Shown here in pieces: positions 1 through 49,957 of a stretch of DNA of 49,957 nt. The translations under genes and the position numbers were made by a program. Below the pieces are notes generated by a model. That model saw only the letters and a list, made by a program, of their open reading frames with translations. It had not been told where the DNA came from and did no database searches. Location of the stretch: positions 1-49,957 of the forward strand of contig WAKC01000046.1 in the NCBI GenBank assembly GCA_015523605.1, in the 5' to 3' direction. This DNA comes from Candidatus Geothermarchaeota archaeon (GTDB lineage: Archaea > Thermoproteota > Nitrososphaeria > Geothermarchaeales > JDFR-13). Each line of letters starts with the position of its first letter. The stretch's first letter is position 1.

Positions 1-1024
1 AGGCTGGGTTGAAGAGAGACGATGGAAAGCTAAGAATAGCCATCCCGATCCATATCGAGAACGGTATTTCAGGAGCCAATATAAGTAGGATTCCAGGGAT
101 AATCAGGGTATAACCCATCATGAGGGAGAATCTACGTCCATACCTATCCACAATCTTACCAGATGGATACGCCATTACTATCATGAGACCCATATACATG
201 GATATCAGAAGACCCCATTCATATTCTGACAAGCCAACAACATCAAATACATATAGAGATGCATAGTTTAGGAATATAGGGTCTTCAATAGCACTTAACA
301 TTAGAATCAGGATCACTATCTTCAGGTTTCTGGGAGCTTCAACCCACATCTCATACATAGCTCTAATTGAATCGACGAAGATACCTTTCAAGTTAATGTC
401 TACCTGCTCCCTAGCATCCTCTAAAGTCTCTACGAGAAAGAAGTACCTTAGGAATGCTGAGATAATATACACAATAAAGAGGATTAGAAAGATATACCTC
501 ATACCTAGGTTTAAACCATAGGTTGAGACGATATAAGCCCCGATAGCCGGGGAGAATACCGCTATAATCGATGGTAAGACATTGACAACGGCAAAGCCAA
601 CACCCCTTCTATCTTCAGGAATCAAATCAGCAACCATAGCCCAGAGAGCCGGCTGATATATAAGGAAGAGACTCTCTAGAATCGACCCAATCAATATGAA
701 CCTCCAATCCAATGCGAAGACATAAATTAGCTGTACAAATCCAACTGCAAATGTAAAGGTGGTAATCAGCCGTTTCCTCCCATATAAATCTGCCAAGTAA
801 GAGCCGGGAATCCTGCTTATGAATAAGGCAATGTTTGAGATAGACAGGATAAGCCCTATCAGGAAGGGTGATGCACCCAACTCCCTGAGGAATGGACTCC
901 AGTATGGGAAGAGCATGGCCCCACCGAACTGCATCAAAACCCAGGTGATTACGAGGATGAGTAGACTCCCCCGTATAAATGAAAACTCTTCCTTCAAACC
1001 CTTCCAACTAACCACTAACGCCAC
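1..1024 (-). CDS. MFS transporter (partial; runs off the left edge)
   Basis: Reverse-complement reading frame is open across 1-1024 and reads e.g. ...LLILVITWVLMQFGGAMLFPYWSPFLRELGASPFLIGL...SRIPGSYLADLYGRKRLIT..., many TM segments plus the MFS loop motif (D-x-x-G-R-R/K). Absent from the ORF track because it is truncated by the window; probable GTG start near 1024. Confidence 0.85.
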   Translation of the reverse strand, partial: MALVVSWKGLKEEFSFIRGSLLILVITWVLMQFGGAMLFPYWSPFLRELGASPFLIGLILSISNIALFISRIPGSYLADLYGRKRLITTFTFAVGFVQLIYVFALDWRFILIGSILESLFLIYQPALWAMVADLIPEDRRGVGFAVVNVLPSIIAVFSPAIGAYIVSTYGLNLGMRYIFLILFIVYIISAFLRYFFLVETLEDAREQVDINLKGIFVDSIRAMYEMWVEAPRNLKIVILILMLSAIEDPIFLNYASLYVFDVVGLSEYEWGLLISMYMGLMIVMAYPSGKIVDRYGRRFSLMMGYTLIIPGILLILAPEIPFSIWIGMAILSFPSSLFNPA

Positions 1025-1137
1025 ACCGCATAGGGTTAAGACCCTCGACAACAATAAATATTCTATCGAGCATCATAAAGTGGATAGTCGACAATCCACG
1101 ATATTGATATAACCGATGAAGAACATATTATGATATA

Positions 1138-1794
1138 ATGACTGTAAATATGATAATGACATTTGACTGCTATGGGACATTAATAGACTGGCTATCAGGA
1201 GCTAAGAAAGCCTTCCTAAATTTATATCCAGATCATAAGGATAAAGTGGATGCCTTCATCAAATACTGGGGAGAGAAGGATTGGGAACTTGTAAAATCGG
1301 GTGTTTACAAGCCTTATAGGGAGATACTTGCCATAGGCTTTAAATATGCATTGGAGAGGATTGGACTGGAATATGACGAGGATGTAATCGTGAAACTAAC
1401 CTACTCGATATATGATTGGGAACCATTTCCAGATGTGAAGGAGGCATTGGAAGCCCTCCTAGAGAGGGATGTCGAATTAGGGATAATATCAAATACGGAT
1501 AGAGACTTTATAATGAAGAGCATAGAAAATATCGGTGTAGAGTTCAAACATGTAATAGTAGCTGAAGATATCAAAATCTATAAGCCAGACCCCAGAGTAT
1601 TTATCCGGGCTAGGGAACTCCTACCAAAAACAAAGTGGATACACGTCTCTTCCTATCCACAATATGATATTATACCCGCTATAGAGGCAGGAGTGGATAC
1701 GATACTTCTAGACAGATACGACCTGGAAGATGAAGTTAAGGAACTAGGGGTTCCAGTTATAAAGGATATAAATGACTTAGTGAAGTTTACCTAA
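1138..1794 (+). CDS. HAD-superfamily hydrolase (haloacid dehalogenase type II-like)
   Basis: MTFDCYGTLIDW (DxxGT/L-type motif I), GIISNTD motif II, K in IYKPDPRVF, later acidic motif; start could be one of the first Met codons. Confidence 0.85.
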   Translation: MTVNMIMTFDCYGTLIDWLSGAKKAFLNLYPDHKDKVDAFIKYWGEKDWELVKSGVYKPYREILAIGFKYALERIGLEYDEDVIVKLTYSIYDWEPFPDVKEALEALLERDVELGIISNTDRDFIMKSIENIGVEFKHVIVAEDIKIYKPDPRVFIRARELLPKTKWIHVSSYPQYDIIPAIEAGVDTILLDRYDLEDEVKELGVPVIKDINDLVKFT

Positions 1795-1840
1795 GGAACA
1801 CTCCTTAATCTAAAGTTAATAAAAAGATTAGAAGATGTAG

Positions 1841-3220
1841 CTAGAAGGCCTCTATAATCTTCATCTTAGGTATATCTTCCTTAAGTATCGGCGCTATCTC
1901 TTTAAACTTCTCAATTGTGTATTCTATATCCTCCTCTGTATGCTGTACACTCACGGTCCACTGTTCATCATAGCCAGGGGCTGTTGGCACTACACCCCTA
2001 TTCATCATGCTTATGAAGTATGCCCACCATAGACCAATATGATTGTGCCTCAGGAAGTCATGCCAATTCATTATCTCCTCATCTGTGAAGAAGATGGTCC
2101 CACTATTCCCAAAGGTTTTGATATTATGTGGTATACCCTCATCACTCAATACATCATCTACAGCCTTCGTCAACTCCATGTTAAACTTTATACTCCTATC
2201 CATAGCCTCCTTGGTGAGAACCTCAGTTAGAGTTACAAGGCCCGCATCTATACTCAACGGGTTGGAGTTGAACGTACCCGCATGGGGGATCTTTCCGGGA
2301 CCGACCTCCTCCATAATCTCCTTTTTACCACCAATAACCGATAGGGGATAGCCACCTGCAATAGCCTTCGCCATCGTCTTCATATCAGGCTTTATACCAT
2401 AATATTCCTCAGCACCACCGAATAACTTACCTGAAGTCTTCACCTCATCAAATATAAGTATGATGCCATAGTCATCACATATCTTCCTCAAACCCTTCAT
2501 AAAATCTTTTGTAGCAGGTACCAAACCTATATTCATAGCCACAGGCTCAAGAATAACCGCAGCAATATCATCACCATACTTCTCTGCTAGATACTCGACA
2601 CTCTCCAAATCATTGAACTGAGCCACCAAGGTATCCTCCAAGGCCGTCCCAGGGATACCGGGTCCACTAGGCTTTTTAGATGGATATTTATAATGGCCAG
2701 CTGCATATAGATTGGGCTTTGTAGCCACCAATACATAGTCATGCGAGCCATGATAGTGACCTAAGAACTTTATAATCTTATTCTTACCTGTATACCCCCT
2801 AGCAATTCTAATAGCGTGATGTGTAGATTCCAATCCAGTTGTCTGGAACCTAACCATATCCACATTAAACCTCTTAGAGATCACCTCAGCCAACTTATAG
2901 ACATTCTCATACTCAAAACCAAGGATAACGCCGTTTTTAATCCTCTCGGACACAACCTCAACAAGCCGGGGATGATTATGGCCTGCAACTAAGACGCCGA
3001 ATGCAAGGTTATAGTCAATATACTCATTACCATCTACATCCCATATTCTAGAGCCACTACCCCTACTGAAATATATCGGATACGGCTCCCAAGCCCTATA
3101 ATTGCTGTTTACACCATAGGGAATATATTTAACAGTCTTCTCAAAAATCTCCTTCGACTTTGAAGTTCTCCCCAGGAATTTCTCCACCTCAGCCCTAGTC
3201 TGTGGAGGAAGAACACTCAT
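1841..3220 (-). CDS. Class III PLP-dependent aminotransferase (glutamate-1-semialdehyde aminomutase-like)
   Basis: GHYHGSHDYVLVAT, IIFDEVKTSGK, KAIAGGYPLSVIGG (PLP Lys), GTFNSNPL motifs. Confidence 0.85.
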   Translation of the reverse strand: MSVLPPQTRAEVEKFLGRTSKSKEIFEKTVKYIPYGVNSNYRAWEPYPIYFSRGSGSRIWDVDGNEYIDYNLAFGVLVAGHNHPRLVEVVSERIKNGVILGFEYENVYKLAEVISKRFNVDMVRFQTTGLESTHHAIRIARGYTGKNKIIKFLGHYHGSHDYVLVATKPNLYAAGHYKYPSKKPSGPGIPGTALEDTLVAQFNDLESVEYLAEKYGDDIAAVILEPVAMNIGLVPATKDFMKGLRKICDDYGIILIFDEVKTSGKLFGGAEEYYGIKPDMKTMAKAIAGGYPLSVIGGKKEIMEEVGPGKIPHAGTFNSNPLSIDAGLVTLTEVLTKEAMDRSIKFNMELTKAVDDVLSDEGIPHNIKTFGNSGTIFFTDEEIMNWHDFLRHNHIGLWWAYFISMMNRGVVPTAPGYDEQWTVSVQHTEEDIEYTIEKFKEIAPILKEDIPKMKIIEAF

Positions 3221-3298
3221 AGAGAATTCTATGAGAATTAGATATTTTTTAAACTATGTCTAAACTATTTAAAAAGAGTTTAGAGGGGGGAGACGATC

Positions 3299-4558
3299 CT
3301 AACTAACCATCTCCTTCTCAACAGACATCGAGCCGACTGGCTGTTGAGGGAGTACCTGGTCAAGGAAGAGCCCTAGCCTCTTAATCCCCTCCTTAATAGT
3401 CTCTGGAGACGGTAGGCTAAAGCTAAGCCTAATAGTATTCTTACCCTCTCCATTCACATAGAAACCTGCTCCAGGCACATAGGCAACCTTAACCTTGTCA
3501 ATAGCCTTATAGAGAAGCTCCTTAGAATCAACACCCTCAGGGAGATAGGTAAATACAAAGAACCCCGCTTTAGGCTCTATCCACCTAACCCTTCTAGGCA
3601 TATAATGCATCATAGCCTCTAACATCGCATCCCTCTTAACACGATATACCTCTCTAATCCTAGGAATATTATTATCAATCCACCTATTCCTCAGAAAATA
3701 CTCGACGACAAACTGGTTGAATGGTGGTGGACAAAGAGTAACAGCCTGTTTAGCGAGTAACAACGTCTTAATAATCCTGCTTGGACCAGCTATCCAACCA
3801 AGTCTAAAACCAGGTGCAAATAATTTGCTGAAGGTAGATACATATATAACCCGCTCCCCACCATCTAAGGATATAAGCCTTGGAGGAACATTATCATACG
3901 TTATAAACCCATATGGATCATCCTCGACAATATAAAAGTCATACTTCTCAGCAAGCTCGAGAAGCCTCTTCCTCCTCTCGAGAGGCATTACCGTACCAAG
4001 CGGGTTATGGCCAGTGGGAATGGTATATAACAGTTTAACCCTCTTACCACCATCATATATCCTCCTTAGACGGCTCTCCAAAACCTCAATATTCAAACCA
4101 TTATCATCGGTTGGAATAGCGATATACTTAGGATTCCAAATGTTAAAAGTCTGTAGAGCCGCTATATAAGTAGGAAGCTCAACAACGATACGGCTCCTAT
4201 AATCAAGGAAGACACGGCCAATTATATCCAAAGCCTCCTGGCTACCAACCGTCACCAAAATATTCTCGGGATCAATCTTAACATTCATCTGCCTAAGCAT
4301 AAAACCGGATATCTGCTTTCTAAACGAAGAAAGCCCCTCAGTAGTTCCATACTGGAAAGCCTTCTCATAATTGGCAAGTGCATACTCAACAGCCTCCTGA
4401 AAATTCTCAATCTTAGGAAATGTACTTGGGTCTGGAGCGCCACCGGCAAAACTTATCACGTCCTGCTGCAGTATACTCAATAGTTCACGGATCTCACTAG
4501 ACCTCATATGCTCTACTCTAGGAGCATAGAACTTAGAGTATAGCTCGTCGATCATCAC
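3299..4558 (-). CDS. Class I/II PLP-dependent aminotransferase (2-aminoadipate/LysN-like family)
   Basis: ISFAGGAPDPSTFP, VTVGSQEALD, YTIPTGHNPLG, VEDDPYGFITYD, YVSTFSKLFAPGFRLGW (PLP Lys). Confidence 0.85.
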   Translation of the reverse strand: MMIDELYSKFYAPRVEHMRSSEIRELLSILQQDVISFAGGAPDPSTFPKIENFQEAVEYALANYEKAFQYGTTEGLSSFRKQISGFMLRQMNVKIDPENILVTVGSQEALDIIGRVFLDYRSRIVVELPTYIAALQTFNIWNPKYIAIPTDDNGLNIEVLESRLRRIYDGGKRVKLLYTIPTGHNPLGTVMPLERRKRLLELAEKYDFYIVEDDPYGFITYDNVPPRLISLDGGERVIYVSTFSKLFAPGFRLGWIAGPSRIIKTLLLAKQAVTLCPPPFNQFVVEYFLRNRWIDNNIPRIREVYRVKRDAMLEAMMHYMPRRVRWIEPKAGFFVFTYLPEGVDSKELLYKAIDKVKVAYVPGAGFYVNGEGKNTIRLSFSLPSPETIKEGIKRLGLFLDQVLPQQPVGSMSVEKEMVS

Positions 4559-4685
4559 ACCTAATAATTACCCCGAGGCTCTTCATAAATAAATAGAATT
4601 ACATATATATACATTTAGATAAATCTCTAAGACTTCGCAAATCTAAAATTCTGATTATTACACCTACGTCGTTCATATCTAGAAA

Positions 4686-6002
4686 TTATTTTTTAGACAT
4701 AGAGCTAAAGTCAATCAGTTCGAAGAGCCAGACAGGTATAACCCAAACATTCACTCCAGAGTCATTTACAAACTCTAGAGTCTCCTTAACCAGTACAAAA
4801 CCATATTTAGAGCCTAATCTAGAGGCGATGTTATGGACCCTCTTAATATCCCTCTTAGAGACCCTCCTAACATATTTTACATAGATAGGTATAAACATCC
4901 CATCCCCCTCCCATATCAAGATATCTACACCGCTAGACCTACGTATATAGTATTTAATTCCAAGCAACTGTATAACCCTACTCTCGACAATACTATTTAG
5001 ATACTTCTCATCATTGAACCTTTCTGGATATAAGCTATATGAATATGCAGGGTTATATGGATATATCTTAGGAAGCTTTCTACCTGCTCTACCCTTACCA
5101 ACCATATGTTTCAAGATGTGAATCAGATATGAAGACTCTAGCGTCGAGATGTAGGTGGATACAGTCCTGATATCCTTATCTACGGCCTCAGACAGACGGT
5201 TATAATTGACGGCGTCCCCCGGCTCGAAACAGATAAGTCTGAAGATACTCTCTGCGATATATGGTCTCCTCTTCTTCCCAATACGGGGGATTATCTTATA
5301 AATAATTCTATCCAGCACATTATTCTTTATCCATCCCCTTACGAAATGCTTCTCCATATCAATCGTCAACCGAGGGAAACCACCTCTAATCAGATACTCC
5401 ATATAAACATCAACCAGGTTCAGATGCTCGATATAAAAGTCTCTAACCTTATATTGGTCGAAGGGAATAGGCTCCACAGAATATCCACTCATATTTAGAA
5501 ACTCTATAAAACTGAGTGGATTGACGTTATATACTTTATACTCTACATCGAGCCAATCCAGATTCTCTGGTTTATAACTCGATATCAATAGAAGATGCAC
5601 ATTCTCATGTCGAGAGAGAAGTTCCCTCAGATAATCAGGGTAATCTTCTATAAATAGAAACTCATCTAAGACGATATATATAGGGAGGGATACATCCTTA
5701 ACAACCTCACTGAAATAGAAATTCCGGACATTCACAGGATTATGTGAAGGATCATCCAAAGGAAGATAGAGAATGTTGGAGGGGTTGTAACTCTGTGAAA
5801 GCCTATCGATAACCTGCTGTACAAGGGCGGTTTTACCTACACCCAAAGGCCCTAGAACCACGACAACACGATACCTACCTACATCCTCAATAATAGAGTC
5901 TAGAATTGATCTTTTGATATATTTATAGTCGATATACCTCCTACCCTCCCAATGTGGATTATTATACCTAATACTTGAAGAAGAAAATCCATACTTATCC
6001 AT
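4686..6002 (-). CDS. Archaeal AAA-type ATPase, DUF4143-like architecture
   Basis: Walker A GPLGVGKTALVQQ, Walker B-like IYIVLDEFLF, C-terminal winged-helix/nuclease-like region (...ESRVIQLLGIKYYIRRSSGVDILIW). Confidence 0.75.
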   Translation of the reverse strand: MDKYGFSSSSIRYNNPHWEGRRYIDYKYIKRSILDSIIEDVGRYRVVVVLGPLGVGKTALVQQVIDRLSQSYNPSNILYLPLDDPSHNPVNVRNFYFSEVVKDVSLPIYIVLDEFLFIEDYPDYLRELLSRHENVHLLLISSYKPENLDWLDVEYKVYNVNPLSFIEFLNMSGYSVEPIPFDQYKVRDFYIEHLNLVDVYMEYLIRGGFPRLTIDMEKHFVRGWIKNNVLDRIIYKIIPRIGKKRRPYIAESIFRLICFEPGDAVNYNRLSEAVDKDIRTVSTYISTLESSYLIHILKHMVGKGRAGRKLPKIYPYNPAYSYSLYPERFNDEKYLNSIVESRVIQLLGIKYYIRRSSGVDILIWEGDGMFIPIYVKYVRRVSKRDIKRVHNIASRLGSKYGFVLVKETLEFVNDSGVNVWVIPVWLFELIDFSSMSKK

Positions 6003-6081
6003 TCTTACTCCACCATAATTGTTATATTAATTAGAAGAATATATTTAACAGGTTGCTCCAGACATTCCAAGGTGTGTAGAC

Positions 6082-6633
6082 ATGTCTTATATAGAGGTTG
6101 ACGACCCCTTCTACCGAGTATTCCACCCCAGACCAGCATATCTAATAGTAAGTGGGAGAGACGACGATGTCAATATAATGGCTGCAAGCTGGGTGATGCC
6201 GATAAGTGAAGAGCCGTGGACACTGGGCCTAGCCCTTGACAGGGAGACTTACACATATAACCTGATAAAGAAATATGGAGAGTTTACAGTAAATGTTGTA
6301 ACAGATGAGGATGTCGATCTAGTCTACTATGTGGGTCACGTCAGTAAGTATGAGGTTGACAAGATAAAGGAGAAGAACATACCCCTAAGCCCATCCAAGC
6401 ATATAAAGACTCCCTACTATTCAAAGGCAATCGGCTATGCAGAATGTAAAGTTATTAAGATGATACCTATAGGGGAGGTAGACCTAGTCGTTGGTGAGGT
6501 TCAGGCCGTATATGCAAAGAAAGACTTATTTACTAGGTATGGATGGGACTTAAGAAAGACTAAGATACTCATGCAGAACATTGGTAGAACATTCGTAACA
6601 AACTCAAACACCCCAATCTTCATAAAGAAGTGA
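6082..6633 (+). CDS. Flavin reductase-like FMN-binding split-barrel protein
   Basis: HPRPAYLIVSGRDDDVNIMAASWVMPISEEPWTLGLALDRETYTYNLIKKYGEFTVNV, typical of the flavoredoxin/flavin reductase family. Confidence 0.8.
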   Translation: MSYIEVDDPFYRVFHPRPAYLIVSGRDDDVNIMAASWVMPISEEPWTLGLALDRETYTYNLIKKYGEFTVNVVTDEDVDLVYYVGHVSKYEVDKIKEKNIPLSPSKHIKTPYYSKAIGYAECKVIKMIPIGEVDLVVGEVQAVYAKKDLFTRYGWDLRKTKILMQNIGRTFVTNSNTPIFIKK

Positions 6634-7778
6634 AGGTGTCCGAGGTGTCCAAAGGATATAAGTATATCGAGCAGATATTCAACAATGTACGTCGAATCCC
6701 AGACGAGGATATCCACATCTTCAACGATATATTGATGGATAGCGAACTCATAATACCATATGGAAGTGGTAGGAGCTATTCAGCCCTAAAAATAGCTATG
6801 AGCCAATATGCAAAACTGGCTAATGCACCTAAGATTATAACACCTGAAGACGCCGGATTCCCAGGGAACAATATGATGGAGGCACTAGAAAATCTAACCA
6901 GAGACTATCAAAAGATTACAATGATAGTCAACTCAGGAAGTGGTAAGAGCTTTGAACCCTATATCCTTGCATCCGACTTTACCAAATACATCGATGAAAG
7001 AGATCTACATAATGACTTAAAGCTAGTTGTAGTCACCTCAAATACAAACTCAAAACTAGGGAGACTCGGAAAAAAATATGGATTAACCATACATTTAAGA
7101 GGGGCCGACAGAGTAACTATAGACTATCCAACCACCGGCATCATGGGGGATGTATTCGAATTGGGGAGTCTACTCCTCTTCCAAACCCTAGTAAAGATGA
7201 GATACAAAGGCGAGAACAACTATAGAAAATATCTGGAGTACTATATTGAAAGGATAGATGAGCTCCTGGATAGACACATCTACTCAGAAGATTATGAAAA
7301 AATACTCGATATACTTGAGAGAAGGAGTAACGTCTTCATAGGAGGGAGGGGAAGCGCATATGAAGTCGCTACAATGCTAGTCATAAGATTAAACCATATT
7401 AAATATGCGATTGGAGACCATGTATATAGGGCTCGAGGATCAAACACCCCAAGACCCAGGAGTGGAGACCTAGGGATACTAATCTCATGCAGTGGAGAGA
7501 CGCCGGCCGTCCTGAAATGGGCTGAAGACTTCCTAAACACGGGAGCAATAATATTCTCAGTCATCGGGAGGAGAAAGAGTAAGCTTGAGAAATACTCTGC
7601 ATATAAAATAATTCTAGAAGACTGTGAAGGCTATAGCTTCGGCTCACCTAGAGACTTCTACCTCTATGCATCATTCATCCTAAGCCCACTACCAATAAAA
7701 TTAATTACTAGATTGATGGGTAAAGGCCTCATACTACCAGAGTCGATACTGAGGTATTACCACAGTATCATGGAGTAG
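6630..7778 (+). CDS. Double-SIS-domain sugar-phosphate isomerase-like protein
   Basis: N-terminal half IPYGSGRSYSALKIA and C-terminal half VFIGGRGSAYEVATMLVIRL...LGILISCSGETPAVL; GTGA 4-bp overlap with the upstream flavin reductase. Confidence 0.7.
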   Translation: MKVSEVSKGYKYIEQIFNNVRRIPDEDIHIFNDILMDSELIIPYGSGRSYSALKIAMSQYAKLANAPKIITPEDAGFPGNNMMEALENLTRDYQKITMIVNSGSGKSFEPYILASDFTKYIDERDLHNDLKLVVVTSNTNSKLGRLGKKYGLTIHLRGADRVTIDYPTTGIMGDVFELGSLLLFQTLVKMRYKGENNYRKYLEYYIERIDELLDRHIYSEDYEKILDILERRSNVFIGGRGSAYEVATMLVIRLNHIKYAIGDHVYRARGSNTPRPRSGDLGILISCSGETPAVLKWAEDFLNTGAIIFSVIGRRKSKLEKYSAYKIILEDCEGYSFGSPRDFYLYASFILSPLPIKLITRLMGKGLILPESILRYYHSIME

Positions 7779-7779
7779 A

Positions 7780-8322
7780 CTATAGCTTAATAACGTTATC
7801 CATATATTTAGTAAGCTCTAAAACCTTCTTCCTCTCAATCCTATCTATACCAGTGCCAAACTGATCTATAATATGCTCACCATAGTAACAGTTTCCAAAG
7901 AATGTATCAGAATGCTCTATATACCTAAGGACTTCATCAACCTCGGCATAATGCAGAAATATAGATAGATCATTAACCACTAGAATCTTCCTCCCAGACT
8001 TAACAAAATCCTTAAAAAACTCTAGAGAAACCCTATAATTCCTCTCAATATATTCCTTCAACATCCTAGAGTCTTTAGCCTCCACCCTAGGAGCTCTAAT
8101 CTCCCTTGAATATCTATATATCGAGTTCCTAAACCCATAAACATATTTGGAGAGTCTAGAACCTATGTTTCTAACGTTAGGGGCTAAATCAATAATATAC
8201 AATTCCCCATCATAACCCAGCCTGATAAGCTCCTTTATAAAATCACCCGTCAGTTTAGTCTTACCCCTACTCACATCCCCTATAACCAAGGTATATTTAT
8301 TTAGAAAAAGTTCTACATTCAT
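7780..8322 (-). CDS. Uncharacterised P-loop NTPase, translationally coupled to thiW
   Basis: Walker A VIGDVSRGKTK, Walker B-like KILVVNDLS; 4-bp overlap with the upstream ThiW-like gene. Confidence 0.65.
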   Translation of the reverse strand: MNVELFLNKYTLVIGDVSRGKTKLTGDFIKELIRLGYDGELYIIDLAPNVRNIGSRLSKYVYGFRNSIYRYSREIRAPRVEAKDSRMLKEYIERNYRVSLEFFKDFVKSGRKILVVNDLSIFLHYAEVDEVLRYIEHSDTFFGNCYYGEHIIDQFGTGIDRIERKKVLELTKYMDNVIKL

Positions 8323-8864
8323 CTCTCTATATAACTAATATATCCTGATATTTCAAGAAAATATAGTACTGTAAAGGCTACTAAAACCCCTATAACGCTG
8401 CTTAATAACCAGCCCAGAGAGAATATTAATAACCCTGTAAATAGATTCTGAGAAGCTAGAGCTAATGTACGTTCATCTCCTATTAAAGGGGCAATAAAGA
8501 AATACGAGACTACAGCCCCTATCAATACAGTTCCTATAGGCTCGGTCAACGCAGATATCTTCCAAGCTCTAGACCTATCGATACGGTCTCTCAGGAATAG
8601 ATATACCCCACCTACAACAAGGCCTCCAGGGATACCCCCTGGAAACGCATATATAGTCCCGATTCCCAATGCATTCCTTATAACCCCTATGAAAAACGCT
8701 ATGAGAGACGCATATAGAGGGCCGAGTATAACCGCTGACAACACATTAATCATATGTTGAAATGGGAAGGCTTTCGAACCCATGACTGGGAACCAGATAG
8801 GGCTTAAAATCACACCTAAAGCTATGAATATAGAGGTTAATGCAATCCTAATTGAAGATCTCAT
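8319..8864 (-). CDS. thiW: ThiW-family thiamin/precursor ECF transporter S component-like membrane protein
   Basis: IALGVILSPIWFPVMGSKAFPFQHMINVLSAVILGPLYASLIAFFIGVIRNALGIGTIYAFPGGIPGGLVVG; adjacent to thiamin biosynthesis gene. Confidence 0.75.
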   Translation of the reverse strand: MRSSIRIALTSIFIALGVILSPIWFPVMGSKAFPFQHMINVLSAVILGPLYASLIAFFIGVIRNALGIGTIYAFPGGIPGGLVVGGVYLFLRDRIDRSRAWKISALTEPIGTVLIGAVVSYFFIAPLIGDERTLALASQNLFTGLLIFSLGWLLSSVIGVLVAFTVLYFLEISGYISYIER

Positions 8865-10231
8865 TTAAACACCACCCTAATATCCTCGAGAATCTTAAGT
8901 AGAGTAGATAGATCCCTGGCAAGAAGAACTATCATAGGCTCTTTCCCCCAATCACCTAAATGATAAATTACATCTAAACATCCTCCAGCCCCTCTATATG
9001 CTTCTTCTACACCCCATTCAACCGACCTCCCCTCTACCTCTTTCACCTCACGGGGTTCACGCCTCCTATCATAAAATCCAATCCTATATCCCTTTTCTTT
9101 TAATGCTTGTATTAAAGCCTCTTCATACCTAATATTCATTGCAGTCCTAACATCACAACCCAATCTCCTCATCTTTAAGATGTATCTCGATAAATGTCTA
9201 CTTACACCAAACCTTGGATATCCATATATCAAGCCATCGGAGTATCGAATCCTACCTGGAAAAGCGGCGATATCACCTTCATCCATCGGATAAGGAGTTG
9301 AATAAGCGATGTTCATACCCACCTCAGGTATAAGCCCCTCGATCCAACCAAGACTCGAGAGCTTCTTTACAAAACTATATAACTCTTCTAACACAATATA
9401 TCTAGACGCTTCATTGAATAGATATGCCATGGGATTAACAGGTCCAGAGCCTCTACCCATCTCGAGCCCATATGCTATCGATATAGTTATGAACTTCTTA
9501 GCCTTCTCCACTGAATCCTCAAGACTATATCCTCTAGCTAAAAAGGCGGTTATAGCCGCGGAAAAGCTACATCCAGTTCCATGTGTAGATTTTGAATCCA
9601 CCCTTAGAGCCTTGAAATGCCTGAAATTCCTACCATCATAGAAGACGTCTATAGAATATTCCCCACCAATATGACCACCCTTTACAACAACTGCATCTGG
9701 GCCTAGGCTAATGATGTCTTCAGCCGCCTTCTCAGCGTCAGACAAGGATTTAATCTCATAGCCGACTATTCTCTCAGCCTCGAAACGATTAGGAGTCACG
9801 ATAGTGGCTCTTGGAAAGAGCTTCTTAAGGAGTGCATTTATAGCATCGTCCCTAAGTAGCTTAGCCCCGCTCTTAGCTATCATAACAGGGTCTAAAACAT
9901 ATGGGAAGTCATAGTCAGCTAATACCTTCGAGACAACATCTATAATCTGGGAATTATGTAGCATACCGGATTTAGCGGCGTCTATCCCCAGATCCCTATA
10001 TACAACTCTAATCTGCTCCTCAATCATATCAAGAGGAACATCATGGACCATTGTAACCTCATATGTATTCTGAGCAGTTAATGATGTTATAGCCACAGTA
10101 CCATGTACTTGGAGTGCCGCAAAAGTCTTTAGATCCGCCTGGATACCTGCTCCACCACCTGAGTCACTCCCAGCAATCGTTAGTGCCACCGGATAAACCC
10201 GTCCAAGCGTATGGGAGATCATACTCAACAA
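8861..10231 (-). CDS. thiD: Bifunctional HMP(-phosphate) kinase ThiD fused to ThiN-type thiamin-phosphate synthase
   Basis: [49 protein letters not shown] (ThiD); C-terminal [22 protein letters not shown]...[24 protein letters not shown] (ThiN). Confidence 0.92.
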
Positions 10232-10326
10232 TCACATTCCCCCAGACTATATATGAAACAAAATATTAACATGTTACAATATACACTCTCTTGAACATAT
10301 CGATATATCCAAATATAGTTTAGGAG

Positions 10327-10974
10327 TTGACCACGATGCTAAGCGAGATAGTAGACTACCTAGTCTCTAGAATAGCCGAGTTGGACTGGCTAGCTGTAGT
10401 TCTAGGGGTATTGGTGGAGACTATTATAGTTCCAATCCCAAGCCCCCTAATCCCAATGGCAGCGGGATTCGCCTTATTGGAAGGTTCATCCGGTATTGAA
10501 AGCATCTTCATACTAACTGTTAAAATCGGGTTAGCAGGAGGGTTGACAGCCACACTCGCCAATATACCCTTCTACTACCTAGGTAAACTCGGTGGAATAC
10601 CGATAGTAAAGAGGTTCAGCAGATTCATAGGTATTGATGTCGATGAACTTAATAAGGCAATATCTCTGTTGGGAGGTAAGAATATTATACAGATGATTGT
10701 ATATAGGGCTATACCTATAATGCCACTTTCACTAGTCTCCATCGCATCGGGAGTCCTAGAGATGAATATAAAGAGCTTCATAATATCCACATTGGTAGGT
10801 AGCATACCCAGATACATCGTATTAGGATATCTAGGATGGATAACAAGAGATTTATACATCCAACTAGCCTATACACTAGACAACGCCGAGACAGCCCTAA
10901 TAATTTTAATAATCCTAGGTATAATAGCATATATAATTGTAAAGAAGGTCCTAAGGGGTGATTCGAATGTCTAA
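10327..10974 (+). CDS. DedA/VTT (SNARE-associated) family membrane protein
   Basis: [19 protein letters not shown], multiple TM segments, [34 protein letters not shown]. Confidence 0.75.
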
Positions 10975-11182
10975 GCCCGAGGCAATCGTATATAAACCAG
11001 GTACTGGAGGTCTAAAGACGAGGAAGGGTAGGGGATTCTCATTAGGAGAACTGCAGGAGGCTGGTATAGACCCTAGACTGGCCAAGAAACTGGGTATCTA
11101 CATAGATAAGAGGAGGAAGAGCATACATAAAGAGAATGTTGAAGCCCTGAAAAAATATTTGGAGGAGGTTAAGAAACAATAG
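10967..11182 (+). CDS. rpl13e: 50S ribosomal protein L13e
   Basis: [44 protein letters not shown] is the L13e signature; start refined from 10958 (GTG) to ATG at 10967, preceded by aaggggtga. Confidence 0.85.
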
Positions 11183-12329
11183 CCTTAGCCAGTTTATAGG
11201 CGACTCCCGGCGCCTTCAAAAGCCTCCTAACAACACCCAATACATCATCCCCATTAGCTATCTTAACAATATCGTCTGGCCTCAATACATCGGCAAGTTT
11301 ATTCAACTCTTCATCCGATAGCTTCTCCAAGAACCTCATGGCCTTCAAACTATATCTAATCTTCTTACCCCATGGATCCTCATATCTTTTAACCCATCTC
11401 CCTAAAGCCTTCTCCGACGTATCCCCAGACAGAGCAGCTTCAGCCGCAGTCTCACCGGCAACAAGTCCGGCTACACCGGAGGGATGCATACCAGCCCCCG
11501 TCAAAGGCATAACAGTACCGGCTGCATCACCAATAAGTATAAACCCGTCTCCATAGGGCTTACTAATCATACCGCCTATAGGTACTGGAGCCCCTCTATA
11601 ATCTATCACGCGACCCGTTCCAAGCTCCTTCTCATGCATCTTAACAAATTTATCTAGGTATGCCTTTGCATTCCCACCCCTTACTCCAACACCAACCTCC
11701 GCAACCTTCTCACTCTTGGGGAAGATCCATGCATATCCCTTTGGAGCCACCTCAGAGCCTAGATAGAAATATGCCACATCCGGATTCTCCAGCTTGACAT
11801 TAGCCATTAGATAGATTACTGTAGGGATTGGTTCACTCTTCTCCTTAACACCCATCGACTTAGCCACTACACTATGATAACCATCCGCTCCAATAACAAC
11901 CTTACATTTATAAACCCCATATTTAGTCTTAACCTTCATAACCCCATCCTTCCGCTCAACACCCAACACCGGCTCCCTAACCTTGATATCAGAACCACTC
12001 TCAGCCGCCTTCAAAGCGAGCTCCTGGAGATACATAGTCTTATTTATAGAATAGGTCTCGGCAAACTCTATATCAAAATACTTCCCATTAGGAGCTATGA
12101 CACGGGGTATAACCTTATGCAGAACGATATAAGGCTTCGGATCTAAACCCAGATCCTTGAAAGTACCTATACTAGTAGCCTCTCCACAGGGTTTTTTAGC
12201 CATTATAGTCTCATTCTTCTCAATAAGAAGTGTCTTAGCACCAGTCTCCGCAGATTTCATAGCAGCTGGGATACCGGCAGGCCCAGCACCTACAACGATG
12301 ACATCATAGTCGTAAGACATGTATATCAA
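11169..12329 (-). CDS. Geranylgeranyl reductase family FAD-dependent oxidoreductase (digeranylgeranylglycerophospholipid reductase-like)
   Basis: [30 protein letters not shown] (GxGxxG), [31 protein letters not shown]. Confidence 0.9.
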
Positions 12330-12389
12330 AATAGTATAGCTAGTATTTTAAAAGTTGAATAGAGAGGATATGATTAAAATATAAAAACT

Positions 12390-14756
12390 CTATATCTCCA
12401 CCTCCTCCCTATTCACAACATCAACTCTACTTATAGAAGCCGTCTTCTCAACACGGACAACTGAACCATTCATAAAGGGAAGCTCTTGAATCGTCCTATC
12501 ATGGGTGATAATTATAACCTGAGATATAACACCCTCTTCAACCATCCTAGCCAGTTTCTCAGCAACTATCCTCTTATTCCTATCATCGAGATGTGTCAAC
12601 GCCTCATCAAGAATTATAAAGTCAAATACATAGTTCATACCCAACATTGCAATAAGACGTCCAAAGGCAAGTCTAAATGCAATGCCGATTAAGGTCATCT
12701 CACCACCACTTAGACTATTTAGAACTCTCTCCCTAACACCCTCATAAACCTTAGCATCAATAGTTGTACCCTTAACCTCAAACCTAACCTTAAAATTGGT
12801 GTTAAACTCCTCAAGATAATAATTGGTATACTCATTCAACCTGGGTATGATAACCTCATTTATCAAGTATGTGGGGAAACCACCTTCGTTAAAAAGTTTT
12901 ATCAGATCATCATGAAGGTCCCGCTCATCCTCTAACTCTCTCAACCTTTTCCTATACTCTTCATAACTCTTTAGATATGACTTAAGGCCTTCTAAAGCCT
13001 TTATACGGGCATCCACTTCTCCAAGAGAACTATTAACCCTCTCAACCTCCGACCTTACCTTCCGAGATCTCTCCTCAATATCTTTAATCTCGTTATCAAG
13101 CTCTGTAAGTGTTCTCTTAACATCATCCTCCTTAAGACCTTTAACCTTCCCCTCATAATTCCGCACTACTTCTAAAGATCCTCGAAACTCCCTATACAGA
13201 CGTTCAACCCCGTCAACATAATCATTTAACACCTTTCTAGCGGTTGTGAATGGTCTTCCCTCCACCTTAGATTTTAACGTGCTAACAACGAACCCGAGGT
13301 CCTCAATATTATCAAATATGCCATCATATTCACTATTAAGCCTCTCCAATTCATCCCTAATCTTATCCATAAATTGATTCGATATACTAATAACGTTCTC
13401 CTCATCCACTACAGCAATCTCCATGCCCAAATCCCTAGAAACCCTCTTTAAAACCTCGTTAATCCCCCCTATAATCTTTACAACTATGCTTTTCAAATTT
13501 TCCAACCTTCTAACTTCCCTCTCGAGCTCATTAATCTCCCTATTAACCTCTTTCATGCGATTCTCTAATTCCTTTATTTTATTCTGAGCCTCCTCCAAAA
13601 CCTTGTTTCTATGTATATCATCTAAAGGCGACCCACATACTGGACAGGTGGAACCAGCCTTTGACAACATATCAATCCTCTCTTTGTACATGTTATTCTC
13701 AGATATCAATCGCCCTCTCTCCTCTCTAAGACTATTCAATCTATCTTTAAGAGTAGGAATGGCCTCGGCATCCCCTTTCTCTATAATCTTGTTATAATTT
13801 TCCAGATACCTTTCAATATCCCATTTACTATCCGATAATGAATCGATCCTTTCAATGATCTCTATAGCCTTTTCTACATATGATTTGAGCTTATCAACCA
13901 GCTCTTCCTGAAGCTTATCCGGCTCTAAATAATATTTTGAAATCTTCGTCTTCACATTATCCAGCTTCTCCAATGCCTTTTTATATTCCTTAATGGTATT
14001 CAATTGGTTCTCAAGTTCCTTCTTTCTAATCTTCAGAGTCTCCCGTCTGTTAATCAGATCCTCCAACTCCTTCTTCAGACTCTCTCTTCTACTCTCCAGA
14101 GCCCTCTTTCTAATCCTCTCCTTCTCCAGAACCTGCTCTAGAGCGTCTTTGGAGACCTCTTCAAGACCCTGGCTCTTAAACATGCCTTCGATCCTACTCA
14201 ATTCATTCTCCACACCACTAATCTCATCTTTGATATTTTCTAGACTCTTCTTGACACGTTCACGAACCTTATCAAATCTATAGTTGAGTAGGTCGAGGAG
14301 GTATTTCCTTCTCTCCGCAGCACGAATCTCGAAGAAGTTGGCTACCCCGCCCTGTCTCACAATGTAGGTAGCCAATAGAGTTCTATAGTCGTGGCCAGTA
14401 AGACTTCCTATACTTGGATATTCAGTTCTAGGTCTAACACGGTAGACCTTCTTATTCCTAACCTCGAAAACCACACCATCACTAGACTCTAGAACTACGG
14501 TAGCCTCTACATCCCCACCACTATGCATCCTACTTACATCCTTCTTACTTATATTCCCACTTCCATATGCATCGCCAAAGAAGGCATAGGTTACACTGTC
14601 AACGAAGAACACAGTCTTTCCAGCACCGTTATCCCCCAAGACGAGAACCGGGTATTTTAGGTCTCCCATCTCTAGAGACTCCTCAATAAAAGACCCGAAA
14701 TTCCTAACCCTTATCTCCTTAATTCGAAGCTTGGGCACCTCACTCCACCTCCTCAA
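12390..14756 (-). CDS. rad50: DNA double-strand break repair ATPase Rad50
   Basis: Walker A LGDNGAGKTVFF, coiled coil, zinc hook CPVC (STCPVCGSPL), signature LSGGEMTLIGIAFRLA, Walker B FIILDEALTHLD. Confidence 0.96.
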   Translation of the reverse strand: MRRWSEVPKLRIKEIRVRNFGSFIEESLEMGDLKYPVLVLGDNGAGKTVFFVDSVTYAFFGDAYGSGNISKKDVSRMHSGGDVEATVVLESSDGVVFEVRNKKVYRVRPRTEYPSIGSLTGHDYRTLLATYIVRQGGVANFFEIRAAERRKYLLDLLNYRFDKVRERVKKSLENIKDEISGVENELSRIEGMFKSQGLEEVSKDALEQVLEKERIRKRALESRRESLKKELEDLINRRETLKIRKKELENQLNTIKEYKKALEKLDNVKTKISKYYLEPDKLQEELVDKLKSYVEKAIEIIERIDSLSDSKWDIERYLENYNKIIEKGDAEAIPTLKDRLNSLREERGRLISENNMYKERIDMLSKAGSTCPVCGSPLDDIHRNKVLEEAQNKIKELENRMKEVNREINELEREVRRLENLKSIVVKIIGGINEVLKRVSRDLGMEIAVVDEENVISISNQFMDKIRDELERLNSEYDGIFDNIEDLGFVVSTLKSKVEGRPFTTARKVLNDYVDGVERLYREFRGSLEVVRNYEGKVKGLKEDDVKRTLTELDNEIKDIEERSRKVRSEVERVNSSLGEVDARIKALEGLKSYLKSYEEYRKRLRELEDERDLHDDLIKLFNEGGFPTYLINEVIIPRLNEYTNYYLEEFNTNFKVRFEVKGTTIDAKVYEGVRERVLNSLSGGEMTLIGIAFRLAFGRLIAMLGMNYVFDFIILDEALTHLDDRNKRIVAEKLARMVEEGVISQVIIITHDRTIQELPFMNGSVVRVEKTASISRVDVVNREEVEI

Positions 14757-15999
14757 AATATTTTAGAGCCTCTTTATAGAGCCTCTCCCTATACTTATCC
14801 GGCCTATCAGAGAATCTAAAGTCGATATAGTTTTTGAGAGCAGCCTTATAATTTATCTCAGAAACCTCTATACCCTCCTTCAAATCAAGAGATGAAGGTT
14901 CTCCAGTATATCTAAACTCCACCCTATATCCATATACACCTTGTTCAAATAGATATTCTTTAAGAGCCTTCCGAATAGCATCGCCCAACTTTTTATACCT
15001 ATCCTTCTCACTATAGTATATCCGAATCTTTACAAGTGCCCCATCAAGATCTGTGGCAACATTTGATACCTTGTCTATAACCTCGTCGGCCGAGTTGAGA
15101 CTATCTAAATCTAGGTCTTTGGGATCGCTAATGTAATACATCTTAATGGGCTCCACACTAACAGGCTTTACCTTAAGATGGGGATCCAGCTTGACATCCA
15201 GAAAATATTTCTCATCTAATGCCTCGTCAAACCTAAGTCTATTTAGACTCCCCGAGTAATATACATTTTCAGACACTACCCTCTGCATTAGATGTATATG
15301 GCCTAGTGCAACATAGTCGAATAGGTCATGCCTTATATCAGTCAGAGTAAGAACCCCGATTTTAACCATCTCCTCCGAATCCCTCTCATACATCTTTGAG
15401 AATCTCACACGATCCACCTGGACATGCCCCAGTAGAACCTTATATCTGTTCTTGGCTCTGGAAGCACTACGTTCCACATACCTCCTTACAGCCCCAGTCC
15501 AGCCCTCACCGGGATATACATAGGGAAGCGGGATAACCGATACATCAAGTTCATCTATTTCAATTGTATAACCACCCTTATTTGACAGTTCCACAAGATT
15601 GGCTACTGAATAGACATCAACATACCTTATATATTGACTCAACTCCCTAGTGAATATGGCTAGAGAGGCCCTCTTCATCCTCCTTACCTGAGCATCATGG
15701 TTCCCAGCGATAACAATCGTATAGATCCTGTTTTTGACGAGTCTCTCAAGGGCCTCGGCAAACCTCTTGGAATATAATAGGCTAGAGTCTACATCCTCAA
15801 ATATATCTCCAGCGATCAAGACCAACCTTATATCATTCTCAATAGCATAGTCTATAGCCATATCAAGATTCATGAACGTACGTCTAGTGACCTCCCTCCT
15901 CAGCCCTATATGGCCGCCTACAACCTTTTTAGGATTAACCTCTACAGACTTATTATAATATCCAAGATGTAGATCCGAGAGATGAATCAACCTCATCAC
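14740..15999 (-). CDS. mre11: DNA double-strand break repair nuclease Mre11
   Basis: LIHLSDLHLGY, LVLIAGDIFED, IVIAGNHDAQ, LLGHVQVD, VALGHIHLMQ: metallophosphoesterase motifs; overlaps rad50 start. Confidence 0.95.
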   Translation of the reverse strand: MMRLIHLSDLHLGYYNKSVEVNPKKVVGGHIGLRREVTRRTFMNLDMAIDYAIENDIRLVLIAGDIFEDVDSSLLYSKRFAEALERLVKNRIYTIVIAGNHDAQVRRMKRASLAIFTRELSQYIRYVDVYSVANLVELSNKGGYTIEIDELDVSVIPLPYVYPGEGWTGAVRRYVERSASRAKNRYKVLLGHVQVDRVRFSKMYERDSEEMVKIGVLTLTDIRHDLFDYVALGHIHLMQRVVSENVYYSGSLNRLRFDEALDEKYFLDVKLDPHLKVKPVSVEPIKMYYISDPKDLDLDSLNSADEVIDKVSNVATDLDGALVKIRIYYSEKDRYKKLGDAIRKALKEYLFEQGVYGYRVEFRYTGEPSSLDLKEGIEVSEINYKAALKNYIDFRFSDRPDKYRERLYKEALKYFEEVE

Positions 16000-16086
16000 A
16001 TCACCCCAGAATCAAAAAGAGGACAGGAAAAAGTAAAGATTTTCCTACACCACCTCTCCATCGAAACCAAAATATCTTTATATATT

Positions 16087-17973
16087 TCAGGGCTGCTCAA
16101 AATCCGAATACCTCCTGGATTTTAAGTTCATCGCGGTCCACTCTATAAATTCATATACTAGGGCCGTCTTTCCACCATATTCACCCGCCATATCCTCAGG
16201 TATTGGAATTGGATCACGAGATACATCTACAGCCCTCAACACAACCGGATATCTAAGTAGGCCACTATAAAATATCATACTTCCCCTCGGAAGCCTAACC
16301 ACCAAATCCTTGAACCTCTTCTTCATAGGGAGGCCGGTTGTGGCAACCTCGGCATCCCTCTCGTCCTCAAGATTAAATATAAATTTACTCCAGAGCATTG
16401 CAACTACATTAGGGTCTAACTCTCTAGGCCTCTGGTCAATAGGTATAACAATCAAACCATATTTACGGTATTCTCTCGCAATCCTTCCAAATGGATTCTC
16501 AAAAGACACATCCCTACCTAGGAATCGATGGGCCTCCTCAAGATATATCGCTATCTTACCCTCTAGAGAATACTCTCCCCTTGAGACCAGCTCATCCACC
16601 CTCGATATCAGAGTCTCACCTAGGTAATTAGCGACAGCCATATATACAAATGGGCTCCTACCATGTCTACCACCCATGTTAATCACCACACTCTGTCCAG
16701 ACAATAGCTCCTCAACAATCTCTCGATATCTATTAACATCTTCATCTTTGAAGGATATGGGGAGGTTGAGTAGATATGAGAGTCTACGTCTACCCGCCAT
16801 AAGAGAGCTGAGTAATGACTTATCTTGATTTACAGATGAGTGGAATCTCTCAGCAACTTCTCTCAGTGCAGACACCAAATCCTCCCTTGAATATCCCTTC
16901 AAATCAATCATATCCCTTGAAACCAGTATATTGGCGACCTCCTCAGAAGACTCAGGATTATAGAGTAGTGGCAACACCCACATATCGGCAGATAGGAATT
17001 TATATGGTGAATCCTCCTTCTCACAGACCTCCTTCAAAGCCTCTTCAGCCCTCCTCTTCAAATCACCTATATTTCCTAGGAAACCCTGGGGGAATGTAAT
17101 TCCCCCCAGCAATGTAAATAAGTCGTTAATCGAGACCCCCTTTAATGGAATCTTCAATAAGCTACAGCCAAGTGTATCGGCGACGTCTGGATCCAATGCA
17201 TAAACCAGAAAGTCCTCTACACCCGAGACCTTATTAACATAGGAACATGCCCCATCTATGACCTCCACACCCTTATCATCAAGTAGGCTCTGGCTATACT
17301 CACCCTGAGTATCAAATATCAAGAGGGATATCTTACCCCGATCCTTGATAACCCCTGAAGCTACATACCAGTTGTATACCGCTGTATAAGCTATCAATAG
17401 GTTGGCCAAGAAAGTCTTGCCAGTACCTGATTTACCGAAGATCCCGAAGCTAAGGTTATATAGCGTGTCCAGCGGAATAGGGATGTAGACCCTCTCCCCA
17501 TATATCGTCTCGACAGAGCCTACTGGATAAGAAACTAGGTAGTCCGGCGCCCCATAGAATATCTTCACACCACCCTCCTGATCAGGATATAGAGTCGAGC
17601 CTATAGAAGGTAGGCTCACGGCCTCTCTAACATCACCATCTGGATCTGATTTATCCTTCTCCGCAACGGGTATAAGATTCAAGACATGTTTCGATGCATG
17701 CCTCCTAACAAATTTTATGAAACTATCTATAAATCGGGTGTCCTCCAGCTCAGAATACAGCCTCTCAACATCCCTATCAACACTATATTCTAGGGAATCA
17801 ACTATACATAGGTATAGCTTACCACTTCCCTCGATAACAGCTAGACGCCCTATCTCAATCGACTCTACATCCTTTACATCCTCAAGGATAACCTTTATCC
17901 CAGAGTCTAGAGAAGAACTGAATACCCTACCCCTAAATTTAACCGACACCCTTCTCAACCTCCTTAAAAACAT
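16087..17973 (-). CDS. herA: DNA translocase/helicase HerA
   Basis: FGIFGKSGTGKTFLANLLIAY (Walker A), IAIYLEEAHRFL (Walker B), IPIDQRPRELDPNVVAMLWSKFIFNLEDERDAE, C-terminal LPRGSMIFYSGLLRYPVV. Confidence 0.92.
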   Translation of the reverse strand: MFLRRLRRVSVKFRGRVFSSSLDSGIKVILEDVKDVESIEIGRLAVIEGSGKLYLCIVDSLEYSVDRDVERLYSELEDTRFIDSFIKFVRRHASKHVLNLIPVAEKDKSDPDGDVREAVSLPSIGSTLYPDQEGGVKIFYGAPDYLVSYPVGSVETIYGERVYIPIPLDTLYNLSFGIFGKSGTGKTFLANLLIAYTAVYNWYVASGVIKDRGKISLLIFDTQGEYSQSLLDDKGVEVIDGACSYVNKVSGVEDFLVYALDPDVADTLGCSLLKIPLKGVSINDLFTLLGGITFPQGFLGNIGDLKRRAEEALKEVCEKEDSPYKFLSADMWVLPLLYNPESSEEVANILVSRDMIDLKGYSREDLVSALREVAERFHSSVNQDKSLLSSLMAGRRRLSYLLNLPISFKDEDVNRYREIVEELLSGQSVVINMGGRHGRSPFVYMAVANYLGETLISRVDELVSRGEYSLEGKIAIYLEEAHRFLGRDVSFENPFGRIAREYRKYGLIVIPIDQRPRELDPNVVAMLWSKFIFNLEDERDAEVATTGLPMKKRFKDLVVRLPRGSMIFYSGLLRYPVVLRAVDVSRDPIPIPEDMAGEYGGKTALVYEFIEWTAMNLKSRRYSDFEQP

Positions 17974-18589
17974 TTACAACAATCTCTAGAGAGGAGCCAT
18001 TCCGATATGCATATGACAGGAACTCATAGAGCAGGGTATCAAGTGACACCACACCCCCTAAAGTCTCATATAGATATAGAAAGAGGTTTCTACATAGTAT
18101 ATAGTCATCCAGCTTAACATAGAGGAGGAAGCTGAGATCCAAATCACCATCATATAAAATAGCCTTTACATCATCCTTCTCAAGCAGATAAACCGGTTGA
18201 TGGGGCTTGACAATCAAGGAGAAGAAGGGCTTGACCCTCCCATCTCTATCAACCTCATATATGGGAATGATATCAACAGTATAGAGATATTCATTCTCCA
18301 AGTCGCCATACATCTTCTCAGCGTCCTCGCCAAAGTCGAGGACGACCGATGTAAACTCGCCTCCATACTTTGTCTTAGATATTTTAGTCCCAACCAAGCC
18401 TATCAATCCACCATCATCAGAGGAGACTATAAGGAACACACCGGGCCTTACAACTCCAAACTTCTCTCTGGCGATAAAGACTGTGATTACATCGTCCCTA
18501 ACCTCCATCGTCTCACCAACCAATACATCATTCATCCCTCTATACTTCTCCAGACCAATCTCCCTAACCATTATACCAGCCTCCTCCAT
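17939..18589 (-). CDS. Small HAS-barrel-like protein encoded between nurA and herA
   Basis: VRPGVFLIVSSDDGGLIGLVGTKI resembles the HerA/FtsK HAS-type beta-barrel N-domain; overlaps nurA 3' end and herA 5' end. Start could be the internal Met near 18571. Confidence 0.55.
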   Translation of the reverse strand: MEEAGIMVREIGLEKYRGMNDVLVGETMEVRDDVITVFIAREKFGVVRPGVFLIVSSDDGGLIGLVGTKISKTKYGGEFTSVVLDFGEDAEKMYGDLENEYLYTVDIIPIYEVDRDGRVKPFFSLIVKPHQPVYLLEKDDVKAILYDGDLDLSFLLYVKLDDYILCRNLFLYLYETLGGVVSLDTLLYEFLSYAYRNGSSLEIVVNVFKEVEKGVG

Positions 18590-19734
18590 TTCCTCAAGCT
18601 CTTACCACTAATAGATTTAACATAAGAGCCTTTCAATGTATTGGCGACATCAACCTCAATAAATCTCCTGATGTCACCCCTCAAGACACAACTCTCATGA
18701 GCTTTACCCAGGAGATATGGATACCCCCTCCCACGAACAGAATCGAGATATACAGCCCGAATGACATCTAAGTACCTTCGACTTCCATATAACTTGGAGG
18801 AAAACTCGATTCTAATAACATTATAATCTGATATCTTGAGATAGACTGCATAAACATCTAAACCATGTTCTTCAAGAGCCTCTGAACATACATGGAAAAC
18901 CTGACTATGAGTACCATCCTCCAATACAACATCCATTATAGCCCTATCCCTAACCTCGAAATCCAACCTCCCCAAAACCTTCAAGGCTTTAGAGATCAAG
19001 GTAGAACCTGTATAGAAGACACCAGCATATAAAATGCCATTCTCATCTAAATATTCAAACAGCTCTCGATACAACTCTATATATACATCTCTAAGCTCCT
19101 TAGCAAATGAATATGTATAACTAAGGTTGAAACTCTCATCAAAAAAGAGATAGATATCCCGATAACCTTCTCTATCCCTTATATCCACGAGATAATCGAC
19201 AAATTCCTTTATAAACTCGTGCTCAACAAACTTCTCAATAACCCTCAAATCAACATCATAATTCTTAATCAAGACAAAATAGGGTACATAACGTCTATCA
19301 TCAAATTTCCTCCTCCCTCCATACCCCCAGAGATTAAAGCCCATATTAACAAGTAGATACGATGGATCCCCATGCCCCCTAGGACTGTGACTACTAGAGT
19401 CAAAACCAGCCAATAAATCCCCCTCGAAAGTCCTCAATAGGGTTTTATAACCTGGGATTGGATAAGGCTCTAAAGGTGTGATGGGCTCCAAATATATCTT
19501 CAGATCGATATCGGAGGGAAACGACTCTAGATCCCCATAGACATTCCTGTATTCCTCAACAGCTTTATCCAGGTCTATCTCTACAAGCTCCTCCAAAACC
19601 TGACTAGACACTTTTTTAATGAGAAGTAGAATCTCCTCCCTAGAGACCCCAGCAAGTGATGGCCTACCATCTATACCCCTCAACTTATATACACTAATCG
19701 AGTCCCTAATATCATCAATCTTCATACTCTCCAA
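18571..19734 (-). CDS. nurA: 5'-3' nuclease NurA
   Basis: LLAGFDSSSHSPRGHG (motif with catalytic Asp), IYLFFDESF, late YPYLLGKAHESCVLR; operonic with herA/mre11/rad50. Confidence 0.88.
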   Translation of the reverse strand: MESMKIDDIRDSISVYKLRGIDGRPSLAGVSREEILLLIKKVSSQVLEELVEIDLDKAVEEYRNVYGDLESFPSDIDLKIYLEPITPLEPYPIPGYKTLLRTFEGDLLAGFDSSSHSPRGHGDPSYLLVNMGFNLWGYGGRRKFDDRRYVPYFVLIKNYDVDLRVIEKFVEHEFIKEFVDYLVDIRDREGYRDIYLFFDESFNLSYTYSFAKELRDVYIELYRELFEYLDENGILYAGVFYTGSTLISKALKVLGRLDFEVRDRAIMDVVLEDGTHSQVFHVCSEALEEHGLDVYAVYLKISDYNVIRIEFSSKLYGSRRYLDVIRAVYLDSVRGRGYPYLLGKAHESCVLRGDIRRFIEVDVANTLKGSYVKSISGKSLRKWRRLV

Positions 19735-19865
19735 TCCATCTATACACCTCTAGAGATATATTTAGAGAGAGTATAGTGAAAGTAAATCGATACAGAAAAT
19801 CTTTAAATAATTATGGACATCCATCCAAACGTGATTTATAGTGTATAAAGAGCAATATCTATATT

Positions 19866-20639
19866 TTGATTAGGTGGTCCGGCTTGCCAAGTAATAGGTC
19901 GTTCAGGGAGGTAATCGAGATTCCAGAGAATATCCAGGAATTATCTATTAAAGCCGATCTAGCCGATCTAATATTTGAACCCCATGATGAAGACACTCTA
20001 ATCCTACATGGCTTCATATTGGGTGGGGACCCTCCCAAGATTGACAAGACATGGAATGAAGACAATCTAGATATAATGGTTACAAGGGCTAGGAGTGAAA
20101 GTAGAATATATTCTGTAAAGATGAAGGTATTCATACCCATGGATATCATCAAGAAGGCCCTAAACGTATCTGTGGATATAGGAGATATTAGAGTCGACGG
20201 CCTCCCGATTAACATCCTAAAAATCGATGTCTCCAACGGTGATATATTAACAGGAGGAGTTACAGCTGAACAGGTTAAACTTAGTAGTCAAAATGGAGAT
20301 GTAATCTTCAGAGGAGGAAGCTTCAAGAATGGATACTTCTCTACAATAAATGGTGACATTAGACTTGAGATACTCATGGAGAAGAACTTTAACGTATATG
20401 CCTCTTGTAACCGGGGGAGGATAAGAATATCTATGCCCATAGGTGTCTCAGCAAAGATACTCGGCAAAGCCTTAAAGGGAAAAGTGCTTATTACGCCTAA
20501 ATCCTATATACGGAGCTATACAAAGGGGGAGTATGAGGAAATCGTATTTGGAAATGGTGATGCAAATATTAAGCTTGAGACTCTCCATGGAGACATCAAT
20601 ATTAACCTCTTCGCCGAACTATCGATGAAACCCTCCTAA
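19866..20639 (+). CDS. DUF4097-like beta-strand repeat protein
   Basis: Repeated short beta units VDIGDIRVDG, VSNGDILTGG, SQNGDVIFRGG, TINGDIRLE, TLHGDININ. More likely TTG start at 19884, downstream of aggtggt. Confidence 0.7.
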   Translation: MIRWSGLPSNRSFREVIEIPENIQELSIKADLADLIFEPHDEDTLILHGFILGGDPPKIDKTWNEDNLDIMVTRARSESRIYSVKMKVFIPMDIIKKALNVSVDIGDIRVDGLPINILKIDVSNGDILTGGVTAEQVKLSSQNGDVIFRGGSFKNGYFSTINGDIRLEILMEKNFNVYASCNRGRIRISMPIGVSAKILGKALKGKVLITPKSYIRSYTKGEYEEIVFGNGDANIKLETLHGDININLFAELSMKPS

Positions 20640-21582
20640 ACATCCTAATATTAACCAATAGTCCTGAGATGACAAGTGGTATTAGATAGCTTGACAACCT
20701 ATATAAAATAGCAATATAAGCTGAAGAAGAGGGATCCACTGAATAGAAAGTTGATATTATAACTCCTTCGGTGACACCCAAACCACCTACTGTAATGGGT
20801 AGACTTGAGATTGTATTCGCAATATAGACTATTAAGAGAGATATTATGAAACTATGATTTGGGACGAAACTCAACGATATAACATATAAGACCAGGCCAG
20901 AGAAGAGCCCAATCAACAGGGAGATTGAGAAGATCGTCGGAAACGCTTTTGAACCCAATATTACATTATGAAAATGACTCTTAAAGAGATGTATATCATC
21001 AGCCACATATTTTTTAGAGAAAGATTTGAAGCCTATTCGGCTTGCAAATCCAGATACCAACCAGTATATTTTAGAGAAACCCAGTATAAAGACTATATTA
21101 CTAAATATGATTACCAGACTTACTACAAGACCTGCGTAGAGGTATATATTAAAGAATCCATTCAACAAGCTGAATATAGAACCTAGTAGGATTATGGTAA
21201 AAGAGGTTAAAACCTCCATAAACACTTCTGAATAGGATATGGATATAGCTAAACCCCTATCAACATCCATCTTCTCAAGGTAGTAGATCCTATAGAGCTC
21301 GTCACCTATATATGAAACACCGATTAGGGAGAAGAACTCACTACCAAAACGGAGTGATAACGCCTCGTATAAGGATAAGTTAATCCCACTAAACCTGAGT
21401 ATAGTATAGAATCTTATGCCCTTAAGCAGAAAGACTGAAATGGATATGAGGGATGCAACAATGACTACATCGAGATATTTAACTATGGAGGAGAGATCTA
21501 TAGAGAATAATAGTGACAAACCCAATATCAATGCAAATGTAACAAGCAGAACCGCTAAAAACCGCTTCCAACTATTCATCAA
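20602..21582 (-). CDS. Lysylphosphatidylglycerol synthase TM region/flippase-like membrane protein
   Basis: Multi-TM, RFSGINLSLYEALSLRFGSEFFSLI..., LPITVGGLGVTEGVIISTFYSVD (conserved P..GGLGV.E motif). Confidence 0.75.
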   Translation of the reverse strand: MMNSWKRFLAVLLVTFALILGLSLLFSIDLSSIVKYLDVVIVASLISISVFLLKGIRFYTILRFSGINLSLYEALSLRFGSEFFSLIGVSYIGDELYRIYYLEKMDVDRGLAISISYSEVFMEVLTSFTIILLGSIFSLLNGFFNIYLYAGLVVSLVIIFSNIVFILGFSKIYWLVSGFASRIGFKSFSKKYVADDIHLFKSHFHNVILGSKAFPTIFSISLLIGLFSGLVLYVISLSFVPNHSFIISLLIVYIANTISSLPITVGGLGVTEGVIISTFYSVDPSSSAYIAILYRLSSYLIPLVISGLLVNIRMFRRVSSIVRRRG

Positions 21583-21678
21583 ACGAAATAAATATTTAGA
21601 TAATGTAATTCAAAACTTTAATTATACATCTAACAACCTCTTTTTAAGCTCTCTCAAACCCTTATTATATAGGAGGGA

Positions 21679-22272
21679 TTGTTAGTGACGAGGAAATATA
21701 GGGTCTCCAACTTCACACTACAGTTTATCCTCTCTACAACAAGGGGGACATTGGAAAATATAGTTTTAACCCTTGAAGTAGATGGAGATGAGAAGAGAAG
21801 GCTCAGAATGTATAATATCCCCCTTGAGATCGCCTGGGAGCTTGAGAAATACGCTGACAACAGCGGGGAACTACCAACTGTACAGACAGATTTTAGATAT
21901 AGCATTTTTGATATATTGATGGAGCTACCCGACATTGAAAATATCTTGAGGGAGAGTATCGAAGAGATCGTTATCGACAGGTTACATCCAGAGTCAAACG
22001 TCTTCTCAGCAGAAGTAAAATTAAAGAATAACTATAGTGGTATAACAAAGAAGATTAGAATGGTTCCAAGCCATGCAGTCCTCCTCTCAATCATGGGTAA
22101 CATACCACTCTATATCTCAGAAGACCTACTAGAATTTACAGAGATATCCACGTCAAGGGAAGAGGATGAAGAGCCAGAATTGAGGGTATTCCCATATGAA
22201 GACGATGAGTTCCTAGACTTCTACGATGAAGACGAGGATGAAGACTGGGACGAAAGTGGGGAAGAAGATTAG
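21679..22272 (+). CDS. BFN/DUF151 (bifunctional nuclease)-like domain protein with acidic C-terminal tail
   Basis: EEIVIDRLHPESNVFSAEVKLKNN...RMVPSHAVLLSIMGNIPLYISEDLLE resembles DUF151; tail DDEFLDFYDEDEDEDWDESGEED. Probable GTG start at 21685 after aggaggg. Confidence 0.6.
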   Translation: MLVTRKYRVSNFTLQFILSTTRGTLENIVLTLEVDGDEKRRLRMYNIPLEIAWELEKYADNSGELPTVQTDFRYSIFDILMELPDIENILRESIEEIVIDRLHPESNVFSAEVKLKNNYSGITKKIRMVPSHAVLLSIMGNIPLYISEDLLEFTEISTSREEDEEPELRVFPYEDDEFLDFYDEDEDEDWDESGEED

Positions 22273-23084
22273 AGACCTAGAATATCAAGTGTCTTCTCGA
22301 GTAGATGTGGTGTAGCAGCTGATATAATATCCACCTTACCAACCTTCTCAATAGAAACCTTATTGGAGGAACCCTGCCTCATCCATACCTTACCGCCTGC
22401 CTCCCTAACAATTAGCTGACTAGCACCAATATCGTAAACCCTTAAGGACCCCCTGATATCTATATGGAGATCTAAAACACCTTCAGCCACCAGACAATCT
22501 TCGAGGGCTGCAGAACCTAGATGTCTGGGATAATTCGTATATCTAAGTATCTCAAGACTTTTTGACTTGCCAGGTATCTCATGTGTAATGGCTATAGAGA
22601 CAAACGCATCTATAGTCTTCACCGTAGGTCTAACCCTGATCTGCCTACCATCTTTATATGCTCCCTCACCGGAATAGGCGAAGTATGACTCGCCAGTAAA
22701 TATATTCCTGACATACCCAGCATATACGTTATCGAGGTATGGGCCGTCGGCAATAGCTAGTGAGATTGCACTATACCTGACGCCCCGAGAGATATTACTT
22801 GTTCCATCAACTGGATCCACAATAAGGAAATCATTGGATGAAGGCTTATACTCTTCAAACCATTCCTCAGAATACACCCTTGGTTTGAACCGCTCTCTCT
22901 CAAGGAAATCTTTTAGGGCTGATGCCGATGCATAATCCAGAAGTTTTCCAAACTCCTTGGGAGTCAACTCTCCCTCATGGACCTTCACCTTATACTCTTC
23001 ATAGACCTCCATAATCCTGTTATACATCTCCTCAGCAGCATCTATAAATAGCCTTTCTATGAAATTACGTTCATACCTATCCAT
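22269..23084 (-). CDS. Inositol monophosphatase family protein (IMPase/archaeal FBPase-like)
   Basis: FLIVDPVDGTSNISRGVRYSAISLA metal-binding motif, LRVYDIGASQLIVREAGG. Confidence 0.88.
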   Translation of the reverse strand: MDRYERNFIERLFIDAAEEMYNRIMEVYEEYKVKVHEGELTPKEFGKLLDYASASALKDFLERERFKPRVYSEEWFEEYKPSSNDFLIVDPVDGTSNISRGVRYSAISLAIADGPYLDNVYAGYVRNIFTGESYFAYSGEGAYKDGRQIRVRPTVKTIDAFVSIAITHEIPGKSKSLEILRYTNYPRHLGSAALEDCLVAEGVLDLHIDIRGSLRVYDIGASQLIVREAGGKVWMRQGSSNKVSIEKVGKVDIISAATPHLLEKTLDILGL

Positions 23085-23090
23085 TATCTT

Positions 23091-24431
23091 CTAACCCCTT
23101 GCCTCTTCGTCAGCTATTTTGAGACTCTCATCAAAAGCATCAACGAACCGGTCTATATCCTCCTTCTCAATTATCAAGGGAGGTGCTAAGACGAAATGGG
23201 ATATCCAGCTCATCATCATAAAGCCCTTATCCAACATATTCTTAGCTATTCTATCCGTCATTAAAGTCTTCCCAGCCAGTTTATCCTCCCTAGTGTTAAA
23301 CGGCTCCTTTGTATCCCTATCCTTAACTATCTCAACAGCCCAGAAGAGACCCAAGCCTCTAACATCACCAACCGATTTATGACTCTCCATAAGCTCCTTA
23401 AGCCTCTTTCCAAGATACTCACCCAATACCTTACTCCTTTCAATAAGGTTTAGACGTTTATACTCATCAATAGCAGCCTTCATAGCAGCCATAGCAACCG
23501 GGTGATAGGCAAACGTATGGCCTATAGGCATAAAGTTATCCTGGAAATACTCTGCTATCTCCTCGGAGATCGCGGTCACACCAATTGGTACGTAACTACT
23601 TGTTGCACCCTTGGCAGTAGTTAATATATCCGGCTTAGCCTTCCAATTCATATGGGCGAACCAGTATCCAGTCCTACCCCATCCAGACATAACCTCATCA
23701 AAGACAAGTAGAAGCCCATAGTCATCAGCTATCTCCCTAAGCCTCTCATAATACCCATCTGGCGGGACTATAACACCATTAGTCCCAGTAACAGGCTCCA
23801 TAAAGATTGCGGCTACATTACCCTCCCTCTTAACCATATACTCAACATAATCTGCACATGCCAATCCACATGAGGGATACTCGAGCTTGAATGGACATCT
23901 ATAACAGAAGGGGTCTGGAGCAAATACAGTCCCTCTAACATTCGTATGAACCTCTACAGCGACTCTCCTTGGATCTCCAGTCAAGGATATTGCCCCAGCG
24001 GATGCCCCATGATACGATTCATACCTAGCTATTACCTTATATCTAGGGAATTTATAGACTCTGATGAATTTTAGAGCATCCTCATTAGCCTCAGCCCCAC
24101 TAGTCGAAATCATATATTTTTTAAGTTTTCCAGGCATAACCGACTCAAGAGCTTTTAACGCTAAGGCCTTAATCTCAGTAGCATATGAAGGACCTATATA
24201 AGCTAGAGTCTCAAGCTGCTCCTTAATAGCTTCAATAACATTCCTATTTCCATAGCCGAGATTCACATTCACAAGCTGACTACTAAAATCTAGATACTTC
24301 TTACCATCCCTACCAATTAGGTATGCACCCTCACCCCTAACAATCTCAAGAGGATGCTTCCAGACCCTCTGATACCTCCAAGTCCCCAGACCAAGTTCAG
24401 CATATACCTTCGAGATATCCATATCCAACAC
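23091..24431 (-). CDS. Class III PLP-dependent aminotransferase
   Basis: STSGAEANEDALKFIR, YHGASAGAISLTGD, VFDEVMSGWGRTG, TTAKGATSSYVPIG (PLP Lys), GLGLFWAVEIV. Confidence 0.9.
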   Translation of the reverse strand: MLDMDISKVYAELGLGTWRYQRVWKHPLEIVRGEGAYLIGRDGKKYLDFSSQLVNVNLGYGNRNVIEAIKEQLETLAYIGPSYATEIKALALKALESVMPGKLKKYMISTSGAEANEDALKFIRVYKFPRYKVIARYESYHGASAGAISLTGDPRRVAVEVHTNVRGTVFAPDPFCYRCPFKLEYPSCGLACADYVEYMVKREGNVAAIFMEPVTGTNGVIVPPDGYYERLREIADDYGLLLVFDEVMSGWGRTGYWFAHMNWKAKPDILTTAKGATSSYVPIGVTAISEEIAEYFQDNFMPIGHTFAYHPVAMAAMKAAIDEYKRLNLIERSKVLGEYLGKRLKELMESHKSVGDVRGLGLFWAVEIVKDRDTKEPFNTREDKLAGKTLMTDRIAKNMLDKGFMMMSWISHFVLAPPLIIEKEDIDRFVDAFDESLKIADEEARG

Positions 24432-24611
24432 CAGTCACACCAATAATGAATATATAGATAGTTGGAAAGACCACATAAATCCATGTAAATAGTCAGTAAG
24501 TCTTAAAGAATGGTTTAGATGGGATATCTCACTCCATTTAGAAGATAACCTTCCAAATCAATTAATCTTCTCCTCATCAAGTATATATAGAATAGACCAT
24601 CCCAATATTGA

Positions 24612-25568
24612 ATGGAGATTCGGGGGATGTCACTAGCTAGATACATAGCTAGAAGACTTTTACAAGCTATCCCAACACTCTTCATCCTAATTGTATTCAT
24701 GTTTATCCTGGTTAGAGTGTTACCTGGAGATCCGGCTAGACTCATAGCCGGCTTAGAAGCTACAGAAGAAGATGTCGAGAGGATAAGAGTATTACTAGGC
24801 CTTGATAGACCCCTACACGAACAATTCATAGATTATCTAACCGACATTTTAAGGGGGGACCTAGGAACATCCCTAAAATTTGAGACGCCAGTGATAGAGG
24901 AGATACTCATAAGATTCCCGAGAACACTTGAACTAGCCATAGTAGCTGAACTACTCTCAATAGCCATAGCCCTACCCCTAGGCATAATATCCGCATTAAA
25001 ACCCTTCACAAAGACAGGTGCACTAGCCACGATAACATCACTCCTTGGATCATCCATGCCAATATACTGGCTAGGCCTAATACTAATCTACGTATTCTCT
25101 GTAAATATGAGGCTACTACCCTCATTCGGATATGGGACACCTGCACATATAATCCTTCCAGCATTCACACTAGCAACCCTTTTAATGGGAAACCTAGTTA
25201 GGATAACTAGAGCCTCAGTACTCGATGCACTGGAGAGTAATTATATCGTGACCGCTAGGGCTAAGGGCTTATCAGAGAGAATAGTGATATATAGACATGC
25301 CTTGAAGAATGCCCTGATACCCATTATAACGATATCCGGGCTACAGTTGGGTGCATTGTTAGGTGGAGCAATACTAACTGAATCAGTATTCGCATGGCCC
25401 GGAATAGGTCTACTCCTACTAGACTCTATATATAGCAGAGACTATCCTTTAATCCAGGGGATAATAATCTTCTATGCAGTCATCCTAATACTAATCAACC
25501 TCATAGTAGACATAGCATATGCATTCATAGACCCAAGGGTGAGGATATCACTATGGAAGTCAGAATAG
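24612..25568 (+). CDS. Dipeptide/oligopeptide ABC transporter permease (DppB/OppB family)
   Basis: RRLLQAIPTLFILIVFMFILVRVLPGDPAR, EAA loop ...TARAKGLSERIVIYRHALKNALIPIITI. ATG at 24627 is an alternative start. Confidence 0.93.
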   Translation: MEIRGMSLARYIARRLLQAIPTLFILIVFMFILVRVLPGDPARLIAGLEATEEDVERIRVLLGLDRPLHEQFIDYLTDILRGDLGTSLKFETPVIEEILIRFPRTLELAIVAELLSIAIALPLGIISALKPFTKTGALATITSLLGSSMPIYWLGLILIYVFSVNMRLLPSFGYGTPAHIILPAFTLATLLMGNLVRITRASVLDALESNYIVTARAKGLSERIVIYRHALKNALIPIITISGLQLGALLGGAILTESVFAWPGIGLLLLDSIYSRDYPLIQGIIIFYAVILILINLIVDIAYAFIDPRVRISLWKSE

Positions 25569-26458
25569 AGGAGAAGAAGAGAAAAGAACGTAGAGAAAAG
25601 GCTTTATTCGGCCAATGGTGGAGAATATTTAAGGCAAATAGAGTTGCATACGTCTCTCTCTACATCCTAATCGGAATAACACTTATATCACTCTTCGCAG
25701 ATTTCATAGCACCATATAGCCCATATGAGTTCGACATTAGAAGGGCTAGAGAACCTCCGAGCCTCGAACACCCATTCGGACTCGACGAGATAGGTAGAGA
25801 CCTTCTAAGCAGGGTTATCCATGGAGGGAGATACTCGATTGGAATAGCATATGCAGCGGTATTCCTCGGAGCATCTATAGGCGTCATCCTAGGACTAATC
25901 TCCGGATACTATGGAGGAATAATAGATGATATAATCCAGAGATTTACAGATGCCATGCTATCACTCCCCACAATCCTCCTGGCCATAGCCTTAGTAACTG
26001 TATTAGGAGTCGGTGTTACAAGCCTAATCATTGCGGTCGGGCTAAGTACAGTACCTATCTACATTAGACTTACAAGAGGTCTTGTCCTCCAAGTAAGGAA
26101 TATGGATTATGTATTAGCAGCTAAGATATTAGGAAAAAGAGATACATATATAATCTTCCGTCACATACTCCCCAATATAGCCTCTCCAATCATAGTACAG
26201 TCAACCTACTACCTTGGACTAACCATCTTAATTGCATCGGGACTTGGATTCCTAGGACTAGGAGTACCTCCTCCAACCCCTGAATGGGGAGCGATGATAG
26301 GTAGGGGAAGAGAATTCCTCATAAGTTCACCTCATATCGTGGCATTCCCAGGAATATTCATATTAATCACCGCCCTCTGCTTCAACCTGATAGGAGACGG
26401 ATTGAGGGACGCTCTAGACCCCAAAATGGCTAAATATATTCGGAGGGGGAGGATATGA
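25553..26458 (+). CDS. Dipeptide/oligopeptide ABC transporter permease (DppC/OppC family)
   Basis: FKANRVAYVSLYILIGITLISLFADFIAPYSPYEF, HPFGLDEIGRDLLSRVIHGGRYSI, EAA loop LAAKILGKRDTYIIFRHILPNIASPIIV. Confidence 0.93.
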   Translation: MEVRIEEKKRKERREKALFGQWWRIFKANRVAYVSLYILIGITLISLFADFIAPYSPYEFDIRRAREPPSLEHPFGLDEIGRDLLSRVIHGGRYSIGIAYAAVFLGASIGVILGLISGYYGGIIDDIIQRFTDAMLSLPTILLAIALVTVLGVGVTSLIIAVGLSTVPIYIRLTRGLVLQVRNMDYVLAAKILGKRDTYIIFRHILPNIASPIIVQSTYYLGLTILIASGLGFLGLGVPPPTPEWGAMIGRGREFLISSPHIVAFPGIFILITALCFNLIGDGLRDALDPKMAKYIRRGRI

Positions 26459-27414
26459 AGATACTAGAAGTCAGGAACCTCAAAGTATACTACTTCCTAC
26501 ATAGAGGTATAGTAAAAGCTGTAGATGGAGTCTCCTTCTCGGTGGAAGAGGGTGAGATCCTAGGAATAGCGGGTGAGAGCGGATCTGGAAAGAGTACATT
26601 AGCCCACTCCATACTCAGACTTATAAAGCCGCCTGGAGAGATTGTAGAAGGAGAGATTATATTCCAAGGTAAAGACTTGACAAAACTATCTGAGGATGAG
26701 ATGAGGGAGATTAGGGGTAGGGACATCTCCATGGTATTTCAAGACCCAAATACATACCTAAACCCCATAATGAAAGTAGGTTTACAAGTTGCTGAGGTAT
26801 ATGAGGCACATCAGAACGCTAAGATTGAGACCGTCTTAGATAAGGTGGTCAACCTCTTCAAGAAGGTTAAGATAACCGACCCCGAGAAGAGGATATACTC
26901 ATACCCACATGAGTTGAGTGGGGGGATGAAACAGAGGGCCTTAATCTCGATGGCCGTAGCCCTAAAACCCAAGCTGATCATACTAGATGAACCCACGTCA
27001 GCATTGGATGTGACTATACAGCTGGAAATTGTGAACCTGCTTAAGGAGATGAAGGAGGAGTTAAATGCATCAATGATATTCATAAGCCATGATCTTGAAC
27101 TACTCTCTGAGATAACAGATAAACTAATGATCATGTATGCTGGAAAAGTCGTAGAATATGGATCTACAAAAGAAGTTTTCAACAATCCAAAACATCCATA
27201 CACCGAGGCATTAATCAACTCAATCAAATACATACGGAAGGACACACTACCTACTATCGAGGGCGAACCCCCCAGCCTAATAAATCCACCCAATGGATGT
27301 AGATTCCATCCACGATGCCCCAAAAAATTCGATATATGCGATAAAACCGAGCCCAGCCTCATAACCATAGACGGTAGAAAAGTTTCATGCCACTTATACG
27401 GTGAAGAGGAATGA
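26455..27414 (+). CDS. Dipeptide/oligopeptide ABC transporter ATP-binding protein (DppD family)
   Basis: GESGSGKSTLAHSI, LSGGMKQRALISMA, LIILDEPTSALDVT, C-terminal CRFHPRCPKKFDIC. Confidence 0.94.
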   Translation: MKILEVRNLKVYYFLHRGIVKAVDGVSFSVEEGEILGIAGESGSGKSTLAHSILRLIKPPGEIVEGEIIFQGKDLTKLSEDEMREIRGRDISMVFQDPNTYLNPIMKVGLQVAEVYEAHQNAKIETVLDKVVNLFKKVKITDPEKRIYSYPHELSGGMKQRALISMAVALKPKLIILDEPTSALDVTIQLEIVNLLKEMKEELNASMIFISHDLELLSEITDKLMIMYAGKVVEYGSTKEVFNNPKHPYTEALINSIKYIRKDTLPTIEGEPPSLINPPNGCRFHPRCPKKFDICDKTEPSLITIDGRKVSCHLYGEEE

Positions 27415-28370
27415 AGACGGTAGTAGAGGGTAGAGATATAAAGAAGTATTTCATCGCTAGTAAGAGCCTATTTGGGAAGACAGAGTATGTAAGGGCTGTG
27501 GACCATGTAGATATTGAGATTTATGATAATAGTGTATTAGCCCTTGTAGGGGAATCCGGCTCTGGAAAGACTACATTGGGGAGAATATTAGCTGGGATAT
27601 TAAAGCCGGATGAAGGAAGTGTATTATTCAAAGGAATCGACATATATAGAGACGGACTCACTAGGGATATAAGACATAAGATACAAGTCATCTTCCAAAA
27701 CCCAGATTCAAGCCTAAACCCTAGGATGAGAATACTCGATATACTTGGAGAAGCGATAAAAGAGATTGAACCGACAATATCGAAGGATGATTTGGAGGAT
27801 AGGGCGGCACAACTCCTAGAGAATGTAAACCTCCATGTCGACCATCTATATAAATATCCACATGAATTAAGCGGAGGTGAGAAACAGAGGGTAGCCATAG
27901 CTAGGGCGTTAGCTGTAAACCCAGAGTTTATAGTTGCCGATGAACCTGTCTCAGCCCTCGACATCTCAATAAGGGCACAAATTATAAACCTGCTAAACTC
28001 GATACAGAAGAGACTTAGAATATCCATGTTATATATAGCCCATGACCTCAGAACAGTATGGAATATAAGCGACTACGTAGCTGTAATGTATCTAGGCAAA
28101 ATAGTTGAGTATGGAGAAACTGAGAAGGTATTTAGAAACGTGGCACATCCATATACCGCTACACTACTTACATCCGCCCCACTAATGCCTAAAGAATTTA
28201 GAAAACATGAGATCTACCCCGTTGGTGAGCCCCCCAGCCTAATAGACCCACCATCTGGATGCAGATTCCATACTAGATGCCCTATCGCCAGAGAAGAGTG
28301 TAAAAAACTGGATATGAAGCTTGAGGAGATAGAGGATGGACATTATACAGCATGCCCATTCCTAAAGTAG
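27411..28370 (+). CDS. Dipeptide/oligopeptide ABC transporter ATP-binding protein (DppF family)
   Basis: GESGSGKTTLGRIL, LSGGEKQRVAIARAL, FIVADEPVSALD, CRFHTRCPIAREEC. Confidence 0.94.
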   Translation: MKTVVEGRDIKKYFIASKSLFGKTEYVRAVDHVDIEIYDNSVLALVGESGSGKTTLGRILAGILKPDEGSVLFKGIDIYRDGLTRDIRHKIQVIFQNPDSSLNPRMRILDILGEAIKEIEPTISKDDLEDRAAQLLENVNLHVDHLYKYPHELSGGEKQRVAIARALAVNPEFIVADEPVSALDISIRAQIINLLNSIQKRLRISMLYIAHDLRTVWNISDYVAVMYLGKIVEYGETEKVFRNVAHPYTATLLTSAPLMPKEFRKHEIYPVGEPPSLIDPPSGCRFHTRCPIAREECKKLDMKLEEIEDGHYTACPFLK

Positions 28371-28436
28371 ATTATGGTCTAACCACACCCCATTTATAAG
28401 GATATGGTATATACAGAAATCTCCAGACGTTAAGAT

Positions 28437-28453
28437 TTTAATTATTTAAACTT
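28437..28453 (+). promoter_or_regulatory. Putative TATA-box region of the solute-binding protein gene
   Basis: ttaattatttaaacttt about 45-50 bp upstream of the TTG start at 28495, with a separate taggtggaga ribosome-binding-like site at about 28481-28490. Confidence 0.4.
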
Positions 28454-28494
28454 TAATTAGTAAGTGGCTCCGCAATTTATTAGGTGGAGATACC

Positions 28495-30066
28495 TTGTAT
28501 CGACGTGTAGGACTCTCTACAAAGATGGTGGTCCTAGGCGTAATAGTACTTCTAGTGGTAGCCGCAGTAGGTCTATACTTCTCAGGATTCCTGACAGGCC
28601 CCAGGACTACTAAGGAGGAGTTGAAAGTAGCGATAGGAATTGATATGGATACAGTGGACCCTCACATGCAGACAACAACCCTAGTCTTCAACATCGTAAG
28701 ACATATCTATGAAACGCTCGTATGGTTCGATGAAGATGGAAACGTTATTCCATGGCTAGCAGAGAGCTGGCAAGTATCAGATGACGGACTCGAATACACA
28801 TTCAAGTTGAGGCAGGGAGTGAAATTCAGCGACGGAACAGAATTTACGGCTGAAGATGTGAAAGCAAATATTGATAGATGGATAGACCCTAATGTCAAAG
28901 TAAGGTCGAGAAGCCAGCTTGGACCGGTGGAGTCGGCTGAGGTAGTGGATAAATACACTGTCAAGATTAGACTTAAAGAGCCTTATGCACCATTCCTAGC
29001 CGCTCTAGCTAGCTACCTACTCATCACCAGCCAGGAGAACATCGAGAAATACGGTGCAGAAAGTATCGAGGAGCCCATAGGCACAGGGCCATATGTCCTC
29101 GATGACTGGAAGAAGGGAGATGAGATAGTCCTAGTAAGGAATGAAAATTATTGGGGAGATAAACCAAGCATCAAGAGGATAGTGTGGAAGATAATACCTG
29201 AGGCTGGAACTAGAGAAGCCGCTTTATTAGCCGGCGATGTAGATGTTGCATTCCTACCTCCAGCCTCAGACAAAGAGATGCTAGAGAATAATCCAGATGT
29301 TAAGCTCTACACCCCCGTTACAAATAGGATATTGTTAGTGGGTATAATGCCTAAGGGCCCATTACTTGATGAGAGGGTAAGAAAGGCATTGAACTATGCA
29401 GTTGACAAAGAGGCTATAGTTGAGAATGTGTTATACGGCCTAGGTGTAGTGGCTGATGCACCAGTCCCTCCGCACTTCTTTGGCTATGCACCTATGGAGC
29501 CATATGAATATAATCCAGAGCTAGCTAGACAGTTGCTGGCTGAGGCAGGATATGCGGATGGACTGACCCTTACACTTATGCATCCAACCGGTAGATACCT
29601 CCAGGATAAGCAGGTGGCAGAGGCTATACAAGCATATCTACAGGATGTAGGGATAACAGTAGAGCTAGTTACGATGGACTGGCCCTCATTCGTCGGCGAG
29701 ATCCTAAAGCCTACCGAGGAGACAACTTTCGACCTAGTACTTGTCGGATGGGGACCTGGAGTAGCTGATGCACACTTCACATTATATGCCCAATTCCATA
29801 GCAGCGTAGCCATTCCAAATGGACTGGGAATAGCCAGATACTCCAATGAACAGGTAGATAGACTGCTTGAACAGGCTATGAAGGAGCTCGACCCAGACAA
29901 GCGTAAAGAATTATATAGACAGGCTATAGAGATAATATGGGACGATGCACCATGGATCTTCCTATATACACAGAAGAATCTACTAGCAGTAAGCAAGAAC
30001 CTAGAAGGAGTATTTATACACCCTGGTGGAGAGATGTTCTTCTTCTATAACGCCTACTTTACATAA
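28495..30066 (+). CDS. ABC transporter solute-binding protein family 5 (peptide-binding)
   Basis: N-terminal TM/signal, LAESWQVSDDGLEYTFKLRQGVKFSDGTEFTAEDVKANIDRW, RKALNYAVDKEAIV; TTG start preceded by ggtggaga. Confidence 0.93.
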   Translation: MYRRVGLSTKMVVLGVIVLLVVAAVGLYFSGFLTGPRTTKEELKVAIGIDMDTVDPHMQTTTLVFNIVRHIYETLVWFDEDGNVIPWLAESWQVSDDGLEYTFKLRQGVKFSDGTEFTAEDVKANIDRWIDPNVKVRSRSQLGPVESAEVVDKYTVKIRLKEPYAPFLAALASYLLITSQENIEKYGAESIEEPIGTGPYVLDDWKKGDEIVLVRNENYWGDKPSIKRIVWKIIPEAGTREAALLAGDVDVAFLPPASDKEMLENNPDVKLYTPVTNRILLVGIMPKGPLLDERVRKALNYAVDKEAIVENVLYGLGVVADAPVPPHFFGYAPMEPYEYNPELARQLLAEAGYADGLTLTLMHPTGRYLQDKQVAEAIQAYLQDVGITVELVTMDWPSFVGEILKPTEETTFDLVLVGWGPGVADAHFTLYAQFHSSVAIPNGLGIARYSNEQVDRLLEQAMKELDPDKRKELYRQAIEIIWDDAPWIFLYTQKNLLAVSKNLEGVFIHPGGEMFFFYNAYFT

Positions 30067-30084
30067 CCCCATATACCCTTTTTA

Positions 30085-30828
30085 TCAAACCTTTTTCAGA
30101 TATTTATCGATGAGGGGTAACGCGTCAGCAGCCTTAAGACCTATAAAAACATCTGATATACTTGTAATAGCACTCTCCTCAATATTCACCTCAATAATCT
30201 TAGCACCCGACTCTTTAGCTATAAACGGTATATAGGCAGCTGGATAGACCACCCCACTAGTACCTATAACAAGCATTACATCCGACTCTCTAGCGTATCT
30301 ATATGCCGCCTCAACTATAGATTCATCCAACGGCTCACCAAACCAGACCACATCTGGACGCATCAAGCCATAGCACCTTGGACATAGGATAGGGAGTGAC
30401 GACTTATCCAGAGAGTCTATAGATGTTTTATATCTACAAGACATACACTTGGCCCTTAAAATATTACCATGTAACTCAACCACCTCTTCAATCCCAGACC
30501 TGATAAACAATCCATCCACATTCTGTGTAATCACATGCTTCAAGATACCTTCTCTATACCATCGACTCAAGACTTTATACCCCCTATGAGGCTTCACACC
30601 CTTGAGCTTCGAGATCCTCCATAGATACCACTTCCAGACTAGAACGGGATCCTTTAGAAACGCGTCCAGAGTAGCCAGCTCCTCCGGTCTAAACTTACTC
30701 CATAGCCCGTCAGCCCCCCTAAAGGTTGGAATTCCTGAGTCGGCACTCATCCCAGCCCCTGTAAAAACCACTAGATTCCTAGAATCTTTTATGTATTTAG
30801 CCGCAGTCCTAACAGCATCTACATCCAT
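30085..30828 (-). CDS. NAD-dependent protein deacylase, Sir2 family
   Basis: VFTGAGMSADSGIPTFRG, ITQNVDGLF, VELHGN, Zn ribbon CMSC...CPRC, VIGTSGVVYPAA. Confidence 0.93.
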   Translation of the reverse strand: MDVDAVRTAAKYIKDSRNLVVFTGAGMSADSGIPTFRGADGLWSKFRPEELATLDAFLKDPVLVWKWYLWRISKLKGVKPHRGYKVLSRWYREGILKHVITQNVDGLFIRSGIEEVVELHGNILRAKCMSCRYKTSIDSLDKSSLPILCPRCYGLMRPDVVWFGEPLDESIVEAAYRYARESDVMLVIGTSGVVYPAAYIPFIAKESGAKIIEVNIEESAITSISDVFIGLKAADALPLIDKYLKKV

Positions 30829-30852
30829 CTCGGATCTAAAAATGAAAAATTA

Positions 30853-31677
30853 TTAGGAGCTATTTACATACTTCACATGTTTTATAGCCTCGAGGGCAGA
30901 TGAAAGGTCTTTAGACACAAGCATAAACTTATTTGCATGGTAGAATACCAGTTTACCCCTCTCCTCAAGATATTTAGCAACTTCATCTAGAGTAATTCTA
31001 TCCTGATACGGAGCAAGCTTTATTATACTATAGTTATCCTTATTCCTAGAACTAGGCTGTATAATTACGTGGACATCATCCCGTCTACTCGCCACTTCAT
31101 AAGGAGGCATATCATCATCTAATATCAAGACCTTGACACCGTTAAACTCAACCTCTCTAGCACGAGATAGAATCTCGTCATATTTCTTAAGCTCTTCACT
31201 ACGATGTTTAATGTAAAAATAGAATCGTTTACCAAGCCAAGACAATATGCTATACTCCTCATCATCAGGGGAGATGTAGGATATAGATGCGAACCACCTA
31301 GTGAATATCCTCTCGAAAAACAGGAGTTCACTCGGTATCTGGAGATTAATAGCTTTATACAATCCGAACCTATCCCTAACATCGATATACCTAATCTCCG
31401 GAATATCTAATGAGGCCAGCTCAGGAAAATGATGCTTTATAACGAGGATTAAACTACAGGGAATCTCAATAGATTGATGATGGTCAAGGAGATATGGAGG
31501 TTCATATCGACGTCCAATATCAACGTATATAGTGTCCTCCTCAAATACATCTACAGAGGATCTTCTCTCAATAGGTACATGATATTTAAAGGAGAGCAGT
31601 GCAACACCTAGAAGATCATCAAGATGAGCATTACCACTATGTGTAACTATCTTCCTAACCTTAAAAGAATTCTCCAT
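30853..31677 (-). CDS. MYG1/UPF0160-like (DHH-superfamily) protein
   Basis: IVTHSGNAHLDDLLGVALLSF, DTIYVDIGRRYEPPYLLDHHQS: MYG1-like metal-binding motifs. Confidence 0.65.
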   Translation of the reverse strand: MENSFKVRKIVTHSGNAHLDDLLGVALLSFKYHVPIERRSSVDVFEEDTIYVDIGRRYEPPYLLDHHQSIEIPCSLILVIKHHFPELASLDIPEIRYIDVRDRFGLYKAINLQIPSELLFFERIFTRWFASISYISPDDEEYSILSWLGKRFYFYIKHRSEELKKYDEILSRAREVEFNGVKVLILDDDMPPYEVASRRDDVHVIIQPSSRNKDNYSIIKLAPYQDRITLDEVAKYLEERGKLVFYHANKFMLVSKDLSSALEAIKHVKYVNSS

Positions 31678-32563
31678 AGGCCCTCAAGATACTTAACACA
31701 TCACTCCTATATTTTTCTATAACCTCCTGCATAGGAGGACGTACATATCTTCTAACACCGAGTTCTAGGACCTCCAAGGCATACTTCACAATAGCTGGAA
31801 ACATATATGGAATATCAAACACATGGGATGCTATAGCCAATCGCCTATAAAGCTTGACCGCCTCCTCCAGCCTTCCCTCTACATAGCTAGAGACCATCTC
31901 GATATAAAGCCTAGGAATTACATTGCCTAGACCAGGTATAACCCCATAGCCACCCAAGATAAGATTCGGTAGGCTAAGTAGATCGGAGCCTACATACACT
32001 CTAAACCCTGGGTTAGACCGACCCATAAGACTTAAAACCCTCTCTAGATAGGTTATATCGTTATATGTAATCTTCACACCAACAAGATTCTCATAACTCT
32101 CCGAGAGTCTCTGGTAGAGCCTTGGATCTGGCAGTACACCTGTATTTGAGGGTATGACATATATCAAGATTTGTTTATCCGTGGATGAGAGGATATCGGA
32201 GTAGAACATATATAGCGATTCAAAATCATATTTGAAGTAGGATGGTGTAGGCACTATAAAACCATCTACTTCACAACACTCCTCAATATAATCAATCTTA
32301 GATATAGCATCTAAAACACCTTGTGAAAAGATACCTGGATATATATGGACATCATCAAGGGAATCGTTAATCAAGTTCACCAGTAGAGCAACCTCCTCAA
32401 TATCTAGACGGTCTAGCTCGCCAGTCGATGATGAAGGGAAGAAGTATCTAATCCCTGCCTTGTAAAGCCTCTCTACATGCTGGTTAAAGGCGTTGACGTC
32501 TATATTGAAGTCCCTATCAAAAGGAGTCACCAAAGGAATCATTACCCTACTTGGGATATCCAT
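31661..32563 (-). CDS. Dihydrodipicolinate synthase/aldolase family protein (DapA-like)
   Basis: MIPLVTPFDRDFNIDVNAFNQHVERL, PSSSTGELDRLD, LIYVIPSNTGVLP, LVGVKITYND (Schiff-base Lys). Confidence 0.85.
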   Translation of the reverse strand: MDIPSRVMIPLVTPFDRDFNIDVNAFNQHVERLYKAGIRYFFPSSSTGELDRLDIEEVALLVNLINDSLDDVHIYPGIFSQGVLDAISKIDYIEECCEVDGFIVPTPSYFKYDFESLYMFYSDILSSTDKQILIYVIPSNTGVLPDPRLYQRLSESYENLVGVKITYNDITYLERVLSLMGRSNPGFRVYVGSDLLSLPNLILGGYGVIPGLGNVIPRLYIEMVSSYVEGRLEEAVKLYRRLAIASHVFDIPYMFPAIVKYALEVLELGVRRYVRPPMQEVIEKYRSDVLSILRAYGEFF

Positions 32564-32629
32564 AGTAATATTATGTCCTAGATATGCTTAAAACGACTTA
32601 TATCCAAGGCTAGGTATCTGATTATATTT

Positions 32630-33169
32630 ATGATTAAGATAGGTTTCGCGGCCTACAGTGGAGAACCCAAACCAGAGGATATAAAGGATATGGAGATATT
32701 CCTAGAAGAACTTAATCATAAGACCCATGGATACCGGGGAATAGTATTCCTATTAGGTGGATACTGGGGGTTAATGAGGAATATAGTTGATATTATAAGG
32801 GAGAAGGGAGGTACTACAATATTATTCCCACCTTTAGAGTTGGAGGAACTCGAATATCCTAGGGACGTCATCGTCCTCAAACTAGGTCTATCCATGAGAA
32901 TGAGGAGTATACCGCTTGTTAGGAGTTCAGACATATTCATAGCAGCCGGTGGAGAGGCAGGTTCTATTTTAGAAGTTGTAACAGCATATACGGAGAAGAA
33001 GCCTATCTACATATTCACAGGAAAGGGATACTCTACGGACAGACTGGCTCTATTCAGTCCATATTTAGACAAGAGAAGACTAACAAAACTAAATATAATT
33101 GATGATCCCAGAATCTTGGCCGAAGAGGTTTATAGGGAGATAGACCGGATATTGAATGCATCTACTTAA
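32630..33169 (+). CDS. SLOG/LOG-superfamily Rossmann protein (TIGR00725-like)
   Basis: IGFAAYSGEPKP..., FLLGGYWGLM, IFIAAGGEAGSILEVVTAYTEKKPIYIF (G-G-x-G-S/T..E pattern). Confidence 0.6.
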   Translation: MIKIGFAAYSGEPKPEDIKDMEIFLEELNHKTHGYRGIVFLLGGYWGLMRNIVDIIREKGGTTILFPPLELEELEYPRDVIVLKLGLSMRMRSIPLVRSSDIFIAAGGEAGSILEVVTAYTEKKPIYIFTGKGYSTDRLALFSPYLDKRRLTKLNIIDDPRILAEEVYREIDRILNAST

Positions 33170-33806
33170 ATACATAACCTGTCTCCATAGCCCACAAGAG
33201 GAGGTCCAACTCTGCTGGCGAGAGACCCAGGTATTTAGATAACCATATAAACCTATCCTCAAGTAAGATATACTTCTTAGGAGAAATAGACTTTGGAATC
33301 TCCGATATTAAGTTAAATTTAACCATATAACGTAGTATATGCCTATCCAAAATAGCTATTTGGAATGAGAAGCCAATATTCCTTAGAAAGTGGCTGGCCT
33401 CCTTATAACCTAATCCCTTCACATTCTTTGCTAGCCAATGTCTAACAATGAATGGAGAGCCATTAAGAAGCTCATTGAAGTTTAAGGAACCATTAAGGAA
33501 GCTCTCTCTAGCCATCACTATATATCTACTCTTATTAAATCTAAATCTTATCCTCTTGAGATATTCAGCCAACTCTGTATGTGAACAGCTCCATATACAT
33601 CCATTTAAATATAACTCCTTCACGATATCCCATGCATATATAGCCTTAGACTGTGGAGTCAACAAACAATAGACGAGCTCCATGAATATCCTCTCATCTC
33701 CACACTTACCTACAGCCTCAAATTCCTTAATCTTCCTACGTATATCATCTCTATACTTCTTATACGCCTCTCTAACCTCTGCGATCGGATCTGATATACT
33801 CGACAA
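33162..33806 (-). CDS. 8-oxoguanine DNA glycosylase/AP lyase, Ogg2-type
   Basis: LVYCLLTPQSKAIYAWDIV, NVKGLGYKEASHFLRNIGFSFQIAILDRHILRYM (HhH plus catalytic K/D); TTG start. Confidence 0.87.
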   Translation of the reverse strand: MSSISDPIAEVREAYKKYRDDIRRKIKEFEAVGKCGDERIFMELVYCLLTPQSKAIYAWDIVKELYLNGCIWSCSHTELAEYLKRIRFRFNKSRYIVMARESFLNGSLNFNELLNGSPFIVRHWLAKNVKGLGYKEASHFLRNIGFSFQIAILDRHILRYMVKFNLISEIPKSISPKKYILLEDRFIWLSKYLGLSPAELDLLLWAMETGYVFK

Positions 33807-33807
33807 T

Positions 33808-34071
33808 CTAAATACCCCCAGATACAGGTGTGAAAATCTTGATTAAAGACCCATCCTCAACTAAAGGATCGTCATCCAACCTAGTATATCTACCATCCAC
33901 CAGGATAATATAGGGAACTCCATCCCTATCCAGAGACTTAAGAACTTTAGAGAGATCATCATATCTCGTTAAGATCTCAGATAGTCTTGTAGATCCTTCC
34001 ACATCAACCTTTAACATTCTAAAACCAGCTCTTCTAAACACCTCAGTATATAGATGGATCTCAATAGCCAT
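33808..34071 (-). CDS. MoaD/ThiS-family ubiquitin-like protein (start refined from track ORF 33808..34212)
   Basis: MAIEIHLYTEVFRRAGF...LSEILTRYDDLSKVL...VPYIILVDGRYTRLDDDPLVEDGSLIKIFTPVSGGI; the longer ORF overlaps the neighbouring CDS and its first 47 residues are not family-like. Confidence 0.7.
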   Translation of the reverse strand: MAIEIHLYTEVFRRAGFRMLKVDVEGSTRLSEILTRYDDLSKVLKSLDRDGVPYIILVDGRYTRLDDDPLVEDGSLIKIFTPVSGGI

Positions 34072-34099
34072 CTCAATAAAAATAGGATATGGGGGTGGA

Positions 34100-36091
34100 C
34101 TATTCACCCTTAAACTTTGGCTTCCTCTTCTCCAGGAATGCCGAGACACCCTCGATGAAGTCCTCCGTTGAGAATGTAAGACCGAATAATGCTGATTCGA
34201 GGGCCTCACCATGCCATAGATCAGTTTCTAGTCCGAACTGTATGGCATATTTCGCCGCCAAAAGTGCTAGTGGAGGTTTCTCAGCAAGCTTCAACGCGAA
34301 CCTCCTCGTATACTCCTCTAGATGCTCTGGTGGAACAACCTTATCCACCATACCCATCTCAAGAGCCTCATAAGCGTTATACATATCTCCTGTATAGATC
34401 ACCTCCTTAGCCTTGGCTGGACCCAACAATCTTGCAAGCCTCTGTGTCCCAGCAGCTCCTGGGATAATACCAAGGTTTATCTCTGGCTGCCCAACCATGG
34501 CAAGTTCACTTGCTATTCTGAAGTCCCCTGATAAAGCCAGCTCCATACCTCCGCCCAAAGCAAAGCCATTCAACATCATAATAACTGGTTTAGTGAAATA
34601 CTCTATCTTATTAGTCAATTCCTGGAAGCGCCTGGAAAATATTACTGACTTAAACGGTGTAACACCTACAAACGCATTTACATCTGCACCGGCGCTGAAG
34701 GCCCTACCCACACCAGTTATGACGACCACCCTAATATCACTATTATCTTCAATCTTGTCCAAGGCGGCTGAGAGTTCACTTAGAAGTTTAGGCGACAATG
34801 CATTCAACTTGTCAGGCCTATTCAACAGTATCCACGCAATAGGCTTTTCATATCTGATTATGATATTCTCCATCCTCTCCTCCTCAAACTCAGGATATGT
34901 ATAGAAGCCCTCGCCAGACTTTACACCGAGCTTACCCTTCTCAACCATCTCCATAAGTAATGGATGAGGTTTAAACTCCTCCATACCCGACTCCCTAGCC
35001 ATCTCCTCCAACGCCTTCACCACATTGTCAATACCAAATTCATCGGCATATCTGAGGATACCCTTTGGATAGCCTAGGCCTAACATAGTCGCCTTATCAA
35101 TATCATATTTGTTGGCTATCCCCTCTGCAATCAGGTATGCCGCCTCATTAATGGCAGAAGCAACCAGATACACTGGGTTCAAGTCTTCACCAGCATCTTT
35201 AGGAATCTCTGGCTTTACATATTTACCTGGAGATGGATATTCATAGAACCCCTTTCCACTCTTAACTCCATATTCACCCTTCTCAAACTTCTCCTTAAAC
35301 AATGGACACTCATATATCTCTGTCCCACGCTCAGCCATAGCAGTCGCTACGTAGTAGAAGACATCTATACCACTATAATCGGCAAGTTCAAAGACACCCA
35401 TTGGGAACTTAAGCTTATACCTTGCAACCGCATCTACAGCCTCTATAGAGGCATTCCCAGACATTACAAGCCAACACGCACTACTCATAAGCCTAAGAAG
35501 AATCCTATTAACTATGAATCCAGGGACATCCTTGGCAACTGTTACAGCCTGCTTACCAAACTTCTTAGCGAGCTCGATTGTCGTCCTCATAGTCAATGAG
35601 CTCGTCTCCCTACCCCTAATAACCTCAACCAGCGGCATTAGAGGAGGGGGGTTGAAGAAGTGCATACCCACAACCTTATCAGGTCTCTTAGTAGCAGAGG
35701 CAATCTCAGTTATTGGGAGGCTTGAGGTATTGGTAGCAAGTATAGCATGGGGAGGAGTGAGCTCATCAAGCTTCTTAAATATCTCCTTCTTCAAATCGAT
35801 CTTCTCTGGTACAGCCTCTATAACAAAGTCTGCATCTTTCACTACCTCTTCAAAGTCTAGGGAAGCCTTTATCCTAGACATTATTGTAGCAACATCCTCC
35901 CTTATCATCCTCTTACTATGTAGCTTCTCAAGACTCCATCTAATCCTATTCAAGGCATTATCAAGAAACTCCTGCTTAATATCGTAAATATAGACGTTAT
36001 ATCCACTATAGGCGGCAACCTCAGCTATACCATGCCCCATAGTACCTGCGCCTATAACGGCAATCTTATGGATCTTATCAGTCAGCCCCAT
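34100..36091 (-). CDS. Fused 3-hydroxyacyl-CoA dehydrogenase/enoyl-CoA hydratase
   Basis: N-term IAVIGAGTMGHGIAEVAAYSGYNVYIYD, MHFFNPPPLMPLVEVI; C-term crotonase ITGVGRAFSAGADVNAF, GFALGGGMELALSGDFRIA. Confidence 0.94.
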   Translation of the reverse strand: MGLTDKIHKIAVIGAGTMGHGIAEVAAYSGYNVYIYDIKQEFLDNALNRIRWSLEKLHSKRMIREDVATIMSRIKASLDFEEVVKDADFVIEAVPEKIDLKKEIFKKLDELTPPHAILATNTSSLPITEIASATKRPDKVVGMHFFNPPPLMPLVEVIRGRETSSLTMRTTIELAKKFGKQAVTVAKDVPGFIVNRILLRLMSSACWLVMSGNASIEAVDAVARYKLKFPMGVFELADYSGIDVFYYVATAMAERGTEIYECPLFKEKFEKGEYGVKSGKGFYEYPSPGKYVKPEIPKDAGEDLNPVYLVASAINEAAYLIAEGIANKYDIDKATMLGLGYPKGILRYADEFGIDNVVKALEEMARESGMEEFKPHPLLMEMVEKGKLGVKSGEGFYTYPEFEEERMENIIIRYEKPIAWILLNRPDKLNALSPKLLSELSAALDKIEDNSDIRVVVITGVGRAFSAGADVNAFVGVTPFKSVIFSRRFQELTNKIEYFTKPVIMMLNGFALGGGMELALSGDFRIASELAMVGQPEINLGIIPGAAGTQRLARLLGPAKAKEVIYTGDMYNAYEALEMGMVDKVVPPEHLEEYTRRFALKLAEKPPLALLAAKYAIQFGLETDLWHGEALESALFGLTFSTEDFIEGVSAFLEKRKPKFKGE

Positions 36092-36102
36092 ATAGACACC
36101 TC

Positions 36103-37335
36103 TTACATGCTAAGGACATCTATTCCGAAGCTCTTCTTCAGAAGCTGCCTTATAGTTGTGAGTCTCTGTATATCGTTGGTACCCTCATATATCGTCGTAA
36201 TAATCGAGTCCCTCAGGAAATGCTCTACACCTGTCTCCTTATCAACACCTACACCACCATGTATCTTAATAGCATATGTAGATACCTTCTCAGCAACCTC
36301 AGTAGCGTATGTCTTGGCCATAGAGGCTGCGAATACATATTCTTCCCTACCCTTATCGGCTAATGTAGCCGCCCAGTATGTAAGTAGCCTAGCAGTCTGA
36401 AGCATAGTCAACATATCAGCAAGTTTAAAGCTCACAGCCTGGAAGGCCATCAACTGCCTACCAAAGGCTGTCCTCTGCAGGCTATAGTTGAAAGCCTTCT
36501 CAAAAGCACCCTGTGCAATACCGACTGCCTGAGCCGCGATACCCACACGGCTATGGTCATATGTCTGGACTAGAAGTTTGAATCCCTCATTCTCAGGGGG
36601 TATCAGATTCTCCTCTGGAACCTCCACATTATCGAGGATAACCTCACTAGGATGTTCACCATCTAAACCCATCACATCAAATCTACTCCCAACCTCAACC
36701 CCGGGCCAGTCCCGCTCAACAATAAATAGTGATATCCCCCACCATCTCTTCCTCCTCTCCTCTGGAGGCGGATTCGTCCTTGCCGAGACAACGAAGAAAT
36801 CAGCTTTATCAGCTCCTGTGATAAATATCTTCCTACCGTTTATGATATACTTGTCACCCTCCTTCTTAGCAGTAGTCTGTATACCGGCTATATCACTACC
36901 AGCTACAGGCTCTGTACTAGCGTGTGCAGCGAACTTCTCACCCCTAGCAACAGGGGGGATATACTTTTTCTTCTGCTCCTCCGTCCCGAAGGCTAGGACG
37001 GGGTATGTAAAGAGACCGTTCACCAATAGACCTACACCAAAGGAGGGTAGAACCCTCGAGATCTCCTCCATCAATATCACTAGATACATGGCTCCACCGC
37101 CCTGTCCATCATACTCCTCGGGTATACCTATACCGGTGAAGCCCATCTCGATAGCCTTCTGATATAGCTCCTCAGGTATCTTACCCTCCTTGACAACCTT
37201 AACAGCGACGGGCTCAACCTCCTTCTCAACAAACTCTCTAACACTGGCCCTGAAAAGCTCCATCTCATCGTCAAGCTCAATCACATAATCCTTGATACTA
37301 GTAAATGGAAATACCATTGCAAATCCCTCATCCAA
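36103..37335 (-). CDS. Acyl-CoA dehydrogenase
   Basis: GFTGIGIPEEYDGQGGG, STEPVAGSDIAGIQTTA, RTAFGRQLMAFQAV, IYEGTNDIQRLTT. Confidence 0.94.
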   Translation of the reverse strand: MDEGFAMVFPFTSIKDYVIELDDEMELFRASVREFVEKEVEPVAVKVVKEGKIPEELYQKAIEMGFTGIGIPEEYDGQGGGAMYLVILMEEISRVLPSFGVGLLVNGLFTYPVLAFGTEEQKKKYIPPVARGEKFAAHASTEPVAGSDIAGIQTTAKKEGDKYIINGRKIFITGADKADFFVVSARTNPPPEERRKRWWGISLFIVERDWPGVEVGSRFDVMGLDGEHPSEVILDNVEVPEENLIPPENEGFKLLVQTYDHSRVGIAAQAVGIAQGAFEKAFNYSLQRTAFGRQLMAFQAVSFKLADMLTMLQTARLLTYWAATLADKGREEYVFAASMAKTYATEVAEKVSTYAIKIHGGVGVDKETGVEHFLRDSIITTIYEGTNDIQRLTTIRQLLKKSFGIDVLSM

Positions 37336-37647
37336 TAAATATGGATAGTCACTTTAAAATTGAGAGTAAATAATATTTAGAAACCCAAGAGTAAAATTAG
37401 CAACAGACGGTTGTGATAGGCAATTAAATTATTAACCCGAATTAGATTACACGCCTATATACCTTAACGATTTGAAAACACCTTATATGTACTTATAAAT
37501 CCTTTTAGAGCTTAGGTCTAAATCAAATTTCAAATCATCCTCCAAATATTATACATCCACTTCGCTATTCTCCAAACCACTGTATGAAACGACTATACAT
37601 CAATCTTCGATATCTAAATATTCCATTCAACCATAGAAAGAAATTAT

Positions 37648-37833
37648 CTATATAAGGTTTGGTTCTTCATATGAGATACGGTATACATAGAGTATATGAA
37701 CAACTTCCGACCCATTATATGACGGGTCTGGGACAACCGTATATACAGATTCTTCATATATATCTATAGCCACAGCTGTGGGTTTAGAGAGAGGCCTCTC
37801 ATATCCTTTAACCTCGATTCTCGGTCTCTTCAT
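37648..37833 (-). CDS. Small hypothetical protein (61 aa)
   Basis: Open frame inside an otherwise noncoding ~0.68-kb intergenic stretch; no recognisable family. Confidence 0.3.
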   Translation of the reverse strand: MKRPRIEVKGYERPLSKPTAVAIDIYEESVYTVVPDPSYNGSEVVHILYVYRISYEEPNLI

Positions 37834-38012
37834 AAGAAATGTATAGAAGTAGGATATACGAGATAGATATCATTATTAAAGTAGTTATTATGGAGGAGTG
37901 GGCTAAACCCAAATAACTCTATTTTAATAAGTTTAGAAATTAAAAGGAGCCTTGGAAAGAACATCGAGAAGACTGGTAAGGATACATAAAAATATGGAAT
38001 GGTGGGTGGAAC

Positions 38013-38567
38013 CTATTCGACTGGGACCCATTCATAGGTCACATATTTCTCTGGATCTCTCTTGACAATCTCCAACCTCATCTTACTACCTATCTTCAAC
38101 TTACTAGGGTCATCAGCACGAACCCATGCAGTAATGCTTACCCCTTCTGGAAGCCTAACAATCCCGACTATATAGTCATCATAATGTGCAAAGCTATAGG
38201 GCTTAACATTTATCTGTGTAAATGTGAGTAGTGTACCCTCGCGAGACAATTCCACCCACTCCATATCAGATGCCATACATTTAGGACAGTCTTTCTGGGG
38301 TGGGAAATAGAGTTCACCACACTTCCTACACTTGGTAGTCACAAATTTACCGTCGAGTAACTTGTCAAAGAATTCTTTAATTCCTTCTACACTTATGATG
38401 AATCTTGTAGTTATCCATCTCTGGTCATACCACTGCAATACACCAGTCTTCATATCCGGGAAGGTTGGCAATCCAATGCTCTCCTTCATATTCTCTACGA
38501 ACGACTCGAACTGCCTCATCTGCTCATCAAACATATCCTTCTGAGTCTTCTTCTCCTCCCTACTCAT
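38013..38567 (-). CDS. Zn-ribbon/OB-fold protein (DUF35-type acyl-CoA-associated)
   Basis: TTKCRKCGELYFPPQKDCPKC zinc ribbon followed by OB-fold-like region; 2 bp downstream of the thiolase gene. Confidence 0.88.
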   Translation of the reverse strand: MSREEKKTQKDMFDEQMRQFESFVENMKESIGLPTFPDMKTGVLQWYDQRWITTRFIISVEGIKEFFDKLLDGKFVTTKCRKCGELYFPPQKDCPKCMASDMEWVELSREGTLLTFTQINVKPYSFAHYDDYIVGIVRLPEGVSITAWVRADDPSKLKIGSKMRLEIVKRDPEKYVTYEWVPVE

Positions 38568-38569
38568 AT

Positions 38570-39769
38570 CTAAACACCTCCATTAGGCTTGGATAGGGAG
38601 AGGATAGTTACATATGCATAGTGGCCGGTACCACCTACATTATGGGCTAAGGCCCGGCCATTTTTAATAGGGGCCTGCCTATCCTTCTCAACCCTCTGTA
38701 GAAGCTGGTTAGTCAACTCGGCCACCATACCAACACCAGTTGCACCGATTGGATGGCCCTTAGCCTTTAGACCCCCACTTAAATTAACTGGTATCTTACC
38801 TCCGATATAGGTCTCCTCATTCCTCACAAGCTCTATACCCTTGCCCGGCTCGGCAAATCTGAGATCCTCATATGCAAGGACCTCAGCAATGGTGAAACAG
38901 TCATGGACCTCAGCAACATCAAAATATTTATACATATTATAACCATCCATGAGACCAGCCTTCTTATAAGCCTTTTCAGCGGCTAGTCTAGCAGCCCTCA
39001 AATATGTAAAGTCATCCCTCTTACTTAGGTTAGCCGTATCGGAGGCCTCACCAACCGCCTCTATCCATACAGGAGAATCGGTTAACTTCTTAGCCACCTC
39101 TTCACTAGCCAGGATCACTGCTGAAGAGCCGTCGGTGATCGGGCTACAGTCATAAAGCTTGAGTGGCCAGGCAATATATCTAGATGTCATACACTTCTCG
39201 ATTGTCACTTCCCTCTGGAAATGTGCCTTTGGATTCCTAGCACCATAATAATGGTTTTTAACAGCCACCTTACAAAAGTCCTCTTCAGTCGCGCCATATT
39301 TATCCATATATGCAGTCGCGTATAACGCATAATATCCAGGGAAGGTCAATCCAAAGTTATGGAATTCCCAGAAATAGTTTCCGGCTCGTCCTATAAACTC
39401 TACCACAACTGGTGTTGGGGACTCGTTCATCTTCTCCAGTCCAACGGCCATAGCTATATCCACAGTACCTGAGGATACCATCTCATAGGCTAGTTTAACA
39501 GCTGCACTACCCGAGGCACATGCCGCCTCAACTCTGGCAGTACCCTTAGGGGTCAAACCAGAATATTCGCCGATGACTACAGCAGGTAGATACTCGCTAC
39601 TCCATCCACCAACACTACTAACAATAAAGTATTCAATATCCTTCTGCTCAAGATTAGCGTCCTCTAAAGCCTTTTTAATAGACTCCCAAGCCAGCTCTCC
39701 AATATTAACATCACTTCTAACGCCATATCTACTATGGCCTACGCCCACAACAGCGACATTACGACCCAC
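38570..39769 (-). CDS. Thiolase domain protein (acetyl-CoA acetyltransferase/SCPx-like)
   Basis: VEAACASGSAAVKLAYEMV (active-site Cys), EVHDCFTIAEVLAYEDL, NLSGGLKAKGHPIGATGVGM. Confidence 0.93.
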   Translation of the reverse strand: MGRNVAVVGVGHSRYGVRSDVNIGELAWESIKKALEDANLEQKDIEYFIVSSVGGWSSEYLPAVVIGEYSGLTPKGTARVEAACASGSAAVKLAYEMVSSGTVDIAMAVGLEKMNESPTPVVVEFIGRAGNYFWEFHNFGLTFPGYYALYATAYMDKYGATEEDFCKVAVKNHYYGARNPKAHFQREVTIEKCMTSRYIAWPLKLYDCSPITDGSSAVILASEEVAKKLTDSPVWIEAVGEASDTANLSKRDDFTYLRAARLAAEKAYKKAGLMDGYNMYKYFDVAEVHDCFTIAEVLAYEDLRFAEPGKGIELVRNEETYIGGKIPVNLSGGLKAKGHPIGATGVGMVAELTNQLLQRVEKDRQAPIKNGRALAHNVGGTGHYAYVTILSLSKPNGGV

Positions 39770-39986
39770 TTAAAACACCATTTAAAATGATTAAGAAAGT
39801 GGGAAATAAGTGGAGATATAAAATCTAGCTCTTAAAACCAGCTTTTAATAACAACAAAAATCCAAAACCTATCCAGATAAGACTGGACAACCATAGCATC
39901 TCCTCCAAACCCTCCAAGATAGATAGAAAAAATTTAGTCTATCCATTTATAGAGAAAGTAAAATATTATTATGATGGTGAAATTAC

Positions 39987-40328
39987 ATGTCACTTGAGGA
40001 GGCCAAGACTAAGTTCCTTGAGATCTATAATAAGGCACTGGAGAAGATGGGTGACGAGGTCAAGAAATGGAATAAGGCGTATCAGTTCGAGGTTGAAGGC
40101 CTACCAGAGTTTTACATCGAGTTTAAGGAGGGAGAGGTGAAACTTGAGGAGGGCAGGCATGAGAATCCACTTGCAACCCTTAGAATGAGTAAAGAAGTGT
40201 TTGAGAAGATTCTAAACCTCGAGATGGACCCAATGCGTGCCTTTATGATGGGTAAGATGAAGATATCAGGAAACGTAATAGAGACTACACATCTAAGGAA
40301 GATTTTCGATGTGGTAAGGAAAGGTTAA
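39987..40328 (+). CDS. SCP2 sterol-binding domain protein
   Basis: FYIEFKEGEVKLEEGRHENPLATLRMSKEVFEKILNLEMDPMRAFMMGKMKISGNV, typical SCP2 motif. Confidence 0.85.
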   Translation: MSLEEAKTKFLEIYNKALEKMGDEVKKWNKAYQFEVEGLPEFYIEFKEGEVKLEEGRHENPLATLRMSKEVFEKILNLEMDPMRAFMMGKMKISGNVIETTHLRKIFDVVRKG

Positions 40329-40357
40329 AACCGAAGCATTGATAACCTCTTCCATAA

Positions 40358-40366
40358 ATTTTTTTA
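40358..40366 (+). terminator. Putative T-rich terminator after the SCP2 gene
   Basis: aattttttt about 30 bp past the SCP2 stop. Confidence 0.35.
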
Positions 40367-40403
40367 AATAAACTAGTAATAACTGTATAGATATAAATAA
40401 GTC

Positions 40404-40414
40404 TGTTTAAATTC
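40404..40414 (+). promoter_or_regulatory. Putative TATA box for acyl-CoA ligase gene
   Basis: tgtttaaattc about 25-30 bp upstream of the ATG at 40437, consistent with a leaderless or short-leader transcript. Confidence 0.4.
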
Positions 40415-40436
40415 AACTTATTCTATTTATATCTTA

Positions 40437-42167
40437 ATGACTAGTAAAAGTCCTAAGGATAAGAAGATCTTCGAGGAATGGATTCTCAGCAAGCCATGGC
40501 TCAAGAACTACGATGAGGGTACCCCTCACGAGATAGAGATTCCAGAGGTACCATTATACACCATACTGGATGATGCATATAAGATCGCGGCCGACCATAC
40601 AGCCTTAATATTCCTTGGGAGGAAGGTGCCCTATAAAGAGTTGCATGATGCAACAGAGAGATTTGGTTATATCCTGCAGAAGAAGTTTGGGGTTGAGAAG
40701 GGGGATAAGGTTGCTCTATACCTGCCGAACTCTCCACAATTCGCCATAGCATACTATGCAGCCTTGAAAGCCGGGGCGGTCGTAACCCCAGCTTCACCAC
40801 TATACACTGGTGAAGAGTTGGCGAGACAACTAAATAGTAGTGAGGCTAAAGTCCTCATAGCTATAGATATGTTCGCGGACAACGTGGAGAAAGCATTTAA
40901 AGACTCGAATGTTGAGAAGGTAATATATACTGGAGTCGATGACTACCTCCCAGGTCTAAAGGCGTTTATATACAGGACATTCATGAAGAAGGTCAAGCCG
41001 AAAATAGATAATAAAGATAGGTTCCAATTTAAGAAGCTATTGCAAGAAGCTTCTGGAAAGGTTGATAGGCCAGAGATAAACCCGAAGGAGGACTTGGCTG
41101 CACTAATGTTCACCGGTGGAACGACTGGAATACCTAAAGGTGCTATGCTAACCCATTACAACCTAATCTCCAACATATATCAGATAGACGCATGGCTATT
41201 TAGAGGTAGGAAGAAACAGGATATATTCGTTGGGCTTCTACCATGGTTCCACATATACGGTCAGACTGCTGTGCTAAACTTTGCCATATTCTCGGCCGGT
41301 ACAATAGTAGTATTACCTAGACTAGATATCAAGGAACTACTAAACTCGATACAGAAGTATAAAGCCAATGTCTTCCACGGAGTACCAACTTTATATGCAT
41401 ATCTAATCAACTACCCAGATATTAAGAAATATGATTTGAGAAGTATAGAGGCATGTATCAGTGGAGCAGCACCTCTACCAGTATCGGTAGCGGAGAAGTT
41501 CGAGGAGATTACGGGTGGAAAGCTTAGAGAGGGCTACGGACTAACAGAGACCAGCCCAGTAACACATGTAAACCCGATCTACGGAAAATATAAATTCGGT
41601 TCGATAGGCTTGCCAGTTCCAAATACCCTCGCTGGAATCGCAGATCCAGATAAGGATGAGTTTCTACCTCCAGGTGAGGTCGGAGAACTGGTAGTCTCAG
41701 GGCCTCAGGTTATGAAGGGATATTATAAGATGGAGGAGGAGAATAAGCAGGTCTTCTTCGAGAAATTCGGCTATAGATGGTTTAGAACCGGGGACATGGC
41801 AAAGATGGATGAAGAGGGATACTTCTACATCGTGGATAGAAAGAAAGACCTAATCAAGTATAAGGGATACAGTGTATATCCAAGGGAGATTGAAGAGGTC
41901 TTATATAAACACGAGGCTGTTAAAGAAGCCGCTGTAATAGGGGTTCCACATCCAGAATATGGGGAGTTGGTTAAAGCCTTTATAGTATTAAAGGATGAAT
42001 ATAAAGGAAAGGTTACGAAAGACGATATTATAAACTATGCTAAAGAGCATCTTGCACCCTATAAAGTACCTAAGGAGGTAGAGTTTAGGGACGACCTTCC
42101 AAAGAGTGCAGTTGGTAAGGTATTGAGGAGGGTATTAAAAGAGGAGGAATTAAAGAAATCCAGTTAA
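40437..42167 (+). CDS. AMP-forming acyl-CoA synthetase (long-chain fatty acid-CoA ligase-like)
   Basis: LMFTGGTTGIPKGAMLTHYN, GYGLTETSPVTHVNP, RWFRTGDMAKMDEEGYFYIVDRKKDLIKYKGYSVYPREIEE, PKSAVGKVLRR. Confidence 0.94.
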   Translation: MTSKSPKDKKIFEEWILSKPWLKNYDEGTPHEIEIPEVPLYTILDDAYKIAADHTALIFLGRKVPYKELHDATERFGYILQKKFGVEKGDKVALYLPNSPQFAIAYYAALKAGAVVTPASPLYTGEELARQLNSSEAKVLIAIDMFADNVEKAFKDSNVEKVIYTGVDDYLPGLKAFIYRTFMKKVKPKIDNKDRFQFKKLLQEASGKVDRPEINPKEDLAALMFTGGTTGIPKGAMLTHYNLISNIYQIDAWLFRGRKKQDIFVGLLPWFHIYGQTAVLNFAIFSAGTIVVLPRLDIKELLNSIQKYKANVFHGVPTLYAYLINYPDIKKYDLRSIEACISGAAPLPVSVAEKFEEITGGKLREGYGLTETSPVTHVNPIYGKYKFGSIGLPVPNTLAGIADPDKDEFLPPGEVGELVVSGPQVMKGYYKMEEENKQVFFEKFGYRWFRTGDMAKMDEEGYFYIVDRKKDLIKYKGYSVYPREIEEVLYKHEAVKEAAVIGVPHPEYGELVKAFIVLKDEYKGKVTKDDIINYAKEHLAPYKVPKEVEFRDDLPKSAVGKVLRRVLKEEELKKSS

Positions 42168-42173
42168 ACCCTC

Positions 42174-42179
42174 TTTTTT
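42174..42179 (+). terminator. Oligo-T terminator between convergent genes
   Basis: tttttt in the 12-bp gap between the convergent acyl-CoA ligase and acyl-CoA dehydrogenase genes. Confidence 0.35.
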
Positions 42180-43814
42180 CTATATCTCTAAAGAGAAGGA
42201 TATGTTCTCTCCAAACCCTCTAACATCATCAATCTCAGGGTAACGCCCCTCAAACATATAGTCATAGAATATCCTAGCCAATGTCTGATATCTAGACTCT
42301 GAATCACCAAGCCTACTCAACCCAGTAAGCGAGACTATCTTAGCCAAATCAAACATAACACTCTTAGACTTGATCTCAACATCCTCTATCCTCGAAGGAT
42401 CTACATCCTTTATGAAGCTTTTAATCCGATTGATTATAGGCTCTACACCTTTATAGATATTATAATCTAGAGCTGACTCGACACCATCCAAATCTTCTAA
42501 GACCTTCCTATAACCTCCCTTAACCAAGAGTGCCTCGGCAAAGTCTAGACTGTGAATATTAGTCGTCCCCTCCCATATTGCAGTTACAAGTGCCTCCCTA
42601 TGGAGCCTCTCAATCATAAAGTCCTTTAAAAATCCCCTACCACCTATAAGCTCCATAGCCTCAGAAGTAATATAGATAGCGTGTTTAGCGGTTACAGCCT
42701 TGGCCATATGGTTATAGACCCTTGCATATGCATACTCCTCAGAGTATGGAGGTCTCTCCTCCTGTACAGACTCCCATCTCTTAACAGCTTCAACCGCCAA
42801 TATCAAATCAGCCATTGAAATAGCATCCAAGACTAAGGCGTCACCCCTATATAGGAGATGCTCAGCAAGACGCTTACCAAATGCCCTACGCTCCAAACCA
42901 TAGAGAAATGCCTCCATAAGAGACCTCCTCGAGAGGCCTACCGCACCAAATGTATTGGCCAATCTAGATATCATCAGATTCTCAAGTGCATAGTAGTAAC
43001 CCTTTTCAAGCTCACCAACCGGGATAGCGGTCGACCCATCCAACTCAATCTCCCCCGTGGGTACATTTACGGTGCCGAGCTTATCCTTCAACCTGATAAG
43101 CTTATAATTCGGCCTCCCATCACCATCTCTAGCTGGCATAAGGAATAACGAGAGCCCCTTAACACCTGGTCCCCGTCCAACAGGCCTCGCAACAACAAGT
43201 GCATAATCAGCAAATCCGATATTACTGGTGAAATATTTCACTCCATAGAGTCTCCAAGCCCCATCCTCATACTTAGCTATAGTCTCGATACTACCAAGAT
43301 CAGACCCTGCATTAACCTCAGAAAACCATGTAGCACCATAATATACTGGAAGCTCATCACCAAACATATGGCTTGAGATATGCTTCAATTCAGAGTCTCC
43401 ATATTTATATATGGCGAAGGCGGTCTGAACCGTAACCGTCAATATACATTCTACACCTGCATCCCCAATCATATATAGGTGGGCCATATGTGAGAGCCAG
43501 TCACCCTCATGTATAGGAGGTCTATTCACCCCATAAAACGCTATAATCTTATCCAACTCCCTCCTAAGCTCGGGAGAAACCCATATATCATCCACCCTCC
43601 GACCGCCTAAGTCCCAGTAGACAGGCTGAGGCCGACCATATTTATCGACAAAATCGATAACCTCCAAAAGCTCAGAGGAGACATAGTTTCCGAAACCCCC
43701 TAAATCCGGCTCAACACCCATAAAACTCTTCAAAACATCCCGAAGACCAAGATCCAATTCATACACATTTTTACCATAAACCATGGAATAAGCCCTATAT
43801 GGAGAGTCCCTCAT
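42180..43814 (-). CDS. Acyl-CoA dehydrogenase, AidB-like subfamily
   Basis: GATWFSEVNAGSDLGSIET, LMISRLANTFGAVGLSRRSL, RRAFGKRLAEH, LVTAIWEGTTNIHSLD. Confidence 0.88.
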   Translation of the reverse strand: MRDSPYRAYSMVYGKNVYELDLGLRDVLKSFMGVEPDLGGFGNYVSSELLEVIDFVDKYGRPQPVYWDLGGRRVDDIWVSPELRRELDKIIAFYGVNRPPIHEGDWLSHMAHLYMIGDAGVECILTVTVQTAFAIYKYGDSELKHISSHMFGDELPVYYGATWFSEVNAGSDLGSIETIAKYEDGAWRLYGVKYFTSNIGFADYALVVARPVGRGPGVKGLSLFLMPARDGDGRPNYKLIRLKDKLGTVNVPTGEIELDGSTAIPVGELEKGYYYALENLMISRLANTFGAVGLSRRSLMEAFLYGLERRAFGKRLAEHLLYRGDALVLDAISMADLILAVEAVKRWESVQEERPPYSEEYAYARVYNHMAKAVTAKHAIYITSEAMELIGGRGFLKDFMIERLHREALVTAIWEGTTNIHSLDFAEALLVKGGYRKVLEDLDGVESALDYNIYKGVEPIINRIKSFIKDVDPSRIEDVEIKSKSVMFDLAKIVSLTGLSRLGDSESRYQTLARIFYDYMFEGRYPEIDDVRGFGENISFSLEI

Positions 43815-43929
43815 AAACCATCAAATAAATTAATTAGATATCGACGGCTTAAAGAGAGATATAGAATTCAACAGGCGAATATTATAAGCTACCGAGATTT
43901 AACCGAGGAACGAGATAATATAATTCATA

Positions 43930-45645
43930 ATGCCGATGATTTTAGAACGTTACATAGTAGTTGCTGAGAAGCCGTCGGTAGCAAGAGAACTAAAAAAATT
44001 CTTCAGATATAAAAAGATAAATGCTATAACCGCCTCTGTAAGAGGCCATGTATACAACCTAGATTTCCCCCGGAGATATGGATGGGGGAGGGTATCACCG
44101 GAGAAGCTTTTTGAATTAGTTAAAGAGATCGAGTTTAAACTTACCGATAAAAAATCATACTTCAATCTAAAGAAGCTATTCTCCACATACCGAGATTATA
44201 TACTGGTTATCGCCACAGACAACGACTCAGAAGGTGAGCTGATAGGATATGAGATTCTAAAGATCTATGAGGAGGTTAGGGGTAAGGGAAGCAAATACTA
44301 TAGAATGAGGTTTAACAGCCTCGACTTCAAAGAATTGAATAATGCATGGGCTAGGAAAGAGAGGAGTCTAAACTGGAGATGGGTCCATAAAGCACTCTTC
44401 AGGACATACTTCGACCTAGTTACAGGGGCTGCATTCACAAGGATTCTGACTACATCGGGCGATGGAAAGCTAATTTCATGGGGTAGCTGCCAGACACCAA
44501 CCCTATATTTTGTAGTGGAGAGGGAGAGACAGCGTAAAGCATTCAAACGTGAGAAGTACTACTACATCGCAGTACAGATTGAGAAGAATGATATGCTGGT
44601 ATCCTTGACAAGTCAACACTTCAAAAAGATAAAGGAGGCCGAGTATATAGCTAAGGAATTGGAGGAGACGGGATATCTAACCGTATCTAAATATTCTAAA
44701 GAGAGGTTTGGAGAGAGGAGGCCCCTACCAATAGCTACGGATTATCTCCTAAGAGACCTAACAAAGATATTGAAGATAGACGCTTTGGAAATACTCTCGA
44801 TAGCCGAAGATCTATATAGCAGAGGATATATATCCTATCCAAGGACCGAGACAGATAAATATCCAAAGACTTTCGACTATAATCGGCCGTTCAAAGCCGT
44901 GGAGAGATCCGACTTAAAACACCTCATAATATATACGAAGGGATTCCCAAATCCAAAGCCAAATCCTAGGCAGGGAAGGAAGGATGACAAGGCACATCCA
45001 CCTATATATCCAATCAAACCATATCCAAATGACGGGAGTAAACACTGGAAAGTATGGGAATATATTGCTAGGAGATACCTGGCAAATGCATATGCCAATG
45101 ATGCATTCGGATTTAAACAGAGCCTAGAAGCCCTACACAACGACATAATATTTACAGGATATGGTAGATACTATGCCTACGAGGGATTCTACAAGATATT
45201 CCCATACTTCAGATCAAAGGATAATCCGATACCCGACTTTGAGGTGGGGGAGAGACTTAAGGTAGTAAAGGTTGAGGTGAAGACCGGGCGTACAGAGCCT
45301 CCGCCACGCCTCACCGAGGCAGATCTCCTAAAACTTATGGAGGACCATGGAATAGGGACGGATGCCACTAGAGCTCTATATCCAAAGATTATAGTTAAAA
45401 GGGGGTATGCATCAAAGAGAGGGGGAAGATATATACCATCTAAACTAGGGATTAACTTTATACAACTAATGGAGAATATAGATAAAAGACTAGTTACTCC
45501 CGATACAAGAAGATATGTAGAGGAGATGATGAGTGAAATTGAGAAGGGAAAGATATCTATGGAGATAGCCTTAGAAAAATCTTTAGAGATTTACAAGAAG
45601 CTCTTCGAAATCCTTATGAAACGGAGAGACGAGATCAACATTTAA
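43930..45645 (+). CDS. DNA topoisomerase type IA (archaeal TopA/Topo III-like)
   Basis: YIVVAEKPSVARELKKFF (Toprim), IATDNDSEGELIGYEI, SWGSCQTPTLYFVVERERQ, GYISYPRTETDKYP (catalytic Tyr), LMEDHGIGTDATRA. Confidence 0.94.
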   Translation: MPMILERYIVVAEKPSVARELKKFFRYKKINAITASVRGHVYNLDFPRRYGWGRVSPEKLFELVKEIEFKLTDKKSYFNLKKLFSTYRDYILVIATDNDSEGELIGYEILKIYEEVRGKGSKYYRMRFNSLDFKELNNAWARKERSLNWRWVHKALFRTYFDLVTGAAFTRILTTSGDGKLISWGSCQTPTLYFVVERERQRKAFKREKYYYIAVQIEKNDMLVSLTSQHFKKIKEAEYIAKELEETGYLTVSKYSKERFGERRPLPIATDYLLRDLTKILKIDALEILSIAEDLYSRGYISYPRTETDKYPKTFDYNRPFKAVERSDLKHLIIYTKGFPNPKPNPRQGRKDDKAHPPIYPIKPYPNDGSKHWKVWEYIARRYLANAYANDAFGFKQSLEALHNDIIFTGYGRYYAYEGFYKIFPYFRSKDNPIPDFEVGERLKVVKVEVKTGRTEPPPRLTEADLLKLMEDHGIGTDATRALYPKIIVKRGYASKRGGRYIPSKLGINFIQLMENIDKRLVTPDTRRYVEEMMSEIEKGKISMEIALEKSLEIYKKLFEILMKRRDEINI

Positions 45646-45648
45646 CTC

Positions 45649-46413
45649 CTACTCTGTATAAAGCTGGTCAAACAACCCCAACATCCTAATACTCACTATC
45701 CTATATCCATCCCTAATATATTGATTAAGCATCTCGACCGATTTCAGAGTTAACATCCTACCATCAGGAGACTCGATAACAGCCTCGAACAACGGTTTAT
45801 AATCCCTCATAACTTTGACAATCGAACCGTCCACCATGAATATCACATCCTTAGGATAGAGATTGACCACTTCATGTGTAGAGACCAATATAGTCTTTCC
45901 AACGCTGTTTCTATTTAAAATCTTACTTACAAGAAGCTTACTTCTAAAGTCTAGAGAGGCGAAGGGCTCGTCAACAATATATAGGTCAGCCTCCTTGGCT
46001 AGGCATGTAAGAAGAACCAGTTTCCTCCTATTACCACTCGATAATGACGAAAAGGTATGTCTGGAATATTCATATATCTCCAATTCTCTTGCAAGGCGGA
46101 TACCCTCACTACCAAGATACTCTATAACATCCCCCACAACAAGATGTGGAGGTAACTGGGTATCCTCAAAACAGTAGGATACACGTTTAATCAACTCATT
46201 AGAATCTTTCACAGGATCCATACCTAAAACCTTAATAGACCCTTTCAAAGGCTTTAGAAGACCTAAGAGAAGATATGTCAATGTTGTTTTCCCACTGCCA
46301 TTGGGACCGACCAGTAGGGTTAAACCTGAACTAATATCTAGCTTATCAATTGATAAGGTGAAACCAGATGGATATTTAAAGAGGAGATCAGTAATCCTCA
46401 CGGTCTCTTCCAT
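45649..46413 (-). CDS. ABC transporter ATP-binding protein (start refined from 46479 to MEETV...)
   Basis: LLVGPNGSGKTTLTYLLLGL, FSSLSSGNRRKLVLLTCLA, LYIVDEPFASLD. Confidence 0.85.
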   Translation of the reverse strand: MEETVRITDLLFKYPSGFTLSIDKLDISSGLTLLVGPNGSGKTTLTYLLLGLLKPLKGSIKVLGMDPVKDSNELIKRVSYCFEDTQLPPHLVVGDVIEYLGSEGIRLARELEIYEYSRHTFSSLSSGNRRKLVLLTCLAKEADLYIVDEPFASLDFRSKLLVSKILNRNSVGKTILVSTHEVVNLYPKDVIFMVDGSIVKVMRDYKPLFEAVIESPDGRMLTLKSVEMLNQYIRDGYRIVSIRMLGLFDQLYTE

Positions 46414-46862
46414 CCATATCCCCCAATAACCAACATGACACCAAAAATAAAGAGAATAGCCAATATCGGGATAGTCCAATTATCGACCCTCTCTATATGT
46501 ACTCCTACAGTCTTCTCACCAACCTCTACACCAACTCTATATGCATAATCCACTAGTTCAAGGGTAAACTCACCCTCAACCACATATAGCTCATCCACAT
46601 CGTAGATATAGGCCTCAGACCCATTATAAATAGTAATCTTATATATGCCTGGATATACAGGAATACCATAAGAAGCAAAAACGCTTTTATGTTCCATGAA
46701 GGGTGGGATATCAATAGGTTTGAATGTGAAGCTGGTATCAACAAACATCCAGTATTCGTTGGAAATCAGCTTCCCAAATTCATCGATGTATAGAAATGCA
46801 TAAATGGTTATTGAAACAAGTAATAAAGCTAAACCAATTGAAAAAATTAGAAAGCTTCTCAT
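46398..46862 (-). CDS. Membrane protein with N- and C-terminal TM helices and extracytoplasmic domain
   Basis: FLIFSIGLALLLVSITIYAFLY N-terminal TM; WTIPILAILFIFGVMLVIGGYGW C-terminal TM; overlaps neighbours in the ABC operon. Confidence 0.65.
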   Translation of the reverse strand: MRSFLIFSIGLALLLVSITIYAFLYIDEFGKLISNEYWMFVDTSFTFKPIDIPPFMEHKSVFASYGIPVYPGIYKITIYNGSEAYIYDVDELYVVEGEFTLELVDYAYRVGVEVGEKTVGVHIERVDNWTIPILAILFIFGVMLVIGGYGWKRP

Positions 46863-47689
46863 ACTCTTCTCCCCCTAATAAACATATATACCCCCACCAT
46901 ACCCAGAATAAGATAAAATAGTATGGAGATTACTACAGTCCATATAGAGATAATATCGCTATATTCACCTACGAGGAGATACAAATATATCATATCTGGA
47001 GCAAGGACGAGTAATTGATTCGATGGAGGTAATGGCTTCAGCAATATCAATGGAAGTATCAATATCAAGGATAGCTCAATATTTCGTAATACAACACCTA
47101 CAAATAGACCGGCTAAATGATATGATATATAGCCGAGTAAAAAGGCTATTAGGAGATGAATAGATAGTCCAATATATGGAAAACCGGCTCTAAAGAGAAA
47201 TATGGAGTACCCCAAAAAAACCAGTGACCCCAGTATAGAAATATATATGAAGGCCGCCAAAGCATGTATGGTAAGAAACTTCTTCCTAGAGAGCCCTACC
47301 AAATTCATATAAACCTTATAATGGCCCCTTATTAGAGGGTCATATAAAAAAACATACGAAACAACGACCCATAATAAGCCATATAATATGGAAGCATCCC
47401 TATACATTTTTATTATAGAGGATATAACACTCCTATCCAGAAAATCTTGGTTATTTACCAATTTTAGATAATCGAACAAACTCTCATTTACCTCCATATT
47501 AATTTTCTCGAGGACTGACCAATTTGGCTCATCAAGGTAATCTGAAAGATGAACCATGACTCCTCTATATACTCCCTGTAAGTTTCCGAAGGTTAGATTA
47601 ACCATATAGACTATGGTAAAAATCAACATGGCAATTGACATATATATTAAAAACTTATGTGACCTTAACTGAAGCTCGATCGCCTTCAT
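46859..47689 (-). CDS. ABC-2-like transporter permease
   Basis: About six hydrophobic helices (e.g. FLIYMSIAMLIFTIVYMVNL, ILYGLLWVVVSYVFLYDPLIRGHYKVYMNLVGLSRKKFL); adjacent to an ABC ATPase. Confidence 0.7.
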   Translation of the reverse strand: MKAIELQLRSHKFLIYMSIAMLIFTIVYMVNLTFGNLQGVYRGVMVHLSDYLDEPNWSVLEKINMEVNESLFDYLKLVNNQDFLDRSVISSIIKMYRDASILYGLLWVVVSYVFLYDPLIRGHYKVYMNLVGLSRKKFLTIHALAAFIYISILGSLVFLGYSIFLFRAGFPYIGLSIHLLIAFLLGYISYHLAGLFVGVVLRNIELSLILILPLILLKPLPPSNQLLVLAPDMIYLYLLVGEYSDIISIWTVVISILFYLILGMVGVYMFIRGRRV

Positions 47690-47692
47690 TGA

Positions 47693-48595
47693 TTACCCCC
47701 TCTTGATGTAAATGATAATTAAAAACAAAATTATTAGCATAGATAATGTTATAACGGCTTGGATATCTACTTGGACAGTTGGACATAAATTGATGCACAC
47801 CACTTCGTTAACGACAAAATCCCTATACAAATCTATATACTCTTTAGAAAGTACAATATCTAGGTATATAAAGGAGATTTGAATTTCCTCGAAAACCGAG
47901 ACACTTTTAGCAATATTATTCAGCATCTTGATAATATCTCCTGGGAGAAGATATGCTGGGAGCACAAACATTGATTTCAGAGGTATCCGACCCCTCACTT
48001 CAGCCTTATATATTGGAAAAGCTATTTTTGAAGGTGTCTCTTCATAACCTAGTTTTGACGCCTCAATAACATACTCACTCATAAGAAGAATAACCTCCAA
48101 ATCATAGGCACCCCTTACCAATGCTGGTTTATCTGGATAATTAATCTGGCTTCCAAGGTATCTTGGATCTACATCCCCACTCAGTAAATAATCGAATGTA
48201 ATAGGGATATCAAAAAGAAACGGGCTAATCCCTATCAAATCGGTTCCAGAGTAAATATTACCCCTATAAATAAAGAAATTCATCTCAATATCTATATCAA
48301 CACGTTCACCGTTTACTATTAACCTCTCATTATAGTTAACAAACAGCTCATAAAAGCCAGACTCATTTTTCTGGGCTCTCACTTCCAAAGTACCTATACC
48401 ATCTGTTTCTAATACCAAGAATCTATAGTCATGTATTCCAGAACTGACAATAAGGATTAGCCTCTCAGATACCCTATCAAATATCAAAGGAGGTAGCCTT
48501 GATATATCCGTTATAGACGAATACTCCTCACCATTTATCAGGGATAGAGAGATAAACAAAAATACCATGAATAGGGCAAATATGTTTTTTATCAT
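47693..48595 (-). CDS. Signal-bearing, C-terminally membrane-anchored ectodomain protein
   Basis: N-terminal NIFALFMVFLFISLSLING signal-like segment, C-terminal VITLSMLIILFLIIIYIKRG TM, otherwise soluble; 3 bp from permease start. Confidence 0.6.
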   Translation of the reverse strand: MIKNIFALFMVFLFISLSLINGEEYSSITDISRLPPLIFDRVSERLILIVSSGIHDYRFLVLETDGIGTLEVRAQKNESGFYELFVNYNERLIVNGERVDIDIEMNFFIYRGNIYSGTDLIGISPFLFDIPITFDYLLSGDVDPRYLGSQINYPDKPALVRGAYDLEVILLMSEYVIEASKLGYEETPSKIAFPIYKAEVRGRIPLKSMFVLPAYLLPGDIIKMLNNIAKSVSVFEEIQISFIYLDIVLSKEYIDLYRDFVVNEVVCINLCPTVQVDIQAVITLSMLIILFLIIIYIKRG

Positions 48596-49149
48596 TTCGG
48601 TGGATAGTAAACCCTACTATAATCGTGATGATCGATTTCTGTCTCTACAAATATGCAGAAGGGTCGATTAGTTATCTCCACCACATGATGAAAATCCGCT
48701 TCAACCTTATATCTCCAACCCTGATCTGTAACATCAAAGTAATAATCGATGTGCTCCTGAAGGTCATAACTAGGGCCACAAATCCATGCATCAGACTCTT
48801 TGTAACCCAAGACCGTCCCGAATCCTACCCACCTATCAGATAGTGAGCTGTGTATATCTGCAATACCTCCTCCGATGACGAAGCCAGGTGTAGTCCATTC
48901 AACATCAACAGTAAAACTAGCTTGAACTCCGTTTCTTGCTCCAGAACCACTTAACACCAGCTGAGTAGGATCTGCTCCTTGACTCTCAATATAAGTACTC
49001 AATAATATATGTTCTAGATGACTGTTGATCATTGGATTTGCTAATACCGAGTTGTTACTATTATATACCACTAATAGAATAGTCACAAACATAATAAGAA
49101 GGATAACTATATACGGTTTTTCTACCCCAACTACCATAACAATCCCCAT
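48592..49149 (-). CDS. Putative secreted protein heading an ABC transporter operon
   Basis: N-terminal PYIVILLIMFVTILLVVYNSNNSVLA signal-like segment, then beta-rich, Gly/His-containing domain with two Cys; 4-bp overlap with the next gene. Confidence 0.6.
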   Translation of the reverse strand: MGIVMVVGVEKPYIVILLIMFVTILLVVYNSNNSVLANPMINSHLEHILLSTYIESQGADPTQLVLSGSGARNGVQASFTVDVEWTTPGFVIGGGIADIHSSLSDRWVGFGTVLGYKESDAWICGPSYDLQEHIDYYFDVTDQGWRYKVEADFHHVVEITNRPFCIFVETEIDHHDYSRVYYPPK

Positions 49150-49221
49150 AGAATTACCTAACTTTTATCTATCTATATTTGAGGATAGCATATATATCCT
49201 TAAACATGTATTTTTATATAG

Positions 49222-49300
49222 TGATTCGAATCATGTATGCACAAGTTCAAATTGATATATACATAGGTATTCGAAACAACCGTTTGTATGTATTCGATTG
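49222..49300. promoter_or_regulatory. Putative regulatory region with TTCGA-centred palindrome and repeats
   Basis: Perfect 12-bp palindrome tgattcgaatca (49222-49233), then gtattcgaaac (49267-49277) and gtattcgattg (49290-49300), in the intergenic region upstream of the secreted-protein operon. Confidence 0.35.
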
Positions 49301-49391
49301 TTAGGTTGTACGCCTCAAATATCCTATAATAACTAGTTTAAAGTCAATTAGATGGTTTAAATATTTGGAGATAAAGGAGAGGAGGGTGTTT

Positions 49392-49957
49392 TTAATAGGT
49401 TACACGTGAGATCCTAACTCTCCTACTTACTCTGTCAAGTTCTAGCCAGTCTTCAAAGTCTAGCTTAAACCTTCCAGTCTCTGCATTCTCTTTTACCTGT
49501 TCAGGACTTTTAGCTCCTGGAATTGGTAATATATTTGGATAGGCATCAATAAGCCATCGTAGAGCTAACTGAGCGGGAGTCTTATTATATTTCTTAGAGA
49601 GTTTTTGCAAAACCTTAACAACTTCATATATTTGGACCATATTCTCCCTAGTGAATAAAGGTTCTCTAGCTCTAACATCTTGGAACTGAGGTAGATTATC
49701 AGGTGTATACTTACCTGTCAAAGCACCCTTAGCAAGTGGGCTCCATGGAATAACGGTGAGATCATTAAGCAATGCATATGGAATCAGCTCCTTCTCTGCA
49801 TCCCTCTCAACAAGGTTATACCTAATCTGAAGAGATACGATATCAGTAGTAGACAGACATTCCCTAGCAGAGTCTACAAGCTCAACAGGGAAGTCACTCA
49901 ATCCGATATACCTAATTAGACCCATATTGACAAGCTGCTCAAGAGCCTTCATATACT
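49392..49957 (-). CDS. Aldo/keto reductase (partial; continues past the right edge)
   Basis: LVNMGLIRYIGLSDFPVELV, LQIRYNLVERDAEKELIPYALLNDLTVIPWSPLAKGALTGKY, LRWLIDAYPNILPIPGAKSPEQVKEN; the track Met at 49952 is internal. Confidence 0.92.
   Translation of the reverse strand, partial: YMKALEQLVNMGLIRYIGLSDFPVELVDSARECLSTTDIVSLQIRYNLVERDAEKELIPYALLNDLTVIPWSPLAKGALTGKYTPDNLPQFQDVRAREPLFTRENMVQIYEVVKVLQKLSKKYNKTPAQLALRWLIDAYPNILPIPGAKSPEQVKENAETGRFKLDFEDWLELDRVSRRVRISRVTY

What the first reader, a model, noticed from the sequence alone, without database searches (positions are those of the whole stretch)
45649..49149. Five-gene operon of unknown function: secreted beta-rich protein, anchored ectodomain protein, ABC-2-like permease, two-TM protein, ABC ATPase
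Seen directly: all five minus-strand genes are packed with 4-bp overlaps or a 3-bp gap (48592/48595, 47693/47689, 46859/46862, and about 16 bp at 46398/46413), so they are probably co-expressed. Only the ATPase shows a family signature; the permease is ABC-2-like by topology. Three products face the cell exterior. The first has a signal-like N-terminus (...NNSVLA), two Cys (WICGPS, PFCIF) and His/Asp-rich stretches (ADFHHVV, EIDHHDY). The third and fifth genes resemble an ABC-2 exporter pair. The layout is analogous to clusters where an ABC-2 exporter works with dedicated extracytoplasmic proteins, such as NosDFY-type maturation systems or archaeocin export/immunity loci, but no family was recognised. 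Inference: an export or maturation machine whose cargo or effector is the 185-aa protein. A secreted archaeocin-like toxin with immunity/export, or a metal-handling surface complex, are both possible.
Basis: partly seen in the sequence, partly recalled or inferred. Interest (0 to 1): 0.62.

Follow-up and report, generated by a model that had tools for sequence, protein, structure and literature searches.

The report
Swappable archaeal secreted-protein and transporter operon
A small gene cluster in an uncultured heat-loving archaeon encodes a secreted protein together with a surface receptor-like protein and a membrane pump, and its presence, loss and swapping among close relatives look like those of a microbial weapon and its self-protection genes, although no killing activity has been tested.

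Summary
The five-gene minus-strand operon is real and tightly packed. It lies in a Geothermarchaeota MAG. Apart from the ABC ATPase, nothing matches Pfam, NCBIfam, PHROGs or PADLOC, and ~400 sampled phylum genomes lack the 185-aa protein and the permease. The decisive evidence came from three congeners. G001 has an empty site: topoisomerase and aldo-keto reductase genes abut. G002 has all five genes. G003 has four and lacks the secreted-protein gene. Between G002 and G003 the three ABC genes are the most similar 1.9 kb in 146 kb of synteny (97.5% against a mean of 90%); right beside them the ectodomain and secreted-protein genes are unalignable and AT-rich in G002: a cassette swap. A second, unrelated cassette (secreted protein, FtsX-type permease, ATPase) lies about 5 kb away in G002, is absent from that site in G003, and recurs in the window's genome, G001 and a distant archaeal family. 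Best reading (inferred, about 0.5): a bacteriocin-like, probably Sec-secreted effector with a dedicated surface immunity machine, working like NisI/NisFEG or lactococcin-972 loci but not shown to be related to them. Export by the ABC pair is less likely, because the protein has its own signal-like N-terminus. There is no activity, metal-binding or usable structural evidence.

The parts
45646..49391 (.). Whole accessory island between the topoisomerase and aldo-keto reductase genes
   Evidence: In congener G001 the topoisomerase (L042 2803-4551) and reductase (L042 4548-5510) genes overlap by 4 bp with nothing between them
49211..49220 (-). Possible archaeal TATA element TATATAAAAA, 62-71 bp upstream of the first gene (tentative)
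   Evidence: Seen directly in the sequence; a similar AT-rich element lies upstream of the G002 homologue; not tested
48592..49149 (-). 185-aa protein with signal-like N-terminus, putative secreted effector (20.8 kDa, pI 4.7)
   Evidence: 45% identical 178-aa homologue in G002, absent from G003 and G001
47693..48595 (-). 300-aa anchored ectodomain protein, putative specificity/immunity receptor
   Evidence: N- and C-terminal hydrophobic segments; 28-38% identity among three alleles although G002 and G003 are nearly identical next door; conserved CxxxC before the C-terminal TM
46859..47689 (-). 276-aa six-TM permease, ABC-2-like by topology only
   Evidence: no family match
46398..46862 (-). 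154-aa protein with two TM segments and an outside domain of about 105 residues
45649..46413 (-). 254-aa ABC ATPase
   Evidence: PF00005 E=1.2e-21; catalytic motifs conserved

Best explanation
The island is an archaeal competition locus of the bacteriocin plus self-immunity kind. The 185-aa protein is probably secreted by its own signal sequence and acts on related cells. The 300-aa anchored ectodomain protein is its cognate, specificity-determining immunity protein at the cell surface. The ABC ATPase, the six-TM permease and the two-TM protein form a pump that removes the effector from the producer's own membrane, in the way NisI plus NisFEG protect nisin producers. Shown here: gene order, the presence/absence series, topology by hydropathy, and replacement of the ectodomain and effector genes as a block beside near-identical ABC genes. 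Inferred: toxicity of the effector, the immunity role, the division of labour and the target.
For: Empty site in G001, five genes in the window and G002, four genes without the secreted-protein gene in G003. ABC genes of G002 and G003 are the most similar 1.9 kb of 146 kb (97.5% against mean 90.1%, sd 2.4%) with dS 0.06-0.08 against 0.34-0.57 in neighbouring genes, while the adjacent ectodomain and effector genes are unalignable and of low GC (37-40% against 52%) in G002. A second [secreted small protein + permease + ATPase] cassette with an unrelated sequence shows the same presence/absence behaviour. Signal-like N-termini on all the secreted proteins. Precedents: NisI/NisFEG (PMC8538875); lactococcin-972 loci, thought to be Sec-secreted, with some strains lacking a functional bacteriocin (PMC11796350).
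Against: No toxic activity or toxin family match; no usable structure. Only four genomes, two effector sequences and three ectodomain alleles. Swapping and patchy presence also occur in surface receptors, phage targets and other accessory genes. In the window and G002 the ectodomain proteins are not more alike to each other (28%) than to the effector-less G003 allele (36-38%).
Confidence: 0.5

Rival explanations
1. Surface uptake or sensing complex: the ectodomain protein is a receptor, the 185-aa protein a secreted or surface-held ligand-binding protein, and the ABC system moves a small substrate; allele swapping reflects selection by viruses or by substrate.
For: Anchored ectodomain with ABC genes; surface proteins often vary by recombination.
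Against: ABC-2-like topology usually goes with export, not import; the 185-aa gene is dispensable in G003; no solute-binding family match.
Confidence: 0.2
2. Metal-handling or metalloprotein maturation complex in the manner of NosDFY, with the 185-aa protein as metal-binding client.
For: 5 of 6 His and both Cys of the G002 homologue are conserved, against 45% identity overall.
Against: Two sequences only; no NosD/NosY match; no metalloenzyme gene in the neighbourhood read; absent at this site from G001.
Confidence: 0.12
3. ABC exporter whose cargo is the 185-aa protein.
For: One operon with the secreted-protein gene first; ABC-2-like topology.
Against: The cargo has its own signal-like N-terminus, and G003 keeps the pump genes, nearly identical to those of G002, without the cargo gene.
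Confidence: 0.1

Closest known systems
Lantibiotic immunity NisI + NisFEG (PMC8538875)
   Same: Outward-facing anchored protein that binds the effector, plus an ABC transporter that clears it from the membrane; encoded with the effector.
   Different: No sequence similarity found; a 20-kDa protein instead of a small modified peptide; TM anchor instead of a lipid; one permease plus a two-TM protein instead of two permeases; immunity is not shown here.
Lactococcin 972-like loci such as scbABC (PMC11796350)
   Same: Sec-type secreted, unmodified protein followed by membrane protein and ATPase; strains exist that lack a functional effector.
   Different: No match to any lactococcin-972 or bacteriocin-associated membrane family; five genes instead of three; archaeal host.
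Sulfolobicins SulA/SulB (PMC10117752, PMC3718332)
   Same: Protein toxins of thermophilic archaea active on relatives; patchy among strains.
   Different: [quoted passage not shown] no five-gene ABC cluster is described in the papers read; sequences could not be compared here.
NosDFY maturation system
   Same: ABC-2-like permease, ATPase and extracytoplasmic partner protein.
   Different: No NosD or NosY match; no nitrous-oxide reductase in the neighbourhood read; accessory distribution.
VARTIG hypervariable modules of Thermococcales (PMC8416519)
   Same: Archaeal surface/secreted gene module with recombination-driven hypervariability and a conflict-like layout.
   Different: Large Ig-domain proteins, no ABC transporter core as here; confined to Thermococcales.

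Membership tests
ABC transporter, ATPase component | ABC_tran domain with Walker A, signature, Walker B and H-loop | tested here: met
   PF00005 78 bits; motifs conserved
ABC-2 type permease | Match to an ABC-2 membrane family | tested here: not met
   No Pfam or NCBIfam match of that kind at E<=1; six TM segments agree by topology only
LanI/LanFEG lantibiotic immunity | Sequence match to NisI/SpaI or LanE/LanG families | tested here: not met
LanI/LanFEG lantibiotic immunity | Protection against the cognate antimicrobial | not testable with these tools
   Needs experiment
Lactococcin 972 family locus | Match of the secreted protein or membrane protein to the curated families | tested here: not met
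   No match in Pfam or NCBIfam
NosDFY system | NosD and NosY family members | tested here: not met
   No match at E<=1
Sulfolobicin (SulA/SulB) | Sequence homology of the secreted protein to SulA or SulB | not tested
   Primary paper not held; sequences not at hand
Bacteriocin/immunity locus (functional class) | Secreted effector gene linked to surface/membrane partner genes | tested here: met
   (secretion by hydropathy only)
Bacteriocin/immunity locus (functional class) | Presence/absence among close relatives and effector/partner genes replaced as a block | tested here: met
   small sample of four genomes
Bacteriocin/immunity locus (functional class) | Killing of relatives and self-protection | not testable with these tools
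   Needs experiment

The most novel reading that the evidence does not exclude
These archaea carry swappable antagonism cassettes of two unrelated designs, each a secreted effector of about 18-21 kDa plus its own ABC immunity machine (a five-gene ABC-2-like type and a three-gene FtsX type), with effector and recognition protein exchanged between species while the pump stays: a new class of archaeal protein weapons, one type reaching a distant archaeal family.
Probability: 0.35. Interest if true: 0.72.

Novelty: new variant of a known kind. Interest (0 to 1): 0.5.

Why it matters
Protein weapons of archaea are known from few systems, mostly halocins and sulfolobicins, and I found none described for Geothermarchaeota in the papers searched. 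A locus whose effector and recognition protein are swapped beside a conserved pump gives concrete, testable candidate pairs, and gives four orphan protein families a working hypothesis. The second, convergent cassette type suggests that secreted protein plus dedicated ABC machine is a recurrent solution in these archaea.

Tried and rejected
AlphaFold2 of the 185-aa (2 sequences) and 300-aa (3 sequences) proteins gave mean pLDDT 50 and 56; Foldseek against the PDB had no match below E=0.15, so no fold is claimed. The best weak hits (VioE, flavin reductases, coronavirus spikes) are taken as noise. PDB sequence searches with the profiles of the 185-aa protein and permease found nothing significant. 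Genome-contig scans found only G002 itself; viral contigs, plasmids and phages gave nothing. Weak genome matches at E=0.001-1 are short, partial or run through stops and were dismissed. Common origin of the two cassette types was tested and not found (hhalign probability below 1%). A degraded 185-aa gene in G003 was sought with tblastn at E<=10: only chance-level matches. Terminal repeats that would suggest transposition were not found beyond 9-bp chance matches, so homologous recombination through flanking genes is the likelier route. Mis-assembly was considered for the G002/G003 difference: the G003 contig is 1.14 Mb and reading frames continue across the breakpoints, so it is unlikely but not excluded without reads. 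The third structure-library search was left unused because the models were poor.

Full report
OBSERVATION. The five ORFs exist at the stated coordinates and are packed as described; the ATPase starts at ATG 46413. Pfam, NCBIfam, PHROGs and PADLOC recognise only the ATPase (PHROGs was run on the other four). The 185-aa protein has one N-terminal hydrophobic segment and no other; the 300-aa protein has N- and C-terminal segments; the 276-aa protein has six; the 154-aa protein has two, enclosing about 105 residues.

WHERE IT IS. The genome is a 1.35-Mb MAG. A congener that carries the operon is public as WAKB01000001.1, Candidatus Geothermarchaeota archaeon S012_44_esom. The 300-aa protein and permease were found only in the window genome and congeners G002 and G003, and the 185-aa protein only in the window genome and G002, in searches of 60-150 relatives each; profiles of the 185-aa protein and the permease also found nothing else convincing in 398 genomes of the phylum. 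The 154-aa protein was not searched on its own.

THE NATURAL SERIES. The site between the topoisomerase (PF01131) and aldo-keto reductase (PF00248) genes tells the story. In G001 the two genes overlap by 4 bp, an empty site. The window genome and G002 have all five genes. G003 has the ATPase, 154-aa, permease and ectodomain genes, but 294 bp without a recognisable 185-aa gene before the reductase. So the cluster is an accessory island of about 3.7 kb, and the secreted-protein gene is separately dispensable.

CASSETTE SWAP. G002 and G003 are close: 280 aligned 500-bp windows over 146 kb average 90.1% identity. Over the three ABC genes identity is 97.5%, the highest of 2704 sliding 1.9-kb windows (mean 0.901, sd 0.024; best elsewhere 0.956), and dS is 0.06-0.08 against 0.34-0.57 in the topoisomerase, reductase and peroxiredoxin genes. 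High identity begins near the end of the topoisomerase gene (G002 about 279.2 kb) and reappears in the last 200-300 bp of the reductase gene. Between lies a block (281.6-283.1 kb) that cannot be aligned: the ectodomain gene, except its extreme 3' end, and the 185-aa gene. In G002 these genes have GC 37-40% against a regional 52%, whereas the G003 ectodomain gene (48%) is nearer to native. Ectodomain identities are 28, 36 and 38% for the three pairs, although G002 and G003 differ by only 1-4% in the neighbouring proteins. I infer recent exchange of the locus by homologous recombination, and import of an effector-plus-ectodomain pair into G002 from an AT-richer relative; the order of events is not resolved.

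A SECOND CASSETTE OF THE SAME LOGIC. The only other unalignable block in the 146 kb is at G002 288-290 kb. It encodes a 164-aa protein with a signal-like N-terminus, a 413-aa permease and an ATPase, between a lipoyl-ligase gene and a lipoyl-synthase-like radical SAM gene; in G003 those two genes are neighbours. The window's own genome has the same cassette at the same site (L078) and a third relative of the secreted protein at the end of contig C2 (L079), with a permease/ATPase pair at the start of contig C42 (L090) that may continue it. G001 has one at a contig start (L089). A different archaeal family has a complete one (L088, G172: 183, 419 and 233 aa) and a permease/ATPase pair without a recognisable secreted gene (L087). 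One permease matches FtsX (PF02687, E=3.5e-8). Neither the secreted proteins nor the permeases of the two designs are detectably related, so the shared layout is analogy or convergence.

MECHANISM. What unites the loci is a probably Sec-secreted small protein made with its own ABC machine, patchy among close relatives. In nisin producers an outward-facing NisI binds nisin and NisFEG expels it from the membrane (PMC8538875). Lactococcin 972-like loci encode a bacteriocin thought to be Sec-secreted, with a membrane protein and ATPase of predicted immunity or transport role, and some strains lack a functional bacteriocin (PMC11796350). By this analogy the 185-aa protein is the effector, the 300-aa protein the specificity-determining immunity receptor, and ATPase, permease and 154-aa protein the pump. 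The step from pattern to toxicity is inference. The main rivals are a receptor/uptake complex under viral selection, and a metal-handling complex, for which the conservation of 5 His and 2 Cys is suggestive only. Export of the 185-aa protein by the ABC pair is less likely because of its own signal-like N-terminus and because G003 keeps the pump without it.

LIMITS. Sulfolobicin homology could not be tested. The 2019 survey of archaeal antimicrobial peptides that I recall (own knowledge) was not held, so prior description of the second cassette type cannot be excluded.

VERDICT. A real accessory operon, best read as a bacteriocin-like effector with a dedicated surface immunity machine; a new variant of a known kind by logic, with no demonstrated membership in any known family beyond the ABC ATPase.

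Noticed in passing
L078:4498-6932 (own genome, contig C27); L065:1-2086 with L008:11660-12001 (G002): Second cassette type: secreted 161-164-aa protein, 413-420-aa FtsX-type permease, ATPase, inserted between lipoyl-ligase and radical SAM lipoyl-synthase-like genes; absent from that site in G003.
   Followed up: partly
L088:3587-6098 and L087:3454-5483 (G172, another archaeal family): Related secreted-protein/permease/ATPase cassette in a distant family, plus a permease/ATPase pair without a recognisable secreted gene.
   Followed up: partly
L079:6831-7307 (end of contig C2) and L090:263-2175 (start of contig C42), own genome: A third relative of the second-type secreted protein is cut by a contig end, and a permease/ATPase pair starts another contig; the two contigs may be adjacent.
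   Followed up: no
G000/G001 versus G002/G003 (L042, L007, L008): Within one genus the GC content of orthologous genes differs by about 12 points (topoisomerase 40-41% versus 53-54%).
   Followed up: no
L008:794-1747, L007:754-1689: A GH114-family secreted protein gene lies upstream of the topoisomerase in G002 and G003, where the window and G001 have an acyl-CoA dehydrogenase gene: a second variable spot beside the locus.
   Followed up: no
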